Source of the DNA: Streptomyces sp. Mut1
GTDB taxonomy: Bacteria; Actinomycetota; Actinomycetes; Streptomycetales; Streptomycetaceae
Direction of reading: 5' to 3'
Assembly: GCF_030719295.1 (NCBI RefSeq)
Contig: NZ_CP120997.1
Span: forward strand, 6,210,001-6,274,000
Length of the DNA: 64,000 nt
The position numbers were made by a program, and so were the translations under genes. Of the stretch, positions 1 to 64,000 are shown piece after piece (positions within the stretch are counted from its first letter, which is position 1; the number at the start of each line of letters is the position of its first letter). The notes under the pieces are model-generated. The model made no database searches. It worked only from the letters and a program-made list of their open reading frames with translations, and had not been told where the DNA came from.

Positions 1-606
1 CTGGCCGCCCTCACCTCGGCCGTCCCCTGGCGGGCCATGCCCGTCATCCGCACCATCATCTTCCTCCCGCAGATCCTGCCGCTCGTCGCGGTGGGCGTGG
101 TCTGGAAGTGGATCTACGGCGAGGACGGCCCGCTCAACCAGGTGCTGCGCGCCATCGGTCTCGGCTCCCTCGCACGGGCCTGGCTGGGCGACTTCACGTA
201 CGCCTTTCCGGCCGTCGGCCTGATCGGTACCTGGGTCTCCACCGGCCTGTGCTTCCTGCTGCTGCTCTCCGGCATCGGCAAGATCGAGCCGTCGCTCTAC
301 GAGGCGGCCCGGCTGGACGGTTGCGGCAGACTGCGCGAGTTCTGGCACATCACCGTGCCCGGCCTGCGCAAGGAGATCGGCGTCGCCTGCAACGTCACCG
401 TCATCTCGGCCCTCGCCGGATTCGACGTCGTGTACGTCATGACGGGCGGCGGGCCCGGCTACTCCACGATGGTCCCCGGTGTCCAGGTCTACCAGCTCGT
501 CTTCACCGCCGGACGGGTCGGCACCGCCTGCGCCCTGGCCACGGTGCTCTCCCTCATCACCTGTGCCGCCATGTACGGCCTCAACAGGCTGTCGCGGGAG
601 CGCTGA
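1..606 (+). CDS. Sugar ABC transporter permease, first subunit (5' end outside window)
   Basis: Membrane subunit of a carbohydrate importer (MalF/UgpA type); it forms the translocation pore with the next gene's product. The reading frame is open from base 1, so the start and the first membrane segments lie upstream. The sequence shows hydrophobic segments and the permease EAA loop near 301-350 (SLYEAARLDGCGRLREFW), which contacts the ATPase. The stop at 604-606 is followed 32 bases later by the second permease. The substrate cannot be read from the sequence; the downstream Gfo/Idh/MocA oxidoreductase suggests a sugar or polyol such as an inositol. No ATPase gene is nearby, which is common in Streptomyces, where the shared ATPase MsiK serves many sugar importers. 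Confidence 0.9.
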   Translation: MAALTSAVPWRAMPVIRTIIFLPQILPLVAVGVVWKWIYGEDGPLNQVLRAIGLGSLARAWLGDFTYAFPAVGLIGTWVSTGLCFLLLLSGIGKIEPSLYEAARLDGCGRLREFWHITVPGLRKEIGVACNVTVISALAGFDVVYVMTGGGPGYSTMVPGVQVYQLVFTAGRVGTACALATVLSLITCAAMYGLNRLSRER

Positions 607-638
607 GGCATGCCGCGCATCTCACTGGAGTCACCCCG

Positions 639-1445
639 ATGACAAAGCAACTGCCCCGGCTCGCGCTCATCGTCGCCGCCGCTGCCGTCCTGTTCCCCTT
701 CCTCGCCCTGTTCTCCGCGGCGCTCCAGCCGCAGAGCACCCTCTCACCGGGCCTGTCCTGGCCGTCCGACCCGCAGTGGGGGAACTTCGCCACCGCCTGG
801 ACCACCGCCGGATTCGGCTCGCTGCTGAAGTCGAGCGCGGTCATCGCGCTCGGTGTCGTCCCCATCGCCCTCGTCCTCGCGACCCTCGCCGGTTACGGCC
901 TGGCCACCATGCGGCTGAAGGCCAAGGGGCCGCTGTTCGCCCTTCTGATGCTCGGACTGGCCCTGCCGTACGAGGCCATCGTCATCCCCCTCTACTACGA
1001 CCTGGACTCGGTCGGCCTGCTGAACACCTACTGGGCCGTGATCCTGCCGCTGGTGGGGCTGTTCATGCCCTTCGGCGTCTTCTGGATGCGTACGCACTTC
1101 GAGTCGCTGCCGAAGGAGCTGATGGAGGCCGCGGCCGTGGACGGCGCGAACAGCTGGCGCACCCTCACCCGCGTCCTGCTGCCGACCGCCGTCCCGGCGC
1201 TCACCACACTGGGCCTTCTCTACTTCATGTGGGCGTGGAACCAGTTCCTGCTGGCCCTGGTGCTCATCCAGGACCCGGCGATGCGCACGGCACCCTCCGG
1301 TCTCGGCAAATTCGTCCAGCAGTACGGCAAGAACATCCCGCTGCTGTCGGCCGGCACCCTCATCGTGATCGCGCCGATCGTGCTGATCTACCTCTTCTTC
1401 CAGCGCCACTTCATCAAAGGCATCCTCCAGGGTGCCGTCAAGTAA
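639..1445 (+). CDS. Sugar ABC transporter permease, second subunit
   Basis: MalG/UgpE-type inner-membrane permease of about 268 residues, the partner of the preceding gene. The ATG at 639 follows GGAG at 627-630 and gives a normal N-terminal membrane segment (LALIVAAAAVLFPFLALFSA). The conserved EAA loop appears as LPKELMEAAAVDGANSWRTL. The end (FFQRHFIKGILQGAVK) is the usual finish of this subfamily. It lies 12 bases before the oxidoreductase and is very probably in one operon with it. Membrane role is certain from family resemblance; the sugar transported is inference only. Confidence 0.92.
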   Translation: MTKQLPRLALIVAAAAVLFPFLALFSAALQPQSTLSPGLSWPSDPQWGNFATAWTTAGFGSLLKSSAVIALGVVPIALVLATLAGYGLATMRLKAKGPLFALLMLGLALPYEAIVIPLYYDLDSVGLLNTYWAVILPLVGLFMPFGVFWMRTHFESLPKELMEAAAVDGANSWRTLTRVLLPTAVPALTTLGLLYFMWAWNQFLLALVLIQDPAMRTAPSGLGKFVQQYGKNIPLLSAGTLIVIAPIVLIYLFFQRHFIKGILQGAVK

Positions 1446-1457
1446 GGGATTGCGCAC

Positions 1458-2705
1458 GTGACCCTCACCCTCGCGATCGTCGGAGCCGGAGCCCGAGGGG
1501 CCTCCTACGCCCGGATCGCCGCCGACCAAGGTGCCGCCGTCGTCACGGCCGTCGCCGACCCCGACCCCGTACGCCGCCAGGCCCTCGCGGACGAGTTCGC
1601 GCTTCCGTACGACCGGGTCTTCACGGACTGGGCCGAACTCGCCGCCCGGCCGCGCCTCGCCGACGCCGCGATCATCGCCACCCCCGACCGCATGCACGTC
1701 GAGCCGGCCGTCGCGCTGGCCGACCTCGGCTACGCCCTGCTGTTGGAGAAGCCGATGGCGCCCTCGGAGGAGGACGCCCGCCGCATCGTCGAGGCGGCGA
1801 CGCGCAACGACATCCTCCTGGCGGTGTGCCACGTCCTGCGCTACACGCCGTACTCGCTCAAGCTCAAGCAGCTCATCGACAGCGGCCGGATCGGTGACGT
1901 CGTCAGCGTCGAACACCTCGAACCCGTCGGCTGGTGGCACCAGGCGCACTCCTACGTGCGCGGGAAGTGGGGCGTCGAAGCGGAGTCGTCGTCCATGCTG
2001 CTCGCCAAGTCGTGCCACGACATCGACTGGCTCGGCCATGTCGTGGGCCGACCGGTGGAGAAGGTCTCGTCCTTCGGCAGCCTCTTCCACTTCCGCCCCG
2101 AGAACAGGCCCGAGGGCGCCGGTGACCGCTGTGTCACCTGCCCCGTCGAACGCACCTGTGTCTACTCCGCCCCGCGCATCTACGAGCGCTTCCTCGGCGA
2201 CCCCGTCTTCGAACAGTGGCCGCTCGGCGTCCTCACCGACGACGTGACGAGCGCCGGTCTGGCGAAGGCACTGGAGGACGGGCCGTACGGCGAGTGCGTC
2301 TACAACGGGCGCAACGACGTCGTGGACCATCAGGTGGTGAACCTTCAGTACGAGGGCGGCGCCACCGCCTCCTTCACCATGACCGCCTTCACCGGCCTCG
2401 ATTTCCGCAAGACCCGGGTGTTCGGCACCCGCGGTTCGCTCGACGGCGATGGACGCACGCTCACATTCCACGACTTCCTCACCGACACCCGTGAGGTCTT
2501 CGACTTCGACCCCGACGGAGGGGCGTCGGCGGCGGACGGACACGGCGGCGCGGACGACGAGCTGATCCGGGCCTTCCTCGCGGCGGTCGCCGGTGACGAC
2601 CGGGAACTGGTGAACACCGGCCCGGACGAGGCCCTGCGCTCGCACCTGGTGGTCTGGGCGGCCGAACGCGCACGCCGCAGCGGGCAGGTGGTACGCCTGG
2701 ACTGA
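1458..2705 (+). CDS. Gfo/Idh/MocA-family NAD(P)-dependent oxidoreductase
   Basis: Soluble 415-residue dehydrogenase with an N-terminal Rossmann fold (TLAIVGAGARGASYARIA, residues 2-19) and the family's conserved EKPMAPS segment near residue 98, whose Lys and Pro help bind the nicotinamide ring. Members oxidise or epimerise sugars, inositols and sugar acids. GTG start at 1458, 12 bases after the permease stop. An internal Cys-rich stretch (CVTCPVERTC, about residues 227-236) is seen in a subset of this family and may bind a metal. Context suggests that it acts on the sugar imported by the two upstream permeases. Exact substrate unknown. Confidence 0.9.
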   Translation: MTLTLAIVGAGARGASYARIAADQGAAVVTAVADPDPVRRQALADEFALPYDRVFTDWAELAARPRLADAAIIATPDRMHVEPAVALADLGYALLLEKPMAPSEEDARRIVEAATRNDILLAVCHVLRYTPYSLKLKQLIDSGRIGDVVSVEHLEPVGWWHQAHSYVRGKWGVEAESSSMLLAKSCHDIDWLGHVVGRPVEKVSSFGSLFHFRPENRPEGAGDRCVTCPVERTCVYSAPRIYERFLGDPVFEQWPLGVLTDDVTSAGLAKALEDGPYGECVYNGRNDVVDHQVVNLQYEGGATASFTMTAFTGLDFRKTRVFGTRGSLDGDGRTLTFHDFLTDTREVFDFDPDGGASAADGHGGADDELIRAFLAAVAGDDRELVNTGPDEALRSHLVVWAAERARRSGQVVRLD

Positions 2706-2784
2706 CGGCCGCGCGGTGGCGGGCGCCGAGGGCGCCGATCGCGGCGCGTACTCACACCGGCGGCCCGCTCGATGTGCGGCGAGC

Positions 2785-2834
2785 GTTACCGCCCATGATC
2801 GGCCGGGGCCACACCGGCGTAACGGGCCATTCCT
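2785..2834 (+). promoter_or_regulatory. Possible GlnR-type motifs upstream of the nitrate reductase
   Basis: The 168-base gap before the nitrate reductase contains GTTAC at 2785 and GTAAC at 2819, each followed after six bases by a weak second half (TGATC, TTCCT). GlnR sites in Streptomyces are built from GTnAC-n6-GAAAC units, and nitrate assimilation genes are known targets. The second halves match poorly and the spacing is not canonical, so this is a weak candidate. No strong sigma-factor promoter is obvious. Confidence 0.2.
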
Positions 2835-2873
2835 ACCGTCGGGGCACGATTCCGATTCACGGAAGGTCTCCCG

Positions 2874-5800
2874 GTGCCCCCACAGAGCTCGTCGGCCGAC
2901 GCCACTCAGGTCCGTACGGTCTGCTCGTACTGCGGGGTGGGCTGCGGCATGGTCCTGGACATCGGGCCGGGGCCCGACGGGCGCCGCACCGTCCGCAAGG
3001 CGTCGGGGGACAAGGCCCACCCCGCGAACTCCGGCCGGCTCTGCACCAAGGGGGCGACCACCGCCGACCTGCTCTCCGCCCCCGGCCGGCTGACCACCGC
3101 GCTGATGCGGCCCGAACGCGGGGCGGAGCCCGTACCGGTGGCCGTGGACGAGGCCATCACCCACACCGCGCGGCGGCTGCGGTCGGTCATCGACGCGCAC
3201 GGGCCGGACGCGGTCGCGCTCTACGTCTCCGGGCAGATGAGCCTGGAGGCGCAGTACCTCGCCAACAAGCTCGCCAAGGGGTTCGTCCGGACCAGCCGGA
3301 TGGAGTCCAACTCCCGGCTGTGCATGGCGAGCGCGGGCAGCGGCTACAAGCTCTCGCTCGGCGCCGACGGCCCGCCCGGCTCGTACGACGACCTCGACCA
3401 CGCGGACGTCTTCCTCGTCATCGGCGCCAACATGGCCGACTGCCACCCGATCCTCTTCCTGCGGCTCCTGGACCGGGTCAAGGCGGGCGCCAAGCTCATC
3501 GTCGTGGACCCCCGCCGCACCGCCACCGCCGACAAGGCCGACCTCTTCCTGCGCGTCAACCCCGGAACCGACCTGGCCCTCCTCAACGGGCTGCTGCACC
3601 TGCTCCACGCGGACGGGCACACCGACCCCGCGTTCATCGCGGAGCGCACCGAGGGCTGGGAGGCGATGGAGGAGTTCCTCGCGGACTACCCGCCCGCCGC
3701 CGTCGCCGCGGTCACCGGCATCCCGGAGGAGGACATCCGCCGCGCGGCCCGCTGGATCGGCGGGGCGGCCGAGTGGACGAGCTGCTGGACGATGGGGCTC
3801 AACCAGTCCACGCACGGCACCTGGAACACCAACGCGCTGATCAACCTGCACCTGGCGACCGGCGCGATCTGCCGCCGGGGCAGCGGCCCCCTCTCGCTCA
3901 CCGGCCAGCCCAACGCCATGGGCGGCCGCGAGATGGGCTACATGGGACCGGGCCTGCCCGGCCAGCGCTCCCTCCTGGACGACGAGGACCGCGCCTTCAC
4001 CGAAGCGCTCTGGGGCCTGGAGCCCGGCACGCTGCGCAAGGACGAGTGCGGCCGGGGGACCGTCGAGATGTTCGAGCGGATGGCGGCCGGTGACATCAAG
4101 GCGTGCTGGATCATCTGCACCAACCCGGTCGCGTCGGTCGCCAACCGCCGCACCGTCATCGAGGCGCTGGAGCGGGCCGAACTCGTCATCACCCAGGACG
4201 TGTTCGCCGACACCGAGACCAACGCGTACGCCGACGTCGTGCTGCCCGGCGCGCTGTGGAGCGAGGCGGAGGGCGTACTCGTCAACAGCGAACGCAACCT
4301 CACCCTCGCCCGCCCCGCCGTGGACCCGCCCGGCGAGGCCCTCGCGGACTGGCGGATCATCGCCCGCGTCGCCTGCGAGATGGGGTACGCCGACGGCTTC
4401 ACGTACGACAGCGCCGAGGAGGTCTTCGAGGAGCTGAAGCGCGCGGCGAACCCGCGCACCGGCTACGACCTGCGGGGCGTGACGTACGAGCGGCTGCGCA
4501 CCGCGCCCGTGCAGTGGCCCGCCCCCACGGCCCAGGGCCCCGACCGCAACCCGGTCCGCTACCTCGCCCCGGACGGCGCGGGGCCGGTCTTCCCGACACC
4601 CACCGGACGCGCCCGCTTCTTCGCCCGCCCCCATCTGCCGGCCGCCGAACTGCCCGACGACGACTATCCGTTCACGCTCAACACCGGGCGGCTCCAGCAC
4701 CAGTGGCACACCCTCACCAAGACCGGCAGGGTCGCCAGGCTCAACAAGCTGAACCCGGGCCCCTTCGTCGAACTGCACCCCGAGGACGCGGCGCGGCTCG
4801 GGATCGCCGAGGGCGACACGGTGGAGGTCGAGTCGCGGCGCGGCCGTGCCGTGCTGCCGGCCGTGGTGACGGACCGGGTGGCACCGGGCTGCTGCTTCGC
4901 GCCCTTCCACTGGAACGACCTGTTCGGCGAATACCTCAGTGTCAACGCGGTGACCAGTGACGCCGTCGACCCGGTCTCCTTCCAGCCGGAGTTCAAGGTG
5001 TGCGCGGTGGCGCTGACGAAAGTGGCCGCCGCGCCGGCCCCGGTCGCACCCCCGGCCCCGGCCGAGGCCACCGGACCCGCCGGGGTCACCGGACCCACCG
5101 AGGCCACCGGACCCGCCGCGGTCTTCGGCCTGGAGAGCGCGCCGCCCCCCGTGCTCGCCGAGCACGAACGCCAGTACCTGGTGGGATTCCTCGCCGGACT
5201 GCCCCTGGGCGCACCCGGCGTCCCCGTGCTCCCGGCCGGCGCGCCCTTCAGCACGGAGCACGCCCGCTGGGTCGACGGGGTCCTGGCCGGCATGTACTCG
5301 CGCACCGGACAGCCCGCCGTCGACCCCGCGCCGCCCGCCCCCGCCGAGGCGCCGCCCGGCCGCGAGGTGGTCGTGCTGTGGGCCTCGCAGACGGGCAACG
5401 CCGAGGAGTTCGCCCTCGCCACCGCCGACCGGCTCACCGCGACCGGCCACCGGACGCGGCTCCTCGGCATGGACGAGGCCGACCCGCGCGCCCTGCCGCC
5501 CGCCTCGGACCTGCTGCTGATCACCAGCACCTTCGGCGACGGCGACGCGCCCGACAACGGCTCCGGGTTCTGGGAGGCCCTGACCGCCGCCGACAGCCCG
5601 CCCCTGGACGGCAGGCGGTACGCGGTGCTGGCCTTGGGCGACTCCTCGTACGACGACTTCTGCGGGCACGGACGGCGCCTCGACCGGCGCCTCGACGAGC
5701 TGGGGGCCGTCCGGCTCGCGCCGCGCACCGACTGCGAACCCGACTACGAGCCGTCCGCCCTGAGCTGGCTGGACCAGGTCCTGGTCGGCCTCACCGCCCC

Positions 5801-6974
5801 GCAGGACGGGACGGCCCCCGCGCCCGCCGCCGCCCCCTCCCCGGCCAGGAGCGCCAAGCCCGAGCCGGTCACGGCCCGGCTCTGCGGCAACCGGCTGCTC
5901 GGGCTGCCCGGCGCGGGCAAGGAGGTCCGCCGGTTCACCTTCGACACCTCCGGCACCGGCACCGCCCTGGACTATGCGGCCGGTGACGCCCTCGGCGTAC
6001 ACCCCGTCAACAACGCCGCGCTCGTCGCCGAATGGCTCGCGGCCACCGGACTCGACGCCGACGCCGCGATCGAGGTCCCCGGCCTCGGCGGCCTCCGGCT
6101 GGGCGACGCGCTGCTCACCCGCCTGGACATCACCCGGCTCACGCCCGCGTTGCTCGGCTTCGTCACCGAACGCACCGGGGACCGGGAGCTGAAGAAGATG
6201 CTGCGGCCCGACAACAAGGGCGAGCTGGCCCGCTGGTCCTGGGGCCGGCAGGCCGTCGACGTCCTCGCCGCGTACCCGGTCCGGGCCACGCCCCAGGAGT
6301 GGGCCGGCATCCTCAAGCCCCTCCAGCCGCGCCTGTACTCGATCTCCTCCAGCCCGCTCACCGAGCCGGACCGGCTCTCCCTGACGGTCTCCGTCGTCCG
6401 GTACGAGAACCCGGACGGCCTGCCGCGCGCCGGGGTGTGCTCACCCTTCCTCGCGGACGCCGAGCCGGACGCCCGGGTCCCGGTCCTCGTCCGGCGCGCC
6501 CCGCACTTCCGGCCGCCGGCCCGCCCCGACGCGCCCATGGTGATGGTCGGCCCCGGGACCGGCGTGGCTCCGTTCATCGGTTTCCTTGAGGAGCGCCGCG
6601 CCCGCCGCGACCCGGGCCCCAACTGGCTGTTCTTCGGGGAGCAGCACCGGGCGACGGACTTCTTCTACGAACAGGAGCTGATGTCGTTCCTCGCCGACGG
6701 CACCCTCACCCGGCTGGACACCGCCTTCTCCCGGGACCAGCGCGCCAAGATCTATGTGCAGGACCGGATGCGCGAGCACGGCGCCAAGCTGTGGACCTGG
6801 CTGCGCGACGGCGCCCATTTCTACGTCTGCGGCGACGCCGCGCGGATGGCGAAGGACGTCGACCGGGCGCTGCGCGACATCGCCGTCGCCCACGGCGGGC
6901 TCGACCCCGATGCGGCGGCCCTGTGCGTGAAGCAGCTCGCCGCCGACAAGCGGTACGTCCGCGACGTCTACTGA
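2874..6974 (+). CDS. Assimilatory nitrate reductase fused to a CysJ-like NADPH flavoprotein reductase
   Basis: A 1366-residue cytoplasmic fusion that should reduce nitrate to nitrite with NADPH. The N-terminal half is a bis-MGD molybdopterin oxidoreductase: a [4Fe-4S] motif (CSYCGVGC near residue 17, CTKG near 58), a likely Mo-ligand Cys in [10 protein letters not shown] (about residue 150) and the nitrate-reductase signature [13 protein letters not shown]. After the molybdopterin dinucleotide-binding domain comes a Pro/Ala/Thr/Gly linker with repeated TGPA units (about 720-745). A flavodoxin domain follows ([15 protein letters not shown], about 834), then an FAD motif (RLYSISSSP, about 1153) and an NADPH motif ([12 protein letters not shown], about 1226). 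GTG start at 2874; no strong Shine-Dalgarno. It converges on the molybdate importer, 15 bases away. No nitrite reductase is visible in the window. Confidence 0.93.
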
Positions 6975-6989
6975 CCGGCGGCGCCCCGC

Positions 6990-8927
6990 TCAGAGTGCCA
7001 CGAGGGTCACCTCGGTGGCCTTGACGCCGGTCCATACCTCCACCCCGTCGGCGAGGGACAGTTCCGCCGCGGCCTGCGGGGTGATCTCGGCGACGAGGTC
7101 CGGTGCCCGGTCCGAACCGATCAGGATCCGGAGCCGGCTGCCGCCCGCGGTGATCTCGCGCACCGTCCCCGGCCACACGTTGCGCGGGCTCCCGGTGGGC
7201 TTCTCGCGGTGCACGGAGACCGCCTCCGGCGCGATGACCGCGAGCGCGGGCACCCCGGCGGGCAGCGCGTCGGCGACGACGAGGTGCCCGCCGTCCGCCG
7301 GGGCCAGACCGTCGGCGGTGGTGGTGCCCGGCCAGGCGTTGCGGCCGAGCATGCGGGCGACCCAGGGGGAGCGCGGGTTGCGGGTGACGTCGGCGGGCGG
7401 GGCGTCCTGGAGCGTACGGCCCTCCTCCAGGACGAGGACCCGGTCGGCGAGCGCCACGGCTTCGACCGGGTCGTGCGTGACGATCAGGCACACGCCGCCG
7501 AAGCCTTCGAGGTGGCGGCGCAGGGTGTGCCGGACCTGGGAGCGGGTCGTCTGGTCGAGCGCGGCGAGCGGTTCGTCCAGCAGCAGGAGGCGGGGGCGGG
7601 CGGCGAGCGCCCGTGCCAGCGCCACCCGCTGGGCCTGCCCGCCGGAGACCTGGGCGGGCCGGCGGCCGGCGAGGTGGCCGACCCCGAGCCGGTCCAGCCA
7701 CTCCTGGGCGCTGCGGCGGGCCTCGGCGCGCGGCACTCCCCGGGCGCGCAGCCCGTAGGCGGTGTTGGCCAGCGTGCTCATGTGCGGGAAGAGGGCGCCG
7801 TCCTGCGGGACCCAGGCCACGCCCCGGCGGTGCGCGGGCAGGGCGGTGACGTCGGTGTCGCCGAGCCGGAGCCGGGCGTGGGCGCGCGGGGTGAGGCCGA
7901 GCAGGGCGCGCAGGAGGGTGGTCTTGCCGGCGCCGTTGGGGCCGACGACGGCGATGGTGGTGCCGCCCTCCGCGTCCAGGGTGAGCTGGTTGAACCCGGT
8001 GACCTCGGCGTGCAGCGGCCAGTTCTCCCGGTCGGCGGCGGGCCGCGGGGCGGTCTCCGCCCGCTTGCGTACGGCCGCCGGTTCGTCGTCCGTGTCCTCG
8101 GGGCGCGGCGCGCGGGGGCGGGGGGCGCCGCCGGTCCAGCGTCCGCGCAGGGCCAGGAGCACGGCCATGGCGATGACGAGCAGCAGCAGGGAGACCGAGG
8201 TGGCGGCCTCCGGGCTGTCCTGGAGCAGCAGATAGACCTGGAGGGGCAGCGTCTGCGTGGTCCCGGGGAGGTTGCCCGCGAACGTGATGGTCGCGCCGAA
8301 CTCGCCCAGCGCGCGCGCCCAGGTCAGGGCGGCGCCGGCGGCGAGCCCGGGGGCGACCATCGGCAGTGTGACGGTGAAGAACACCCGTACCGGCGAGGCG
8401 CCGAGGGAGGCCGCGGTCTCCTCGTAGCGGGGGCGCAGACCGCCGAGCGCCCCTTCGAGGCTGATGACCAGGAACGGCATGGCGACGAAGGTCGCGGCCA
8501 GGACGGCGCCGGAGGTGTGGAACGGCAGTGTGATGCCGAACCAGTCCTCCAGCCAGGGCCCCAGCAGTCCGCGGCGCCCGAATCCGAGCAGCAGGGCGAC
8601 ACCGCCGACCGTGGGCGGCAGCACCATCGGCAGCAGGACCAGCGAGCGGACGAAGACCTTGCCGGGGAAGTCGACGCGGGCCAGCAGCCAGGCCAGCGGG
8701 ACCCCGAGGACCAGGGAGAGGGCCAGCGCCCACCCGGAGACGATCAGCGACAGGGTCAGCGCCTGCCTGGTCCCCTCACTGGTGAGGTGGCCGCCCAGCT
8801 CGCCCCACGAGGTGCGGGCGAGGATGCCGGCCAGCGGCAGGAGCAGAAAGGCGACGGCCAGGAGTGCGGGGACCGCCAGCACGATCGGCGCGCGAGGGCG
8901 CGCGGCGCGGCTGCGGGGACGGTTCAT
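6990..8927 (-). CDS. modBC: Molybdate ABC transporter, permease-ATPase fusion (ModB-ModC)
   Basis: A single 645-residue protein joins the ModB membrane domain (about 1-265, with the loop LRPRYEETAASLGASPVRVFF) to the ModC ATPase. The ATPase has Walker A GPNGAGKTT near residue 326, signature VSGGQAQRVALARALA, Walker B LLLLDEP and a C-terminal TOBE-like molybdate-sensing region. The protein imports molybdate using the binding lipoprotein encoded 63 bases upstream. These subunits are separate genes in most bacteria; the fusion means a homodimer could form the whole inner-membrane complex. ATG at 8927. Placed against the molybdenum-dependent nitrate reductase, it most likely supplies cofactor metal. 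Tungstate as substrate cannot be excluded from sequence. Confidence 0.93.
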   Translation of the reverse strand: MNRPRSRAARPRAPIVLAVPALLAVAFLLLPLAGILARTSWGELGGHLTSEGTRQALTLSLIVSGWALALSLVLGVPLAWLLARVDFPGKVFVRSLVLLPMVLPPTVGGVALLLGFGRRGLLGPWLEDWFGITLPFHTSGAVLAATFVAMPFLVISLEGALGGLRPRYEETAASLGASPVRVFFTVTLPMVAPGLAAGAALTWARALGEFGATITFAGNLPGTTQTLPLQVYLLLQDSPEAATSVSLLLLVIAMAVLLALRGRWTGGAPRPRAPRPEDTDDEPAAVRKRAETAPRPAADRENWPLHAEVTGFNQLTLDAEGGTTIAVVGPNGAGKTTLLRALLGLTPRAHARLRLGDTDVTALPAHRRGVAWVPQDGALFPHMSTLANTAYGLRARGVPRAEARRSAQEWLDRLGVGHLAGRRPAQVSGGQAQRVALARALAARPRLLLLDEPLAALDQTTRSQVRHTLRRHLEGFGGVCLIVTHDPVEAVALADRVLVLEEGRTLQDAPPADVTRNPRSPWVARMLGRNAWPGTTTADGLAPADGGHLVVADALPAGVPALAVIAPEAVSVHREKPTGSPRNVWPGTVREITAGGSRLRILIGSDRAPDLVAEITPQAAAELSLADGVEVWTGVKATEVTLVAL

Positions 8928-8990
8928 CGGGGTTCCCTGAGGCTGGAGGGCGGGGCCGCCCGGCCCGTGCGGGCCGGGCGGCCTCCCGCG

Positions 8991-9809
8991 TTACGGCTGC
9001 TGGAAGCCCGCGTCGGTGAGGATCTTTCGCGCCTCGGGCGTCGACAGCCACTTCACGAACGCCTCGGCGGCGTCGCTGTGCTCGGTGGTCTTCAGCGTCG
9101 CAGCCGGGTAGGAGGCGACCGCGTTCTGCTCGTCCGGGATGTCCACGGAGTCGACCTTGCCGGAGGCGGAGGCGACATCGGTCTTGTAGACCAGACCGGC
9201 GTCGGCCTCGCCCAGCTCCACCTTGCTCAGGACCGCCCGCACGTTCGGCTCCAGGGAGACCGGCTTCACGGTGATCTTCTGGGCGTCCAGGATCTGCTTG
9301 CTGTAGCGGCCGACCGGCACCTCGGACGCGGCGAGTACCACCTTGAGCTCGGTGTCCGCGAGGTCCTTGAGGTTCTCGATCTTCTCCGGGTTGCCCTTGC
9401 CGGTGGCGATGACGAGGCGGTTCTTGGCGATGACGGTGGGCGTCCCGGTGTCCGCCTTCAGCCCGTCCATCGTCTTGGTGTCGGCGGTGACCAGGGCGTC
9501 GGCGGGCGCGCCCTGCTTGACCTGGGCGGCGAGCTCCTGGGAGCCGGCGAAGGAGAACGTCACCTTCGTGCCGGGGTTCTCCTTCTCGTACGCCGCGCCC
9601 GCCGCCTTGAACACATCGGTGAGCGACGAGGCGGCGAGGACCGTCAGATCGGCCGCGGGGGCGCCGGATGCGGACGCGGAGGCGCTGGAGCCGGTGGCCG
9701 AGTCCTTCGTGTCGTCGTCGCTGCCGCAGGCGGTGAGCGGGGTGAGCAGTCCTACGACGACGAGGGCCGCCGCGGCGCGCCGGCGGGTGAGGGCGGGGGT
9801 GAAGGGCAT
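8991..9809 (-). CDS. modA: Molybdate-binding lipoprotein ModA
   Basis: Extracellular substrate-binding protein of 272 residues. The start is set by AAGGAG about 10 bases upstream of ATG 9809; a longer in-frame GTG/ATG extension lacks a ribosome site. The signal peptide ends in the lipobox LTAC with Cys28, so it is a lipoprotein. The mature part has the family hallmark LTVLAASSLTDVFKAAG, in which the Ser residues contact the oxyanion, and ends near WLSTPEARKILTDAGF. It delivers molybdate to the downstream ModB-ModC fusion in the same operon. Confidence 0.93.
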   Translation of the reverse strand: MPFTPALTRRRAAAALVVVGLLTPLTACGSDDDTKDSATGSSASASASGAPAADLTVLAASSLTDVFKAAGAAYEKENPGTKVTFSFAGSQELAAQVKQGAPADALVTADTKTMDGLKADTGTPTVIAKNRLVIATGKGNPEKIENLKDLADTELKVVLAASEVPVGRYSKQILDAQKITVKPVSLEPNVRAVLSKVELGEADAGLVYKTDVASASGKVDSVDIPDEQNAVASYPAATLKTTEHSDAAEAFVKWLSTPEARKILTDAGFQQP

Positions 9810-9930
9810 GAGGGCGGGGCTCCTTGGGAACGCGAGAGGCCGATGCCGCCGGGCCGGTGAGCGGACCACCCGGTGACGGGAGACAGCATGTGCCACAGAA
9901 TAGGTGTTCTGGGATTGCATTTACATATTT

Positions 9931-9948
9931 CCATGGGAAACCACATGG
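9931..9948. promoter_or_regulatory. Inverted repeat in the AT-richer modA/vWA divergent region
   Basis: The 292-base gap between the divergent modA and vWA genes contains an AT-richer patch (about 9890-9950) with CCATG-n8-CATGG. This could be an operator for the molybdate operon. It does not resemble the E. coli ModE box, and no regulator gene is adjacent. The rest of the gap shows nothing I can assign. Confidence 0.25.
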
Positions 9949-10101
9949 CAGATGCGTCCGCTCCTGGAGGAAGGTCCGAGGCGTGCGGGGGCGGTGGGCC
10001 GTCGGTGGCGGGCCGTGGGGCGATCCGGCGTCGGGCTCCGTTGTCAGTGCCTCCCCATAGTGTGAAGACGTCGCTTGGGGAGCCTCGCAGAAGGAGCAGA
10101 A

Positions 10102-11160
10102 GTGTCCGCAAACAAGATCCAGCACAAGGTGAATCACGTCGCGCTGGTCGTGGACTGTTCGGGTTCGATGTACCAGCACCAGGGGCAGCTCGTGCGCGTC
10201 GTGGACGAGTTCGTGGCCGGCCTGAAGGCCGAGTCGGACAGCCTCGGGCACGAGACCCGGATCAGCCTCTACTCCTTCGACCACAGGGTGGAGAACCTGG
10301 TCTGGGACATGGACGTGAAGCATCTCCCTTCCATGCGCGGCCTGTACAAGGTGAACAACGGCGCGACGGCCCTCATCGAGGCCTCCCTGAAGTCCCTCGA
10401 CGACCTGGGCCACATCTGGGAGGAGTACGGCGAGCACAGCTTCCTCCAGATCGTGGTGACGGACGGCGAGGAGAACGCCTCCGGCGGCGACCGCAGGCAC
10501 GACGGGGACATGAAGATCCTCGGCCCCTGGCTCGACCGCATCGCGGCGAAGATGGGCGCCCTCCCGGGCCACTGGACCTCGGCGATCCTCGTCCCCAACT
10601 CCCTGGCCAAGCGCACCGCTCAGAACTACGGCTTCCCGGCCGGCAACATCGCGATCTGGGACGCCGATTCGAAGGAGGGCGTCGAGGAGGCGATCGGCAC
10701 CGTGCGCGCCGCCGCCACCAGCTTCCTGCGCGGCCGTGAGCAGGGCGTGCGCGGCACGAAGAACCTCTTCGCGGTGGGCCAGGACATATCCGTGGACGAC
10801 GTGCGGGCCAGTCTCGAACCGGTCCCGGCCGACAAGTACCGGCTCCTGAAGGTCGACAAGGAGGTCGAGATCCGCCCCTTCGTCGACTCCCACCCGGGCG
10901 TGACGTACGAACGCGGCTCCTGCTACTACCAGTTGGGCGCCCGGGTCCAGGTGCAGCCGGACAAGGAGGTCATCGTCGTGGAGAAGGACACCGACCGCGC
11001 CTACTCGGGCGACGCCGCCCGCAACCTGCTCTTCGGCTCGGGCGTGCGGGGCACCGTCTCCGTGAAGGCGGGGAACAACCCCGATCTGGAGGTGTACGTG
11101 CAGAGCCGCTCGGTCAACCGGAAGCTCAAGCCGAAGACCCGTCTGCTGATCATGCTCTGA
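10102..11160 (+). CDS. von Willebrand factor A domain protein
   Basis: Predicted soluble 352-residue protein. The vWA domain carries the metal-ion-dependent adhesion motif DCSGSM (about residues 18-23), and VVTDGEEN follows near residue 125. The second half (about 220-352) is a beta-rich region with no family I can name. GTG start at 10102 is fixed by AAGGAG at 10091-10096; the in-frame GTG at 10075 is poorer. No signal peptide or membrane segment, so it is probably cytosolic. vWA proteins mediate metal-dependent protein contacts, often with AAA+ ATPases, but none is nearby. Role unknown. Confidence 0.85.
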   Translation: MSANKIQHKVNHVALVVDCSGSMYQHQGQLVRVVDEFVAGLKAESDSLGHETRISLYSFDHRVENLVWDMDVKHLPSMRGLYKVNNGATALIEASLKSLDDLGHIWEEYGEHSFLQIVVTDGEENASGGDRRHDGDMKILGPWLDRIAAKMGALPGHWTSAILVPNSLAKRTAQNYGFPAGNIAIWDADSKEGVEEAIGTVRAAATSFLRGREQGVRGTKNLFAVGQDISVDDVRASLEPVPADKYRLLKVDKEVEIRPFVDSHPGVTYERGSCYYQLGARVQVQPDKEVIVVEKDTDRAYSGDAARNLLFGSGVRGTVSVKAGNNPDLEVYVQSRSVNRKLKPKTRLLIML

Positions 11161-11210
11161 CCACCCCGGCCCCCGGCCCCGGGGAAGGGGGGCGCTCCCG
11201 GGCGCGGGAC

Positions 11211-11239
11211 CTGTCCGGTCCCCGGCCGGGACCGGACAG
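11211..11239. other. Strong hairpin between the vWA gene and cobL
   Basis: A perfect 12-bp stem (CTGTCCGGTCCC / GGGACCGGACAG, 5-base loop). It is followed at once by TAGAGT (11240-11245), which fits a -10 box for cobL. It could end vWA transcription or act as an operator overlapping the cobL promoter. Its GGGACCTGTCCGG outer sequence matches the ends of the palindromic element found at cobL's 3' end. Confidence 0.5.
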
Positions 11240-11282
11240 TAGAGTTCGGGGGCGTCAGCCCCCGAGACCCGAGGTACCGTCC

Positions 11283-12656
11283 GTGACCCCCGAACCCCCC
11301 GAGCCCCCGCTCCCACCTGCAGTGACCGTGGTCGGGATCGGAGCCGACGGCTGGGCGGGCCTGTCCGGGGCGGCGCGCGCGGAGCTGGAGGCCGCCCAGG
11401 TCCTGATCGGCGCCGGACGCCAGCTGGACCTGCTCCCGCCCCGGTGCGCGGGCCGCCGCGTGCCCTGGCCCTCCCCGCTGCGCCCCGCCGTCCCCGGCCT
11501 GCTCGCCGCGCACGCGGCCGGCCGCACCGCCGTACTGGCCAGCGGCGACCCGATGTTCTACGGGATCGGCCGCGCCCTCACCGAAGTCCTGGGCGCCGGG
11601 CGGCTGCGCGTCCTGCCGCACCCCTCGTCCGTCTCCTACGCCTGCGCCCGCGTCGGCTGGCCGCTGGAGGACACCGAGGTCGTCACCCTGGTCGGCCGCC
11701 CCGCCGCCCGGCTCGCCGCCGCCCTGCACGAAGGACGCCGGCTGCTGGTCCTCAGCGCCGACGCCACCACCCCGGCCGAGGTCGCCGCCCTGCTGCGCGA
11801 CCGCGGCTTCGGCCCCAGCCCGATGCGGGTGCTGGAACAGCTCGGCGGCGAGGGCGAGGCGTGCGTCCAGGGCACGGCGCAGACCTGGTCCCACCCGGCG
11901 GGCGACCCGCTCAACGTCATCGCCGTCGAGTGCCGCAGGGCCCCCGGCGCCCCGCGCCTCGGCGCCGTACCGGGCCTGCCCGACGAGGCGTACGCGCACG
12001 ACGGCCAGCTCACCAAGCGGCACGTGCGGGCCGCCACCCTCGGCGTGCTCGCCCCCGCACCCGGTGAACTCCTGTGGGACATCGGCGGCGGCTCCGGATC
12101 GATCGCCATCGAGTGGATGCGCACCCACCCCTCCTGCCGGGCCGTCACCGTCGAACGCGACCCGGTGAGGGCGGCCCGCATCGCGGACAACGCCGACCGG
12201 CTCGGCGTCCCCGGCCTGCGCGTCGTCACCGGCCGCGCCCCCGACTGCCTGGCCGGGCTCCCCGCCCCCGACGCCGTGTTCATCGGCGGCGGACTCACCG
12301 CGCCCGGCCTCCTCGACACCTGCCTGCGGGCGCTCCCGCCCGGCGGCCGGCTGGTCGCCAACACCGTCACGCTGGAGTCCGAGGCGGTCCTCGCCGCCCA
12401 GCACCGCGAGCACGGCGGCGACTTGGTCCGCCTCGCCGTGGCCCACGCCGTGCCGGTCGGCACCTTCACCGGCTGGCGCCAGGCGATGCCGGTCACCCAA
12501 TGGTCCGTACGCAAGCCCGGGACCTGTCCGGCGGATCTTCGCGGGCCCACGACGCCTGGCACGCACTCTCGCCGCACGCCCGAATCACCCGAGTACGTCC
12601 AGTACGAGGGCGATCCGGGCGCACGCCGAGAGCACGCACCGGACGCCGCGGGCTGA
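11283..12656 (+). CDS. cobL: Precorrin-6Y C5,15-methyltransferase (decarboxylating), CbiE-CbiT fusion
   Basis: Cobalamin ring enzyme that methylates C5 and C15 of precorrin-6B and removes the C12 acetate carboxyl. The N-terminal CbiE-like tetrapyrrole methylase (VVGIGADGWAGL, ASGDPMFYGIG) occupies about residues 12-215. The C-terminal CbiT-like methyltransferase has the SAM motif DIGGGSGSIAIEW near residue 265. Normal homology ends near TQWSVRKP (about residue 411). The last ~46 residues are encoded by an inserted palindromic repeat that removed the original stop, so the 457-residue length is inflated by a non-native tail. GTG start at 11283. It precedes cobM on the same strand. Confidence 0.93.
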   Translation: MTPEPPEPPLPPAVTVVGIGADGWAGLSGAARAELEAAQVLIGAGRQLDLLPPRCAGRRVPWPSPLRPAVPGLLAAHAAGRTAVLASGDPMFYGIGRALTEVLGAGRLRVLPHPSSVSYACARVGWPLEDTEVVTLVGRPAARLAAALHEGRRLLVLSADATTPAEVAALLRDRGFGPSPMRVLEQLGGEGEACVQGTAQTWSHPAGDPLNVIAVECRRAPGAPRLGAVPGLPDEAYAHDGQLTKRHVRAATLGVLAPAPGELLWDIGGGSGSIAIEWMRTHPSCRAVTVERDPVRAARIADNADRLGVPGLRVVTGRAPDCLAGLPAPDAVFIGGGLTAPGLLDTCLRALPPGGRLVANTVTLESEAVLAAQHREHGGDLVRLAVAHAVPVGTFTGWRQAMPVTQWSVRKPGTCPADLRGPTTPGTHSRRTPESPEYVQYEGDPGARREHAPDAAG

Positions 12657-12694
12657 TCCACGAAGATCCGCCGGACAGGCCCCGGGACCTGTCC
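12516..12694. repeat. Large palindromic (MITE-like) element overlapping the 3' end of cobL
   Basis: Outer arms at 12517-12541 and 12661-12685 are inverted repeats with 24 of 25 bases matching. Inside them, 12559-12596 pairs with 12602-12639 around a 5-base loop (GTCCA). The 14-base string CCCGGGACCTGTCC also occurs as a direct repeat at both ends (12516, 12681). It has no coding capacity of its own, supplies cobL's last codons and stop, and ends just before the cobM ribosome site. The form fits a non-autonomous mobile or structural-RNA repeat. I recall similar palindromes from other Streptomyces but cannot confirm that here. Confidence 0.75.
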
Positions 12695-12724
12695 CGCCCC
12701 CGCACAACCCTCAGGAGACAACAG

Positions 12725-13474
12725 ATGACCGTGTACTTCATCGGCGCAGGACCGGGCGCGGCCGACCTGATCACGGTGCGCGGCGCGCGCACGCTCGCCG
12801 CCTGCGGGGTCTGCCTGTACGCGGGCAGCCTGGTGCCCCGCGAACTCCTGGCCGAGTGCCCCGCCGACGCGCGCCTGGTGGACACCGCGCAGCTCGACAT
12901 CGACCGGATCACCGCCGAACTGGTCGCCGCGCACCGGGCCGGCCACGACGTGGCGCGGCTGCACTCCGGCGACCCCTCGGTGTTCAGCGCGGTCAACGAG
13001 CAGATGCGGCGCCTGGACGAGGCGGGCGTGCCCTACGAAGTGATCCCCGGCGTACCCGCGTTCGCGGCGGCCGCGGCGGCCCTGGGGCGCGAGCTGACCG
13101 TCCCGACCGTCGGCCAGACCGTCATCCTCACCCGCGTCGCCCAGCAGGCCACCGCCATGCCCGAGGGCGAGGACCTGGCGACGCTGGGGCGCAGCGGCGC
13201 GCTGATCGTCCTGCACCTCGCCGCCCGGTACGCCGACCGCGTCGTCGAGGAACTGCTCCCGCACTACGGGGCCGACTGCCCGGCCGCCGTCGTCGCCCTG
13301 GCCTCGCGGCCCGACGAGGTCATCCTGCGCGGCACCCTGGGCTCCATCGCCGAGCAGGTGAAGGCGGCCGGGGTGATCCGTACCGCCGTCATCATGGTCG
13401 GCCGCACCCTGGGCGCCGAGCAGTTCCACGACAGCCACCTCTACTCGCCCGCCCGCGACCGCCACACCTGCTGA
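12725..13474 (+). CDS. cobM: Precorrin-4 C11-methyltransferase
   Basis: Tetrapyrrole methylase of 249 residues that converts precorrin-4 to precorrin-5. Family motifs: TVYFIGAGPGAADLITVRG at the N terminus, HSGDPSVFSAVNEQ near residue 80, and YEVIPGVPAFAAAAAALG near 107. ATG at 12725 preceded by AGGAG at 12713-12717. The ribosome site lies immediately after the palindromic element, so any cotranscription with cobL must pass through that hairpin. It ends 28 bases before the convergent cbiD. Confidence 0.94.
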   Translation: MTVYFIGAGPGAADLITVRGARTLAACGVCLYAGSLVPRELLAECPADARLVDTAQLDIDRITAELVAAHRAGHDVARLHSGDPSVFSAVNEQMRRLDEAGVPYEVIPGVPAFAAAAAALGRELTVPTVGQTVILTRVAQQATAMPEGEDLATLGRSGALIVLHLAARYADRVVEELLPHYGADCPAAVVALASRPDEVILRGTLGSIAEQVKAAGVIRTAVIMVGRTLGAEQFHDSHLYSPARDRHTC

Positions 13475-13502
13475 CGGCCGCCCCGGCCGGGCGGCGCACG
13501 GG

Positions 13503-14618
13503 TCAGCGCACGGAGCTGCGCCCCACCACCGTGCCCGCCCGGTCGACGCAGATGACATCCACGGCCACCGGAGCGCCCCGCAGGACCGACAGTGCCTGGT
13601 CCCGCGCCGCGACGGCCACCAGATCACCCAGCGGCACCCCCCGTGCCTGGCACGAGCGGAGCGCGGCCAGGCCCGTGTTGGCGGCGGCGACCTCGGCGGC
13701 CAGGGCCTCGTCGGCGCCGCCCTGCCGGGCCAGCCGGGCCAGGTACGCCTTGTCGACCTGGGAGCGGCCCGAATGCAGGTCGAGATGGCCGGCGGCGAGC
13801 TTCGACAGCTTGGCGAACCCGCCGCAGACGGTGAGCCGCGCCACCGGGTGACGGCGTACGTACTTGAGCACCGCGCCCGCGAAGTCGCCCATGTCCAGCA
13901 GCGCGATCTCCGGCAGCCCGTACTCGGCGACCACGGTCTTCTCCGACGTGGACCCCGTGCACCCCGCCACATGGGTGCGACCCGCGGCGAGCGCCACGTC
14001 CACGCCCCGGCGGATCGAGTCGATCCACGCCGAGCAGGAGTAGGGCACCACCACCCCGGTCGTCCCCAGGACGGACAGGCCGCCCAGGATGCCCAGGCGC
14101 GGGTTCCAGGTGGACCGGGCGATCTCCTCGCCGTCGTCCACCCCGACCGTCACCTCGACGTCCCCGGACCCGCCGTGGGCCGCCGCGACCCGGGCGATGT
14201 GCTCGCCGATCATCCGGCGCGGCACCGGGTTGACCGCCGGCTCACCGACCTCCAGCGGGAGCCCCGGCAGCGTGACCGTGCCGACGCCGGGGCCCGCCCG
14301 GAACACCACACCGAAGCCCGGCGGCAGCGCCCGCACACTGACCCGGACCAGGGCGCCGTGCGTCACGTCGGGGTCGTCGCCCGCGTCCTTGACCACACCC
14401 GCCGTCGCCCGCCCGTCGGCCAGCTCCTCCACGGCCAGGGCGAACGCCGGGGTCTGGCCCCGGGGCAGCGTGATGGTGACCGGGTCGGGGAAGTCGCCGC
14501 TCAGCAGCGCCGTGTACGCGGCGGTGGCGGCGGCGGTGGCGCAGGCACCGGTCGTCCAGCCGGGCCGCAGACCGGTGTGTTTGAGTTGGGCGGCGCGCCC
14601 GCCCTTCGCTTCACTCAT
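13503..14618 (-). CDS. cbiD: Cobalt-precorrin-5B (C1)-methyltransferase CbiD
   Basis: 371-residue enzyme that methylates C1 and releases the extruded fragment during ring contraction. The diagnostic N-terminal motif LRPGWTTGACATAAATAAY and the Gly-rich CGGFAKL segment are present. In the classical scheme CbiD belongs to the anaerobic route and CobF does this step in the aerobic one. Here it sits among aerobic-type genes (cobG, cobN, cobK). ATG at 14618; no alternative start exists before the conserved motif. Only two bases separate its start from the divergent cobK start. Confidence 0.93.
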   Translation of the reverse strand: MSEAKGGRAAQLKHTGLRPGWTTGACATAAATAAYTALLSGDFPDPVTITLPRGQTPAFALAVEELADGRATAGVVKDAGDDPDVTHGALVRVSVRALPPGFGVVFRAGPGVGTVTLPGLPLEVGEPAVNPVPRRMIGEHIARVAAAHGGSGDVEVTVGVDDGEEIARSTWNPRLGILGGLSVLGTTGVVVPYSCSAWIDSIRRGVDVALAAGRTHVAGCTGSTSEKTVVAEYGLPEIALLDMGDFAGAVLKYVRRHPVARLTVCGGFAKLSKLAAGHLDLHSGRSQVDKAYLARLARQGGADEALAAEVAAANTGLAALRSCQARGVPLGDLVAVAARDQALSVLRGAPVAVDVICVDRAGTVVGRSSVR

Positions 14619-14620
14619 GG

Positions 14621-15376
14621 ATGGTTCCGATGCACGTACTGATTCTCGGCGGGACGACGGAGGCCCGCCGTCTCGCCGAACTGCTGGAAGGCGAGCTGCC
14701 CGCCGGGTCCGGGGTCACCAGCTCGCTCGCCGGGCGGGTGGCCCGCCCGAAGCTTCCGCCGGGGCAGGTCCGCGTCGGCGGTTTCGGCGGAGCCGGCGGG
14801 CTCGCGGACTGGCTCCGCGCGCACCGGGTCGACGCGCTCATCGACGCCACCCATCCTTTCGCCGGGACGATCAGCCACAACGCGGCCACCGCGGCCGCCA
14901 CCGCCCATGTTCCCCTGCTCATGCTGCGCCGGCCCGGCTGGGTGCCCCGCGAGGGCGATGACTGGCACCCGGCCGGCTCGCTGGCCGAGGCGGCGAAGGC
15001 GCTGCCCGCGCTGGGGCGGCGGGTGTTCCTCACCACGGGGCGGATGGGCCTCGCCGCCTTCGCGGACCTGGACGAGCTGTGGTTCCTCATGCGGTCCGTG
15101 GACGCCCCGGAGCCGCCGTACCCGGCCCGGATGGAGACCCTGCTCGACCGGGGCCCCTTCACCCTCGAAGGCGAGCGCGAACTGATCCGCCGCCACCGCG
15201 TCGACGTCCTCGTCACCAAGGACAGCGGCGGCGCCGCCACCGCCCCGAAGCTGACCGCGGCCCGCGAGGCGGGCATCCCCGTCGTCGTGGTCCGCCGGCC
15301 ACCGCTCCCGGAAGGGGGCGCGGTGGCCGGCAGCCCGGAAGAGGCCGTCGCCTGGCTGCGGACGCTCATGGCGTAG
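14621..15376 (+). CDS. cobK: Precorrin-6A reductase
   Basis: NADPH-dependent reductase of about 251 residues that turns precorrin-6A into dihydro-precorrin-6. The nucleotide-binding start MHVLILGGTTEARRLAELL and the segment VDALIDATHPFAGTISHNA are typical. Two ATGs are possible, 14621 and 14630; the fold needs one of them. Neither has a Shine-Dalgarno, and the opposite gene cbiD begins two bases away, so the message may be leaderless with its promoter inside cbiD. It ends four bases before the convergent cobIJ stop. Confidence 0.92.
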   Translation: MVPMHVLILGGTTEARRLAELLEGELPAGSGVTSSLAGRVARPKLPPGQVRVGGFGGAGGLADWLRAHRVDALIDATHPFAGTISHNAATAAATAHVPLLMLRRPGWVPREGDDWHPAGSLAEAAKALPALGRRVFLTTGRMGLAAFADLDELWFLMRSVDAPEPPYPARMETLLDRGPFTLEGERELIRRHRVDVLVTKDSGGAATAPKLTAAREAGIPVVVVRRPPLPEGGAVAGSPEEAVAWLRTLMA

Positions 15377-15380
15377 CGGC

Positions 15381-16889
15381 TCAGTCCTCGGGATAGCGGC
15401 GCGGCGTCCACACGATGTGCCGCCCGTCGCCCCGGCGCTCCCAGCGGGTCTGCGAGGAGCCGACGATCAGGATCGTGCGCATGTCGACCTCGGCCGGGTC
15501 GAGATCGGCCAGCCGCACGGTCCGTACGCTCTCCGCCGGTCCGCCGACGTCCCGGCCGATGACCACCGGCGTGTCCGGCGAGCGGTGTTCGAGGAGCAGG
15601 TCGCGGGCCTTGCCGACCTGCCAGGTCCGGCTGCGGGAACCGGGGTTGTACAGCGCGAGCACCAGATCCGCCGACGCGGCGGCCCGCAGCCGCCCGGCGA
15701 TGACCTCCCACGGCTTGAGCCGGTCGGAGAGCGAGACCGTGGCGTAGTCGTGGCCCAGCGGCGCCCCCGCCCGCGCCGCGGCCGCGTTGGCGGCCGTCAC
15801 CCCGGGAAGGACCCGCACCGGCACGTCCGCGTACTCCTCCTGGGCGGCCACCTCCAGCACGGCCGTCGCCATCGCGAACACGCCCGGGTCGCCGCCTGAC
15901 ACCACGGCCACCCGCCGCCCGCGCCGGGCCAGGTCGAGCGCGAACTCGGCCCGCTCCGACTCGACCTTGTTGTCGGAGCCGTGCCGTATCTGCCCCGGGC
16001 GCACCGGGACCCGGTCCAGGTACGTGGTGTAGCCGACCAGGTCGTCGGCGGCGGCCAGCGCCCCGCGCGTCTCGGGCGTGAGCCACAGCGGACCGGCCGG
16101 ACCCGTGCCGACGACCGCCACCTCACCGTCGCCCGGGGCGCGTTCGGGGCGTGCGTCGATCCGGCTCGGCAGCACGGCGACCGCGAAGTACGGCACCGAG
16201 TCCGCGTCGGTCTCCGCCAGCTCGCCCAGCCGCTCCCCGGCCATCGTGGCGCGCTCGACGTACCGCGCCTCGGGCAGCCGGCCGGACGCCTCGAACGCGC
16301 GGCGGACGGCGGGGAACGTACGGCCCAGCTTCATGACCACGGCGGCGTCGGTGGCGGCCAGCCGGGCGGTCAGCTCGTCCTCGGGCAGGGTGCCGGGCAG
16401 GATCGTCAGGACCTCCTCGCCCTCGGCGAGCGGGGTCCCGAGCCGCGCGGCGGCGGCGCTGACCGAGGTGACCCCGGGGATGACCTCGGTGGGGTAGCGG
16501 TCGGCCAGCCGCTTGTGCATGTGCATGTACGAGCCGTAGAAGAGCGGGTCGCCCTCCGCCAGCACCGCGACCGTGCGGCCCGCGTCGAGGTGCACGGCGA
16601 GCCGGGCCGCCGCCTCGGTGTAGAAGTCCTCCATCGCGCCCCGGTAGCCGCCCGGGTGGTCCGTGGTCTCCGTCGTCACGGGATAGACCAGGGCCTCCTC
16701 GATGTGGTCGGCGCGCAGGTGCTCCGCCGCGATGGACCGGGCGATGGACCGCCCGTGCCGGGCGCTGTGGTAGGCCACGACGTCCGCGCCGGCGATGACC
16801 TCCACCGCGCGCAGGGTCATCAGGGCCGGGTCGCCGGGGCCGAGCCCGACCCCGTAGAGCCGTCCCGTCTGCTGCTCGCTCACGCTCAT
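15381..16889 (-). CDS. cobIJ: Fused precorrin-2 C20- / precorrin-3B C17-methyltransferase
   Basis: A 502-residue bifunctional methylase. The CobI half (about 1-250: [36 protein letters not shown]) methylates C20 of precorrin-2. The CobJ half (about 258-502: [33 protein letters not shown]) methylates C17 with ring contraction. Both halves keep the GDP motif that lines the active site. ATG at 16889 overlaps the cobH stop by four bases (ATGA), indicating translational coupling. The longer upstream frame is the antisense-like shadow of cobH and is not used. Confidence 0.95.
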
Positions 16890-17512
16890 TCTTCCTCGCT
16901 GGCGATGGCGTTGAGGGCGGCGGCCGCGATGGCGCTGCCGCCGCGCCTGCCGCGCACGATCAGGTGGTCGAGCCCCGAGGGGTGCGCGGCCAGGGCGTCC
17001 TTGGACTCGGCGGCGCCGACGAAACCGACCGGCACACCGATGACGGCCGCGGGGCGCGGGGCCCCCTCCTCGATCATTTCGAGGAGCCGGAACAGCGCGG
17101 TCGGCGCGTTGCCGACGGCGACGACCGCCCCTTCGAGCCGGTCGCGCCACAGCTCAAGGGCCGCCGCCGAGCGGGTCGTGCCCAGCTCCGCCGCGAGGCC
17201 GGGCACCGCCGGGTCGGACAGGGTGCACACCACCTCGTTGTCCGCGGGCAGCCGCTTGCGGGTGACCCCGCTGGCGACCATGGCGACGTCGCACAGGATG
17301 GGCGCGCCCGCCCGCAGAGCCGCGCGGGCCCGGGAGACGGCGTCGGGCGTGAAGGCGATGTCGCGTACGAGGTCGACCATCCCGCAGGCGTGGATCATCC
17401 GGACCGCGACCTGGCTCACGTCCGAGGGCAGGCCGGAGAGATCCGCCTCCGCCCGGATGGTGGCGAAGGACTGGCGATAGATGGCCGGTCCGTCCTTCTC
17501 GTACTGGTGCAC
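16886..17512 (-). CDS. cobH: Precorrin-8X methylmutase
   Basis: 208-residue enzyme that moves a methyl group from C11 to C12 to give hydrogenobyrinate. Conserved features: [22 protein letters not shown] at the N terminus, the [10 protein letters not shown] segment carrying the catalytic His, and [16 protein letters not shown] start at 17512; the longer frame upstream has no homologous content. It is in the same transcription unit as cobG (104 bases upstream) and cobIJ (overlapping by four bases). Confidence 0.94.
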
Positions 17513-17616
17513 AGTGCTGTCGCTCTCTTCATCGGGCGGGGAAATCGGGCGGGGAAACGGGCTGAAATCGGGCAGGAAACAGTCGGGTCGGGCGGGAGCC
17601 GGGCGGGAGGGGCCTG

Positions 17617-18957
17617 TCAGGTGCCGGGGGTGCGGGCCGTCGATACGGCGGTGGCGAGCGTGGACGGGTCGTCGGTGACACAGGGAGGCGCGTCGCGCCG
17701 GCCGTCCCGTACGACGGAGACCCGGTAGCCGTCCGGTCCCGCGACGACATCGACCCAGGCACCCCGCGGGTGACCGCACCGCCGCTCGCACCCCGACCAG
17801 TACACCGGCAGGGCGGGTCCGGCCGGCACGGGCCCCCGGGCGTCCACCGCCACCGCCGCGTCGCCCCGCACATCGGCCAGGGACTTCGCGCACCCGGGCC
17901 GCCCGATGCACGCGCCCACCCCGGTCCACGGCGAGCGGTCCCCGGTGACGAGGCCGGCGGCGCCCAGCGCGTCGAGCAGTTCACCGGCCCGCCCCCGCCC
18001 GACGCCGGGCACGACGACGCCGCGCCACGGGGTGAGCCGCAGTTCGCCGTCTCCGTGCCGCCGGGCGACGTCCGTCAGCGTCCGCCACCGCGCCGCGTCG
18101 GCCCGCCCGAGCGGCAGCCCGACCGAGAGCGCGTCCGTGGCGCCGGGTCCGGTCACCACACCGAGGGCCGGGGGAGCACCGGCCGGCACCGGCAGGACCG
18201 CGCGGGCGACGGGCAGCCCGGCCGCGCGCAACCGCCGTACCACCGCGTCGAACAGCGGTTCCGCGCCGCCGGGCAGATCCGCCACCCGCCACGCACCACA
18301 GCCGGCCGCCGCCTCCAGGAACACCTTCGCGGCGAGCAGAGCCGCCCCGGGTGCTTCGTCCGCCGGAATCCGGGCGACGGTCTCCAGGGCGCCGATCCGC
18401 AGATCCGCCTCCCCGCCGCCCCGCGCCCGCAGCGTCACATCGGCGCCCAGCGCGTCCACATCGCCGCGCCCGTCGTCCAGCGCGAACAGGAACCGGCCCG
18501 ACAGACCGGCCGCCTCCTCGCTCGCGCACACCGAAGCGTCCAGCGCGGACAGCCACGTACGCACCTCGCGCTCGCCGCGTCCGTCGAGCCCGGACAGCGC
18601 GGAGGCCACCACATTGCGGACCCGCTCATGCCGTTCGGAGGGCAAAAGGCCCATTTCGCTCATCCGGGAGGCCAGTTCGCCCCCGCACTCCGCGCCCAGA
18701 CCGCGCAGCTGCACATTGCCGCGCGAAGTGAGATGCACCTCACCATCGCCCAGCCGGCCGGCCAACTCACACAGCCCGTCCGCCTGGTCCGCGCTCAGCA
18801 CGCCACCGGGCACCCGGACCCGTGCCAGGGCCCCGTCGTCCGCCCCGTGGAGCCGCAGGGCACCGGGGCAGGCGTCGCCACGGGCCCGGGACACGGCGCC
18901 TGGGGACTGTGCGGGCAGGGTGGCTGGGGGCGGCATGGCGGCGAGCATACCGACCAT
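17617..18957 (-). CDS. cobG: Precorrin-3B synthase (sirohaem/[4Fe-4S] oxygenase)
   Basis: 446-residue member of the nitrite/sulfite reductase fold that hydroxylates precorrin-3A using O2, the marker step of aerobic cobalamin synthesis. The half-domain repeat starts with [17 protein letters not shown]. The C-terminal Cys set ([12 protein letters not shown] and [12 protein letters not shown], about residues 345-407) should bind the Fe-S cluster and sirohaem. Candidate ATGs at 18957, 18948 and 18936; none has a clear ribosome site. First gene of the cobG-cobH-cobIJ unit, divergent from riboswitch-controlled cobN. Confidence 0.92.
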
Positions 18958-18972
18958 CTCATCCGATCCGTA

Positions 18973-19003
18973 TGACCCATCGTCGGCGACGGGCCCTTAC
19001 TAT
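18973..19003 (+). promoter_or_regulatory. Likely cobN promoter
   Basis: TGACCC (18973-18978) and TACTAT (18998-19003) spaced by 19 bases. A start near 19010 would place the whole cobalamin riboswitch in the leader. The match is moderate, but the position is right. Confidence 0.5.
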
Positions 19004-19007
19004 GCCT

Positions 19008-19160
19008 AGCGACAGGCCATCCGGCCTGTCGTCGCCACAGACGGCGACAGGGGAGGAAGCCCGGTGAGATTCCGGCGCGGTCCCGCCACTGTGAGCTTGG
19101 TCCCACCCGGCCGAGCGAGTCAGGAACTCCCTTCCCCGCACACCCGGCACGCGCGCCGGG
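19008..19160 (+). promoter_or_regulatory. Cobalamin (B12) riboswitch controlling cobN
   Basis: The leader carries the conserved core: a GGAGGAAGCCCGGTGAGA-type segment at about 19051, GCCACTGTGA at about 19085, and GAGTCAGGAACTC at about 19116. The B12-box and surrounding stems are recognisable by eye. After the aptamer, CCCGG-n8-CCGGG (about 19144-19161) forms a hairpin before the cobN ribosome site and may be the expression platform. Adenosylcobalamin binding would be expected to lower cobN expression. Confidence 0.93.
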
Positions 19161-19218
19161 CAGGGGAGCTCTCGACACCGCCCGGGGCGTGGACACCCCG
19201 AGGAAGGCCAGACGCCGC

Positions 19219-22200
19219 ATGATCCTGCTCCTGTCGACGTCCGACACCGACCTGCTCAGCGCCCGCGCCTCCCAAGGACCGGTCAGCTACCGGTACGCCA
19301 ACCCCTCCCGGCTGCCGATGCAGGACCTCCCCGAGCTGCTGGACGGCGCCGACCTCGTCGTCGTACGCCTCCTCGGCGGTGTCCGCGCCTGGCAGGACGG
19401 CCTCGACCAAGTCCTCGCCGCCGGACGCCCCGTCGTGGTCCTCACCGGGGAACAGGCCCCCGACGCCCAGCTGATGGCCGCCTCCACCGTCCCCATCGGG
19501 ATCGCCGCCGAGGCCCACGCCTACCTCGCCCACGGCGGCCCCGCCAACCTGGAGCAGCTCGCCCGCTTCCTCTCCGACACCGTCCTGCTCACCGGCCACG
19601 GCTTCGAACCCCCCGCCGCCGCACCCTCCTGGGGCCCGCTGGAGCGCACCCCCCGCGCGACCGGCGACGGCGCCCCCACCGTCGCGGTGCTCTACTACCG
19701 CGCCCACCACATGAGCGGCAACACCGCGTTCATCGAGACCCTGTGCCGGGCCGTGGAGGCCGAGGGCGCCCGCGCCCTGCCGCTGTACGTCGCCTCGCTG
19801 CGCGCCCCCGAGCCCGAACTCGTCGACGCCCTGCGGGACGCCGACGCGATCGTGACCACCGTCCTCGCGGCGGGCGGCACCCGGCCCGCCGAGGCATCGG
19901 CCGGCGGCGACGACGAGTCCTGGGACGCGGGCGCCCTCACCGCCCTCGACGTCCCGATCCTCCAGGCGCTCTGCCTCACCAGCTCCCACGCCGACTGGGA
20001 GGGCAACGACGAGGGCGTCTCACCGCTGGACGCCGCGAGCCAGATCGCCGTCCCCGAGTTCGACGGGCGCCTGATCACCGTCCCGTTCTCCTTCAAGGAG
20101 ATCGACGAGGACGGCCTGCCCGCCTACGTCGCCGACGACGAGCGGGCGTCCCGCGTCGCCGGGATCGCCGTGCGCCACGCCCGGCTGCGCCACATCCCGA
20201 ACGCCGACAAGCGCCTCGCCCTCGTCCTGTCCGCGTACCCCACCAAGCACTCCCGGATCGGCAACGCCGTCGGGCTCGACACCCCCGCGAGCGCGGTCGC
20301 CCTGCTGCGCAGGCTGCGCGACGAGGGCTACGACTTCGGTGACGAGGAGGTCCCCGGCCTCGCGTCGGGCGACGGCGACGAGCTGATCTACGCCCTGATC
20401 GAGGCGGGCGGCCACGACCAGGAATGGCTCACCGAGGAGCAGTTGGCACGCAACCCGGTCCGTATCCCCGCCGCCGACTACCGCCGCTGGTTCGCCACGC
20501 TCCCGGCCGGACTCCGCGAGGCCGTCGAGGAGCACTGGGGCCCGGCCCCCGGCGAGATGTTCGTGGACCGCTCGCGCAACCCGGAGGGCGACATCGTCCT
20601 GGCCGCCCTGCGCCGGGGCAATCTGCTCATCCTGATCCAGCCGCCGCGCGGCTTCGGCGAGAACCCGATCGCGATCTACCACGACCCGGATCTGCCGCCG
20701 TCCCACCACTACCTGGCCGCCTACCGCTGGATCGCCGCCCGCGCCGAGGACAACGGCTTCGGCGCCGACGCGATGATCCACCTCGGCAAGCACGGCAACC
20801 TGGAGTGGCTGCCCGGCAAGAACGCCGGCCTGTCCGCCGCCTGCGGCCCCGACGCGGCGCTCGGCGACCTCCCGCTCGTCTACCCGTTCCTGGTCAACGA
20901 CCCGGGGGAGGGCACCCAGGCCAAGCGCCGGGTGCACGCCACGCTCGTGGACCACCTGGTGCCGCCGATGGCCCGCGCCGACAGCTACGGCGACATCGCC
21001 CGGCTCGAACAGCTCCTGGACGAGCACGCCCAGATCGCCGCGATGGACCCGGCGAAGCTGCCGGCGATCCGCGCCCAGATCTGGACCCTGATCCAGGCCG
21101 CGAAGCTCGACCACGACCTGGGCATCGAGGGACGCCCCGAGGACGAGGGCTTCGACGACTTCATCATGCATCTCGACGGCTGGCTCTGTGAGATCAAGGA
21201 CGTCCAGATCCGCGACGGCCTGCACGTCCTGGGCGGCGCCCCCACCGGCCCCGCCCGCGTCAACCTGGTCCTCGCGATCCTGCGGGCCCGTCAGATCTGG
21301 GGCGGCACGGCCTCCCTGCCCGGCCTGCGCGAGGCGCTCGGCCTGGACGAGTCGGCGGCGACCCGCACCGACGCCGACGCCGTCGAGGAACAGGCCCGCG
21401 CCCTGGTCCAGGCGATGGAGGACGCGGACTGGAACCCGTCCGCCCTCCAAGCCCCCGCGGCGATCGAGCAGCCGGGCCCGGGGCAGGGCCCCGAGCGGAC
21501 GACCGGCACACTCCTGCACGACCTGCCCCCGGACGTGGCCGCGATCCTGGACTTCGCCGCCCGCGAGGTCGTCCCCCGCCTGGCCGGGACCACCGACGAG
21601 CTGGACCACTGCGTCCACGCCCTGAACGGCGGCTTCGTCCCCGCGGGCCCCTCCGGCTCCCCGCTGCGCGGCCTGGTCAACGTCCTGCCGACCGGCCGCA
21701 ACTTCTACTCCGTCGACCCCAAGGCCGTCCCCTCCCGCCTCGCCTGGGAGACCGGCCAGGCCCTGGCCGACTCCCTCCTGGAGCGCTACCGCACCGACAA
21801 CGGCGAGTGGCCGGTCTCCGTGGGCCTGTCCCTGTGGGGTACGAGCGCCATGCGCACCGCGGGCGACGACGTCGCCGAGGCGTTCGCCCTGCTCGGGGTC
21901 CGCCCCGTCTGGGACGACGCCTCCCGCCGCGTCACCGGCCTGGAGCCGATCCCCGCCGAGGAACTGGGCCGGCCGCGCATCGACGTCACCCTGCGCATCA
22001 GCGGCTTCTTCCGCGACGCCTTCCCGCACACCATCGGCCTGCTCGACGACGCGGTCCGGCTGGCCGCCTCGCTGGACGAGCCCGCCGAGATCAACCACGT
22101 ACGGGCGCACACCCAGGCCGACCTGGCCGAGCACGGCGACGAACGCCGCGCCACCACCCGTATCTTCGGCTCCCGCCCCGGCACGTACGGCGCGGGCCTG

Positions 22201-22878
22201 CTCCAGCTCATCGACTCCCGCGACTGGCGCACCGACGCCGACCTCGCCGAGGTCTACACGACGTGGGGCGGCTACGCCTACGGCCGCGACCTCGACGGCT
22301 GCCCGGCCCGGGAGGAGATGGAGACGGCGTACAAGCGGATCGCGGTCGCGGCGAAGAACACCGACACCCGCGAGCACGACATCGCGGACTCCGACGACTA
22401 CTTCCAGTACCACGGCGGCATGGTCGCCACGGTCCGCGCGCTCAAGGGCAAGGCCCCGGAGGCGTACATCGGGGACTCGACCCGCCCCGAGACCGTCCGC
22501 ACCCGCACCCTGACCGAGGAGACCTCCCGGGTCTTCCGCGCCCGCGTCGTCAACCCCAAGTGGATCGAGGCGATGCGCCGCCACGGCTACAAGGGCGCCT
22601 TCGAGCTCGCCGCCACCGTCGATTACCTCTTCGGCTACGACGCCACGACGGGCGTGGTCGCGGACTGGATGTACGACAAGCTCACCGAGGCGTACGTCCT
22701 GGACCCCACCAACCGCGCCTTCCTCGAACAGGCCAACCCCTGGGCCCTGCACGGCATCGCGGAACGCCTGCTCGAAGCGGAGTCGCGCGGGATGTGGGCC
22801 AAGCCGGACCCGGCGGTGCTCGAAGCGCTGCGCCAGGTGTTCCTGGAGACGGAAGGGAACCTGGAGGGCGAGGACTGA
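19219..22878 (+). CDS. cobN: Cobaltochelatase large subunit CobN
   Basis: ATP-dependent cobalt insertion into hydrogenobyrinate a,c-diamide, done with CobS and CobT-type partners not seen here. The 1219-residue length is normal for CobN. Conserved regions include FGADAMIHLGKHGNLEWLPGKNAGLS (middle) and RIFGSRPGTYGAGLLQLIDSRDW with the YTTWGGYAYGRD segment (C-terminal part), shared with Mg-chelatase BchH/ChlH. ATG at 19219 follows GAGGAAGG at 19200-19207; an upstream GTG at 19189 is less likely. Expression is governed by the riboswitch in its leader. It ends 10 bases before the convergent L,D-transpeptidase. Confidence 0.95.
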   Translation: MILLLSTSDTDLLSARASQGPVSYRYANPSRLPMQDLPELLDGADLVVVRLLGGVRAWQDGLDQVLAAGRPVVVLTGEQAPDAQLMAASTVPIGIAAEAHAYLAHGGPANLEQLARFLSDTVLLTGHGFEPPAAAPSWGPLERTPRATGDGAPTVAVLYYRAHHMSGNTAFIETLCRAVEAEGARALPLYVASLRAPEPELVDALRDADAIVTTVLAAGGTRPAEASAGGDDESWDAGALTALDVPILQALCLTSSHADWEGNDEGVSPLDAASQIAVPEFDGRLITVPFSFKEIDEDGLPAYVADDERASRVAGIAVRHARLRHIPNADKRLALVLSAYPTKHSRIGNAVGLDTPASAVALLRRLRDEGYDFGDEEVPGLASGDGDELIYALIEAGGHDQEWLTEEQLARNPVRIPAADYRRWFATLPAGLREAVEEHWGPAPGEMFVDRSRNPEGDIVLAALRRGNLLILIQPPRGFGENPIAIYHDPDLPPSHHYLAAYRWIAARAEDNGFGADAMIHLGKHGNLEWLPGKNAGLSAACGPDAALGDLPLVYPFLVNDPGEGTQAKRRVHATLVDHLVPPMARADSYGDIARLEQLLDEHAQIAAMDPAKLPAIRAQIWTLIQAAKLDHDLGIEGRPEDEGFDDFIMHLDGWLCEIKDVQIRDGLHVLGGAPTGPARVNLVLAILRARQIWGGTASLPGLREALGLDESAATRTDADAVEEQARALVQAMEDADWNPSALQAPAAIEQPGPGQGPERTTGTLLHDLPPDVAAILDFAAREVVPRLAGTTDELDHCVHALNGGFVPAGPSGSPLRGLVNVLPTGRNFYSVDPKAVPSRLAWETGQALADSLLERYRTDNGEWPVSVGLSLWGTSAMRTAGDDVAEAFALLGVRPVWDDASRRVTGLEPIPAEELGRPRIDVTLRISGFFRDAFPHTIGLLDDAVRLAASLDEPAEINHVRAHTQADLAEHGDERRATTRIFGSRPGTYGAGLLQLIDSRDWRTDADLAEVYTTWGGYAYGRDLDGCPAREEMETAYKRIAVAAKNTDTREHDIADSDDYFQYHGGMVATVRALKGKAPEAYIGDSTRPETVRTRTLTEETSRVFRARVVNPKWIEAMRRHGYKGAFELAATVDYLFGYDATTGVVADWMYDKLTEAYVLDPTNRAFLEQANPWALHGIAERLLEAESRGMWAKPDPAVLEALRQVFLETEGNLEGED

Positions 22879-22888
22879 CCGGCCGGCG

Positions 22889-23581
22889 TCAGTCGGCGGT
22901 GCCGGGCTTCACACCCCATACATAGACGACGTCGTCCAGGGCGAGCAGGTCCCACAGCTTCGCCGCGTCGTCCACGGTGAGGTTGACGCAGCCGGCCGAG
23001 CCCCCGCCGTCGTACAGGTCACCCGGGTGCCCGTGCAGCGCCTGCCCGCCGTCGAAGAACTGGGAGTACGGCATGGGGGCGTCGTCGTAGATCGTGGAGA
23101 CGTGGTCGCGGTCGCGCCAGTAGATGGTGTGCCGGCCCGGCCGCGTCTCCTGCGCGTCGCGGCCGGTGCGGGTGGGCACGGGTCCGAAGACGACCTTCTT
23201 CCCCTTCTGTACCCACAGCAGCTGGCGGTCCATGTCGACGCAGGTCACCCGCGAGGACTCGACGGGGCAGCGGCCCGCGGCGTTCGGGTCGGGCGTCGCC
23301 TCGACCACGAGCACGGTGCGGTACGTGCCGAGGTCGGCGAGCCCGTCGGCGTGCGGCCGGCCGTGTGCGGTCTGGAAGGCGCGGATGGCCCGGCAGTCGG
23401 CGTCGGACTGGCGGCCGTCCACGGGCAGGCCGAGGTGCTGCTCCAGCTGCCGCTGGTAGGGGCCGGCCGGCGCGGTGCACGCGGTGTCGCGCACGGGGGC
23501 GGCGGCCGAGGGGGCCGCGGTGCACAGCAGTGCCGTGGCCGCTGCTGCGGCCACGGCACCGGTGAGGCTGGGGGTACGCAC
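22889..23581 (-). CDS. Secreted L,D-transpeptidase (YkuD domain)
   Basis: 230-residue exported cell-wall enzyme that forms or exchanges 3-3 peptide cross-links. A signal peptide (AVAAAAATALLCTAAPSAAA) is followed by a peptidoglycan-binding-like helical region (LEQHLGLPVDGRQSDADCRAI) and then the YkuD catalytic domain. The active-site motif is HGHPGDLYDGGGSAGCVNL, with Cys198 as nucleophile. GTG start at 23581 is set by AGGAGGT six bases upstream; the longer frame beginning at 23626 lacks this. Stands alone; convergent with cobN. Confidence 0.9.
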   Translation of the reverse strand: MRTPSLTGAVAAAAATALLCTAAPSAAAPVRDTACTAPAGPYQRQLEQHLGLPVDGRQSDADCRAIRAFQTAHGRPHADGLADLGTYRTVLVVEATPDPNAAGRCPVESSRVTCVDMDRQLLWVQKGKKVVFGPVPTRTGRDAQETRPGRHTIYWRDRDHVSTIYDDAPMPYSQFFDGGQALHGHPGDLYDGGGSAGCVNLTVDDAAKLWDLLALDDVVYVWGVKPGTAD

Positions 23582-23632
23582 TGCCGGACCTCCTGGCGGA
23601 TCGGGAACCGAAGTGCTGCCAGCCAATCAGCG

Positions 23633-23672
23633 CACCCGCCCGGCCGCCCATTGATGGGCAGCCGGGCGGGTG
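23633..23672. terminator. Hairpin terminator downstream of the choice-of-anchor A gene
   Basis: A long GC stem (CACCCGCCCGGC ... GCCGGGCGGGTG) with inner CCCAT/ATGGG pairing lies seven bases beyond the stop of the minus-strand gene. It has no T-run, as is usual in Streptomyces. Confidence 0.7.
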
Positions 23673-23678
23673 ACCGGA

Positions 23679-25520
23679 TCAGGCGTGCGCGGACTTGTGC
23701 GTGCCGTCCTTGCAGTCCTTCCCCTTGCACGGCTCGCCGCGCTTGTTGGACAGCTCGACGGTGACGCCCTCCGAGCTGTTGGCCTCCGTCACCTCGAACG
23801 GCCCCGATACGGGGTTCGCCGGCAGGACGTAGCCCTCGGGGACGGCGATCTCGCGCAGGTAGTACTCACCGAGCGGAAGATCGTCGAAGGTGCACTGCCC
23901 CGCGCCGTCGGTGGAGCATCCGGCGTCGGTGAGCGTGTCCGGGTCCGCCCCGGTCGTCTGGAGCCCCGGCACGTCGTTGCTCTCGCGCCACAGCTCGAAG
24001 ACGGCCCCGGCCAGCGGCCGCCCGTTCTTCGCGTCCGTCTTGTCCAGCGTCAGCGAACCCGTCGTGGGCGTCACGGGGGCCTGGGTGTTGAGCGCTTCGG
24101 TCTGGACGCCGGTGTCGGCGTTGTCCTCGGTGAGGGTGAGGGGGCCGAAGACGGCGGGGTCGGGGAGGTCGTAGCCGTCGGGGGCTTCGGTTTCGCGCCA
24201 GTAGTAGGTGCCGGGGTTGGTTGTCGCGGTGCAGATGCCGGTGGTGGGGGTGGTGCAGGTGGTGACGAGGGTGTCGGGGACGGTGCCGGTGGTCTGGAGG
24301 CCGGGCATGTTGTTGGTCTCGCGCCACAGCTCGAAGTCGGCTCCGGCGAGGGGTTCGCCGGTCTCGGCGTCGGACTTGAGTACGCGGACCTCACCGGTCA
24401 CGGGCTGCGGCCCACCGCACTCCGGGAGGTCTCCGTCGAACGGGTACGCGTGGAACTCCTGACCGCCGCCCCCGGCCGCGGCGCTGGTGTGCGTCACCGA
24501 GCCGGTGGTGAAGAACCTGCCGTTGACCCCCGGAAGGGTCACGGTGGTCATCGAGGACTGCTCACCCATCAGGAAGCTGCCCTGGAACTGGCCGGTCCCC
24601 GACAGGTCCACGGTGGTGGCGTCCGGGAAGTTCCACAGAAGCCGCTCGCGGTAGGCGTTCAGCGGGTCGGTGGCGTCGTCGATGCCCCCGCTGTACGTGT
24701 TGATCGTGCGGTCCGCCCCGATGACGTTGACGAGGATCGTCGCGTCGGCGGGGATGTCCTCGAAGACGACTCCCTGCTGGCCGCCGGTGGGGCCGGTCAT
24801 GTCGAAGTCGACGTTGAAGACCTGCAACGAGGACGTCCCGTCACCCGTGAAGAGCGTCTGCGTGCCCTGGTTCACGGCGGTGCCCGTCGGCGTCCTCAGC
24901 GTGCCATCGGGCCGTGCGTAGCACTGGCTGGCCTCCGTGAGCTGGTCGCGCAGCCCCGCGTAGGGCGCCACGGCCTCCGGGTCCTGGACGAGCGTCCCGG
25001 AGACGGTCCCGCTCTGCGTACCCGCGTGGCGCACGACGCCCTGTTCGCCGACGATGCCGCCGGTCGTGTCCAGGGTTTCCCCCGGCGCGATCGTGACGTT
25101 CCCGCCCGTGGTCAGGAAGTCCGCGCCGTTGGGCGGCGGGACGCGCGACCCGACACCGACGATGCCCAGGTTGTACGTCTGGCCCGCTTCCGGGTCCTTG
25201 TCCTGGTCGAAGTCGTCGAGCACCACGACCCGGCCCTCGGCCTCGGCGGCCCGGCCGCGCACGAGGAAGTCGTCGCCGACGAAGATGTTGATCCCGTTGT
25301 CCCGGCCCGCGAGAGGTCCGTTGTTGATCCCCGGGAACGGGTCGGGACAGTTACCCGGCACACACGGACCCAGGCCGCCCGGCAGCGGCGCGGCGGCGGC
25401 CGGCGCCACACCGATGCCGAGGGTGAAGGCGGGTACGACGGTGGCCAGGACGGCGCAGGCCGCACCGGAGGCACGGGCGCGTGAACGCAGCGCTGCGAAG
25501 CGCTTGGGCATGGGTCTCAT
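23679..25520 (-). CDS. Secreted choice-of-anchor A protein with two SpaA-type domains
   Basis: 613-residue exported surface protein. A signal peptide ends near GVAPAAAA. A choice-of-anchor A domain follows ([29 protein letters not shown] onward, to about residue 360). Two prealbumin-like SpaA repeats come next (about 375-485 and 490-590), each with ELWRE and YYWRE/YYLRE, the latter being typical of pilin-type domains with internal cross-links. It ends in a Lys/Cys-rich tail ([16 protein letters not shown]) with no LPxTG sorting signal and no membrane anchor, so how it is retained is unclear. ATG at 25520 follows AGGA; a longer frame reaches 25625. An adhesive or structural wall role is inference. 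Confidence 0.85.
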
Positions 25521-25609
25521 ACGGGCATCCTGGCCACCCGCCGCGCGGGGCCCGGCGGGCGACACGTGACGTTGCCCCTTCCAGCGGAAGGGGCCACCCG
25601 GACGGACCC

Positions 25610-25675
25610 GGTACCGGCGCCGCACCGCCCTCGGCCGGCGAGCGCGCGGGCCGGGGGCGGTGCGGCGGCGGTACC
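25610..25675. terminator. Very long hairpin downstream of the ThuA-ricin gene
   Basis: Arms GGTACCG.CGCCGCACCGCCC and its near-perfect complement form about 27 bp of stem, starting eight bases past the stop of the minus-strand ThuA gene. A second, smaller hairpin (CCCCTTCC-n3-GGAAGGGG) sits near 25575-25593. Confidence 0.75.
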
Positions 25676-25682
25676 GCGTGGG

Positions 25683-26948
25683 TCAGGCCGGAAGGGTCCA
25701 CCGCTGGTTGTCGCCGTCGTAGCAGGTCCAGATCTGGAGGCGGGTGCCGTTGGCCGAGCTGGGGCCGGTGGCGTCCAGGCACTTGCCGGAAGCGGGGTTG
25801 ACCAGCGCACCGTCGCTCCGGTGCTGCCAGACCTGCGCTCCGGACCCGTTGCAGTCGTACAACTGAACCTTGGTGCCGTCCGTGATCCCCGCCCCGGTCA
25901 CATCGAGGCACTTGCCCAGTGCCTCGACCGTGCCGTCGGAGCCGACCGCCCACCGCTGGGCATCGGACCCGTTGCAGTCGTAGAGCTGCACCGCCGTGCC
26001 GTTGGCGGAACTCGAACCCGCCACGTCCACGCACTTGCCGCCGTATCCCGTGATCCGGCCGGTGGGGTCGCCCTGCGGCGGGGTGACCGGTCCGCTCCGG
26101 CCGGCCGCCCAGACGATCTCCTGGAGCAGGAGCCGGTTCTGCTGGGTGCTGGCGAAGGTGGAGGACAGCGCGGTGTCCGTCGCGTAGTCCATCGCGTTGT
26201 GGCCGAAGTTGTTGTACACCATCCGGTAGTCGCGGTTCGTCCACACGATCGGGAAGTAGCCGCTGTACCAGGTCTGGTTGGGATCGGTACCGATCGGGAA
26301 CGTCGAGGGGTCCATCGACGCGAGGACGTCGATCGCGGGGTTGTCCCGCAGATCGTTCTGCCAGCTGTACCACTCGCTGACCGACGAGGTGAGGGTGCCC
26401 GGCAGCCCGGCCGTCGCCGGATGGCCGGCGTCCTCGACGCGCAGTGTCTCCTGCGTGGGGCCCCAGGTGTTGGACCGGAAGGCGCCGGTGCCGAGGAAGG
26501 TGTTGTGGTACCAGGGCCAGTCGCTGGTGTCCGTGTTGAACGCCGAGACGTGGAAGCCGACGAACCCGCCACCGTTCCGCATGTACGCCTGGAACGCGGA
26601 ACGCTGGGACGCGGTGTGCGGATAGTTGTCGAGGAACATGACCACTTGGTACTGGGCCGGCTCGGCGCTGTTGAGCCGGTTCCAGTCGGTGGTGGCGGTG
26701 TAGGTGAAGCCGTGGGTGGCTCCCTGCTGCGCGAACCAGGTGTTCGCCTCGTGGTCGAAGTTGATGTGCGCGGCGTCGTAGGTGCCGTCGTAGAAGGCCA
26801 GCACGTGGAAGTCGTCGGCGGCACGGGCGGTGTGGGCCGGGGCCGCCTGCAGGCCGAGCACGACCGCTGCCAGTGCGAGCAGCCGGAGCAGCAGTGCGCG
26901 TCCCCGGTGCCCGGGACGTGCGGCTGTCCCCGGATGAGGTGTCAACAA
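25683..26948 (-). CDS. Secreted ThuA-like protein with ricin-type lectin domain
   Basis: About 421 residues. A signal peptide (RALLLRLLALAAVVLGLQAAPAHTARA) precedes a ThuA-like domain (about 45-285: FHVLAFYDGTYDAAHINF, GGGFVGFHVSAFNTD), a glutamine-amidotransferase-like fold found in proteins linked to sugar metabolism. A ricin B/CBM13 beta-trefoil follows, with three repeats of GKCLDVTG...LYDCNG type and QxW motifs (about 295-421). TTG start at 26948 chosen because GAGAGGAAGG lies nine bases upstream; the in-frame GTG at 27008 has no ribosome site. Likely binds polysaccharide outside the cell. Divergent from a LacI regulator. Confidence 0.82.
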   Translation of the reverse strand: MLTPHPGTAARPGHRGRALLLRLLALAAVVLGLQAAPAHTARAADDFHVLAFYDGTYDAAHINFDHEANTWFAQQGATHGFTYTATTDWNRLNSAEPAQYQVVMFLDNYPHTASQRSAFQAYMRNGGGFVGFHVSAFNTDTSDWPWYHNTFLGTGAFRSNTWGPTQETLRVEDAGHPATAGLPGTLTSSVSEWYSWQNDLRDNPAIDVLASMDPSTFPIGTDPNQTWYSGYFPIVWTNRDYRMVYNNFGHNAMDYATDTALSSTFASTQQNRLLLQEIVWAAGRSGPVTPPQGDPTGRITGYGGKCVDVAGSSSANGTAVQLYDCNGSDAQRWAVGSDGTVEALGKCLDVTGAGITDGTKVQLYDCNGSGAQVWQHRSDGALVNPASGKCLDATGPSSANGTRLQIWTCYDGDNQRWTLPA

Positions 26949-27006
26949 GGCAGTTGTCCTTCCTCTCGCGGTTCCACTGCTGGGGCGCGCTGTCCCTCGC
27001 CGGTTC

Positions 27007-27109
27007 ACATGACGTCATGTCGCGCGTCAAACGCGGCATGCTTCGGTCGGGCAGACCGGAGTCTGCGCGTGTACACGACATCACGTCAAGGTTTCTGTCA
27101 GGAAACCTT
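27007..27109. promoter_or_regulatory. Two palindromic operator candidates in the ThuA/LacI divergent region
   Basis: The 451-base gap between the ThuA gene and the LacI gene holds two clear palindromes: ACATGACGTCATGT (27007-27020, perfect) and AAGGTTTC-n6-GAAACCTT (27088-27109, perfect arms). Either could be the LacI-family operator. TATAGA at about 27362 is a plausible -10 for the LacI gene. The remainder (27110-27350) shows only GC-rich sequence with a small CCGGGCGG-type repeat and no gene I can support. Confidence 0.5.
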
Positions 27110-27399
27110 CCTGGCGGAAAACCGGACCGCCTGTCCCACGCTTCACTTTCCCGCTCCGACCTGCGATTTCAAGGGCAGGCCGCGACCGCGACCGTGTTTC
27201 GGCCACTGCGGACCCGTCTACAGAAGGTGAAGCCTGAACTGCCGGGGCGCCACTGTGCCGGTCCCCGGCCCCGCCCACCGGGCGGAAGCCCGGCACCGGA
27301 CTGCGGCAAACACGTCAGGAGCCCGCGCCGAACTCGCCCCGTGGCCTCTTCTGCCTGCTGCTATAGAGTTTCCGGGCATGAAGCGGAGCTCTGTCACAG

Positions 27400-28458
27400 G
27401 TGGGTAGGCGGCCTGGCGCGCGCATCACGATCCGGGCGATCGCCGAGGAGGCGGGCGTGTCGATCGCCACCGTCTCCCGCGTGATCAACGGGCGGGCGGT
27501 CGTGGCTCCCGCGACCCAGGAGATGGTCCGTCAGGCCGCGCGGCGCCTGGGCGAAGTCCCGGTCCAGCGCCGGCCGTCACCGGGTCCCGCGGATGCTCCC
27601 GTGCTGGTGTACTGCCCCTACGCGCTGACCGACTACTTCGGCACCATCGTGACCTCCGTCATCGAGACGCTGGCGCTGCACGGCCGCCGAGCGGTCATCC
27701 AGGCGGGGGAGAGCGCGCGGGAGCAGACCCCGTCGCTGCTCTCCCTCCCCGGGCCCGCGGGCATGGCGGGCGCTGTCCTGATCCTTCCGCCCAGCTCCAC
27801 CGAGGACCTGCTGGCACTGCACGCGCGGCGCTACCCGCTCGTGGTGATCGACCCGCGTGAGGAACTGCCCGAGGACGTCGCGTCGGTGTCGGCCGCGCAC
27901 GCGGCCGGCGCGCGCCGCGTCACCGGCCACCTCACCGCCCTGGGCCACCGCCGGATCGGCTTCATCGGGGGCCCCGGCAACTGGCTCGCCAGCCGCTCCA
28001 GGCTGGTCGGCCACACCTCGGCACTCGCGGAGATCGGCATCCTCGTGGAGCCGGAGCTGGTCAGGGCGGTCGTCGAACCGAACGCCGAGATGGGCTATCG
28101 CGCCGCGTCGTCGCTGCTGGAACTCGCCCCGGCGCCCACCGCGATCGTGGCGTTCAACGACAAGACGGCCGCCGGCGCGCTGCGGGCGGCCCTCGACCGC
28201 CGGCTGCGGGTACCGCAGGACCTGTCGGTCACCGGCTTCGACGACAGCGAGCTCGGCCGCAGCACGTCCCCGATCCTCACCACCGCCCGTCAGCCACTGG
28301 AGGAGATGGGGCGCATAGCCGTCTCCCTGCTGATGCGCCTGGTGGCGGGCCATGCCGTCGACACCCTGCACGTCGAGCTGGCCACGCCGCTGCTCGTCCG
28401 GGCATCCACCGGCCGGCCGCGTTCCGAGCCGTCCGGTCCGGACACCGTCCACGCCTGA
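27400..28458 (+). CDS. LacI/GalR-family transcriptional regulator
   Basis: 352-residue repressor-type regulator. The N-terminal helix-turn-helix (ITIRAIAEEAGVSIATVSRVINGRAVV, residues 9-35) is followed by the periplasmic-binding-like effector domain with VTGFDDSELGRSTSPILTTARQP near the C terminus. GTG start at 27400 with GGAG at 27385-27388, a rather long spacing. The effector is probably a sugar. Its position between divergent secreted carbohydrate-binding and degrading genes suggests that it controls them. Confidence 0.9.
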   Translation: MGRRPGARITIRAIAEEAGVSIATVSRVINGRAVVAPATQEMVRQAARRLGEVPVQRRPSPGPADAPVLVYCPYALTDYFGTIVTSVIETLALHGRRAVIQAGESAREQTPSLLSLPGPAGMAGAVLILPPSSTEDLLALHARRYPLVVIDPREELPEDVASVSAAHAAGARRVTGHLTALGHRRIGFIGGPGNWLASRSRLVGHTSALAEIGILVEPELVRAVVEPNAEMGYRAASSLLELAPAPTAIVAFNDKTAAGALRAALDRRLRVPQDLSVTGFDDSELGRSTSPILTTARQPLEEMGRIAVSLLMRLVAGHAVDTLHVELATPLLVRASTGRPRSEPSGPDTVHA

Positions 28459-28836
28459 ACGACCGGTCGCCATGACCGATTTGAAAAGCCCGGCCGCCGC
28501 GCACGTGACCCGTGCGCTTCGGAGCCGTAAGCGCGTTCCCGTACTGGTTCCGGCCTGACCAGGGGAGATACCGGCGGCGACAGGCCACTTGGCGCGGAGG
28601 GGTTGACGGAGGCACGGCCGCGGTCATAACTTCACGGCTTGAAAAAAGCAGGTAACAAAAACATGTCATGCACCTGCCGCGATCTCCGCGCTTTGCACGT
28701 CAGTCCCGGCTCCGTGCCGGGGCACCCGGCCTCGCTCCGTCAGGTGCGTCGGCGCACGCCGTACGCAGTCGGCGCACCCCCGCACACCGTTCCGTGCCGA
28801 ACAGGTCAGCCGCTCCCTCTTCAGGAAGGCCCGCCC
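28459..28836 (+). promoter_or_regulatory. Promoter and long leader of the ricin/beta-helix-chitinase operon
   Basis: This 378-base gap has no gene. TTGACG (28603-28608) and TAACTT (28627-28632) spaced by 18 bases form a good sigma-70-type promoter, implying a leader of about 200 bases before ATG 28837. Earlier, GCGCTT-n9-AAGCGC (about 28515-28535) could terminate the LacI message or be an operator. A short A-rich stretch (GAAAAAAGCAGG) lies just after the -10. Confidence 0.6.
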
Positions 28837-31023
28837 ATGCCTCACCCCCGACAGCGCCGCAGACGCCGGAGCGCACCTCTGGCCATGGCCCTGAGCGCGA
28901 CCCTGGCCGCCGCCGGAGCGCTGGTCGTCCTGGACACCGGGACCGCCGGCGCCGCGACCCCCGGCGCCCTGACCAACACCGGCAACGGCAAGTGCCTGGA
29001 CGTCGCCGACGGTTCGACCGCCGACGGGACCCCCGCCCAGATGTGGACGTGCTACCCCGGCAGCCAGAACCAGAGCTGGACGCTGAACAGCGACGGCTCG
29101 CTGACCGCCCGGGGCAAGTGCCTGGACCTGGTCGCGGGCGGCACCGCCAACGGCACGGCCGTACACCTGTGGACCTGCTACGACACGGTCGCCACCCAGA
29201 AATGGCGGCTGACCGCGGCCGGTGACCTGGTCAACACCGCCGCGGACAAGTGCCTGGACATCAAGGACAACAGCAACGCCGACGGAGCGCGGCTGCAGGT
29301 CTGGGACTGCGCCGGCACCGGCAACCAGAAGTGGGCCTTCTCGGGCGCGACCGACCCGACCGACCCCACGACACCCCCTGCGGGCGACGACCCCGACCTC
29401 GGCCCGAACACGGTGGTCTTCGACCCGTCCATGTCGGCGTCCTCCATCCAGTCCAAGCTGAACAGCATCTTCAGCCAGCAGGAGTCCAACCAGTTCGGCT
29501 CCCAGCGCTACGCCGTCCTGTTCAAGCCGGGTACGTACAGCGCGGACGTCAACGTCGGCTTCTACACCCAGGTCGCGGGCCTCGGCCTGTCGCCGGACGC
29601 GGTGAACATCAACGGGGCGGTGCACGCCGAGGCCGACTGGTTCCAGGGCAACGCCACGCAGAACTTCTGGCGGGACGCGGAGAACCTGTCCGTCACCCCC
29701 AACGGCGGCAGCGACCGCTGGGCCGTCTCGCAGGCGGCCCCGTACCGGCGCATGCATGTGCGCGGCAACCTCAAGCTGGACGACGGCGGCTGGTCCAGCG
29801 GCGGCTTCATCTCCGACTCGAAGGTCGACGGCCAGATCCAGTCGGGCAGCCAGCAGCAGTTCCTGACCAAGAACACGCAGATGGGCTCCTGGTCCGGCTC
29901 CAACTGGAACATGGTCTTCGTCGGCGACCAGGGCGCCCCCGCCCAGTCCTTCCCGACCTACACCACGGTTCCCACCGCCCCGGTCAACCGCGAGAAGCCC
30001 TTCCTCTACATCGACGACGCCGGTGACTGGAAGGTGTTCGTCCCCGCCGCCCAGACCAACGTCTCGGGGACCACCTGGAGCGGCAAGAACCAGGCGGGTT
30101 CCTCGCTCCCGCTCGACCAGTTCTACATCGCCAGGCCCGGCGCGAGCGCGGCCGACATGAACGCCGCCCTGGCCGCCGGCAAGAACCTGCTGATCACCCC
30201 CGGCGTCTACCACCTCAACCAGACGCTCAACGTCACCCGCCCCGACACCGTGGTCCTCGGCATGGGTCTGGCCACCCTCATCCCCGACAACGGCATCACC
30301 GCGCTGACCACGGCGGACGTCGACGGCATCAAGATCGCCGGAGTCCTGGTCGACGCCGGCACGACCAACTCCCAGACCCTGATGCGGATCGGCCCCGACG
30401 GCGCTTCGGCGGGCCACGCGGCCAACCCCGTCACGCTCAACGACGTGTTCTTCCGCATCGGCGGCGCCACCGTGGGCAAGGCCACCCGGTCCCTGGTCGT
30501 CAACACCAGCGACACGATCATCGACCACACCTGGATCTGGCGCGCGGACCACGGCAACGGCGGCACCGTCGGCTGGAACACCAACACCGCTGACACCGGA
30601 CTCGTCGTCAACGGCCAGAACGTCACCGCGTACGGCCTGTTCGTCGAGCACTACCAGAAGACGCAGGTCATCTGGAACGGCAACGGCGGCCGCACCTACT
30701 TCTTCCAGAACGAACTGCCCTACGACCCGCCCAACCAGGCCGCCTGGAAGAACGGGAACACCAACGGCTACCCCGCCTACAAGGTCGGCGACTCCGTCAC
30801 CAGCCACGAAGCGTGGGGGCTGGGCAGCTACGCGTACTTCAACGTCAACCCCTCGGTGGTCGAGGACCACTCCTTCGAGGTCCCGCAGACCTCCGGCGTG
30901 AAGTTCCACGACATGGTGACCGTCGTCCTCGGGGGCGCGGGCACCATCAACCACATCATCAACAACACCGGGGCGACGGTCACTCCGAGCAACAACGTCG
31001 CGTACCTCACCACCTACCCGTAA
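28837..31023 (+). CDS. Secreted ricin-lectin / right-handed beta-helix protein
   Basis: 728 residues. A signal peptide (APLAMALSATLAAAGALVVL...) is followed by a ricin B-type lectin (about 38-165: NGKCLDVADGSTADGT, QSWTLNSDGSL). A large domain then covers the rest and reads as a right-handed parallel beta-helix (repeated short strands; AALAAGKNLLITPGVYHL and TTADVDGIKIAGVLVDAG are typical of polysaccharide-depolymerising helices, GH55/pectate-lyase-3 type). ATG at 28837 set by AGGAAGG at 28823-28829. Probably degrades or binds a polysaccharide; the exact activity cannot be named. Followed after 14 bases by a chitinase gene, so one operon. Confidence 0.8.
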   Translation: MPHPRQRRRRRSAPLAMALSATLAAAGALVVLDTGTAGAATPGALTNTGNGKCLDVADGSTADGTPAQMWTCYPGSQNQSWTLNSDGSLTARGKCLDLVAGGTANGTAVHLWTCYDTVATQKWRLTAAGDLVNTAADKCLDIKDNSNADGARLQVWDCAGTGNQKWAFSGATDPTDPTTPPAGDDPDLGPNTVVFDPSMSASSIQSKLNSIFSQQESNQFGSQRYAVLFKPGTYSADVNVGFYTQVAGLGLSPDAVNINGAVHAEADWFQGNATQNFWRDAENLSVTPNGGSDRWAVSQAAPYRRMHVRGNLKLDDGGWSSGGFISDSKVDGQIQSGSQQQFLTKNTQMGSWSGSNWNMVFVGDQGAPAQSFPTYTTVPTAPVNREKPFLYIDDAGDWKVFVPAAQTNVSGTTWSGKNQAGSSLPLDQFYIARPGASAADMNAALAAGKNLLITPGVYHLNQTLNVTRPDTVVLGMGLATLIPDNGITALTTADVDGIKIAGVLVDAGTTNSQTLMRIGPDGASAGHAANPVTLNDVFFRIGGATVGKATRSLVVNTSDTIIDHTWIWRADHGNGGTVGWNTNTADTGLVVNGQNVTAYGLFVEHYQKTQVIWNGNGGRTYFFQNELPYDPPNQAAWKNGNTNGYPAYKVGDSVTSHEAWGLGSYAYFNVNPSVVEDHSFEVPQTSGVKFHDMVTVVLGGAGTINHIINNTGATVTPSNNVAYLTTYP

Positions 31024-31037
31024 ACGGAGGAACGCTC

Positions 31038-32426
31038 ATGCCCAGATCCCGCAGCAGATGGCTCGCCGCCGTGCTCGGCGTCCTGCCCCTGGCCGCCGCG
31101 ACCCTGGTCGCCACGGCCGCCCCCGCCTCCGCCGCCGCCAACCCCGGCCCCGGCTTCCCCGCCCACTACGCGGCCCCGTACGCGGAGATGTGGAACAGCC
31201 CGTCCACCCTGATGAACGCGTACAACGCCACGGGCAACAAGTACTACACGCTCGCCTTCATCGTCAGCCAGGGCACCTGCAACGCCGCGATCAACGGCAG
31301 CACCCCGGTCACCGACGCGGGCTGGAACAACGCCATCAACAGCCTGCGCGCGGCCGGCGGCGACGTCATCGCCTCCTTCGGCGGCGCGAGCGGCAACGAA
31401 CTGGCCTCCTGCGGCACGGTCTCCGCGATGCAGGCCCAGTACAAGAAGGTCATCGACCAGCTCAACCTGACCCGCATCGACCTCGACATCGAGGGCAGCA
31501 CGCTCAACGACACCGCCGCCAACGACCGCCGCAACCAGGCGCTCGCCAACCTCCAGCAGGAGTACGCGGCCCAGGGCCGGAAGCTCGATGTCGACTACAC
31601 GCTCCCGGTCAGCCCGAACGGCCTGGAGTCCAACGGCATCGCGCTGTTGAAGAACGCCAAGAGCCACAACCTCGACGTCAACCTCGTCAACATCATGACC
31701 ATGGACTACGGCCCCGCCATGGACATGGGCCAGGCCGCGATCAGCGCCGCGAACGGCCTGCACACCCAGCTCGGCCAGATCTGGACCGGCAAGTCCTCCG
31801 CCGAGCTGTGGGCGATGGAGGGCAACTGCCCGATGATCGGCGTCAACGACACCGCCGCCGAGGTCTTCACCACCCAGGACGCCCAGGAACTCGAAGCCTT
31901 CGCCGCGAGCAAGGGCATCCAGGAACTGACGTTCTGGTCCCTCGGCCGAGACAACCAGGGCTCCAGCGGCACCCCGCAGAGCACCTGGCAGTTCACCAAC
32001 ACCTTCAAGGCCATCACGGGCGGCGGCGGCCCCGTCGACCCGCCGGCCGGCACGACCACCATCCGGGGCTACGGCGACAAGTGCGTCGACGTGGCCGGTG
32101 CCAACAGCGCCAACGGCACCAAGGTCGACCTCTACACCTGCAACGGCACGACCGCCCAGCAGTGGACCCGCACCGGCGACACCTTCCGCGCCCTCGGCAA
32201 GTGCCTCGACGTCACGGCGGCGGGCACGGCCGACGGCGCCAAGGTCCAGCTCTACGACTGCAACGGCTCCGGCGCCCAGTCCTGGACGACCGGCGCCAAC
32301 GGCAGCCTGATCAACGCGGGCTCCGGCAAGTGCCTCGACGTCACGGACTGGAGCACCGCCGACGGCAACCAGCTCCAGATCTGGACCTGCGGCGGCACGG
32401 CGAACCAGGCCTGGACACTGGCCTGA
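31038..32426 (+). CDS. Secreted GH18 chitinase with C-terminal ricin lectin domain
   Basis: 462 residues with a signal peptide ending ATAAPASAAA. The GH18 barrel (about 35-325) has the catalytic DxDxE motif as RIDLDIEGS, with Glu152 as proton donor. The C-terminal ricin/CBM13 trefoil (about 340-462) carries three GKCLDVT...LYDCNG/WTCGG repeats. The catalytic part resembles chitinases acting without a separate type-2 or type-5 binding domain. ATG at 31038 with CGGAGG eight bases before. Cotranscribed with the beta-helix protein; together they suggest attack on chitin-glucan fungal or insect material. Confidence 0.9.
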   Translation: MPRSRSRWLAAVLGVLPLAAATLVATAAPASAAANPGPGFPAHYAAPYAEMWNSPSTLMNAYNATGNKYYTLAFIVSQGTCNAAINGSTPVTDAGWNNAINSLRAAGGDVIASFGGASGNELASCGTVSAMQAQYKKVIDQLNLTRIDLDIEGSTLNDTAANDRRNQALANLQQEYAAQGRKLDVDYTLPVSPNGLESNGIALLKNAKSHNLDVNLVNIMTMDYGPAMDMGQAAISAANGLHTQLGQIWTGKSSAELWAMEGNCPMIGVNDTAAEVFTTQDAQELEAFAASKGIQELTFWSLGRDNQGSSGTPQSTWQFTNTFKAITGGGGPVDPPAGTTTIRGYGDKCVDVAGANSANGTKVDLYTCNGTTAQQWTRTGDTFRALGKCLDVTAAGTADGAKVQLYDCNGSGAQSWTTGANGSLINAGSGKCLDVTDWSTADGNQLQIWTCGGTANQAWTLA

Positions 32427-32433
32427 CGCATCC

Positions 32434-32471
32434 GGTCCGGCTCCCCGCGCCCGCGCGTGGGGAGCCGGACC
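32434..32471. terminator. Bidirectional terminator between chitinase and AraC regulator
   Basis: GGTCCGGCTCCCC ... GGGGAGCCGGACC, a 13-bp perfect stem between convergent genes, seven bases after the chitinase stop. Confidence 0.8.
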
Positions 32472-32478
32472 GACGGCG

Positions 32479-33441
32479 TCAGCGGTGGTTCAGATCGCGC
32501 CAGGCCCGGGGCGACATCCCGTACGCGTCCTTGAAGACCCGGCTGAAGTGCGTCGCGTTCACGAACCCCCAGCTCCGCCCGATCGCCGCGACGGTCCGCG
32601 ACCTCCCGGCCGGCCCGGCCAGCTCCCGCTTGCACCCGTCGAGCCGCCGCGCACGAATCCAGTCCCCGAGGCTGATCCCCGCCCGGGACAGCACGGCGTA
32701 CAGATGCCTCACCGAGATGTCGTGCGCGGCCGCGATCCGCGCCGCCGACAGATCCGGCTCGGCCAGGTGCTCCCGGACGTAGTGCCTGATCCGCAGAGCG
32801 AGCGTCGCCTCCATCGGCTCCTTCGCCAGGCCGGTGTCCATGTCCCCGTGCTGGGAGATCAGGACGGCGCGCAGCAGTTCGATGCTGGGAGCCACGACGG
32901 CGTCGGCGTGGGGGCTGCGGCGGAACTCGTCGCTGTCGGCCAGTTGCGAGAAGTACGTGTACGCGAGGCGCGCGAGCGGGTTCTCGGCGCTGAACGTCAC
33001 CGTGGTGGTGTCCCTCAGCAACCGGTCGGGTAGCGCGAGTGCGGTGAGGGGCAGGCGCAGAAAGTGGTGGTCGACCCCTTCGTCGAAGAGAAGCGTGTAG
33101 GGAGCGTTCGACCGGAACACGGCGAACTCACCGGGCCGCACCACACATTCGCGCCCGTTCTGCGCGCCCATGCTGGTCCCGGTCACCTGGAGACTGAGGA
33201 AGAGCGACGGCTCCTCGTCCTTCCGTACCAGCCGCTCCGTCCGCCGGAGCGTGACCTCCGTGGACCGCGCCGAGCAGACCCTGAGGGGACCGACCGAGTC
33301 GACGTCCATCCGCGCCCGGATCTCCCCGGCCGGAGGATGGTGGTCGATGTCGACGACCACGACGGAGTCCCAGACCGCTTGCCGGATCACTTCCTCGCGG
33401 TCCTGCGACGGTATGAACGCGGTGTCAAGCCCCGGGCTCAT
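32479..33441 (-). CDS. AraC-family transcriptional regulator
   Basis: 320-residue regulator. The N-terminal half is a cupin-like ligand-binding domain of the AraC_binding_2 type (CVVRPGEFAVFRSNAPYTLLFDEG). The C-terminal AraC HTH pair spans about 220-320 (DLSAARIAAAHDISVRHLYAVL, then TVAAIGRSWGFVNATHFSRVFKDAYGMSPRAWR). ATG at 33441 preceded by GAGGAA; a longer frame reaches 33567 without a ribosome site. Effector and targets unknown. It converges with the chitinase operon but is not obviously its regulator. Confidence 0.9.
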   Translation of the reverse strand: MSPGLDTAFIPSQDREEVIRQAVWDSVVVVDIDHHPPAGEIRARMDVDSVGPLRVCSARSTEVTLRRTERLVRKDEEPSLFLSLQVTGTSMGAQNGRECVVRPGEFAVFRSNAPYTLLFDEGVDHHFLRLPLTALALPDRLLRDTTTVTFSAENPLARLAYTYFSQLADSDEFRRSPHADAVVAPSIELLRAVLISQHGDMDTGLAKEPMEATLALRIRHYVREHLAEPDLSAARIAAAHDISVRHLYAVLSRAGISLGDWIRARRLDGCKRELAGPAGRSRTVAAIGRSWGFVNATHFSRVFKDAYGMSPRAWRDLNHR

Positions 33442-33770
33442 CCGGTGGTTCCTCGTTCCACGCGCCCCCCTCGACATGGACGGTCCGAAACGAGTGTGGG
33501 GGACACGCTCTTGAGGCGCAACGGCTGGGGCCCCGGTCCGGCGCACCACTGGCAAAGTTCCCTGCACGAGCGGAAAAGTCGCGGACCCCCGGCGTCCCTA
33601 GAATGCTACGTGTCTGCTGGACAGAGCCGCCAAGAATTCCGCTTCAGCGAATCCCAGTAGCCCTCCGGTGCGGGGGACCGGAGGGCTACGGGGACCGCGT
33701 GCCACAGACGGGAGCCCTGCCGGTCCGCTTCGGACCGGCAGGGCTCCCGCGCGTACAAACGCCGCCTGTA
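33442..33770. other. Gene-free gap with promoter-like box and hairpin (possible small RNA)
   Basis: This 329-base gap has no supported gene. On the plus strand TAGAAT (33600-33605) looks like a -10 box. About 50 bases later, GTAGCCCTCCGGT and its exact complement (33657-33689) form a 13-bp terminator-like stem. That would give a transcript of about 80 bases. No conserved small-RNA family is recognised. Confidence 0.25.
33710..33748. terminator. Terminator of the WhiJ-like/DUF397 operon
   Basis: Perfect 18-bp stem with a CTT loop (GGGAGCCCTGCCGGTCCG and complement), 22 bases beyond the DUF397 stop on the minus strand. Confidence 0.85.
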
Positions 33771-33959
33771 CTACCGCGCCGAGGCGAGCCCGACGAACCC
33801 GGCCCAGGCGTCCTGCGACACGCGCAGGACGGGCCCGGCCGCGACCTTGGAGTCACGGACGTGCACGGTGTCCGAGCCGGCCGCGACCTCAATGCACTGG
33901 CCGCCCTCAGTGCCGCTGTAGCTGCTCTTGAACCAGGCCAGCGGTTCGGTGTTGTTCAT
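33771..33959 (-). CDS. DUF397 protein, partner of the WhiJ-like regulator
   Basis: 62-residue protein typical of DUF397: N-terminal WFKSSYSGTEGGQCIEVA and later VHVRDSK. Such small proteins are nearly always encoded with DUF5753-type HTH regulators and are proposed antitoxin-like or antagonist partners in Streptomyces developmental control. ATG at 33959 overlaps the stop of the upstream regulator by four bases, so translation is coupled. Confidence 0.9.
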   Translation of the reverse strand: MNNTEPLAWFKSSYSGTEGGQCIEVAAGSDTVHVRDSKVAAGPVLRVSQDAWAGFVGLASAR

Positions 33960-34810
33960 AGTTCTCCCAGCAACTTCTCGATGAACGCCAGTGACTCTCG
34001 CGGGCTGAGAGCCTGTGAACGGATGATCCCATAGCGGGCGGCTGCGAGGACCGTCTGCGCGGGGTCGGTCGCCAGGGTGCTCGTGTTCAGCGCCTCGACG
34101 TACAGATACTTCTTGCCGTCCTTGCGTGTGATGACGGTGAACGGACCGTTCACGCCGGCGTTGTCCTCGCAGTCGGTCGGCATCACCTGGAGCTCGACAT
34201 TGCCCCGCTGACCGAGGAGCAGCAGGTGCTCCAACTGTCCCCGAATCACCTCCCGACCGCCATACCGGTGCCTCAAGACGGACTCGTCCATCACGAAACT
34301 CAGCAACGGCGTCGGACGACGGTCGAAGATGTCCTGTCGGCCCATCCGGGCGGCCACGCGCTGCTCGATCGTCTCCTGGTCCAGAGACGGACGTCGCATG
34401 GCGAGCAGTGCCCGCATGTACTCCTCTGTCTGGAGCAGGCCGTTGACGACGTGCGTGTCGTAGACCAGCAGTTCGATTGCCTGCTTCTCCAGCTGGGCCA
34501 TGCCCTGGAAGAACGCCGGGTACTGCGCCTTTTCCACCTGCTCCTTCCAGACCACCAGCAGCTTGTCCGCGCCCAGTTCATCGTCTGCGCAGTCGATGGC
34601 CCTCGGCGGGGGAATTCTCCGCCCCTGCTCGAACGAGGCGATGGTCGACGCCGAGTAACCCAGCCGCCGCCCCAGCTCTTCGCGATCCATGCCCGCCCGC
34701 AGCCGCAACGTCTTCAGGCTCTGCCCGAACGCCGTCACCACGCCCTGGCCGGCCTTGTCCGCCGCCCGTGTGCCGTCCGCCGCCTCGGGCCCCGTCTGTT
34801 CCGTCGTCAT
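33956..34810 (-). CDS. WhiJ-like XRE regulator with DUF5753 (Scr1-type) domain
   Basis: 284-residue regulator. An N-terminal helix-turn-helix (LRLRAGMDREELGRRLGYSASTIASFEQGRRIPP) is followed by DUF5753 (about 105-280: VYDTHVVNGLLQTEEYMRALL, RRPTPLLSFVMDESVLRHRYGG, VQLQVMP-type segment). ATG at 34810 is preferred; the frame runs on to 34897. With the overlapping DUF397 gene and the divergent ATPase gene it forms the three-gene set seen at whiJ and abaA-type loci of Streptomyces, which are linked to sporulation and antibiotic control. Streptomycetes carry many paralogues; this one's target is unknown. Confidence 0.9.
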   Translation of the reverse strand: MTTEQTGPEAADGTRAADKAGQGVVTAFGQSLKTLRLRAGMDREELGRRLGYSASTIASFEQGRRIPPPRAIDCADDELGADKLLVVWKEQVEKAQYPAFFQGMAQLEKQAIELLVYDTHVVNGLLQTEEYMRALLAMRRPSLDQETIEQRVAARMGRQDIFDRRPTPLLSFVMDESVLRHRYGGREVIRGQLEHLLLLGQRGNVELQVMPTDCEDNAGVNGPFTVITRKDGKKYLYVEALNTSTLATDPAQTVLAAARYGIIRSQALSPRESLAFIEKLLGEL

Positions 34811-34933
34811 CGCACCCTGCCTCGCTCTGTCGCGCCGTGCTCCACGTACCGGTGCCGACAGCGCGCGTACAAGGGGTTCGCGTCGGTGCGTCACCACTGG
34901 TCACGCTACGCCACCGCGAGGACGCTGGTGGTC

Positions 34934-35437
34934 ATGACGAGCAACATCGACACCCCCGGCCGCACCACCCAACCCTCCCGCCACACTGTCCACTTGGGCA
35001 CCCCCAGCTTCGCCATGCGGTTCACCTCCACACCCCGGGGAGCCAGGCTCGCCCGGCGCCTGTCGGCGGTCCGGCTGGACGCGTGGGGCCTGCCGTACGG
35101 GACGGGGGCGCACGAGGCGGTCGTACTGCTCACCGCCGAACTCGCGGCGAACGCGGCCCGGCACGGGCACGTACCGGGCCGCGACTTCCACCTCCTGCTG
35201 CGCCTCCTGGACCTGCCGGTGCCGATCGCCCGGGTCGAGGTGAGCGACACCCGGGGCGAACGAGTACCGCCCCGTCCGGGACGGCTCCCCGAAGCGGGGA
35301 TCGCGGAGGGCGGCCGGGGGCTGCTGCTCGTGGAGTCGGTGGCTTCCCGCTGGGGCTGGTACCCGAGGGACCGGGCGCCGGGGAAGACGGTGTGGGCGGA
35401 GTACGAGATCCCTGCCGCACGGACCGGCAGGCTCTGA
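34934..35437 (+). CDS. HATPase_c anti-sigma-type ATP-binding protein
   Basis: 167-residue single-domain protein of the RsbW/SpoIIAB kinase-like group. N box ELAANAARHG, G1 box VEVSDTRG and G2-like GGRGLLLVESVASRWGW are present. ATG at 34934; the ribosome site is poor, with GAGGA 12 bases upstream. No sensor domain or membrane segment. It is divergent from the WhiJ-like/DUF397 pair, and homologous trios place such an ATPase next to those regulators. Partner sigma or anti-anti-sigma factor not present. Confidence 0.85.
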   Translation: MTSNIDTPGRTTQPSRHTVHLGTPSFAMRFTSTPRGARLARRLSAVRLDAWGLPYGTGAHEAVVLLTAELAANAARHGHVPGRDFHLLLRLLDLPVPIARVEVSDTRGERVPPRPGRLPEAGIAEGGRGLLLVESVASRWGWYPRDRAPGKTVWAEYEIPAARTGRL

Positions 35438-35486
35438 CGCCGCGGGGCCGGCAGGGCTGTCAGTGGCCGGGACTAGCGTGTGGTGC

Positions 35487-36143
35487 ATGGGAGCGAAGAC
35501 AGCACTACTGGCGTACGCGGACGGAGACGTGGTCCCGGCGCTGAAGGCGGCCGGCGAGCCGCAGGCGGAGCGGACGGCGGAGTTGGTCGCCCGGCTGTTC
35601 CCGGGCCGCAGGACGGAGTTGACGCAGGGCGGCGTTCTGGGCGAATCGACGTATCCGCCGGAGGGCATCACGTACGCGGCCGGTTTCCCGGGCGTGGACC
35701 TGGTCTGCGACCGGCGCCTGATGTTCGACCGCCCGTCGGAGCTTCCGGCTCACCTTCTGGAGGCGGCCGCGGGCCGTCGCGTGATCGCGCACGCGATGCA
35801 CAGCGTCTCGGACTGGCTCGCTTTCGCGGTCTGGGAGGAGGGCCGCCTCCGCCGCTCCCTGAGCCTCTCGCCGGACGGCGGCATCGCGGAGAACATCGGC
35901 GACCCGTTCCCCTTCGAGGCGCCCTACTGGGCGGGCGAGCGGCCCGTGGAAACCGACCCGGAATGGGACGAGGAGCCGTACCCATTGCCGTTCCACCCCC
36001 TGGAACTGGGCAACGAAGCCCTCCGCGCGCTCTTCGGATTCCCCCTGGAGGGCCGCCCGTCACCCGAGGGCGTCGACCCGGACGAGATCCCCCTGCTCGG
36101 CTTCGGCCTCACGGACCGGGGACCGTCCGGGCGAGCCCACTGA
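35487..36143 (+). CDS. DUF6928-type protein of unknown function
   Basis: 218 residues, soluble, starting MGAKTALLAYADGDVVPALKAAG, with conserved-looking TYPPEGITYAAGFPGVDLVCDRRLMFDRPSELP and VIAHAMHSVSDWLAFAVWEEGRLRRSLSLSPDGGI. I recognise the DUF6928 family pattern but no biochemical function is known to me. ATG at 35487 has no Shine-Dalgarno; TAGCGT lies just upstream, so the message may be nearly leaderless. It stands between the ATPase gene and a convergent lamin-tail gene. Confidence 0.75.
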   Translation: MGAKTALLAYADGDVVPALKAAGEPQAERTAELVARLFPGRRTELTQGGVLGESTYPPEGITYAAGFPGVDLVCDRRLMFDRPSELPAHLLEAAAGRRVIAHAMHSVSDWLAFAVWEEGRLRRSLSLSPDGGIAENIGDPFPFEAPYWAGERPVETDPEWDEEPYPLPFHPLELGNEALRALFGFPLEGRPSPEGVDPDEIPLLGFGLTDRGPSGRAH

Positions 36144-36181
36144 CCGGGCAACGCTCGAAGAGGCGCCCTCGGCGCTTCGAC

Positions 36182-37600
36182 TCAGCAGCTGACGCGGCCC
36201 CGGCGCAGCGCGTGGCCGCCGTCGTTGGCGTCGTCGGACCAGTAGACGGGCTTGGACCCGGCGACGCACTCGTCGGCACCGGCAAGGGCGAAGCCCTCGT
36301 TGTTGTAGTTGGGCATGCCGGTCGGGCGGTTGTACGCGGCGACGGTGGTGAAGGCGCCGGTCGTGTCGACCTTCAGGGTGGTGTGCCGGCCGTCGCAGGT
36401 GTCGTCGCAGACCGCCCACAGGCGCGATGCCTGCGGCTCCCACTGGAGTTCCATCACGCCGGGCATGCCGCTGCTGAAGGAGGCGACGCGGGTGTACGAG
36501 CCGGAGTCGGCCAGGACGTAGCCGTGGACCATGCCGGTGCCCTCGACGCCGACGAAGAACACCCCGCCGCTGTGGGCGCCGTAGCGGGAGGGGTCGTACG
36601 CGGACCCGGTTGAGGCGTCCTTGAAGCCGGCGCCGGTCAGCGAGGCGTCCGGGACCCAGGTGATCGCTTCGAGGCCGAGGTTGGAGCCGGTCGAGGGCAG
36701 GTCGGAGGTGAGGTTCCATTCCTTGGCGGCGGTCAGCGAGGAGCCCGATCCGCCGACGTCGTACTTGAGTACCGACAGGCGGCTGGTGCCGGAGGCGTCC
36801 CCGTTGCGCTCGCTGGCGACGAAGACCCCGCCGCCGGTCGCGGTGACCCCCTCACTGTCGGGGGAGCCGGAACCGCCGGGGAAGCGCAGCGTCCTACCGG
36901 AGGACCAGCCGTTCGCGATGTCCGGCTTCCAGCCCCCGGAGCCGTCCCGCACCAGGCGCCACAGCTTGCCGCTGTTCTGCGCCGCCCACAGCACATCGCC
37001 CTCCTGGTACAGGCCGCTGAGGTCCTCGCCGAACACGTTGGAGCCGTCCGCGGTGGCCACGTCGCCGCTCCCGGGCCATGCCACGGGCGTCGTGGAGCCC
37101 CCGCCCCCACACGCGTTCGGACCGTCGAGGGTCACCGAGCCCGCCTGCTCGAAGGTGCCGGTGCCGTCGGGGCAGCGCGACCAGGACGGGCCCGAGTGCT
37201 TGCTCCAGGAAAAGCCGTCGACCTGTGTCTTGCCGTCCGCGAGATACAGCCGCGCCTCGTCGTCGGAGCCCAGCCCAAACGCGCCGCTGACATCGAAGGC
37301 CCGGAACCCGCCGGGTGCCAGCGTGGTCCCGGAAGCGATCTTGTACGCGTGGTCCTTGTCGTCGTCCCTGAGCACCCATCCCGAGACGTCGACCGCGGCG
37401 CCGCCCTTGTTGTACAGCTCGATGGAGTCGCTGACGCCGCCGTTGGTCACCACCTCGTTGATGCGCACGTCGTCCGCCCCGGCCGCGTGCGCCGCCGGCG
37501 CACCGGTCAGCCCGCAGGCGGCCAGCAGGGGCGCGGCAACGAGAATGCGGGCAAGAGCACGGGGCCGCCGACGGGCAGTCGATGCAGTCACGGAATCCAT
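36182..37600 (-). CDS. Secreted lamin-tail-domain protein with beta-propeller-like region
   Basis: 472-residue exported protein. The signal peptide (ALARILVAAPLLAACGLTGAPAAHAAG) contains LAAC but the cleavage looks like an ordinary AHA-A type site. A lamin-tail domain follows (about 40-155: VRINEVVTNGGVSDSIELYNKGGAAVDVSGWVLRDDD). The rest is a repeat-rich beta region resembling esterase-like phytase or propeller proteins (GLYQEGDVLWAAQNSGKLW; LQWEPQASRLWAVCDDTCDG). It ends NDGGHALRRGRVSC. ATG at 37600; the frame extends to 37723. Function unknown; such domain pairs often occur with nucleases or phosphatases. Confidence 0.8.
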   Translation of the reverse strand: MDSVTASTARRRPRALARILVAAPLLAACGLTGAPAAHAAGADDVRINEVVTNGGVSDSIELYNKGGAAVDVSGWVLRDDDKDHAYKIASGTTLAPGGFRAFDVSGAFGLGSDDEARLYLADGKTQVDGFSWSKHSGPSWSRCPDGTGTFEQAGSVTLDGPNACGGGGSTTPVAWPGSGDVATADGSNVFGEDLSGLYQEGDVLWAAQNSGKLWRLVRDGSGGWKPDIANGWSSGRTLRFPGGSGSPDSEGVTATGGGVFVASERNGDASGTSRLSVLKYDVGGSGSSLTAAKEWNLTSDLPSTGSNLGLEAITWVPDASLTGAGFKDASTGSAYDPSRYGAHSGGVFFVGVEGTGMVHGYVLADSGSYTRVASFSSGMPGVMELQWEPQASRLWAVCDDTCDGRHTTLKVDTTGAFTTVAAYNRPTGMPNYNNEGFALAGADECVAGSKPVYWSDDANDGGHALRRGRVSC

Positions 37601-37726
37601 CCTGAGATCGTCACGGACAAGCCGGCCCGACGCTCCCGCCCCGGACCGAACGGGGCGCCGTTCCCCAGGAAGACTTCCCACGAACGGCGCGCGAATTCTG
37701 CGCGCGGCCCGCCCGCCGCTCACCCC

Positions 37727-38563
37727 TCAGATCCGCAGCGCCTTCAGCAGGGCTTCGCCGAACTCGCGGGGATGCGTGGTCAGTCCGATGTGCCCACCGG
37801 GGAAGGACCGGAGTTCCGTGCCGAGCCGCTCGGCCAGCGCGGCGGTCGCACGGTGCGGCAGCTCGCCGGGTGAGTCCTGCCCGCCGGCGAGCACGAGCCG
37901 GTCCGCGGACTCCTTCAGCCGGCGGATGTCCGGGGCGTAGGACATGAAGGCGGGCACGATCCGCCCGACGAAGTACGGCAGTCCGGCCATCGTCTGTTCG
38001 GCCCGCGCCGCTGCCCGGGGCGGGACCTCGGGCTCGGCCTTCGGCTCGACGGTGTCGCCGCCCTTCGCCAGGCCCGCGGCGAACACGGCCATCGCCGGCA
38101 TGAGCCCTTCGGCATGGAAGGTTTCCCGCACCCGCGCGAGGAGAGCGCGGTGTTCGGCCGCGTCCGGCAGCACCTCCACCACGGGCGGCTCGTGCACCAC
38201 GACGCGTGTCAGGCGTTCGGGACGCGCGGTGAGGAGATGCAGCGCGGCAATGGCGCCCGAACTGGCGCCGAACACGCGGGCGGGCTCACCGGGCGACACG
38301 AGTTCCAGCATCCGGAACGCGTCGTCGGCGTGCTCGGCCACGTGCTGCGCGGCTTCGGGGTCGTCCAGCGTGCTGCGCGCCATGCCACGTGGGTCGTAGG
38401 TCACGACCGTGTACGCGGCGGCCAGGTCGTCGGCGACGCCGTCGAAGGAGGCCGCGCCCCCGGTCCCACCGGGAATCAGCAGCAGGACCGGCCCCTGGCC
38501 GCGCACTTCGTAGTGCAGGTTCGCGCCGCTCACCCGCAGGCTGCCGACGGTCGGATCACTCAT
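37727..38563 (-). CDS. Alpha/beta hydrolase
   Basis: 278-residue hydrolase. Oxyanion-hole region LLLIPGGTGGAASFDGVADDL, then YDPRGMARS, nucleophile elbow GASSGAIAAL (Ser near residue 100), and the C-terminal His in FPGGHIGLTTHP (about 257). Start ATG 38563 is fixed by AAGGAG; the longer frame to 38659 runs through a C-rich repeat and is not real. Substrate unknown. Its promoter region carries paired CTAGG palindromes, so expression is probably repressor-controlled, though no regulator gene is adjacent. Confidence 0.88.
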   Translation of the reverse strand: MSDPTVGSLRVSGANLHYEVRGQGPVLLLIPGGTGGAASFDGVADDLAAAYTVVTYDPRGMARSTLDDPEAAQHVAEHADDAFRMLELVSPGEPARVFGASSGAIAALHLLTARPERLTRVVVHEPPVVEVLPDAAEHRALLARVRETFHAEGLMPAMAVFAAGLAKGGDTVEPKAEPEVPPRAAARAEQTMAGLPYFVGRIVPAFMSYAPDIRRLKESADRLVLAGGQDSPGELPHRATAALAERLGTELRSFPGGHIGLTTHPREFGEALLKALRI

Positions 38564-38572
38564 GAGGAGTCT

Positions 38573-38640
38573 CCTTGACGGGACGGGACGGGATGGGATG
38601 GGACGGGACAGGGCCGGGGCCGGGCCGGGACTCCGGGACA
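38573..38640 (+). repeat. G-run repeat in the hydrolase leader (G-quadruplex potential)
   Basis: Successive GGGAC/GGGAT units followed by GGGCC runs on the plus strand, more than six GGG runs with 2-3-base spacing. The hydrolase is read from the other strand, so the G-rich strand is its template. Confidence 0.8.
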
Positions 38641-38677
38641 TGGCTGCGCAGGGCATCAAATGCCCGGCACGGCCCTG

Positions 38678-38715
38678 AAACCTAGGACCTCTAGGTTTAA
38701 CCTAGGACCCCTAGG
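38678..38715. promoter_or_regulatory. Twin CTAGG palindromes upstream of the hydrolase
   Basis: AAACCTAG-n5-CTAGGTTT (38678-38698, perfect) is followed directly by CCTAG-n5-CTAGG (38701-38715). The paired arrangement with the same spacer (GACCT/GACCC) is characteristic of a repressor operator, for example of the MarR, PadR or TetR type. It also marks the exact left edge of the RHS remnant. Confidence 0.7.
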
Positions 38716-40019
38716 AAAGCAACGGCGAAGTCTCCGCGCCCGATGCCGCTTCCGCTGGGTTCGGCTACAAGACTGTCGCCTTCGACAAACCCGGCGGCAA
38801 CGTTCTGGGCAAGACCGTCAGCCGGCCATGGTTCCGCCAGACGGGGAAGAAGGTCAGAGACTGGGGGACCGCCACCTCCAACTTCAACGGCACCGCTTCC
38901 ACCAAGACCTGGACGTCCCTGGACCAGGGTGCAGGCAAGAAGTGGCGCACGACGTCGACCTCCTTCAAGCAGGACCTTGTCGCCGGCCGAGTCATCGAAA
39001 GCGACGACTTCGGTGACGATTCGACGGCGGCGGACGACCAGTGCACCCGCACCACCTTCGCGGAGGACCCGACGGCAACGATCCTCAGTCTCCCGACACG
39101 GGTCGAGACCGTCGCGAAGTCCTGCAGCGCGCCCGTGGACCGTTCCAAGGATGTACTGACCGATGTCCGCTCGGCCTACGACAAGGCCGACTACGGTGTG
39201 GCGCCCAAAAGGGGCGACGCAACAGCCACGGCAGCGCTGAAGAGCCACGACGGCACGAAGGCGACGTACCTCGAAGCCGGAGCCACATTCGACGTCTACG
39301 GCCGCCAGCTGACCGCGACCGACCTGACCGCCAACGTGACGGTCATCGGCGACGAAGCCCCTGTCCGCACCGCACGTAGCGACGGCCGCATCACCACGAC
39401 CGCCTACACCCCCACGACCGGCTTCGCCGCGCAGACGAAGGTGACCACGCCGCCTGCCAAGGCGTCCGACGCAACGACGGCCCAGGTCACCACCACGGAC
39501 ATCGATCCGGCACGGGGAGCCGTTGCCAAGCAGACCGACACGAACAACAACGTCACCGAGTACGCGCACGACGCACTGGGACGCACCACCAAGATCTGGG
39601 CTGCTGATCGCCGCAACACGCAGACTCCCACCCAGGAGTACGTCTACACGATCGTTGAGAACAAGCCGGTTGTGATCGCGACGAAGTCGCTCAACAACAC
39701 CGGTGGACAGATCACGTCCTACCAATTGCTCGACGGATTCCTGAGAGAGCGCCGGACCCAGGCCCCCGGGCCCGACGGCGGCAACACCACGGAACTGCGC
39801 CAGCTGCACAGCCGTTCCGCTGACGCCGCCTACGACAGCACCACCTACCACTACACACCGCGCAACGAACTGGACAAGGTCACCGACCCCGCCGGAAACC
39901 ACTGGACGTACGCATACGACCAGCCCGGCCGGCAGATCTCAACGACCGACCCCGACCAGGGCACCACGGACACCACCTACGACGACCGCGGCCAGGTATT
40001 CACGCCTACTACGTGCTAG
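38715..40019 (+). pseudogene. RHS/YD-repeat polymorphic toxin core, truncated at both ends
   Basis: An open frame without a start codon runs from the operator edge at 38715 to a stop at 40019 (about 434 codons). It encodes typical RHS core sequence: GFGYKTVAFDKPGGN, ESDDFGDDSTAADDQCTRTTF, YAHDALGRTTKIW, YHYTPRNELDKVTDPAGN and YDQPGRQISTTDPDQGTTDTTYDDRGQV. The N-terminal secretion and plug region and most YD repeats are missing. After GQV the sequence jumps to the toxin-side motif HAYYVLAG in a different frame and the RHS frame ends at TTC-stop. It is a deletion remnant of a much larger toxin gene. Confidence 0.85.
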
Positions 40020-40393
40020 CGGGTGCTACGCCGGTACTCGTCCATAATTCCACATGTACTCGATACGGTGGCGCTCTTGCGGCCGCTGAGGCAGCAAATC
40101 CATTGATCGAGAGTCTCCGCGCTACGGGTAAGTTGCCCAACAATTATGTGACCAAGGAAGCGGCCGGCGCCTTTGGCTGGAAAGCTGGAAAGGAGCTTGG
40201 GAACCACCTGCCCGGCGCTCAAATCGTTGGAAACATCTACGAAAACTCCAACGGGCGGCTGCCGAGTGCTGGTGGGCGGACTTGGTATGAGGCCGACGTG
40301 GGCCTGACCAACACGATGAAGCGGTCTAAGCAACCGGGGACGCGGTTGGTCTATTCGAGCGATGGGCTCGCTTACGTAACCAGCGACCACTAA
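40004..40393 (+). pseudogene. Barnase-type ribonuclease toxin tip, cut off from its RHS carrier
   Basis: The frame reads HAYYVLAGATPVLVHNSTC, the conserved junction before C-terminal toxins, then a barnase-like nuclease. LPNNYVTKEAAGAFGW, GNIYENSNGRLPSAGGRTWYEAD and LVYSSDGLAYVTSDH align with barnase LPDNYITKSEAQALGW, GRTWREAD and TTDH. The catalytic Glu (in WYEAD) and His (final residue) are kept. The protein stops right at that His, lacking barnase's last eight residues. The frame differs from the upstream RHS core, and the GTG at 40013 has no ribosome site, so expression is doubtful. A perfect palindrome ATAAAAGCTTTTAT follows the stop at 40393-40406. Confidence 0.85.
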
Positions 40394-40433
40394 TAAAAGC
40401 TTTTATCAGTTGCCTAACTGGAGATGAGGGTGT

Positions 40434-40724
40434 ATGAGGATCGAAATTGACGGCGCAGCAATCCGCTCCGAGGCGGATCTGCACGAGTTCCTTTCGAGGG
40501 CCCTTGATTTCGGCCCTTACTATGGGGCCAACCTGGATGCTTTGTGGGATCGGCTGTCGACGGACGTTGAGCGTCCCGTCGATGTAATCTGGAGGGAGGC
40601 GGATTTCAGTAGGAGAGTGCTAGGGGAATCCGAGTTCGCGAAGATTCGTGACCTTCTGCTGCGTGTGCAATCGCAGGATGAGTCCATCGGATGGCCCGAC
40701 CGTTTCACGGTGACATTCGCGTAG
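40434..40724 (+). CDS. Barstar-family immunity protein
   Basis: 96-residue inhibitor of barnase-type RNases. MRIEIDGAAIRSEADLHEFLSRALDFGPYYGANLDALWDRL matches barstar's IRSISDLHQTLKKEL..YYGENLDALWDCL, including the Asp/Trp residues that plug the RNase active site. ATG at 40434 with GGAGATGAGG upstream. It lies 40 bases after the toxin tip and should protect the cell from it. Codon use is less GC-rich than the surrounding chromosome. A strong terminator follows. Confidence 0.93.
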   Translation: MRIEIDGAAIRSEADLHEFLSRALDFGPYYGANLDALWDRLSTDVERPVDVIWREADFSRRVLGESEFAKIRDLLLRVQSQDESIGWPDRFTVTFA

Positions 40725-40731
40725 CGGGCCG

Positions 40732-40774
40732 GGAGCCCTGCCGAGACGTACTTCGGTAGGGCTCCTGCTGTTTT
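40732..40774 (+). terminator. Rho-independent terminator after barstar
   Basis: GGAGCCCTGCCGA and its complement TCGGTAGGGCTCC (one G-T pair) followed by TGCTGTTTT. Classical hairpin plus T-run, unusual for Streptomyces and consistent with an imported cassette. Confidence 0.88.
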
Positions 40775-40799
40775 ATAACTACGTAAGTGGTCGGGCACA

Positions 40800-41180
40800 A
40801 AGGGGTTTGTGGGCGGCATCGATGACACTTCGATCACCGGTCTGATTCACCTAGGAGGGCGGGAATATGATCCAGAGGTCGGTCGATTCCTCTCGGCGGA
40901 TCCCCTCCTCAATCTGACAAAGCCGCAATCGCTTAACGGGTACTCCTATGCGGAGAACAATGCGGTGACGTTCTCTGACCCCACGGGTCAGGCGAGCACC
41001 TGCTCGTCGAACTGTGGCGGAGAGCTTCTATTCAAGGAGTCACACGCTGCGCCCGACTTCAACACAGGAGAGACGTGGGAGGAAAAGTACCCGTGGGAAA
41101 CATCTAATTATGACTACTACGCAGAAGATGGGATGTACTGGGCGATCGATCCGTCTGGCCTATATACATTCCGTCCGTGA
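40800..41180 (+). pseudogene. Second RHS C-terminal tip (displaced cassette)
   Basis: KGFVGGIDDTSITGLIHLGGREYDPEVGRFLSADPLLNL is the conserved RHS C-terminal repeat, and NGYSYAENNAVTFSDPTGQ is the usual hinge before the variable toxin. The variable part is only about 63 residues (ASTCSSNCGGELLF...IDPSGLYTFRP) and matches no toxin I know. There is no start codon with a ribosome site; it is a 3' fragment following the terminator of the barnase-barstar module, so it is a displaced tip awaiting recombination or a relic. Confidence 0.8.
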
Positions 41181-41249
41181 CACCGATTTGATGTAGCGGG
41201 GTGTGCCCTTGATATTATCGGGTGCACCCCGCTTGTATATTGCAGAAAT

Positions 41250-42047
41250 ATGGTGATGAAAGTGGTTGAATTGGAGAATCTTCTCCTAGTCGCGCGTCGC
41301 GTGCTGGATGGAATGAGGAAAGGGAGTGCTGCCGCTGCAAATGAAATGCGCCGCATGATTCCGGAGCTTCAGCGTGCGGCAGACTCGGGTGATTCTGAAT
41401 TTCAGGAATTGATTGGCGGCATCGCTCTTGAATACCTTAAGGACTATGGGACTGCGTATTACTACTTGCGTGCAGCCGCTGAATCGGGCAACGCCTCGGC
41501 TCAACGCGGTCTGGCCTTTATGTTGTTCGAAGGTCTTGGTGTGCAGAAGGACAAGCGGAAGGCGGTGAAGCTTTTTGAGGCTGCCGCGGAATCGGGGGAT
41601 CGGGCGGCTAAGTTCAACCTGGCTGGAGTATTGCTTCGCGGCGATGATGCAACCAGAGATGAGGAAAGGGCTGTCAGGCTTTTGCGGGAAGCGTCGGATG
41701 CCGGGATGGATGCGGCTTCGCGGCAGTTGGGAGAAATTGCGCTCGCGGAGAATGATTACTTTGAGGCTAGGAAAGTCTTGAGTTTGGCCGTTGGGCAGGG
41801 CTCGTATCGCGCGCTAATGAATTTGGGTATGATGTGTCGTGACGGAATTGGGGGTGACGTGGACCGGGTGCAGGCGTTGACTTGTTTTCTGAAGCTTTTG
41901 GATGTGGGAGACGGGGATGGTCTTCACGAGGCACATGCGATGGTGCCAGAAATGACAGATCAAGAAGTCAAGGAAGCGGCTCTAAAAGCTGGGCGGGTGA
42001 GCGAGGGTGGTGTCCTCATTGGCAACCGCAGGAAGTACAGCTACTGA
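41250..42047 (+). CDS. Sel1-repeat protein, candidate immunity protein of the second tip
   Basis: 265 residues of helical Sel1/TPR-like repeats (YYYLRAAAESGNASAQRGLAFMLFEGLGV, KLFEAAAESGDRAAKFNLAGVLLRGDD, RLLREASDAGMDAASRQLG). Such proteins recur as immunity or accessory proteins directly after RHS toxin tips, and this gene lies 69 bases after one. Codon use is markedly AT-richer than its surroundings, consistent with acquisition. ATG at 41250 or 41256; no good ribosome site. The last codon and the stop TGA come from the end of an IS630 element inserted at the original TAA stop, adding a single Tyr. Confidence 0.8.
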   Translation: MVMKVVELENLLLVARRVLDGMRKGSAAAANEMRRMIPELQRAADSGDSEFQELIGGIALEYLKDYGTAYYYLRAAAESGNASAQRGLAFMLFEGLGVQKDKRKAVKLFEAAAESGDRAAKFNLAGVLLRGDDATRDEERAVRLLREASDAGMDAASRQLGEIALAENDYFEARKVLSLAVGQGSYRALMNLGMMCRDGIGGDVDRVQALTCFLKLLDVGDGDGLHEAHAMVPEMTDQEVKEAALKAGRVSEGGVLIGNRRKYSY

Positions 42048-43208
42048 GGTTGAACTCGTGATGTCGTGTCGTTGCTCAGGTGGGTCGGATGGTCAGGCCC
42101 GTCTCGGTGAGGCAGCCGTCGAGGAGGTGGCTGCGGTACTGGATGTGCCGTAGGCCGCGCCGGACGGTCTGGGCGAGGTGTTCGGGGGTGCTGAAGGCGA
42201 CGTTGGAGAGCCGGCCGCGTCGCAGGAGCGACCAGATCCCTTCGACGGGGTTGAGGTCGGGGGCATAGGGCGGCAGGTAGTAGATGGTCAGCCAGTCCCG
42301 GGCCTCGGCGAACTCCCGCAGGCCGGCGGCCTTGCGCACGTTGAGGTTGTCCCAGATGAGTACGATCGGGCCGTCGAGCTGCTGGTGGGCTGCGATCAGC
42401 AGGTCCCGGTAGTCGCGCCAGGAGAAGCTCTTGCGACCGTCACGGTCGCCGTCGTCGCGACGGAGCCGGTAAATCAGCCTGGACCGATGGTCGGGTTTGT
42501 AGCAGGTCAGCGCGGCGATCGATATCCGTCTGCGAGAACGGCCTCGGACTCGCACCACCCGAGTCCGGCCGCGCCGGGACCAGGTCTTCGCCTGCGACGG
42601 CGTCATGGAGAAGCCCGCTTCGTCCTCGAAGACCAGCCAGGCTCCACGGGCCGCCGCTAGCCTTCCGCGCAGGGCCACACCTCCTTGACCCACCCGGCCA
42701 CCGCATCGTCGTCTCTCTCCATGGCGCGGCGGGCCGGGACCTGGCACGACCAGCCGTTACGCACCAACAGCTTGCGTACGCCCTGGATCGTGTACGTGAG
42801 ATGGAAACGACGGCCGATCACCGTCTTCACACGGCCCAGAGTCCAGCGCTGGTCCTCCCAGCCATGCGCGGCCGGCCCCTTGGCCAATTCCGCCTCAAGC
42901 TGAGCGAACTGCTTCTCGTTCAGCCTCGGCAGCGACGCTGGACCCTGCGACCGCAGGGACCGCGGACCGCCCCCGGCCCACGCATGACGCCATCGCTGGA
43001 CCGAGCGCACACTGACCCGAAGATCCCTGGCAATCGCCGTACTGCCCTCGCCCCGAGCGAACCGCTCTGCTGCCCGGAGCCGTAACTCCTCGCGGGACTG
43101 CTGCCGTTCGGCGGTCAGCCCGCCCCCTTGTGGATACCGCATACCTCCGGTGATACCGCAGCCATCGGCCAGACGTCACCCCCTACGACACCACCAGTTC
43201 AATCTCAG
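42044..43208. mobile_element. IS630-family insertion sequence, 1165 bp
   Basis: Terminal inverted repeats at 42044-42067 and 43185-43208 match at 21 of 24 bases (outer bases CTGAG.TTGAACT). Both ends are flanked by TA (42042-42043 and 43209-43210), the TA target duplication that defines IS630/Tc1-type elements. It contains one transposase in two overlapping frames on the minus strand. Confidence 0.92.
42076..43142 (-). CDS. IS630-family transposase (two frames, -1 frameshift near 42675)
   Basis: The first frame (43142-42657) has helix-turn-helix regions (RFARGEGSTAIARDLRVSVRSVQRWRHAW; WTLGRVKTVIGRRFHLTYTIQGVRKLL). The second (ending 42076) has the DDE catalytic triad: VFEDEAGFSM, IVLIWDNLNVRK and LPPYAPDLNPVEGIWSLLRRG. 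The protein becomes continuous (VKEVWP to LRGRLAAARGAW) with a -1 shift around GTGTGGCCCTGCGC. Many IS630 members are made by programmed frameshifting, but a disabling mutation is equally possible. Confidence 0.88.
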
Positions 43209-43430
43209 TAACTCACTCTCCACGAAACCCGGGGCTTGGCACTTCGGCATGTGCTGGTGAACCGCCTAGCGGCTGGTCGCTCAGAAGACGTTCCCGTGTC
43301 CCACAGTTCGAATTGGCTGGCACCACCGAGTGCGAACCGTGGTTCTTCTCAGTGTTCTGGGCATTGAGGAGCGCCCGGTCTTCGCTGACGGGGTTGCGCT
43401 CACTCTCTTCGAAGACTGACCTCACCCTCG

Positions 43431-43460
43431 CCGTGCCGGCATTCGCGAATGCCGGCACGG
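43431..43460. promoter_or_regulatory. Perfect 30-bp palindrome upstream of the effector-like gene
   Basis: Arms CCGTGCCGGCATTCG and CGAATGCCGGCACGG are exact complements with no loop. It may be a terminator, an operator or a mobile-element end. It contains the ATG at 43449 that opens the longest downstream frame, making that start doubtful. Confidence 0.8.
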
Positions 43461-44549
43461 CCCCTGAAACAACTTGCGAAGGAGTCTGTTCATGCCTACC
43501 TGCCTCGCCATTTGCGGGACGTCGATCACCCTCACTCCTACGGCGACTCCCTCTCAGAGGCTCAATACCGGCCTACCGCTCTGTACGAGGAAATCGTGCG
43601 GCCTGCGTGCGAACGGCTCGGCCTGACATTCCTGCGAGCGGATGAACTCGCGGGGGCAGGCCTGCCCAGGGACCAGGTGCTGCGGTTGTTCGCCGAGGCG
43701 GATGTCGTCATTGCGACTCTCGACGGGCCGGATGCGGAGCTCTCCTTCGGGCTGGGGATGCGCCACGCTCTCGGTCGGCGCACGGTTCATGTCGTGGACG
43801 GAACCAGCCACTTCGCGGGCTTTGGAACGATGCACCGTATGTCGGTGTCTTCGCTTCGCGGTGATGCCGACAGCGCTCGCCAGCAACTGATCGATGTACT
43901 GGCGGAGGAGACGCAGCGCGCAAGAGCTGCCTCCGCACTGCCGACGACGGCGGTTGCCCGGCACAGTCCGGGGGTGACAGAGGAAGACACCGGGGATGGT
44001 CCCGGACTTTTCGATCTCATTGTCGAAGCCGAGAGCCAGATGGAAGCACTTGGTAGCAACGTGGCAGACGTGGAAGCTGCCATCACCGACCTTGGTGAGG
44101 TGACTGGAGTAGTCATGGAGGACATGGCTCGTGTCAGCCATCCCGGAGCGTCGATGAGCGCCAGGATGGCTGTCTTGAACCGGTTGGCCAAGGCCATTGA
44201 TGGGCCGGTAGAGGACTTGGAGGTTGCGGCCGAGCGCTTCGCGGAGCGTATGGGGGTCAGCTTCGCCGCATTCAAGGCATTCCTGGAATGGGCGTCCAGC
44301 ACGCCGCGTTCCGAATGGCCGGACGACGCAGAGGAGCTGTTGGACCAGGTGGCGACAGCTGATTGGGACGTGCAGAGTACAGCTGCTTCCTTCCAGGAAG
44401 GGATGGCGCTGATCAATGCGCTGGGCGTCGCCAGCCGTAATCTGCGCAGCCCGAGCCGCCGTATCATCCAGTCCTTTCAGACCATTTTTCAGAGCACGGC
44501 CGTAGTGGCTGAGCTGCAGGCAATGGCTGCGGCCCTGAAGGAATCCTGA
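43449..44549 (+). CDS. Deoxyribosyltransferase/TIR-like domain protein with helical C-terminal part; start region disturbed
   Basis: Residues about 40-120 (YRPTALYEEIVRPACERLGLTFLRADEL, VLRLFAEADVVIATLDGPDAELSFGLGMRHALGRRTVHVVDG) show the alpha/beta pattern of nucleoside 2-deoxyribosyltransferase- or TIR-like domains, which occur in bacterial stress and defence proteins. About 170-366 is largely helical. The open frame starts at ATG 43449 inside a perfect palindrome. A better start, ATG 43492 after AAGGAG, reads MPTCLAICG in another frame, as family N termini often do. A frameshift near 43510-43540 is therefore suspected. Whether it is functional is unclear; it lies in the conflict island. 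Confidence 0.6.
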   Translation: MPARPLKQLAKESVHAYLPRHLRDVDHPHSYGDSLSEAQYRPTALYEEIVRPACERLGLTFLRADELAGAGLPRDQVLRLFAEADVVIATLDGPDAELSFGLGMRHALGRRTVHVVDGTSHFAGFGTMHRMSVSSLRGDADSARQQLIDVLAEETQRARAASALPTTAVARHSPGVTEEDTGDGPGLFDLIVEAESQMEALGSNVADVEAAITDLGEVTGVVMEDMARVSHPGASMSARMAVLNRLAKAIDGPVEDLEVAAERFAERMGVSFAAFKAFLEWASSTPRSEWPDDAEELLDQVATADWDVQSTAASFQEGMALINALGVASRNLRSPSRRIIQSFQTIFQSTAVVAELQAMAAALKES

Positions 44550-44620
44550 GCTCCAACGATCCCAAGGCCGCGTCGGGGCCGTCAGGGCGGTTTGTCCTGG
44601 CGGTCCTCGACCCCTCGTGG

Positions 44621-45298
44621 TCAGTTGACGTCCGGATCGTCTGCCTCTTCGAGCAGGCGCGCCGCGAGGTCATCGGCCCACTCCAGGGCCCAGGTACGAA
44701 GAGCGGTGATGGTGGCGTCATCGAGTCCGTACGCGGCGAAGGCCTCGTCGTCGGTCCACTCCGCGCCAGTGAGATTCGCCTGCAGGTCCTCGCGCTCGAA
44801 GCGGCCACGGGCGTGGCGCCGGCCGAAGTCCTCAAGATCCGCGTTGGACCAGCGGCGGGAGGCCGCGAACACGTCGATCAGATCGCGCGGCGCCCCCCGG
44901 TCGCCGAGGGCACGGACCTTCGTCCCGATCACGTCCTCCTCAGCGAGGACGGGCCCGTACCGGCTCTGCGATACCGGCCGCGAAAAGATCTCCTTGAGGA
45001 TGTCGACCTCGCAATCCTGACCGGTCGCAGGGTCGGTCACCGTGAAGCGGGCGGACAACGGGGCGGTCTCAAGCGCCTGCACCTGCCAGCCCCGGGATTC
45101 CAGGCCGGCACACAGCGTGGTCGCGATCGCGGCCATGGGCGCCGGATTCTCGGTGGCGACATCGAGGTCCTGGCTCGGCCGGCTCACCAGGCGGTGTGCC
45201 CGGACGGCGTATCCGCCGGTGAGGACGAGCGGATACGGAGAGCCCAGCGCGATCACGTCCGCCAGAAGCCGAGTGTGCAGCTCCGGCATGTCCGTCAC
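44621..45298 (-). CDS. AbiEii-type nucleotidyltransferase (type IV toxin-like)
   Basis: 225 residues. The nucleotidyltransferase motif is VLTGGYAVRAHRLVSRPSQDLDVA, with the paired Asp residues for metal binding, followed by VDILKEIFSRPV and GTKVRALGDRGAPRDLIDVFAA, as in AbiEii/AbiGii toxins and related phage-resistance proteins. GTG at 45298 overlaps the upstream stop (GTGA); ATG 45289 is the alternative. The coupled upstream gene is the likely partner. No AbiEi-type winged-helix antitoxin is recognisable, so classification rests on the enzyme alone. Confidence 0.82.
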   Translation of the reverse strand: MTDMPELHTRLLADVIALGSPYPLVLTGGYAVRAHRLVSRPSQDLDVATENPAPMAAIATTLCAGLESRGWQVQALETAPLSARFTVTDPATGQDCEVDILKEIFSRPVSQSRYGPVLAEEDVIGTKVRALGDRGAPRDLIDVFAASRRWSNADLEDFGRRHARGRFEREDLQANLTGAEWTDDEAFAAYGLDDATITALRTWALEWADDLAARLLEEADDPDVN

Positions 45299-45687
45299 GC
45301 GGCTGTCCGGGCGCGGGACGCGAGCTGAGGGAAGGAGTCTTCCCATACGGAGCGCACGGTGCGGCCGACGAGGGTGCGGAGTACCGGCCACATCTGAAGG
45401 AGCAGATCCCGGTTGATGTACTTCGCGAGGTCGTCGCGCAGACCCTCGTGCAGGACCGTGCGGTACAGCCCCATGCGTTGGCGGGGCTTGCCCATGTCGT
45501 ACGAGGTCATCCCCGACCAGGCCACATGCGACGGCAACTGCACGACCCCCCGCACCGGGCCGTGCAACTCGTCCAGCGTCTCGGGCAGACGTCGCCGGAA
45601 CTTCTCCCGGTACAGGGCGAGATCCTCGGCGTCCGCGCCCGCGAGCCTGCTGGGCGTCGACGCGGGGGACTGTGGGTCGGTGGGCAT
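45295..45687 (-). CDS. Small protein coupled to the AbiEii-type gene
   Basis: 130 residues, soluble and probably helical, with LPSHVAWSGMTSYDMGKPRQRMGLYRTVLHEGLRDDLAKYINRDLLLQMWPVLRTLVG. I do not recognise a named family. Its stop overlaps the start of the nucleotidyltransferase by four bases, the usual order of antitoxin then toxin, so it is the candidate antitoxin or regulator. ATG at 45687. Confidence 0.7.
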   Translation of the reverse strand: MPTDPQSPASTPSRLAGADAEDLALYREKFRRRLPETLDELHGPVRGVVQLPSHVAWSGMTSYDMGKPRQRMGLYRTVLHEGLRDDLAKYINRDLLLQMWPVLRTLVGRTVRSVWEDSFPQLASRARTAA

Positions 45688-45817
45688 GCGTCCATTATGG
45701 CGTCCGGAGAGCGGCAGTGGCCGAAAGGCTCACGGCGCCGACCCGCAATCGCGCCGAGTCCTGGCCGACCGCCGCGCGCCCCTGGCCCGCTGGGCAGCGC
45801 GCGGCAGCCCCCGCCCC

Positions 45818-47347
45818 TCAGATATCCCGGAAGATCTCGATCTGCGCCCCCACCGAGTTCAGCCGCTCCGCCAGCTCCTCGTAGCCCCGGTTGATCACGT
45901 ACACGTTGCGCAGGACCGACGTGCCCTCCGCCGCCATCATGGCGAGCAGGACCACCACCGCCGGGCGCAGGGCCGGGGGGCACATCATTTCGGCGGCGCG
46001 CCAGCGGGTCGGGCCCTCGACCAGGACGCGGTGGGGGTCCAGGAGCTGGAGGCGGCCGCCCAGGCGGTTGAGGTCGGTGAGGTAGATGGCGCGGTTGTCG
46101 TAGACCCAGTCGTGGATCAGGGTCTGGCCGTGCGCCGAGGCCGCGATGGCCGCGAAGAACGGGACGTTGTCGATGTTGAGGCCGGGGAACGGCATCGGGT
46201 GGATCTTGTCGATCGGCGCCTCCAGTTTGGAGGGGCGGACCGTCAGGTCGACCAGGCGGGTGCGGCCGTTGTCCGCCGCGTACTCCGGGGTGCGGTCGCA
46301 GTCGACGCCCATCTCCTCCAGGACCGCCAGTTCGATCTCCAGGAACTCGATCGGCACCCGGCGGATCGTCAGCTCCGACTCCGTGACGACGGCGGCGGCC
46401 AGCAGGCTCATCGCCTCGACCGGGTCCTCGGACGGGGAGTAGTCCACGTCCACGTCGATGGAGGGCAGGCCGTGGACGGTGAGCGTCGTCGTGCCGACGC
46501 CCTCCACCCGTACGCCCAGCGCCTCCAGGAAGAAGCACAGGTCCTGGACCATGTAGTTGGAGGAGGCGTTGCGGATGACCGTGGTGCCGTCGTGACGGGC
46601 GGCGGCCAGCAGGGCGTTCTCGGTCACGGTGTCGCCGCGCTCGGTCAGCACGATGGGGCGGCCGGGCGTGACGGAGTGGTCGACCCGGGCGTGGTAGATG
46701 CCCTCGGTCGCGGCGATGTCCAGGCCGAAGCGGCGCAGCGCGATCATGTGCGGCTCGATCGTCCGCGTACCGAGGTCGCAGCCGCCCGCGTACGGCAGCT
46801 TGAACGCGTCCATGCGGTGCAGCAGCGGGCCGAGGAACATGATGATGGAGCGCGTGCGGCGGGCGGCGTCGGCGTCGATGGCGTCCATGTCGAGCCGGGC
46901 CGGCGGGACGATCTCCAGGTCGGTGCCGTCGTTGATCCAGCGGGCGCGCACGCCGATGGAGTTGAGCACTTCGAGGAGGCGGTAGACCTCCTCGATGCGG
47001 GCCACCCGGCGCAGCACCGTACGGCCCTTGTTGAGCAGTGAGGCGCAGAGCAGCGCCACGCAGGCGTTCTTACTCGTCTTGACGTCGATGGACCCGGAGA
47101 GCCGTCGTCCTCCGACCACGCGCAGATGCATGGGGCCGGCGTAGCCGAGCGACACGATTTCGCTGTCGAGTGCTTCACCGATGCGGGCGATCATCTCAAG
47201 GCTGATGTTTTGATTGCCGCGCTCGATGCGGTTCACGGCGCTCTGGCTGGTTCCGAGCGCCTCGGCAAGCTGGCTCTGTGTCCAGCCCCGGTGCTGACGG
47301 GCGTCACGGATGAGCTTGCCGATACGTACGAGGTAGTCATCTGACAT
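45818..47347 (-). CDS. HTH-MurA-like enolpyruvyl transferase fusion
   Basis: 509 residues. The first about 70 form an XRE helix-turn-helix (LIRDARQHRGWTQSQLAEALGTSQSAVNRIERG). The rest is an EPSP-synthase/MurA-like fold beginning MHLRVVGGRRLSGSIDVKTSKNACVALL. The MurA Lys-Asn pair (SKNA) and the active-site Cys-Arg loop (AGGCDLGTR) are kept. The FPTD segment reads FPGLNID, and the DLRAG segment reads ALRPA, so two conserved active-site Asp residues seem replaced. MurA makes UDP-GlcNAc-enolpyruvate for peptidoglycan; this version may be regulatory or act on another substrate. ATG at 47347. Confidence 0.85.
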   Translation of the reverse strand: MSDDYLVRIGKLIRDARQHRGWTQSQLAEALGTSQSAVNRIERGNQNISLEMIARIGEALDSEIVSLGYAGPMHLRVVGGRRLSGSIDVKTSKNACVALLCASLLNKGRTVLRRVARIEEVYRLLEVLNSIGVRARWINDGTDLEIVPPARLDMDAIDADAARRTRSIIMFLGPLLHRMDAFKLPYAGGCDLGTRTIEPHMIALRRFGLDIAATEGIYHARVDHSVTPGRPIVLTERGDTVTENALLAAARHDGTTVIRNASSNYMVQDLCFFLEALGVRVEGVGTTTLTVHGLPSIDVDVDYSPSEDPVEAMSLLAAAVVTESELTIRRVPIEFLEIELAVLEEMGVDCDRTPEYAADNGRTRLVDLTVRPSKLEAPIDKIHPMPFPGLNIDNVPFFAAIAASAHGQTLIHDWVYDNRAIYLTDLNRLGGRLQLLDPHRVLVEGPTRWRAAEMMCPPALRPAVVVLLAMMAAEGTSVLRNVYVINRGYEELAERLNSVGAQIEIFRDI

Positions 47348-47358
47348 GTCGGCAGGCT

Positions 47359-47374
47359 ATCTCAGATATGAGAT
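47359..47374. promoter_or_regulatory. Palindrome directly upstream of the HTH-MurA gene
   Basis: ATCTCA-GATA-TGAGAT, 12 bases before the ATG. Position and symmetry suit an operator, perhaps for the gene's own HTH domain. Confidence 0.6.
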
Positions 47375-47561
47375 GGCACTCGGGTGGGGGTGTGCCGTTC
47401 GGGTGAGAGGTGGGTGTGGCGGAGTGCCGGATGGGGGCGCGGAGGCGGTTGGGGAGGTGGGCGCGGAGGAGGCGCGGAGGGGTTGGGGAGGGGGTGCCGC
47501 GAGCCGGGGCCGGCGGAAATCCTGTCGACCCCGGCCGGTGTGGCTCATAGGGTCCCGCTCC

Positions 47562-48227
47562 ATGAAGTCCCACGGCATGAAGGTGCTCTCCGTCAACATC
47601 GGCCGTCCCCGCCCCAATCCGTGGAAGGGGCTGAGCGCGACCGGCATCGACAAGCGGCCGGTCGACGGTCCGGTCGCGGTGACGGCTCCCGGGCCCAAGG
47701 GCACCGGAGCCGTCGGGCTGGCCGGTGACCGGGCCTACGACGTGAAGCATCACGGTGGCACCGACCAGGCCGTCTACGCGTACGCGCGCGAGGATCTCGA
47801 CGGCTGGGAGGGTGAATTCGGCCGGCCGCTCACGGGCGGGGTGTTCGGCGAGAACCTGACCACTCTCGGGGTGGAGGTGAACGGGGCGCTGATCGGTGAG
47901 CGGTGGCGGATCGGGCCGGACGTCGTCCTGGAGGTGTCGTGTCCGCGGATTCCGTGTGCGACGTTCCAGGGGTGGCTGGCGCGGGAGGGATGGCTCAAGC
48001 GGTTCACGCGGGCTGCCCTGCCGGGTGCGTATCTGCGCGTGATCGAACCCGGCGAGATCCGCGGCGGCGACCCGCTGGAGATCGTGCACCGGCCCGCCCA
48101 TGAGGTGACCGTCGCGATGTCGTTCCGGGCGATGACCCTGGAGCCGGAACTGTTCCCGCTGCTCGCCGTCGCCGACGCGCTGCCCGAGGAGACGAAGGAG
48201 CGGCTTCGCCGACGCACCTCTCTGTAG
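47562..48227 (+). CDS. MOSC-domain protein (YiiM-like)
   Basis: 221 residues. MOSC pattern: MKVLSVNIGRPRPNPW, VGLAGDRAYDVKHHGGTDQAVYAYAREDLDGWE and the conserved Cys segment VSCPRIPCATFQGWL. YiiM-type MOSC proteins use the molybdenum cofactor to reduce N-hydroxylated compounds. ATG 47562 is preferred over 47577: TAGGGT (47548-47553) would start transcription at about that ATG, giving a leaderless message, and there is no Shine-Dalgarno. Divergent from the HTH-MurA gene. Confidence 0.85.
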   Translation: MKSHGMKVLSVNIGRPRPNPWKGLSATGIDKRPVDGPVAVTAPGPKGTGAVGLAGDRAYDVKHHGGTDQAVYAYAREDLDGWEGEFGRPLTGGVFGENLTTLGVEVNGALIGERWRIGPDVVLEVSCPRIPCATFQGWLAREGWLKRFTRAALPGAYLRVIEPGEIRGGDPLEIVHRPAHEVTVAMSFRAMTLEPELFPLLAVADALPEETKERLRRRTSL

Positions 48228-48343
48228 GGCCATCCGAGTGTCCGTGCGGCGGGCGAAAGCGCAGGGGAGCGCTGGTGCCGTACCCGGATGCGCGGCGCAC
48301 CAGGGCGCCCGGACATGACCCGTCAGCGGTCATGTACTAGAGT

Positions 48344-48361
48344 TATCTCGACATCGAGATA
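48344..48361. promoter_or_regulatory. Perfect palindrome upstream of aconitase
   Basis: TATCTCGA-CA-TCGAGATA, 155 bases before the acnA start. Its ATCTC/GAGAT half-sites resemble those of the palindrome in front of the HTH-MurA gene. A repressor site is likely; the factor is unknown. Confidence 0.65.
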
Positions 48362-48393
48362 TATGCCGAAGGCGCACAGCGGGCCGCACGCGG

Positions 48394-48422
48394 TAAGGGT
48401 TACCTAACTAATCCTTACCTTA
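48394..48422 (+). promoter_or_regulatory. Iron-box-like sequence upstream of aconitase
   Basis: TAAGGGTTACCTAACTAA followed by TTACCTTA resembles the DmdR/IdeR iron box (TTAGGTTAGSCTNACCTAA type), with about 12 of 18 bases matching ungapped. Iron control of an Fe-S enzyme would make sense, but this is an eye match only. Confidence 0.35.
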
Positions 48423-48423
48423 G

Positions 48424-51231
<2,808 letters not shown>

Positions 51232-51250
51232 GGATCAGCGGCAGTACGAC

Positions 51251-51290
51251 GAGAGGGCCGCATCCCCGGCGACGGGGGTGCGGCCCTCTC
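51251..51290. terminator. Bidirectional terminator after acnA
   Basis: GAGAGGGCCGCATCCCC paired with GGGGGTGCGGCCCTCTC, a 17-bp stem between convergent genes. Confidence 0.9.
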
Positions 51291-51319
51291 TCATGCTCCG
51301 GGAAGAGCTGCCGTGCGGA

Positions 51320-52222
51320 TCAGAACAGGAACTTGTAGCTGTTCCAGCCGCTCGTGCCGATCTTCTTCTTGGCCTTGTACGGGGCCGCGGCGTTGCCGGT
51401 GCCGCTGTACAGGTACAGCTCGCCGCCCTTGCGGGCGATGAGGTCGGTGCGGCCGTCCAGGTCGACGTCACCCGTGGAGATGAGGCGGTCGTACTGGTTC
51501 CAGCCGCTGCCGATCTGGGTGCGCTTGGCGAACGGCGCCTTCTGGTTGCCGGTGCCCTTGTACAGCCACAGGACGCCGGACTTGTCGCGGGCGACGACGT
51601 CGTTCTTGCCGTCGCCGTTCAGGTCGCCGTTGCCGGCGATCTCGCTGTAGATGTTCCAGCCGTAGCCGGCCTTGATGCGCTTGGTGACCGTGCCGTCGCC
51701 GTAGCCGAGGTAGACGTAGAGGTCGCCCTTGGTGTCCACGGCGAGGATGTCGCCCGCTGCCGCTCCGCCGATCTGGCCGGGGGAGACGATCTTGTTGTAG
51801 GTGTTCCAGCCGTAGCCGATCTTGACCGACGACGAGTCGAACTTCAGGTAGCCCATGTCCCCGTTGGTCTCACGGAACCAGAGACCATCGCTCTTGCCGT
51901 CGACCTGGTTGTCGACCTGCATCATGGCGCTGACGCCGACCCAGCCCGAACCCGAGACCTCGCGGGCGCTCAGGCCGCCCTTGCCGTCCGGCGAGTAGGA
52001 GTAGGCCGTGCCCGCGGAGTTCACGCCGTACAGCGCGAACGACGGGGTGGCGGCGGCGGCCGAGACAGCTGCCGCCGGCTGGTCCGCCGCCGCGCCGAGC
52101 GACGGCTGCGGGGCGTCCGCGGCCACCGCGGAGGTGCCGGTGGCGACGAGGGCGGCGGTGAGCGCCGCGGCTGCCGCGCGAGCGGCTGTGCGTGTGTAGT
52201 GCCGGCCAGTGGTTTTGGCCAC
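51320..52222 (-). CDS. Secreted FG-GAP/VCBS-repeat protein, copy 1
   Basis: 300 residues with a signal peptide (AARAAAAALTAALVATGTSAVAA). The mature part is a beta-propeller-like set of repeats of form GYGWNxYxxIxxxGDxxGDGxNDxxARDxxGxLYLYxGTGN, with Asp-rich Ca-binding loops (NGDLNGDGKNDVVARD). It is a close paralogue of the next upstream gene, 140 bases away. GTG 52222 is supported by GGAG five bases upstream. Function unknown; such repeats often mediate surface binding. Confidence 0.85.
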   Translation of the reverse strand: MAKTTGRHYTRTAARAAAAALTAALVATGTSAVAADAPQPSLGAAADQPAAAVSAAAATPSFALYGVNSAGTAYSYSPDGKGGLSAREVSGSGWVGVSAMMQVDNQVDGKSDGLWFRETNGDMGYLKFDSSSVKIGYGWNTYNKIVSPGQIGGAAAGDILAVDTKGDLYVYLGYGDGTVTKRIKAGYGWNIYSEIAGNGDLNGDGKNDVVARDKSGVLWLYKGTGNQKAPFAKRTQIGSGWNQYDRLISTGDVDLDGRTDLIARKGGELYLYSGTGNAAAPYKAKKKIGTSGWNSYKFLF

Positions 52223-52362
52223 AAGTACTCCATGGATCGTGAAGTGGGACGTGGCCCGCCGCACGGCGGCGGGCCACCGATTCAGCCGAATCGTGTCACG
52301 ATTTCGGGCGCGAAACCTTCACGTTTCGTCATGAGTCTGTAACCGCGTGGTTGTCGCCGCGA

Positions 52363-53214
52363 TCAGAAGAAGAGGTTGTACGTGTTCCAGCCGGAAGTCC
52401 CGATGATGGCCTTGGGCTTGTACGGGGCCGCTGCCTTGCCGGTGCCCGCGTACAGGTACAGCTCGCCCTTGGCGTTGCGGGCGACCAGGTCCGTGATGCC
52501 GTCCATGGTGAGGTCGCCGGCGGCGAAGATGGTGTTGTACTGGTTCCAGCCGCTGCCGATCTTGGTGCGCTTGGCGTACGGGTCGTGCTGGTTGCCGGTG
52601 CCCTTGTACAGCCACAGGACGCCGGACTTGTCGCGGGCGACGAGGTCGTTCTTGCCGTCGCCGTCCAGGTCGCCGTTGCCGGCGATCGCGGTGTAGATGT
52701 CCCAGCCGTAGCCGACCTTCAGGCGCTTGGTGACCGTGCCGTCGCCGTAGCCCAGGTAGAGGTAGAGGTCGCCCTTGGTGTCGCGGGCGAGCAGGTCGCC
52801 GCCCTCGGCGCCGCCGAACTGACCGACCGAGACCAGGGTGTTGTAGATGTCCCAGCCGTAACCGATCTTCTTCGCGGCGGAGTTGCCCTCGTAGTAGTAG
52901 ATGTTGCCCGAGGTGCCGAGCTGCCAGCGGCCGTCCGCGATGTTGTCCGCGTTGTTGTCCACCTGGCCGACGAACTTGAGGTTCGTCCAGCCGGTGTCGA
53001 TCTTGACGCGCGACGAGAGGGTGCCGTCACCCTGCGGCGCGTACGTGTAGGCGGTGCCGGAGCTGTCGACGCCCGAGAGGGCGAACAGCGGCGCGTCGCC
53101 CGGCTCGGCGGCAACGGCGGCGGACGCGCCGGCGGCGACCAGAGCGGCGGTTATCGCGGCGGCGGTGAGACGGGTGGCGGCCCGCCCGGTCCGACGGCCA
53201 GAGATCTTGGCCAC
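52363..53214 (-). CDS. Secreted FG-GAP/VCBS-repeat protein, copy 2
   Basis: 283 residues, same architecture as its neighbour: signal peptide (RLTAAAITAALVAAGASAAVAA), then repeats such as GYGWDIYTAIAGNGDLDGDGKNDLVARDKSGVLWLYKGTGN. Much of the C-terminal two thirds is nearly identical to copy 1, while the first 80 mature residues differ. GTG 53214 after GGAG. Tandem duplication with partial divergence or gene conversion. Confidence 0.85.
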   Translation of the reverse strand: MAKISGRRTGRAATRLTAAAITAALVAAGASAAVAAEPGDAPLFALSGVDSSGTAYTYAPQGDGTLSSRVKIDTGWTNLKFVGQVDNNADNIADGRWQLGTSGNIYYYEGNSAAKKIGYGWDIYNTLVSVGQFGGAEGGDLLARDTKGDLYLYLGYGDGTVTKRLKVGYGWDIYTAIAGNGDLDGDGKNDLVARDKSGVLWLYKGTGNQHDPYAKRTKIGSGWNQYNTIFAAGDLTMDGITDLVARNAKGELYLYAGTGKAAAPYKPKAIIGTSGWNTYNLFF

Positions 53215-53483
53215 GTGTGTTCTCCATGGATGGTGGGACGAGGCGTGACGAGCCGCGGGATACGGGGACACGCCACGGAATTGAGGGTGATCCTTTCACG
53301 AGTCCCTCACGTGTCCAAGGGTTTGGCGAAATGACGCCAACGCTACATCTTCGCCCCGGTATGCGGACGTTGCCGCGGCCCCGGACCCCCGCGTTCGTAC
53401 CGAAGTGCGTACCCGCGCGTGGGCGGGGCAGATGGTCGGTAGCTTCCGAAAACCCGTCGGACAGCGGAAGAAGAGGAGTTGTC

Positions 53484-53744
53484 GTGTCATTTCTGTGGGC
53501 CATCATCGCGGGACTCGTCATCGGCCTGCTGGCCAAGCTCGTCGTCCCCGGCCGCCAGCCCATCCCCCTCTGGCTGACGATCCTCCTCGGCATCGTCGGT
53601 GCCCTCGTCGGCAACGCCCTCGCCAGCGCCTTCGGCGTACGTGACACCGCGGGTATCGACTGGATCAGGCACATCTTCCAGATCGGTGTCGCCGCCGTCC
53701 TCATCGCCCTCGTCAGCCCCGCGTGGGTGCGACGGCGCGGCTGA
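53484..53744 (+). CDS. GlsB/YeaQ/YmgE-family stress membrane protein
   Basis: 86 residues forming three membrane helices: FLWAIIAGLVIGLLAKLVVPG, IPLWLTILLGIVGALVGNALA and a C-terminal IFQIGVAAVLIALVSPAWV. The LAKLVVPGRQPIPL loop is the family hallmark. GTG 53484 follows AGAGGAG. Members are small inner-membrane proteins induced by stress; the exact role is unsettled. Confidence 0.92.
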   Translation: MSFLWAIIAGLVIGLLAKLVVPGRQPIPLWLTILLGIVGALVGNALASAFGVRDTAGIDWIRHIFQIGVAAVLIALVSPAWVRRRG

Positions 53745-53752
53745 GCGGCCGT

Positions 53753-53801
53753 ACGACGACGCCCTGCCCGCCGCGGACCGCGGCCGGCAGGGCGTCGTCG
53801 T
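53753..53801. terminator. Bidirectional terminator between GlsB-type gene and GH1 gene
   Basis: ACGACGACGCCCTGCC and its exact complement GGCAGGGCGTCGTCGT form a 16-bp stem, with a further CCGCGG pairing in the loop. Confidence 0.88.
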
Positions 53802-53819
53802 GCCCGCTTCCCTCCGGGG

Positions 53820-55199
53820 TCAGGACCGGTGGGAGGCGATCAGCCCCTGATACCAGCGGTAGCTGTCCTTCGGGGTGCGTTCCTGGGTGTCGTAGTCGAC
53901 CCGGATGATCCCGAACCGCTTCGCGTACCCGAGCGCCCACTCGAAGTTGTCCAGCAGCGACCACACGTAGTAGCCCCGCACATCGACACCCGCGTCCATC
54001 GCCGCCCGCAGCGCCGTCAGATGCGTACGCAGGTACTCGACGCGGTCCGCGTCGCGCACCGCCCCGTCCGGCTCCACGGTGTCGTACTCCGCCGAGCCGT
54101 TCTCCGTGATGTGCACCGGAGGCAGCGCGTCCCCGTAGGTCTCCTTCAGCGCCGTCAGCAGATCGGTGAAGGACTCCGGGACGACCGGCCAGCCCATCGC
54201 CGTCGTGCGCACGTCCGGGTACGAGGTCTCGCGCAGCCGGTTGTCCGTCGCGACCCGCAGCGCCGGGTCGGGCTCGCGGTGCGGGGCGTCGGCGACCACG
54301 ATCGGGCGGTAGTAGTTGATGCCGAGGAAGTCCAGCGGCTGGGATATCAGCTCCAGATCGCCCTCGCGCCGGAAGTCCTGCCCGGTGATCAGCTCGCCCC
54401 AGGTCTCCTCGTCGCTCGCCGGGTAGCGGCCGGCCAGGATCGGCTCGGTCCACACCAGGTTGTGCTGGGTGTCCGCGCGGAGGACCGCGGCCAGGTCGGC
54501 GTCCGAGCCGGTGGCCGGGACGTTGCGGTCCAGGTTGAGGGTGATGCCCGCCTCCCGGACACCCGCCGCCCGCAGCTCCTTCATCGCCAGGCCGTGGCCG
54601 ACGAGCAGGTGGTGCGCGGCGGCCAGTGCGCCGCGCCCCTCCTTCGCGCCCGGTGCGTGCCGGCCCACCGAGTAGCCGAGGAACGCGCTGCACCACGGCT
54701 CGTTCAGGGTGATCCAGCGCGGCACCCGGTCGCCCAGGTGCTCCGCCATGATCGCCGTGTACTCGCCGAACCGCTCGGCCGTCTCCCGTACCCGCCAGCC
54801 GCCCCGGTCCTCCAGTGCCTGCGGCAGGTCCCAGTGGTAGAGGGTGGCGGCCGGCTCGATGCCCGCTTCGAGGAGTTCGTCGACGAGCCGGGAGTAGAAG
54901 TCGAGACCCTTGGGGTTCACCGCGCCGGAGCCGTCCGGCTGGACACGGGACCAGGCGATCGAGAAGCGGTACGAGCCGACGCCCAGCTCGCGCAGGAGTG
55001 CCACGTCCTCCCGGTAGCGGTGGTAGTGGTCGCAGGCGACGTCGCCCGTGTCACCGCCGTCCGTCTTCCCGGGGGTGTGGCTGTAGGTGTCCCAGATCGA
55101 CGGGCCGCGGCCGTCCTCCTGCGCGGCACCCTCGATCTGGTAGGAGGCCGTGGCCGCGCCGAAGACGAAGCCGGGCGGAAACACGGGGAAGTCAGTCAT
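53820..55199 (-). CDS. GH1 beta-glucosidase
   Basis: 459-residue cytosolic retaining glycosidase. PPGFVFGAATASYQIEGAAQEDGRGPSIWDTY is the GH1 N-terminal signature. The acid/base Glu is in WITLNEPWCSAF (about residue 166) and the nucleophile Glu in VHITENGS (about 366). No signal peptide, so it acts on imported oligosaccharide. ATG at 55199, eight bases after the permease stop, last gene of a binding protein-permease-permease-glycosidase operon. Could equally be a beta-galactosidase or beta-xylosidase of this family. Confidence 0.94.
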   Translation of the reverse strand: MTDFPVFPPGFVFGAATASYQIEGAAQEDGRGPSIWDTYSHTPGKTDGGDTGDVACDHYHRYREDVALLRELGVGSYRFSIAWSRVQPDGSGAVNPKGLDFYSRLVDELLEAGIEPAATLYHWDLPQALEDRGGWRVRETAERFGEYTAIMAEHLGDRVPRWITLNEPWCSAFLGYSVGRHAPGAKEGRGALAAAHHLLVGHGLAMKELRAAGVREAGITLNLDRNVPATGSDADLAAVLRADTQHNLVWTEPILAGRYPASDEETWGELITGQDFRREGDLELISQPLDFLGINYYRPIVVADAPHREPDPALRVATDNRLRETSYPDVRTTAMGWPVVPESFTDLLTALKETYGDALPPVHITENGSAEYDTVEPDGAVRDADRVEYLRTHLTALRAAMDAGVDVRGYYVWSLLDNFEWALGYAKRFGIIRVDYDTQERTPKDSYRWYQGLIASHRS

Positions 55200-55207
55200 G
55201 GAAACCC

Positions 55208-56062
55208 TTACTTGACCGAGCCGCCGGTGATTCCGGCGGCGATGTACTTCTGGGAGAGCACGAGCAGGACCGCGGCGGGGATCGCGGACAGCACGGACGC
55301 GGCCATCACCGAACCCCAGTCGCCGACGTGGGCGCCGATGTACTGGTAGATGCCCAGGGTGATCGGCTTGACGTCGTCCGTGGTGTTCAGGGTCAGCGCG
55401 AACATGAAGTCGCTCCAGGCGTACAGGAACGAGAACAGCCCCGCCGTGATCAGGGAGTTGCGGCTCATCGGGAGCACGACCCGCACGAACGTACGGAAGC
55501 GCCCGGCGCCGTCGACCTCGGCGGCCTCGATGACCTCGCGCGGGATGGCGACCATGAACGACCGCATCAGCACGATCGCGAAGGGGATGCCGAGGGAGGC
55601 GTCCGCCAGCATCAGACCGGCGTACGAGTTGACCAGGCCGAGGTCCACGTACGCGCTGTACAGCGCGTTGGCGATGACGATGCCCGGCACCATCTGGGTG
55701 ATGAGCGTGCCGAAGACGATGGTCCTGGTGCCGCGCAGCTTGAACTGGGCCAGCCCGTAGGCGGCGGGCGCCGAGATCGCCAGACAGATGGCCACCGCGC
55801 CGAGCGCCACGGCCAGCGAGGTCAGCAGGTTGCCGCCCTGGTCGCTGAGGGCCGAGCGGAAGCCGGACAGGTCCAGGCCGTGCGGGACGGGGCTGACCTC
55901 CAGCAGCCCGGACTCGGGCTGGAGCGCGGTGTTCACCATCCAGTACAGCGGGAACAGCATCACGCACAGCACCAGGATGCCGAAGACCATGGCGCCCCAG
56001 CGCCGCTTCGGCCGGCCGGTGGGACGGGTGGGGGCGGCGGGGGTACGCACAGTGCTCGCCAT
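55208..56062 (-). CDS. Oligosaccharide ABC transporter permease, second subunit
   Basis: 284 residues, MalG type. N-terminal membrane helix (MVFGILVLCVMLFPLYWMVNTAL), EAA loop IPREVIEAAEVDGAGRFRTF, and the usual end SQKYIAAGITGGSVK. ATG at 56062, five bases after the stop of the partner permease. ATP is probably supplied by the shared ATPase MsiK encoded elsewhere. Confidence 0.95.
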   Translation of the reverse strand: MASTVRTPAAPTRPTGRPKRRWGAMVFGILVLCVMLFPLYWMVNTALQPESGLLEVSPVPHGLDLSGFRSALSDQGGNLLTSLAVALGAVAICLAISAPAAYGLAQFKLRGTRTIVFGTLITQMVPGIVIANALYSAYVDLGLVNSYAGLMLADASLGIPFAIVLMRSFMVAIPREVIEAAEVDGAGRFRTFVRVVLPMSRNSLITAGLFSFLYAWSDFMFALTLNTTDDVKPITLGIYQYIGAHVGDWGSVMAASVLSAIPAAVLLVLSQKYIAAGITGGSVK

Positions 56063-56067
56063 GCCGG

Positions 56068-57027
56068 TCACTTCCCCTCGTTGCGGTTGGCCCGCAGGTA
56101 GAACACCGCGAAGACGGCGGAGATCAGGATCAGGATGTTGCCGACCACGGCACCGGCCCCGAAGTCCAGCTGGACGAAGGAGTTCTGGTACGTGAGGGTG
56201 CCCAGGGTCTGCGTGGAGTCGGCGGGACCGCCGTCGGTGAGCGCGAGGATCAGGTCGAGGATCTTCACCGTCGACATGAAGCCGAGCACCAGCACCACGG
56301 TGATCACCGGCCGCAGCATCGGCAGCGTGATGGAGCGGAACGTCCGCCAGGCGGATGCGCCGTCCAGCGAGGCGGCCTCGTACAGCTCCTTGGGGACCTC
56401 CTGGAGACCGCCGTAGAGGATCACCATGTTGAACGGGATGCCGATCCAGATGTTCACCAGGATCACCGAGATCAGCGCCATGCTCGTGCTGGTCAGCCAC
56501 GGGGTGTCGCCGCCGGCGCCGATCGTGCCGAGGAACGAGTTGAGGACGCCGGTGTCCTGGTCGAGGATGCGCCGCCAGACGACACCCGAGACGACCATCG
56601 GCACCAGCCACGGCAGCAGGATCAGCGACCGGAGGATGCCGTTGAGGGGGAAGCGGCGGCTGAAGAAGACGGCGAGGCCGAGGCCGATGCAGAACTGCCC
56701 GATCAGGGAGCCGATCGTGAACAGGATGGTGTGCCACAGGGCCTTGCCGAAGAGCTCGTCGTTGAAGACGTTGCTCCAGTTGTCCGTCCCGTTGAACGGG
56801 GACTCGCCCGTGAAGAACGTGGACGGCGAGTAGTCCTGGAAGCTCATCACGATGTTGCGGACGAGCGGGTACCCGAAGAAGAGCGCCATGAACACGACGG
56901 CGGGGGCGATGAAGCCCCACTGGGCGAGCCGCCTGCGGCGCCGTATGCGGGCCGGGTTCGGCGGCTTGGCCGCCTTCTTCGCGACGGGCGCGGCGCCTGC
57001 GGCCGCGGAAGCGGTGGTGGTCGACAT
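56068..57027 (-). CDS. Oligosaccharide ABC transporter permease, first subunit
   Basis: 319 residues, MalF type, with an Ala/Lys-rich N-terminal tail then LAQWGFIAPAVVFMALFFGYPL. EAA loop: VPKELYEAASLDGASAWRTFRSITLP. ATG at 57027; 12 bases separate it from the binding-protein stop. Middle gene of the operon, partner of the downstream permease. Confidence 0.95.
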   Translation of the reverse strand: MSTTTASAAAGAAPVAKKAAKPPNPARIRRRRRLAQWGFIAPAVVFMALFFGYPLVRNIVMSFQDYSPSTFFTGESPFNGTDNWSNVFNDELFGKALWHTILFTIGSLIGQFCIGLGLAVFFSRRFPLNGILRSLILLPWLVPMVVSGVVWRRILDQDTGVLNSFLGTIGAGGDTPWLTSTSMALISVILVNIWIGIPFNMVILYGGLQEVPKELYEAASLDGASAWRTFRSITLPMLRPVITVVLVLGFMSTVKILDLILALTDGGPADSTQTLGTLTYQNSFVQLDFGAGAVVGNILILISAVFAVFYLRANRNEGK

Positions 57028-57039
57028 GGTTCGGATACC

Positions 57040-58269
57040 TCAGTTCCCGCTCGTCGCGCGCTTCTGGGCCCGCTTGAGGGCGGTCTCGCTCGGCTCACCC
57101 GTCAGGGCGGACTGGAACGCGCTCTGGAGCGCGAGGGAGACGGACGACCACCGCGCGCCGAGCTTGGCGGTACGCGAGCGGGCCGTGGCGACCTGGTCGG
57201 CGAGGGCCGCCAGCTCCGGCGCCTTCGTGCGCCACACGGCGGCGGCCTTCTCGTTGGCCGGGACCATCCAGCTGTTGATCGCGTAGGTGATCTGCTCCTG
57301 CTCGCCGGCCATGCAGCCGATGATCTTCGCGGACATCTTCTCGCGCTCGCCGTCACCCGTGTTGGGCACGGTCAGCACGCCGCCGCCCAGCGGCCCCACC
57401 GAGTCGTCGCCCGCCTCCGGGACCGGGATCTGGGCGATGCCCCAGTTCAGGCCCTTCTTGGAGTTCAGGGTCTCGACCTGCCACGGGCCGTTGATCATCA
57501 TCGCCGCGTTGCCCGCCATGAACTGGTCGTTCACATCGGCCTGGGTCCAGTTGACCGTCGACTTGGAGAGCGAGCCGTCCTTCAGCAGGCTCTTCCAGTA
57601 GTCCAGCGCCCCGGCCACCTCGGGGCTGTCGAGCTTCGTCTCGTCGCCGCCGTTGGACCACATGAACGGGGTGAACTGGAAGACGCCGTCCTCGGCGCCG
57701 CCCGCGCTGAGCGCCAGACCGTACCGCTTGCCGTGGGTCAGCTCCTTCGCCGTCTCCCGCATCTCGGCCCAGGTGGTGGGGACCTTCAGACCGGCCTTGT
57801 CGAGCGTGTCCTTGTTGTAGAACAGCGCCAGCGTGTTCACGGTGCGCGCGGCCCCGTAGTACGTCCCCTCGTACGAGCCGAAGTTCACGATCCCCTCGGG
57901 GATGTCCCGCGTCGACAGGCCGAGGTCCTTCAGCGGGATCAGCCCGCCCGCCTCGGCGAACGTCGGCATCTCGGAGGCGTCCAGCTGGAGCACGTCGGGA
58001 AGCGACTTGGACGACGCCATCCGCAGGGCTTTGGTCATCACCTGCGAGGCCGGGACGCTCTGCTGCTCGATGGTCACCCCGAGCTGCTTGCCGCACCGTG
58101 CCAGGGTCTGGGCGTCCCAGCGGTGGTAGGACTCGTCGGTCGAGGAGTTCAGGACCGTGTACACGTCCGGGTCCCGCTGCTGGCCGCAGCCGGACAGGAC
58201 CACGCCGCCTATCAGCGCGGAGACGACCGTGAGCGGGACGGCGACCCCTGGGGTGAAGCGGTTCGACAT
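57040..58269 (-). CDS. Extracellular oligosaccharide-binding lipoprotein
   Basis: 409 residues. The signal peptide ends in the lipobox LSGC (Cys about 28). The mature protein is a family-1 solute-binding protein (VLNSSTDESYHRWDAQTL; LFYNKDTLDKAGLKVPTTWAEM; NAAMMINGPWQVETL). ATG 58269; the seven-codon upstream extension is not needed. First gene of the importer-GH1 operon and divergent from an alpha-xylosidase gene, so xyloglucan-derived or xylo-oligosaccharides are the likely cargo (inference). Confidence 0.93.
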   Translation of the reverse strand: MSNRFTPGVAVPLTVVSALIGGVVLSGCGQQRDPDVYTVLNSSTDESYHRWDAQTLARCGKQLGVTIEQQSVPASQVMTKALRMASSKSLPDVLQLDASEMPTFAEAGGLIPLKDLGLSTRDIPEGIVNFGSYEGTYYGAARTVNTLALFYNKDTLDKAGLKVPTTWAEMRETAKELTHGKRYGLALSAGGAEDGVFQFTPFMWSNGGDETKLDSPEVAGALDYWKSLLKDGSLSKSTVNWTQADVNDQFMAGNAAMMINGPWQVETLNSKKGLNWGIAQIPVPEAGDDSVGPLGGGVLTVPNTGDGEREKMSAKIIGCMAGEQEQITYAINSWMVPANEKAAAVWRTKAPELAALADQVATARSRTAKLGARWSSVSLALQSAFQSALTGEPSETALKRAQKRATSGN

Positions 58270-58469
58270 TCTGCTGCCTCTTGTCGGCAAGGGCCCGGAC
58301 GGCTGCGCTGCCGTCCGACCGATTTGTTTGCTGCCAGTACTAATACGGCATGTCGGCGTTCGTTTCTAGACCATCCTGGTGACACCCACGTCACATAGGG
58401 GCAACATGCCCGCTCGCAGGGGGTCCCGAGGCTCCGGTTCGGGTGGATTCATAGCCTCCCCAGGGTGAA

Positions 58470-58483
58470 TCGAAGCGCTTCGA
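58470..58483. promoter_or_regulatory. LacI-type operator between the importer operon and the alpha-xylosidase
   Basis: TCGAAGCGCTTCGA, a perfect 14-bp palindrome with central CGCG-type symmetry, the form of LacI/GalR-family sites in Streptomyces (compare the CebR site with central GCGC). It lies 55 bases before the alpha-xylosidase start and 200 before the divergent operon. No LacI gene adjoins it. Confidence 0.75.
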
Positions 58484-58537
58484 AAACTATTTGTTTTGTG
58501 TACGATCAAAACCAGGACCCAAAGGAACGGACCCCCC

Positions 58538-60793
58538 ATGAAGTTCACCGACGGCTTCTGGCAGATGCGAGACGGTGTCCACGCCTCGTACGCCACCGAC
58601 CTCCGCGACCTCCGCCTCGACGCCGGCCGGCTCACCGCCTACGCCGCGGTCAAGCACGTGGCCCGGCGCGGGGACACGCTGAACGCCCCCCTGATCACCG
58701 TGGAGGCGTACGCCCCCGCCGAAGGCGTCATCGGTGTCCGCGTCACCCACCTGGCGGGCAGGCGCCACCCGGGCCCCGACTTCGATCTGCCCGGCGCGAC
58801 CGGCGACGCGGCGGCCGCCGTCCGGGAGCACGGCGGGGCCGCCGAGCTGACCAGCGGCCCGCTCACCCTCCGGCTGCCCGCGGCCGGCGGCTTCGGCCTG
58901 GAGTTCCTCGACGCGGACGGCCGGCTCCTGACCGCCGCCGGACGCAAGGGGACCGCCTTCGCCACGACCGGAGACGGCGGCCACCACATGCTCACCCAGC
59001 TCGCGCTGGGCGTCGGCGAGACGATCCACGGGCTCGGCGAACGGTTCACCCCGTACGTCAAGAACGGCCAGGTCGTCGACATGTGGCAGGCGGACGGCGG
59101 CACCAGCAGCGAGCAGGCGTACAAGAACGTCCCGTTCTACCTCTCCTCGCGCGGCTACGGCGTCTTCGTCAACCACCCCGGCAAGGTCTCCTTCGAGGTC
59201 GGCTCCGAAGCGGTGGGCCAGGTGCAGTTCAGCGTCGAGGACCAGAGCCTGGAGTACTTCGTCGTCGCCGGGCCCACCCCCAAGGAGGTGCTGGCCCGCT
59301 ACACCGCGCTCACCGGCCGCCCGGCCCTGCCCCCCGCCTGGTCCTTCGGCCTGTGGCTGACGACCTCGTTCACCACCTCCTACGACGAGGAGACCGTCAC
59401 CTCGTTCGTGGACGGCATGGCCGAGCGGGGCATCCCGCTCTCCGTCTTCCACTTCGACTGCTTCTGGATGCGCGAGTACCAGTGGTGCGACTTCGAGTGG
59501 GACCCGCGGACCTTCCCGGACCCGGCCGGCATGCTGGCCCGCCTCAAGGACAAGGGCCTCAGGATCTGCGTCTGGATCAACCCGTACATCGCGCAGAAGA
59601 GCCCCCTGTACGCGGAGGGCGCGGCGAACGGCTACTTCGTCCGCACCCCCGGCGGCGACGTCTGGCAGTGGGACATGTGGCAGGCCGGCATGGCGCTGGT
59701 GGACTTCAGCAACCCCGAGGCCACCGCCTGGTACCAGGGCAAGCTGAAGACGCTCCTGGACCAGGGGGTCGACGGCTTCAAGACCGACTTCGGCGAGCGC
59801 ATCCCCACCGACGTCGTCTGGCACGACGGCTCCGACCCGGAGCGGATGCACAACTACTACGCGCACCTCTACAACAAGGCCGTCTTCGAGGTGCTGGAGA
59901 AGGAGCGCGGCCAGGGCGAGGCCGTTCTCTTCGCCCGCTCCGCCACCGCGGGCGGCCAGCAGTTCCCCGTGCACTGGGGCGGCGACTGTTGGTCCTCCTT
60001 CGGCGCGATGGCCGAGTCCCTGCGCGGCGGCCTCTCCCTCTCGCTGTCCGGGTTCGGCTTCTGGAGCCACGACATCGGCGGCTTCGAGGGCACCCCCGAC
60101 CCGGCGGTCTTCAAGCGCTGGCTCGCCTTCGGCCTGCTCTCCTCGCACAGCCGGCTGCACGGCTCCTCCTCCTACCGCGTGCCGTGGGAGTTCGGTGACG
60201 AGGCGGTCGCGGTCGCCCGGCAGTTCACCGAGCTCAAGCACCGCCTCATGCCCTACCTGTACGCGGCGGCCGTCGAGGCCCACCGCACCGGCGTCCCCAC
60301 CATGCGCCCGATGCTGCTGGAGTTCCCCGACGACCCGGCCGCCCGCACGGTGGACCGCCAGTACCTGCTGGGCCCGGACGTCCTGGTCGCCCCGGTCTTC
60401 AGCGAGGACGGCCACACCGAGTACTACGTCCCCGAGGGCACCTGGACCCACCTCCTGACCGGCGAGACCGTCTCCGGCCCCGCCTGGCACCGCGGCACCT
60501 ACGGCTTCGACAGCCTCCCGCTGCTGGTCCGCCCCGGCGCTGTCCTGCCGCTCGGCGCGGACACCTCCCGCCCCGACGGCGACTGGACGACCGGCCTGGA
60601 GCTGCGCGTGTACGCCCCCGAGGGCATCGGCGACTTCACCCGCACGGTGACCGTCCCCGGCCTCACGGGCGCCCCCGCAGCCACGTACCAGGTGGTCCGC
60701 GAGGGCGGCACCCTCCGCGTCACCGCCGACACGGACCGGCCGTACGAGGTCGTGGTCGTCGGCGACCCGGCGGTGGACGTGGTCAAGGGCTGA
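58538..60793 (+). CDS. Alpha-xylosidase, GH31 (YicI type)
   Basis: 751-residue cytosolic glycosidase releasing alpha-linked xylose from isoprimeverose or xyloglucan oligosaccharides. GH31 core: FHFDCFWMREYQWCDFEWD, nucleophile Asp417 in FKTDFGERIPTD and acid/base Asp483 in HWGGDCWSSF, the same 66-residue spacing as the Asp416/Asp482 pair of E. coli YicI. The signature FWSHDIGGFEGTPDP is present. ATG 58538 follows AAAGGA. Divergent from the importer operon with a shared palindromic operator, so it probably works with that importer and GH1 enzyme. Confidence 0.93.
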   Translation: MKFTDGFWQMRDGVHASYATDLRDLRLDAGRLTAYAAVKHVARRGDTLNAPLITVEAYAPAEGVIGVRVTHLAGRRHPGPDFDLPGATGDAAAAVREHGGAAELTSGPLTLRLPAAGGFGLEFLDADGRLLTAAGRKGTAFATTGDGGHHMLTQLALGVGETIHGLGERFTPYVKNGQVVDMWQADGGTSSEQAYKNVPFYLSSRGYGVFVNHPGKVSFEVGSEAVGQVQFSVEDQSLEYFVVAGPTPKEVLARYTALTGRPALPPAWSFGLWLTTSFTTSYDEETVTSFVDGMAERGIPLSVFHFDCFWMREYQWCDFEWDPRTFPDPAGMLARLKDKGLRICVWINPYIAQKSPLYAEGAANGYFVRTPGGDVWQWDMWQAGMALVDFSNPEATAWYQGKLKTLLDQGVDGFKTDFGERIPTDVVWHDGSDPERMHNYYAHLYNKAVFEVLEKERGQGEAVLFARSATAGGQQFPVHWGGDCWSSFGAMAESLRGGLSLSLSGFGFWSHDIGGFEGTPDPAVFKRWLAFGLLSSHSRLHGSSSYRVPWEFGDEAVAVARQFTELKHRLMPYLYAAAVEAHRTGVPTMRPMLLEFPDDPAARTVDRQYLLGPDVLVAPVFSEDGHTEYYVPEGTWTHLLTGETVSGPAWHRGTYGFDSLPLLVRPGAVLPLGADTSRPDGDWTTGLELRVYAPEGIGDFTRTVTVPGLTGAPAATYQVVREGGTLRVTADTDRPYEVVVVGDPAVDVVKG

Positions 60794-60820
60794 ACGCGGG
60801 CGCGGCCGGCGAAGGACGGG

Positions 60821-60843
60821 GGGCGCGGTGCGGGACCGCGCCC
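60821..60843 (+). terminator. Terminator after the alpha-xylosidase
   Basis: GGGCGCGGT-n5-ACCGCGCCC, a 9-bp perfect stem, 27 bases past the stop. Confidence 0.75.
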
Positions 60844-60985
60844 CCGCAGGACCTCGCAGCCGTATCCGGGCACTCCCGGGCGCGCCCGCCCCGCCCGGTC
60901 CGGGCCGGAATGCGATCGTGGAGCGGCGGGTTCCCACCTTCGACAGCACGTGAGCGGCAACGGCACCGAGAGCGGATGGCCTCAT

Positions 60986-61738
60986 ATGGGCGAGCTGATC
61001 CTGATCCGGCACGGCGAGACCGAGTGGTCCCGGGACGGACAGCACACGAGCCACACCGACCTGCCGCTGACCCCCCTCGGTGAGCGGCAGGCCCGCGCCC
61101 TGGCCCCGCTGCTCGCGGACCGCGCCATCGCGCTCACCCTGGTCAGCCCCTTGCTCCGGGCCCGGCGCACCGCCGAACTCGCCGGGCTCACCGCACCCCG
61201 CGTCACCCCCGAGCTGCGCGAGTGGGACTACGGCGGCTACGAGGGCATCACCACCGACGAGATCCACCGCACCCGCCCCGGCTGGAACCTCTGGACGGAC
61301 GGCGTCGCCGCGGGCCCCGCGGCCCACCCGGGCGAAACCCCGGCGGAGGTCGGCGACCGGGCCGACCGGGTGCTGGCCCAGGTCGCCCGCGCCGCCCGGC
61401 GCGCCGGGGACGAGGACATCGCGCTCGTCGCGCACTCCCACTTCCTGCGTGTCCTGACGGCCCGCTACCTCGGCCTGACCCCGGCGGAGGGCACGCTCTT
61501 CCAGCTCGCGACGGGCGCCGTCTCCCGCCTCGGCCGGGAACACGGCCGGCCGGTCATCACCGCGTGGAACGTCACGCTGCCCGAGAGCCTCTTCCCGCCG
61601 GAGCAGCCGGAGCAGCCGGAGCAGCCGGAGCAGCCGGAGCAGCCGGAGCAGCCGGAGCAGCCGGAGCAGCCGGAGCAGCCGGAGCAGCCGGAGCAGCCGG
61701 AGCAGCCGGAGCCGCCGGAGTCCCCGGAACGCGCCTGA
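60986..61738 (+). CDS. Histidine phosphatase family protein with EQP-repeat tail
   Basis: 250 residues. Phosphoglycerate-mutase-like phosphatase: catalytic motif LILIRHGETEWSRDGQHTSHTDLPLT, GYEGITTDEI, and the second catalytic His in IALVAHSHFLRVL. After residue about 205 the protein ends in 12 exact EQP tripeptides and EPPESPERA, an acidic, proline-rich disordered tail. ATG 60986 is chosen since it directly precedes the first strand; GTG 60950 is possible. Substrate unknown. Confidence 0.88.
   Translation: MGELILIRHGETEWSRDGQHTSHTDLPLTPLGERQARALAPLLADRAIALTLVSPLLRARRTAELAGLTAPRVTPELREWDYGGYEGITTDEIHRTRPGWNLWTDGVAAGPAAHPGETPAEVGDRADRVLAQVARAARRAGDEDIALVAHSHFLRVLTARYLGLTPAEGTLFQLATGAVSRLGREHGRPVITAWNVTLPESLFPPEQPEQPEQPEQPEQPEQPEQPEQPEQPEQPEQPEQPEPPESPERA
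61601..61708 (+). repeat. Tandem repeat GAGCAGCCG x 12
   Basis: Twelve identical 9-base units, then one variant (GAGCCGCCG). All are in frame with the phosphatase and encode Glu-Gln-Pro. Exact identity indicates recent expansion. Confidence 0.97.
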
Positions 61739-61757
61739 CCGCCCCTTCGGGCAGGCC

Positions 61758-62426
61758 CTAGAAGTCGTCCAGCCATACGACGATCCCGGTGCGCCCGGTC
61801 AGGGCCGCCGCGGCGCCCGCCCGGATCGCGGCCGCGCAGCGGGCCCCGGTGAACGAGGCGGGGTCGTACGTCGAGGACATGCCGAGCCCCTCCCCGCGGA
61901 ACGACGCCCCGGTCCAGTCGACCGCCGTCACGTTCTCGGTGGGTTCGGCGAGCTCCGCCCCCACGATCAGGAACCGCTGGGCGAGATGGCTCGGGGTCAC
62001 CGTCGTCAGGGGGTCGATGAGGTCGTTGCCCGCGCTGACGACGAGATCCGGGTGCAGGTCCAGCGCCCGGGTGACCGCGGGCAGCAGGTCGGTGTCGTCG
62101 GACGCGGTCACGGTGCGCAGGTCCACGTCCGTCTCCTTCGCCCACTCCCGCACCGCCTCGGCGAGGGTCTTCGCCGGGCGGTCGGTGCCCGCGGTGAGCA
62201 GGACGACCCGGGTGCCGGGCGCGGGCCGGACCCCGGACCACGAACCGGGGCTCGGCGTGACGGTCGACTCCGGCGCGGGCGGCCGGCCGGGATCGGTGAA
62301 CCCCGCGCCGGGTGTGCCGACGGCGGAGGGGACGGGGCGCCGCTGCGACCAGTCGTCACCCGAGGCGCATCCGGTGAGCAGGGCGGCGGCCACCACCAGA
62401 ACGGCGGCGAGAGACGGGCGGTGCAA
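61758..62426 (-). CDS. Lipoprotein with periplasmic-binding-like domain
   Basis: About 222 residues. Signal peptide with lipobox LTGC (Cys about 19), a Pro/Ser/Thr-rich spacer, then an alpha/beta domain (VVLLTAGTDRPAKTLAEAVREWAKETDVDLRTVTASDDTDLLPAVTRALDLHPDLVVSAGNDLIDPLTTV) resembling BMP/PnrA-like sugar- or nucleoside-binding lipoproteins but shorter. A TTG start at 62426 is chosen because GAAGGA lies eight bases upstream; GTG 62462 is the alternative. No transporter genes nearby, so its role is open. Confidence 0.78.
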   Translation of the reverse strand: MHRPSLAAVLVVAAALLTGCASGDDWSQRRPVPSAVGTPGAGFTDPGRPPAPESTVTPSPGSWSGVRPAPGTRVVLLTAGTDRPAKTLAEAVREWAKETDVDLRTVTASDDTDLLPAVTRALDLHPDLVVSAGNDLIDPLTTVTPSHLAQRFLIVGAELAEPTENVTAVDWTGASFRGEGLGMSSTYDPASFTGARCAAAIRAGAAAALTGRTGIVVWLDDF

Positions 62427-62596
62427 GGCGGACGTCCTTCGGTGCGGAGCGGCTTTTTCCACATCCTGCTCGGCCGTTCCACACGATCTCCACCGGTCCG
62501 ACCGATTTCGAACGCTTGTTTTCTCATGGTTCGCTGACCGGTCGTCGGCGGTTCATCCACGACCAGCACGGTGCACGGGCAACCCCAAGGAGACCC

Positions 62597-63808
62597 ATGT
62601 CGCACCGTGCCCGCCGCCTGCTGCTCGCCTTCGCCGCGGCGGCCTTCCTCTTCCTCGGCCTCGTCAGGCCCGCAGCCGCCCACGGCTTCACCTCCGTCGT
62701 GTACGCGCACGTCACCGCCGACGGTGACGGCCGCCTCCGCAGCGAACTGAAACTGGAGTACGACCTGCTCGTCGTCTCGGCCGCCGACGCCGGGTCCGAC
62801 GACCCGCTCTTCCGGGCCGGGACCGACGCGTTCGAAGCCAAGGACGCCGGCGCTCAGGCCAAGGCCCTCGACGCGCACCGCGCGACCGTCATCGACTACG
62901 TCACCCGGCGTTTCGCGGTCACCGCGGGCGGCGCCGACTGCGAACCCGCTCCCGTCGGAGGGTTCCGGATGGGCACCGAGGAGGGCGTGCCCTACGCGCT
63001 GCTCACGCTCGACTGGACCTGCTCCGGACACGGCACCGGCGACCACGAGATCCGCAGCGGCCTCTTCCCCGACCCGGAGGGGTACGTCGAGGGAACCAAG
63101 ACGATCGTCACGTACGCGGTCGACGGTCACACCGGCAGCGCCGCCCTCGACAGCGCCCACCCGGAGTTCTCTATCAGCCAGTCCTGGCCGCAGCGCTTCT
63201 GGGAGTTCTTCCGCCTGGGCGCCGAGCACCTGCTGACGGGCACCGACCACATCCTGTTCCTGCTCGCCCTCATCGCCGGATCGCTCAGACCCCGCGAAGT
63301 CGTCCTGGCGGCCACCGCGTTCACCCTCGCCCACTCGGTGACGTTCCTGCTCGCCGCGCTCGGTCTGGTCGACGTCCCCGCCGGCCTCGTGGAGCCCGTC
63401 ATCGCCCTGTCCATCGCCGTGGTCGCGGGCTGGCACCTGTGGCGCCTGCGGGAGCGCGGCGAGCGGGCGGCGGTGCTCCCGGCGCCGGAGACGAGCCGGC
63501 TCGGGCTCGACCGGGCCGGGTGGACCCGGCTCGGCGTGGTGTTCTGCTTCGGCCTCGTGCACGGACTCGGCTTCGCGGGGGCCCTCGGTATCGAGGCGGC
63601 GTGGTCGTGGACGCTCCTGTGGTCCCTGCTGGTGTTCAACATCGGCATCGAGGCCGTCCAACTCGGCTTCATCGCCGTGCTGTTCCCGCTCCTGCTGCTG
63701 CTCGGCCGGCGCTCGCCGCGGGCCGGCCGGTGGGTGACCGGGGCGCTGTCCGCGGGGGTGGCCGTCATGGGCCTCGCCTGGTTCGTACAGCGCGTGACCG
63801 GATCGTAG
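62597..63808 (+). CDS. HupE/UreJ-family membrane protein
   Basis: 403 residues. A signal peptide (LLLAFAAAAFLFLGLVRPAAAHG) precedes an extracellular region (about 35-210) and a C-terminal membrane domain of about six helices. The family motif is LGAEHLLTGTDHILFLLALI, then LAHSVTFLLAALGLVDVP and GLVHGLGFAGALG. HupE/UreJ proteins are proposed nickel or cobalt importers or accessory proteins. ATG 62597 is fixed by AAGGAG. No hydrogenase or urease genes are in view; a link to cobalt for B12 is possible but 40 kb away. Confidence 0.88.
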   Translation: MSHRARRLLLAFAAAAFLFLGLVRPAAAHGFTSVVYAHVTADGDGRLRSELKLEYDLLVVSAADAGSDDPLFRAGTDAFEAKDAGAQAKALDAHRATVIDYVTRRFAVTAGGADCEPAPVGGFRMGTEEGVPYALLTLDWTCSGHGTGDHEIRSGLFPDPEGYVEGTKTIVTYAVDGHTGSAALDSAHPEFSISQSWPQRFWEFFRLGAEHLLTGTDHILFLLALIAGSLRPREVVLAATAFTLAHSVTFLLAALGLVDVPAGLVEPVIALSIAVVAGWHLWRLRERGERAAVLPAPETSRLGLDRAGWTRLGVVFCFGLVHGLGFAGALGIEAAWSWTLLWSLLVFNIGIEAVQLGFIAVLFPLLLLLGRRSPRAGRWVTGALSAGVAVMGLAWFVQRVTGS

Positions 63809-63947
63809 GAACCACAGGCGGACGGTGAAGTTCAGCCTCCGCCCGGATCGCCTTCGCGTGCTGTTCATCCAGGGCCTGGAACTTGGTGCCCGTCCTTCGT
63901 GTGCGCACATCCTGCCCACCGTTTGTACACAAAAGAATCGATACTTC

Positions 63948-64000
63948 ATGAGAACGAACCCTTCCCAGCGGGCCGGCAGGCCCGTCGGGCACCGCGTGGC
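63948..64000 (+). CDS. Possible start of a gene cut by the window end
   Basis: ATG at 63948 opens a frame (MRTNPSQRAGRPVGHRV) to the window end. The region before it (63809-63947) includes an AT-richer patch with TTTGTACACAAA (palindromic) and CGATAC, possibly a promoter. Too short to identify. Confidence 0.3.
   Translation, partial: MRTNPSQRAGRPVGHRV

Follow-up and report, generated by a model that had tools for sequence, protein, structure and literature searches.

The locus considered here raises the question of whether a short C-terminal tip of an RHS protein, followed by a Sel1-repeat gene, constitutes a second toxin with its own immunity protein, or is what remains of one. The window, i.e., the whole stretch of 64,000 nucleotides that was analyzed, covers positions 6210001-6274000 of contig C1 in the 7.99 Mb genome of Streptomyces sp. 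Mut1 (G000). From position 38715 onward, the order along the plus strand is an RHS fragment, the end of a HINT domain with a barnase-like tip (tip 1), a barstar gene, a hairpin, an RHS core end with a second tip (tip 2; together, cassette 2), the Sel1 gene and an IS630-type element. We favor, with a probability of roughly 0.6, the interpretation of an RHS toxin locus that has eroded while its immunity genes were retained, in which cassette 2 would have lost its HINT domain and nearly all of its toxin, and the Sel1 protein would act as stand-alone immunity against an incoming deaminase.

Organization of the locus

Using profile searches, we recovered the elements that a preliminary description had listed in this part of the window, namely an RHS segment, a tip running from CSSNCGG to SGLYTFRP and a Sel1 gene, all placed after a barstar gene and a terminator-like hairpin (TIGR03696, PF08238 and PF01337; Table 1). 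By the family E-values, the features of the locus go beyond chance. PADLOC gave no match at the locus, and a promoter scan found no promoter-like site there. The GC content is 0.585 in tip 1, 0.574 in the barstar gene, 0.552 in cassette 2 and 0.550 in the Sel1 gene, versus 0.707 for the whole window.

Table 1. Features of the RHS locus, in window coordinates.
Feature	Coordinates	Strand	Evidence and remarks
RHS mid-gene fragment (YD repeats), pseudogene lacking N-terminus and core end	38715..40000	+	PF05593 E 5.4e-7; TIGR01643; blastn to L061
Pretoxin-HINT end and barnase-like tip 1	39998..40393	+	PF00545 E 8.4e-7; frame differs from that of the RHS fragment
Barstar-like immunity gene	40434..40724	+	PF01337 E 3.2e-19
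Terminator-like hairpin 3' of barstar	40730..40767	+	16 pairs, T-rich tail
Cassette 2, orphan RHS core-end segment	40785..40988	+	TIGR03696 E 6.4e-16
Pre-HINT linker (STCSSNCGG...WEEKYP)	40989..41093	+	Aligned with L069
Remainder of tip 2	41094..41180	+	Stop at 41178-41180; final 16 residues (41130-41177) similar to the C-terminus of SsdA-like deaminases
GC-rich hairpin in the gap from tip 2 to Sel1	41196..41232	+	Fold z -4.55; 0/200 shuffles as stable
Sel1-repeat protein, proposed orphan immunity	41250..42047	+	PF08238 E 4.7e-22; start may be 41256
IS630-type element ending the Sel1 frame	42044..43208	-	DDE_3 and IS630 models; inverted repeats 86% complementary; TA at both flanks

The upstream RHS gene and the first cassette

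The RHS fragment sits in a stop-bounded frame, 38715-40019. At the corresponding site, another genome of the same species (G155, locus L061) has a single uninterrupted RHS reading frame (2,289 codons), which ends in a PT-HINT domain (PF07591, E 5e-21) and a different tip; the site also holds a 1,431-codon gene that we read from its sequence as LamG-type. In a blastn comparison, window positions 36500-38742, 38741-39783 and 39778-39997 matched L061 positions 671-2886, 10150-11192 and 11490-11709, respectively, at 95-98% identity, such that about 7.3 kb (7,260 bp) and about 0.3 kb (300 bp) of the G155 sequence that lie between these pieces are absent from the window. Another 2.4 kb or so are missing at a third place, straight up to the end of the HINT domain (L061 14141), which the window continues in another frame. 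It should be noted that the G155 site is split across two contigs, the second of which matches the window from 45809 onward; the comparison therefore stops at 40003 and resumes at 45809, with 40003-45809 outside its reach. Judged from this alignment, the upstream RHS gene has suffered several deletions and is a pseudogene. Thus, of the upstream "core, tip 1" of the preliminary description, the RHS sequence is there, but an intact core is not, only the fragment from 38715 to about 40000 with tip 1 in a different frame. Elsewhere in the window's own genome, contig C1 carries three further long open RHS-type frames, near 4802883, 2044294 and 2705368 (2,657, 1,784 and 1,501 codons, respectively).

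The segment IHAYYVLAG..PVLVHNS ahead of tip 1 matches the HINT ends of L061 (80% over 20 aa) and of the RHS locus L069 of another genome, G213 (86% over 21 aa). Tip 1 and its neighbor have the ribonuclease domain and the barstar fold of a barnase/barstar pair. The terminator-like hairpin behind the barstar gene comes from a scan that found 2 sites, compared to 1.6 expected from shuffles.

The second cassette

The stop-bounded frame 40779-41180 consists of an RHS-associated core end with LIHLGGREYDPEVGRFLSADP, followed by the tip. It starts within the conserved RHS core and crosses the DPxG boundary, as is typical of an orphan Rhs C-terminal cassette, and the immunity-type gene that follows completes the orphan layout that had been proposed for this region. 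As to the further statement that the segment starts without a start codon, its frame does contain an in-frame GTG at 40809. The core has 51% identity over 70 aa (78% over 60 bp of DNA) with another RHS frame of its own genome, and core and linker together have 59% identity over 105 alignment columns with the G213 RHS protein.

The preliminary description also had the core repeated ahead of the second tip, a layout expected to allow exchange of tips by homologous recombination. Within 38700-41250, a single direct repeat of at least 20 nt is present, and both of its copies are in the first fragment; a blastp comparison of the two segments gave E 1.2. With no DNA repeat shared between the second core segment and the upstream RHS sequence, itself a deleted pseudogene, tip exchange within the locus is not supported. 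We rejected this candidate for lack of a shared repeat. Compared to the G155 RHS gene, the cassette 2 core is 69% identical over 131 bp of DNA (66% over 67 aa), versus the 522 bp at 95% of the worked Salmonella case (PMC3967940).

Tip 2 comprises 63 residues past DPTG. In their first approximately 35 positions, these correspond to the pre-HINT linker of a G213 RHS protein that is encoded by a long open frame; there, a HINT domain (PF07591, E 4e-23) and an Ntox43 toxin domain (PF15537, E 9e-14) come after the linker (TCSGSSCG...WESTYP). In the window, only about 28 residues remain after the linker before the frame ends, and the HINT and toxin domains are missing. No toxin family was found in tip 2 by Pfam, NCBIfam or PADLOC, and with regard to an SsdA-like (BaDTF2) deaminase domain, tip 2 has no match to PF24120 and neither the HAE nor the CxxC motif. 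Judging by these searches, a recognizable toxin domain is absent, and tip 2 is most likely a stub that lost its active part.

The reading of tip 2 as an alternative toxin, in this case a genuine but very short novel one with the Sel1 protein as its partner, would be consistent with a frame that is open to a clean stop with the Sel1 gene close behind it, and with an end that was found nowhere else: a search of 392 genomes of the genus at E 0.01 matched only two, the window's own and G213, the latter in the linker only. However, the linker is common to a protein that continues into HINT and Ntox43, the residues left are few and match no family, and the near-identical protein P0032 of Streptomyces sp. 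NPDC057509, one of four relatives of the frame in the protein database, exits the same frame within the tip, after GETWEE. By eye, P0032 departs where the window reads GMY-WAID, and this fits a junction at that point. We consider a toxin of this kind very unlikely, and rejected it as a candidate because of the shared linker and the shortness of the stub. An AlphaFold model of tip 2 had a pLDDT of 39.9; with 4 sequences available the RHS part was modeled equally unconfidently, hence the model decides nothing.

The stub would be explained as follows. Cassette 2 would originally have been an orphan RHS C-terminal cassette of the usual order, i.e., core end, linker, HINT domain and toxin, then the immunity gene. 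An internal deletion may have taken out the HINT domain together with almost the entire toxin. What remained would be the core end and the linker, probably along with the final 12-16 residues of an SsdA-like cytosine deaminase (DYW/BaDTF2 type). The hairpin in the gap and the intact Sel1 gene would have been kept downstream of the deletion.

Similarity of the tip 2 tail to deaminase C-termini

The last 16 residues of tip 2 (GMYWAIDPSGLYTFRP) align without gaps with the C-termini of SsdA-like deaminases; compared to RSLYITDPFGVFRFDP (L093) there are 5 identities and a BLOSUM62 score of 27. On a matrix built from 11 deaminase tails the tip 2 tail scored 18.55, versus 10.67 on one built from 15 RHS core ends. 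In the first control for this score, as high a value came from none of 100,000 anchored shuffles, from 1 of 20,000 shuffles scored anywhere and from 1 of 2,718 open-frame tails (the deaminase of L100). This control drew mostly on frames that are not genes and was too easy; it was therefore repeated on real RHS proteins. Among 38,374 16-mers of RHS/HINT proteins, 13 scored at least as high as the tip 2 tail, of which 11 were the deaminase tails themselves; the other two, counted among the 38,363 remaining 16-mers, were the core end of P0033 (22.6) and an internal segment of L061. This weakens the likeness of the tail. True deaminase tails, each left out in turn, scored 25.0-50.0, all 11 above the tip 2 tail, and at E 50 a profile HMM of deaminase C-termini picked up some of the shuffles but not tip 2. 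Because of the low score compared to the true tails and the negative HMM result, the derivation of the tip 2 tail from an SsdA-like deaminase is only suggestive.

Accordingly, we weighed a variant of the erosion scenario in which the lost toxin was not SsdA-like, the Sel1 protein is directed at a different tip, and the likeness of the tail is due to chance or to a second RHS core-end motif (DPSGL). Besides the HMM result, this variant draws on the DP-S/T-G that RHS core ends also carry, one of them outscoring the tail. Against it, the tail scores higher on the deaminase matrix than on that of the core ends, and it is located at the extreme C-terminus, just before the gap hairpin. The remaining evidence on this variant, which overall appears unlikely to us, comes from the relatives of the Sel1 gene.

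The Sel1 gene and its relatives

The Sel1 protein is predicted to form a 15-helix alpha-solenoid (pLDDT 94.2, pTM 0.85), and the best Foldseek matches of this model are Sel1-repeat proteins, as are the matches of a PDB sequence search; both the repeats and the modeled fold thus place it among the Sel1-repeat proteins. Relatives were detected in 18 of 392 genomes of the genus (E 1e-10) and in 15 of 394 genomes of the family, the window's own genome included in both counts. In 9 of 32 Sel1 loci (a count that omits second Sel1 matches in G244 and G285, one Bacteroidales locus and 264 of 265 plasmid records), an SsdA-like RHS deaminase is encoded directly upstream of the Sel1 relative. The deaminase frame is open to its end in L038, L042, L043, L068, L090 and L093, and broken near the end in L050, L092 and L097. 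Four of these nine loci were used to build the HMM that found them, and the other five are new finds; in the remaining 23 loci, no such deaminase was present within the stretch fetched. One locus is on a plasmid of Streptomyces melanogenes, where the Sel1 relative is preceded by a gene annotated as a "polymorphic toxin-type HINT domain-containing protein", such that relatives occupy the position of an immunity gene, directly downstream of the cognate toxin, in the nine loci and on the plasmid; in the window, the toxin is missing.

All four tips beside Sel1 relatives that were scanned match SsdA_C (PF24120; E 1e-8 to 5e-10), and CxxC is present in the six open deaminase C-termini examined. One Sel1-linked tip was compared to the PDB and matched SsdA (E 8e-15). 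In a tree of 37 Sel1 rows, the deaminase-linked rows occur at three places. Given these relatives just downstream of SsdA-like deaminases at three places in the tree, an orphan immunity gene is the best, and a likely, interpretation of the Sel1 gene. The proposal of the preliminary description that the Sel1 protein provides immunity is thereby supported by the gene order in relatives. That this would be unusual was partly right: immunity proteins with Sel1 repeats are already described, in the excerpts available, for Klebsiella VgrG4 (PMC7108748) and for PldB/Tle5b (PMC13133936).

Could the Sel1 protein be an unrelated housekeeping Sel1/TPR protein that is found here by accident? Sel1 repeats are common protein-interaction modules, and the tree contains a clade of 12 rows without a deaminase in the stretches fetched. 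However, the window protein falls outside this clade, its gene lies just after the end of an RHS cassette and shares the low GC content of the cassette, and relatives at three other places in the tree follow RHS toxins. An accidental neighbor is thus highly improbable.

The window Sel1 groups with P0001, P0002 and P0003 (support 100/100), its closest relatives being P0002 of Streptomyces sp. NBC_01022 (74%) and P0003 (48%). This clade is distinct, and the partner of the window Sel1 may therefore be another toxin, in line with the variant in which the lost toxin was not SsdA-like. The same variant is favored by locus L041, in which an RHS toxin of another type is followed by a Sel1 relative with one gene between, but SsdA-like deaminases are the recurrent partner of the Sel1 family in the loci examined. 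Returning to the deaminase reading, we conclude from these neighborhoods that the Sel1 protein probably protects against an SsdA-like deaminase toxin. If expressed, its alpha-solenoid would most likely bind the incoming deaminase tip of a neighboring Streptomyces, as stand-alone immunity.

A search for the deaminase across the genus (E 1e-6) yielded 4 of 392 genomes, and Sel1 adjoins the deaminase in 3 of the 4. The fourth, G209, has a deaminase without Sel1, with no Sel1 match in the genome search and none among the downstream frames. No deaminase of this kind was above the threshold in the window's own genome; the same search also missed G285, a tip of which matches PF24120, so the silence on G000 is no proof of absence. 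Two of the three loci with broken deaminases, L092 and L097, have an internal stop in Sel1 as well, which speaks against the immunity gene always outliving its toxin.

Several neighboring arrangements were observed in addition. In L041 (5595-7310), the RHS toxin is followed by a 179-codon frame and then, about 1 kb downstream, by the Sel1 relative, possibly a multi-immunity locus. In L089 (G846), the Sel1 relative lies 4.8 kb downstream of the gene for an RHS/HINT protein whose deaminase-like end (FCRSCG...) is of a different kind. The SsdA-like tip of L100 (G209) is part of a 1,266-codon frame without an RHS core motif or a Sel1 neighbor.

The gap hairpin and the insertion element

We compared the 100 nt after the toxin stop in the window and in the six relatives with open toxin ends (n=7) to control gene ends, a set in which some of these toxin genes may recur. 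By a folding measure, an uninterrupted helix of 12-18 bp is present in 7/7 toxin-Sel1 gaps, and of at least 13 bp in 5/7; among the controls, 30 of 279 gene ends reach at least 13 bp, and 11 of 101 when the next gene is on the same strand. A stricter stem measure gave at least 12 bp in 2/7 gaps versus 25 of 280 control ends. At most, the helices suggest that the toxin gene and the Sel1 gene are transcribed as units of their own, and that what the window preserves is the native 3' side of a toxin-Sel1 pair.

The IS630-type element, inserted at TA, provides the last residue (Y) and the stop codon of the Sel1 frame; its exact ends are our reading of the TA-flanked inverted repeats. A copy with 89% identity is located on contig C20 of G155.

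Comparison to known systems

The literature in this section is cited from the available excerpts of the sources. In Salmonella LT2, the orphan Rhs-CT has a toxic tip, and over 522 bp it is 95% identical to the main rhs gene, which is intact (PMC3967940). The window resembles this orphan Rhs-CT/RhsI arrangement in having a displaced core fragment, the DPxG boundary and a linked downstream immunity gene. It differs in its main gene, a pseudogene in which no repeat in common with the orphan segment was detected, and in its tip, from which the toxin seems to have been lost; in particular, no long near-identical stretch is shared with the window's own fragment, the G155 RHS gene or another RHS frame of the same genome. 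In Serratia marcescens Db10, protection by the orphan Rhs immunity protein 2280 was shown; Rhs1 is intact there, and the toxin concerned is an NADase (PMC10539506). Similar to the window, 2280 is encoded by an immunity gene without a toxin at an rhs locus, and it matches an immunity gene that is paired with a toxin in another strain; unlike the window protein, 2280 is not described as Sel1 in the excerpt.

The tips beside Sel1 relatives match both the SsdA_C family and the solved SsdA, the immunity protein of which, SsdAI, is described as exclusively alpha-helical (PMC7901873; PDB 7jtu), whereas the Streptomyces toxins are RHS proteins. The SsdA immunity chain was neither among the 23 PDB matches of the Sel1 protein nor among the best 60 of its 110 profile matches. 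Sel1E (PMC7108748) and Tli5b (PMC13133936) are also Sel1-repeat immunity proteins, but they act against the T6SS effectors VgrG4 and PldB, not deaminases. Zhang et al. (2012) list Imm5 with DYW deaminases, and mention Sel1 in other roles (PMC3482391). We found no description of Sel1 immunity against a deaminase in the open-licence literature searched. Thus, Sel1 immunity and orphan Rhs immunity are already known, and the pairing of Sel1 with SsdA-like toxins was not found in that literature.

Implications

Sel1 solenoids may be a so far unrecorded type of immunity against the mutagenic, SsdA-like deaminase tips of Streptomyces RHS toxins, with the strain keeping Sel1 and barstar as an immunity-only RHS locus after the loss of the toxin gene; we put the odds of this at about even. 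The locus also illustrates that "tip" remnants can be mistaken for new toxins from sequence alone. If the proposed role is true, the Sel1 relatives would be a candidate family of inhibitors of SsdA-like DNA deaminases, an enzyme class now studied for base editing, according to the available part of the source (PMC11789416), and the locus would be a Streptomyces example of immunity genes surviving their RHS toxin.
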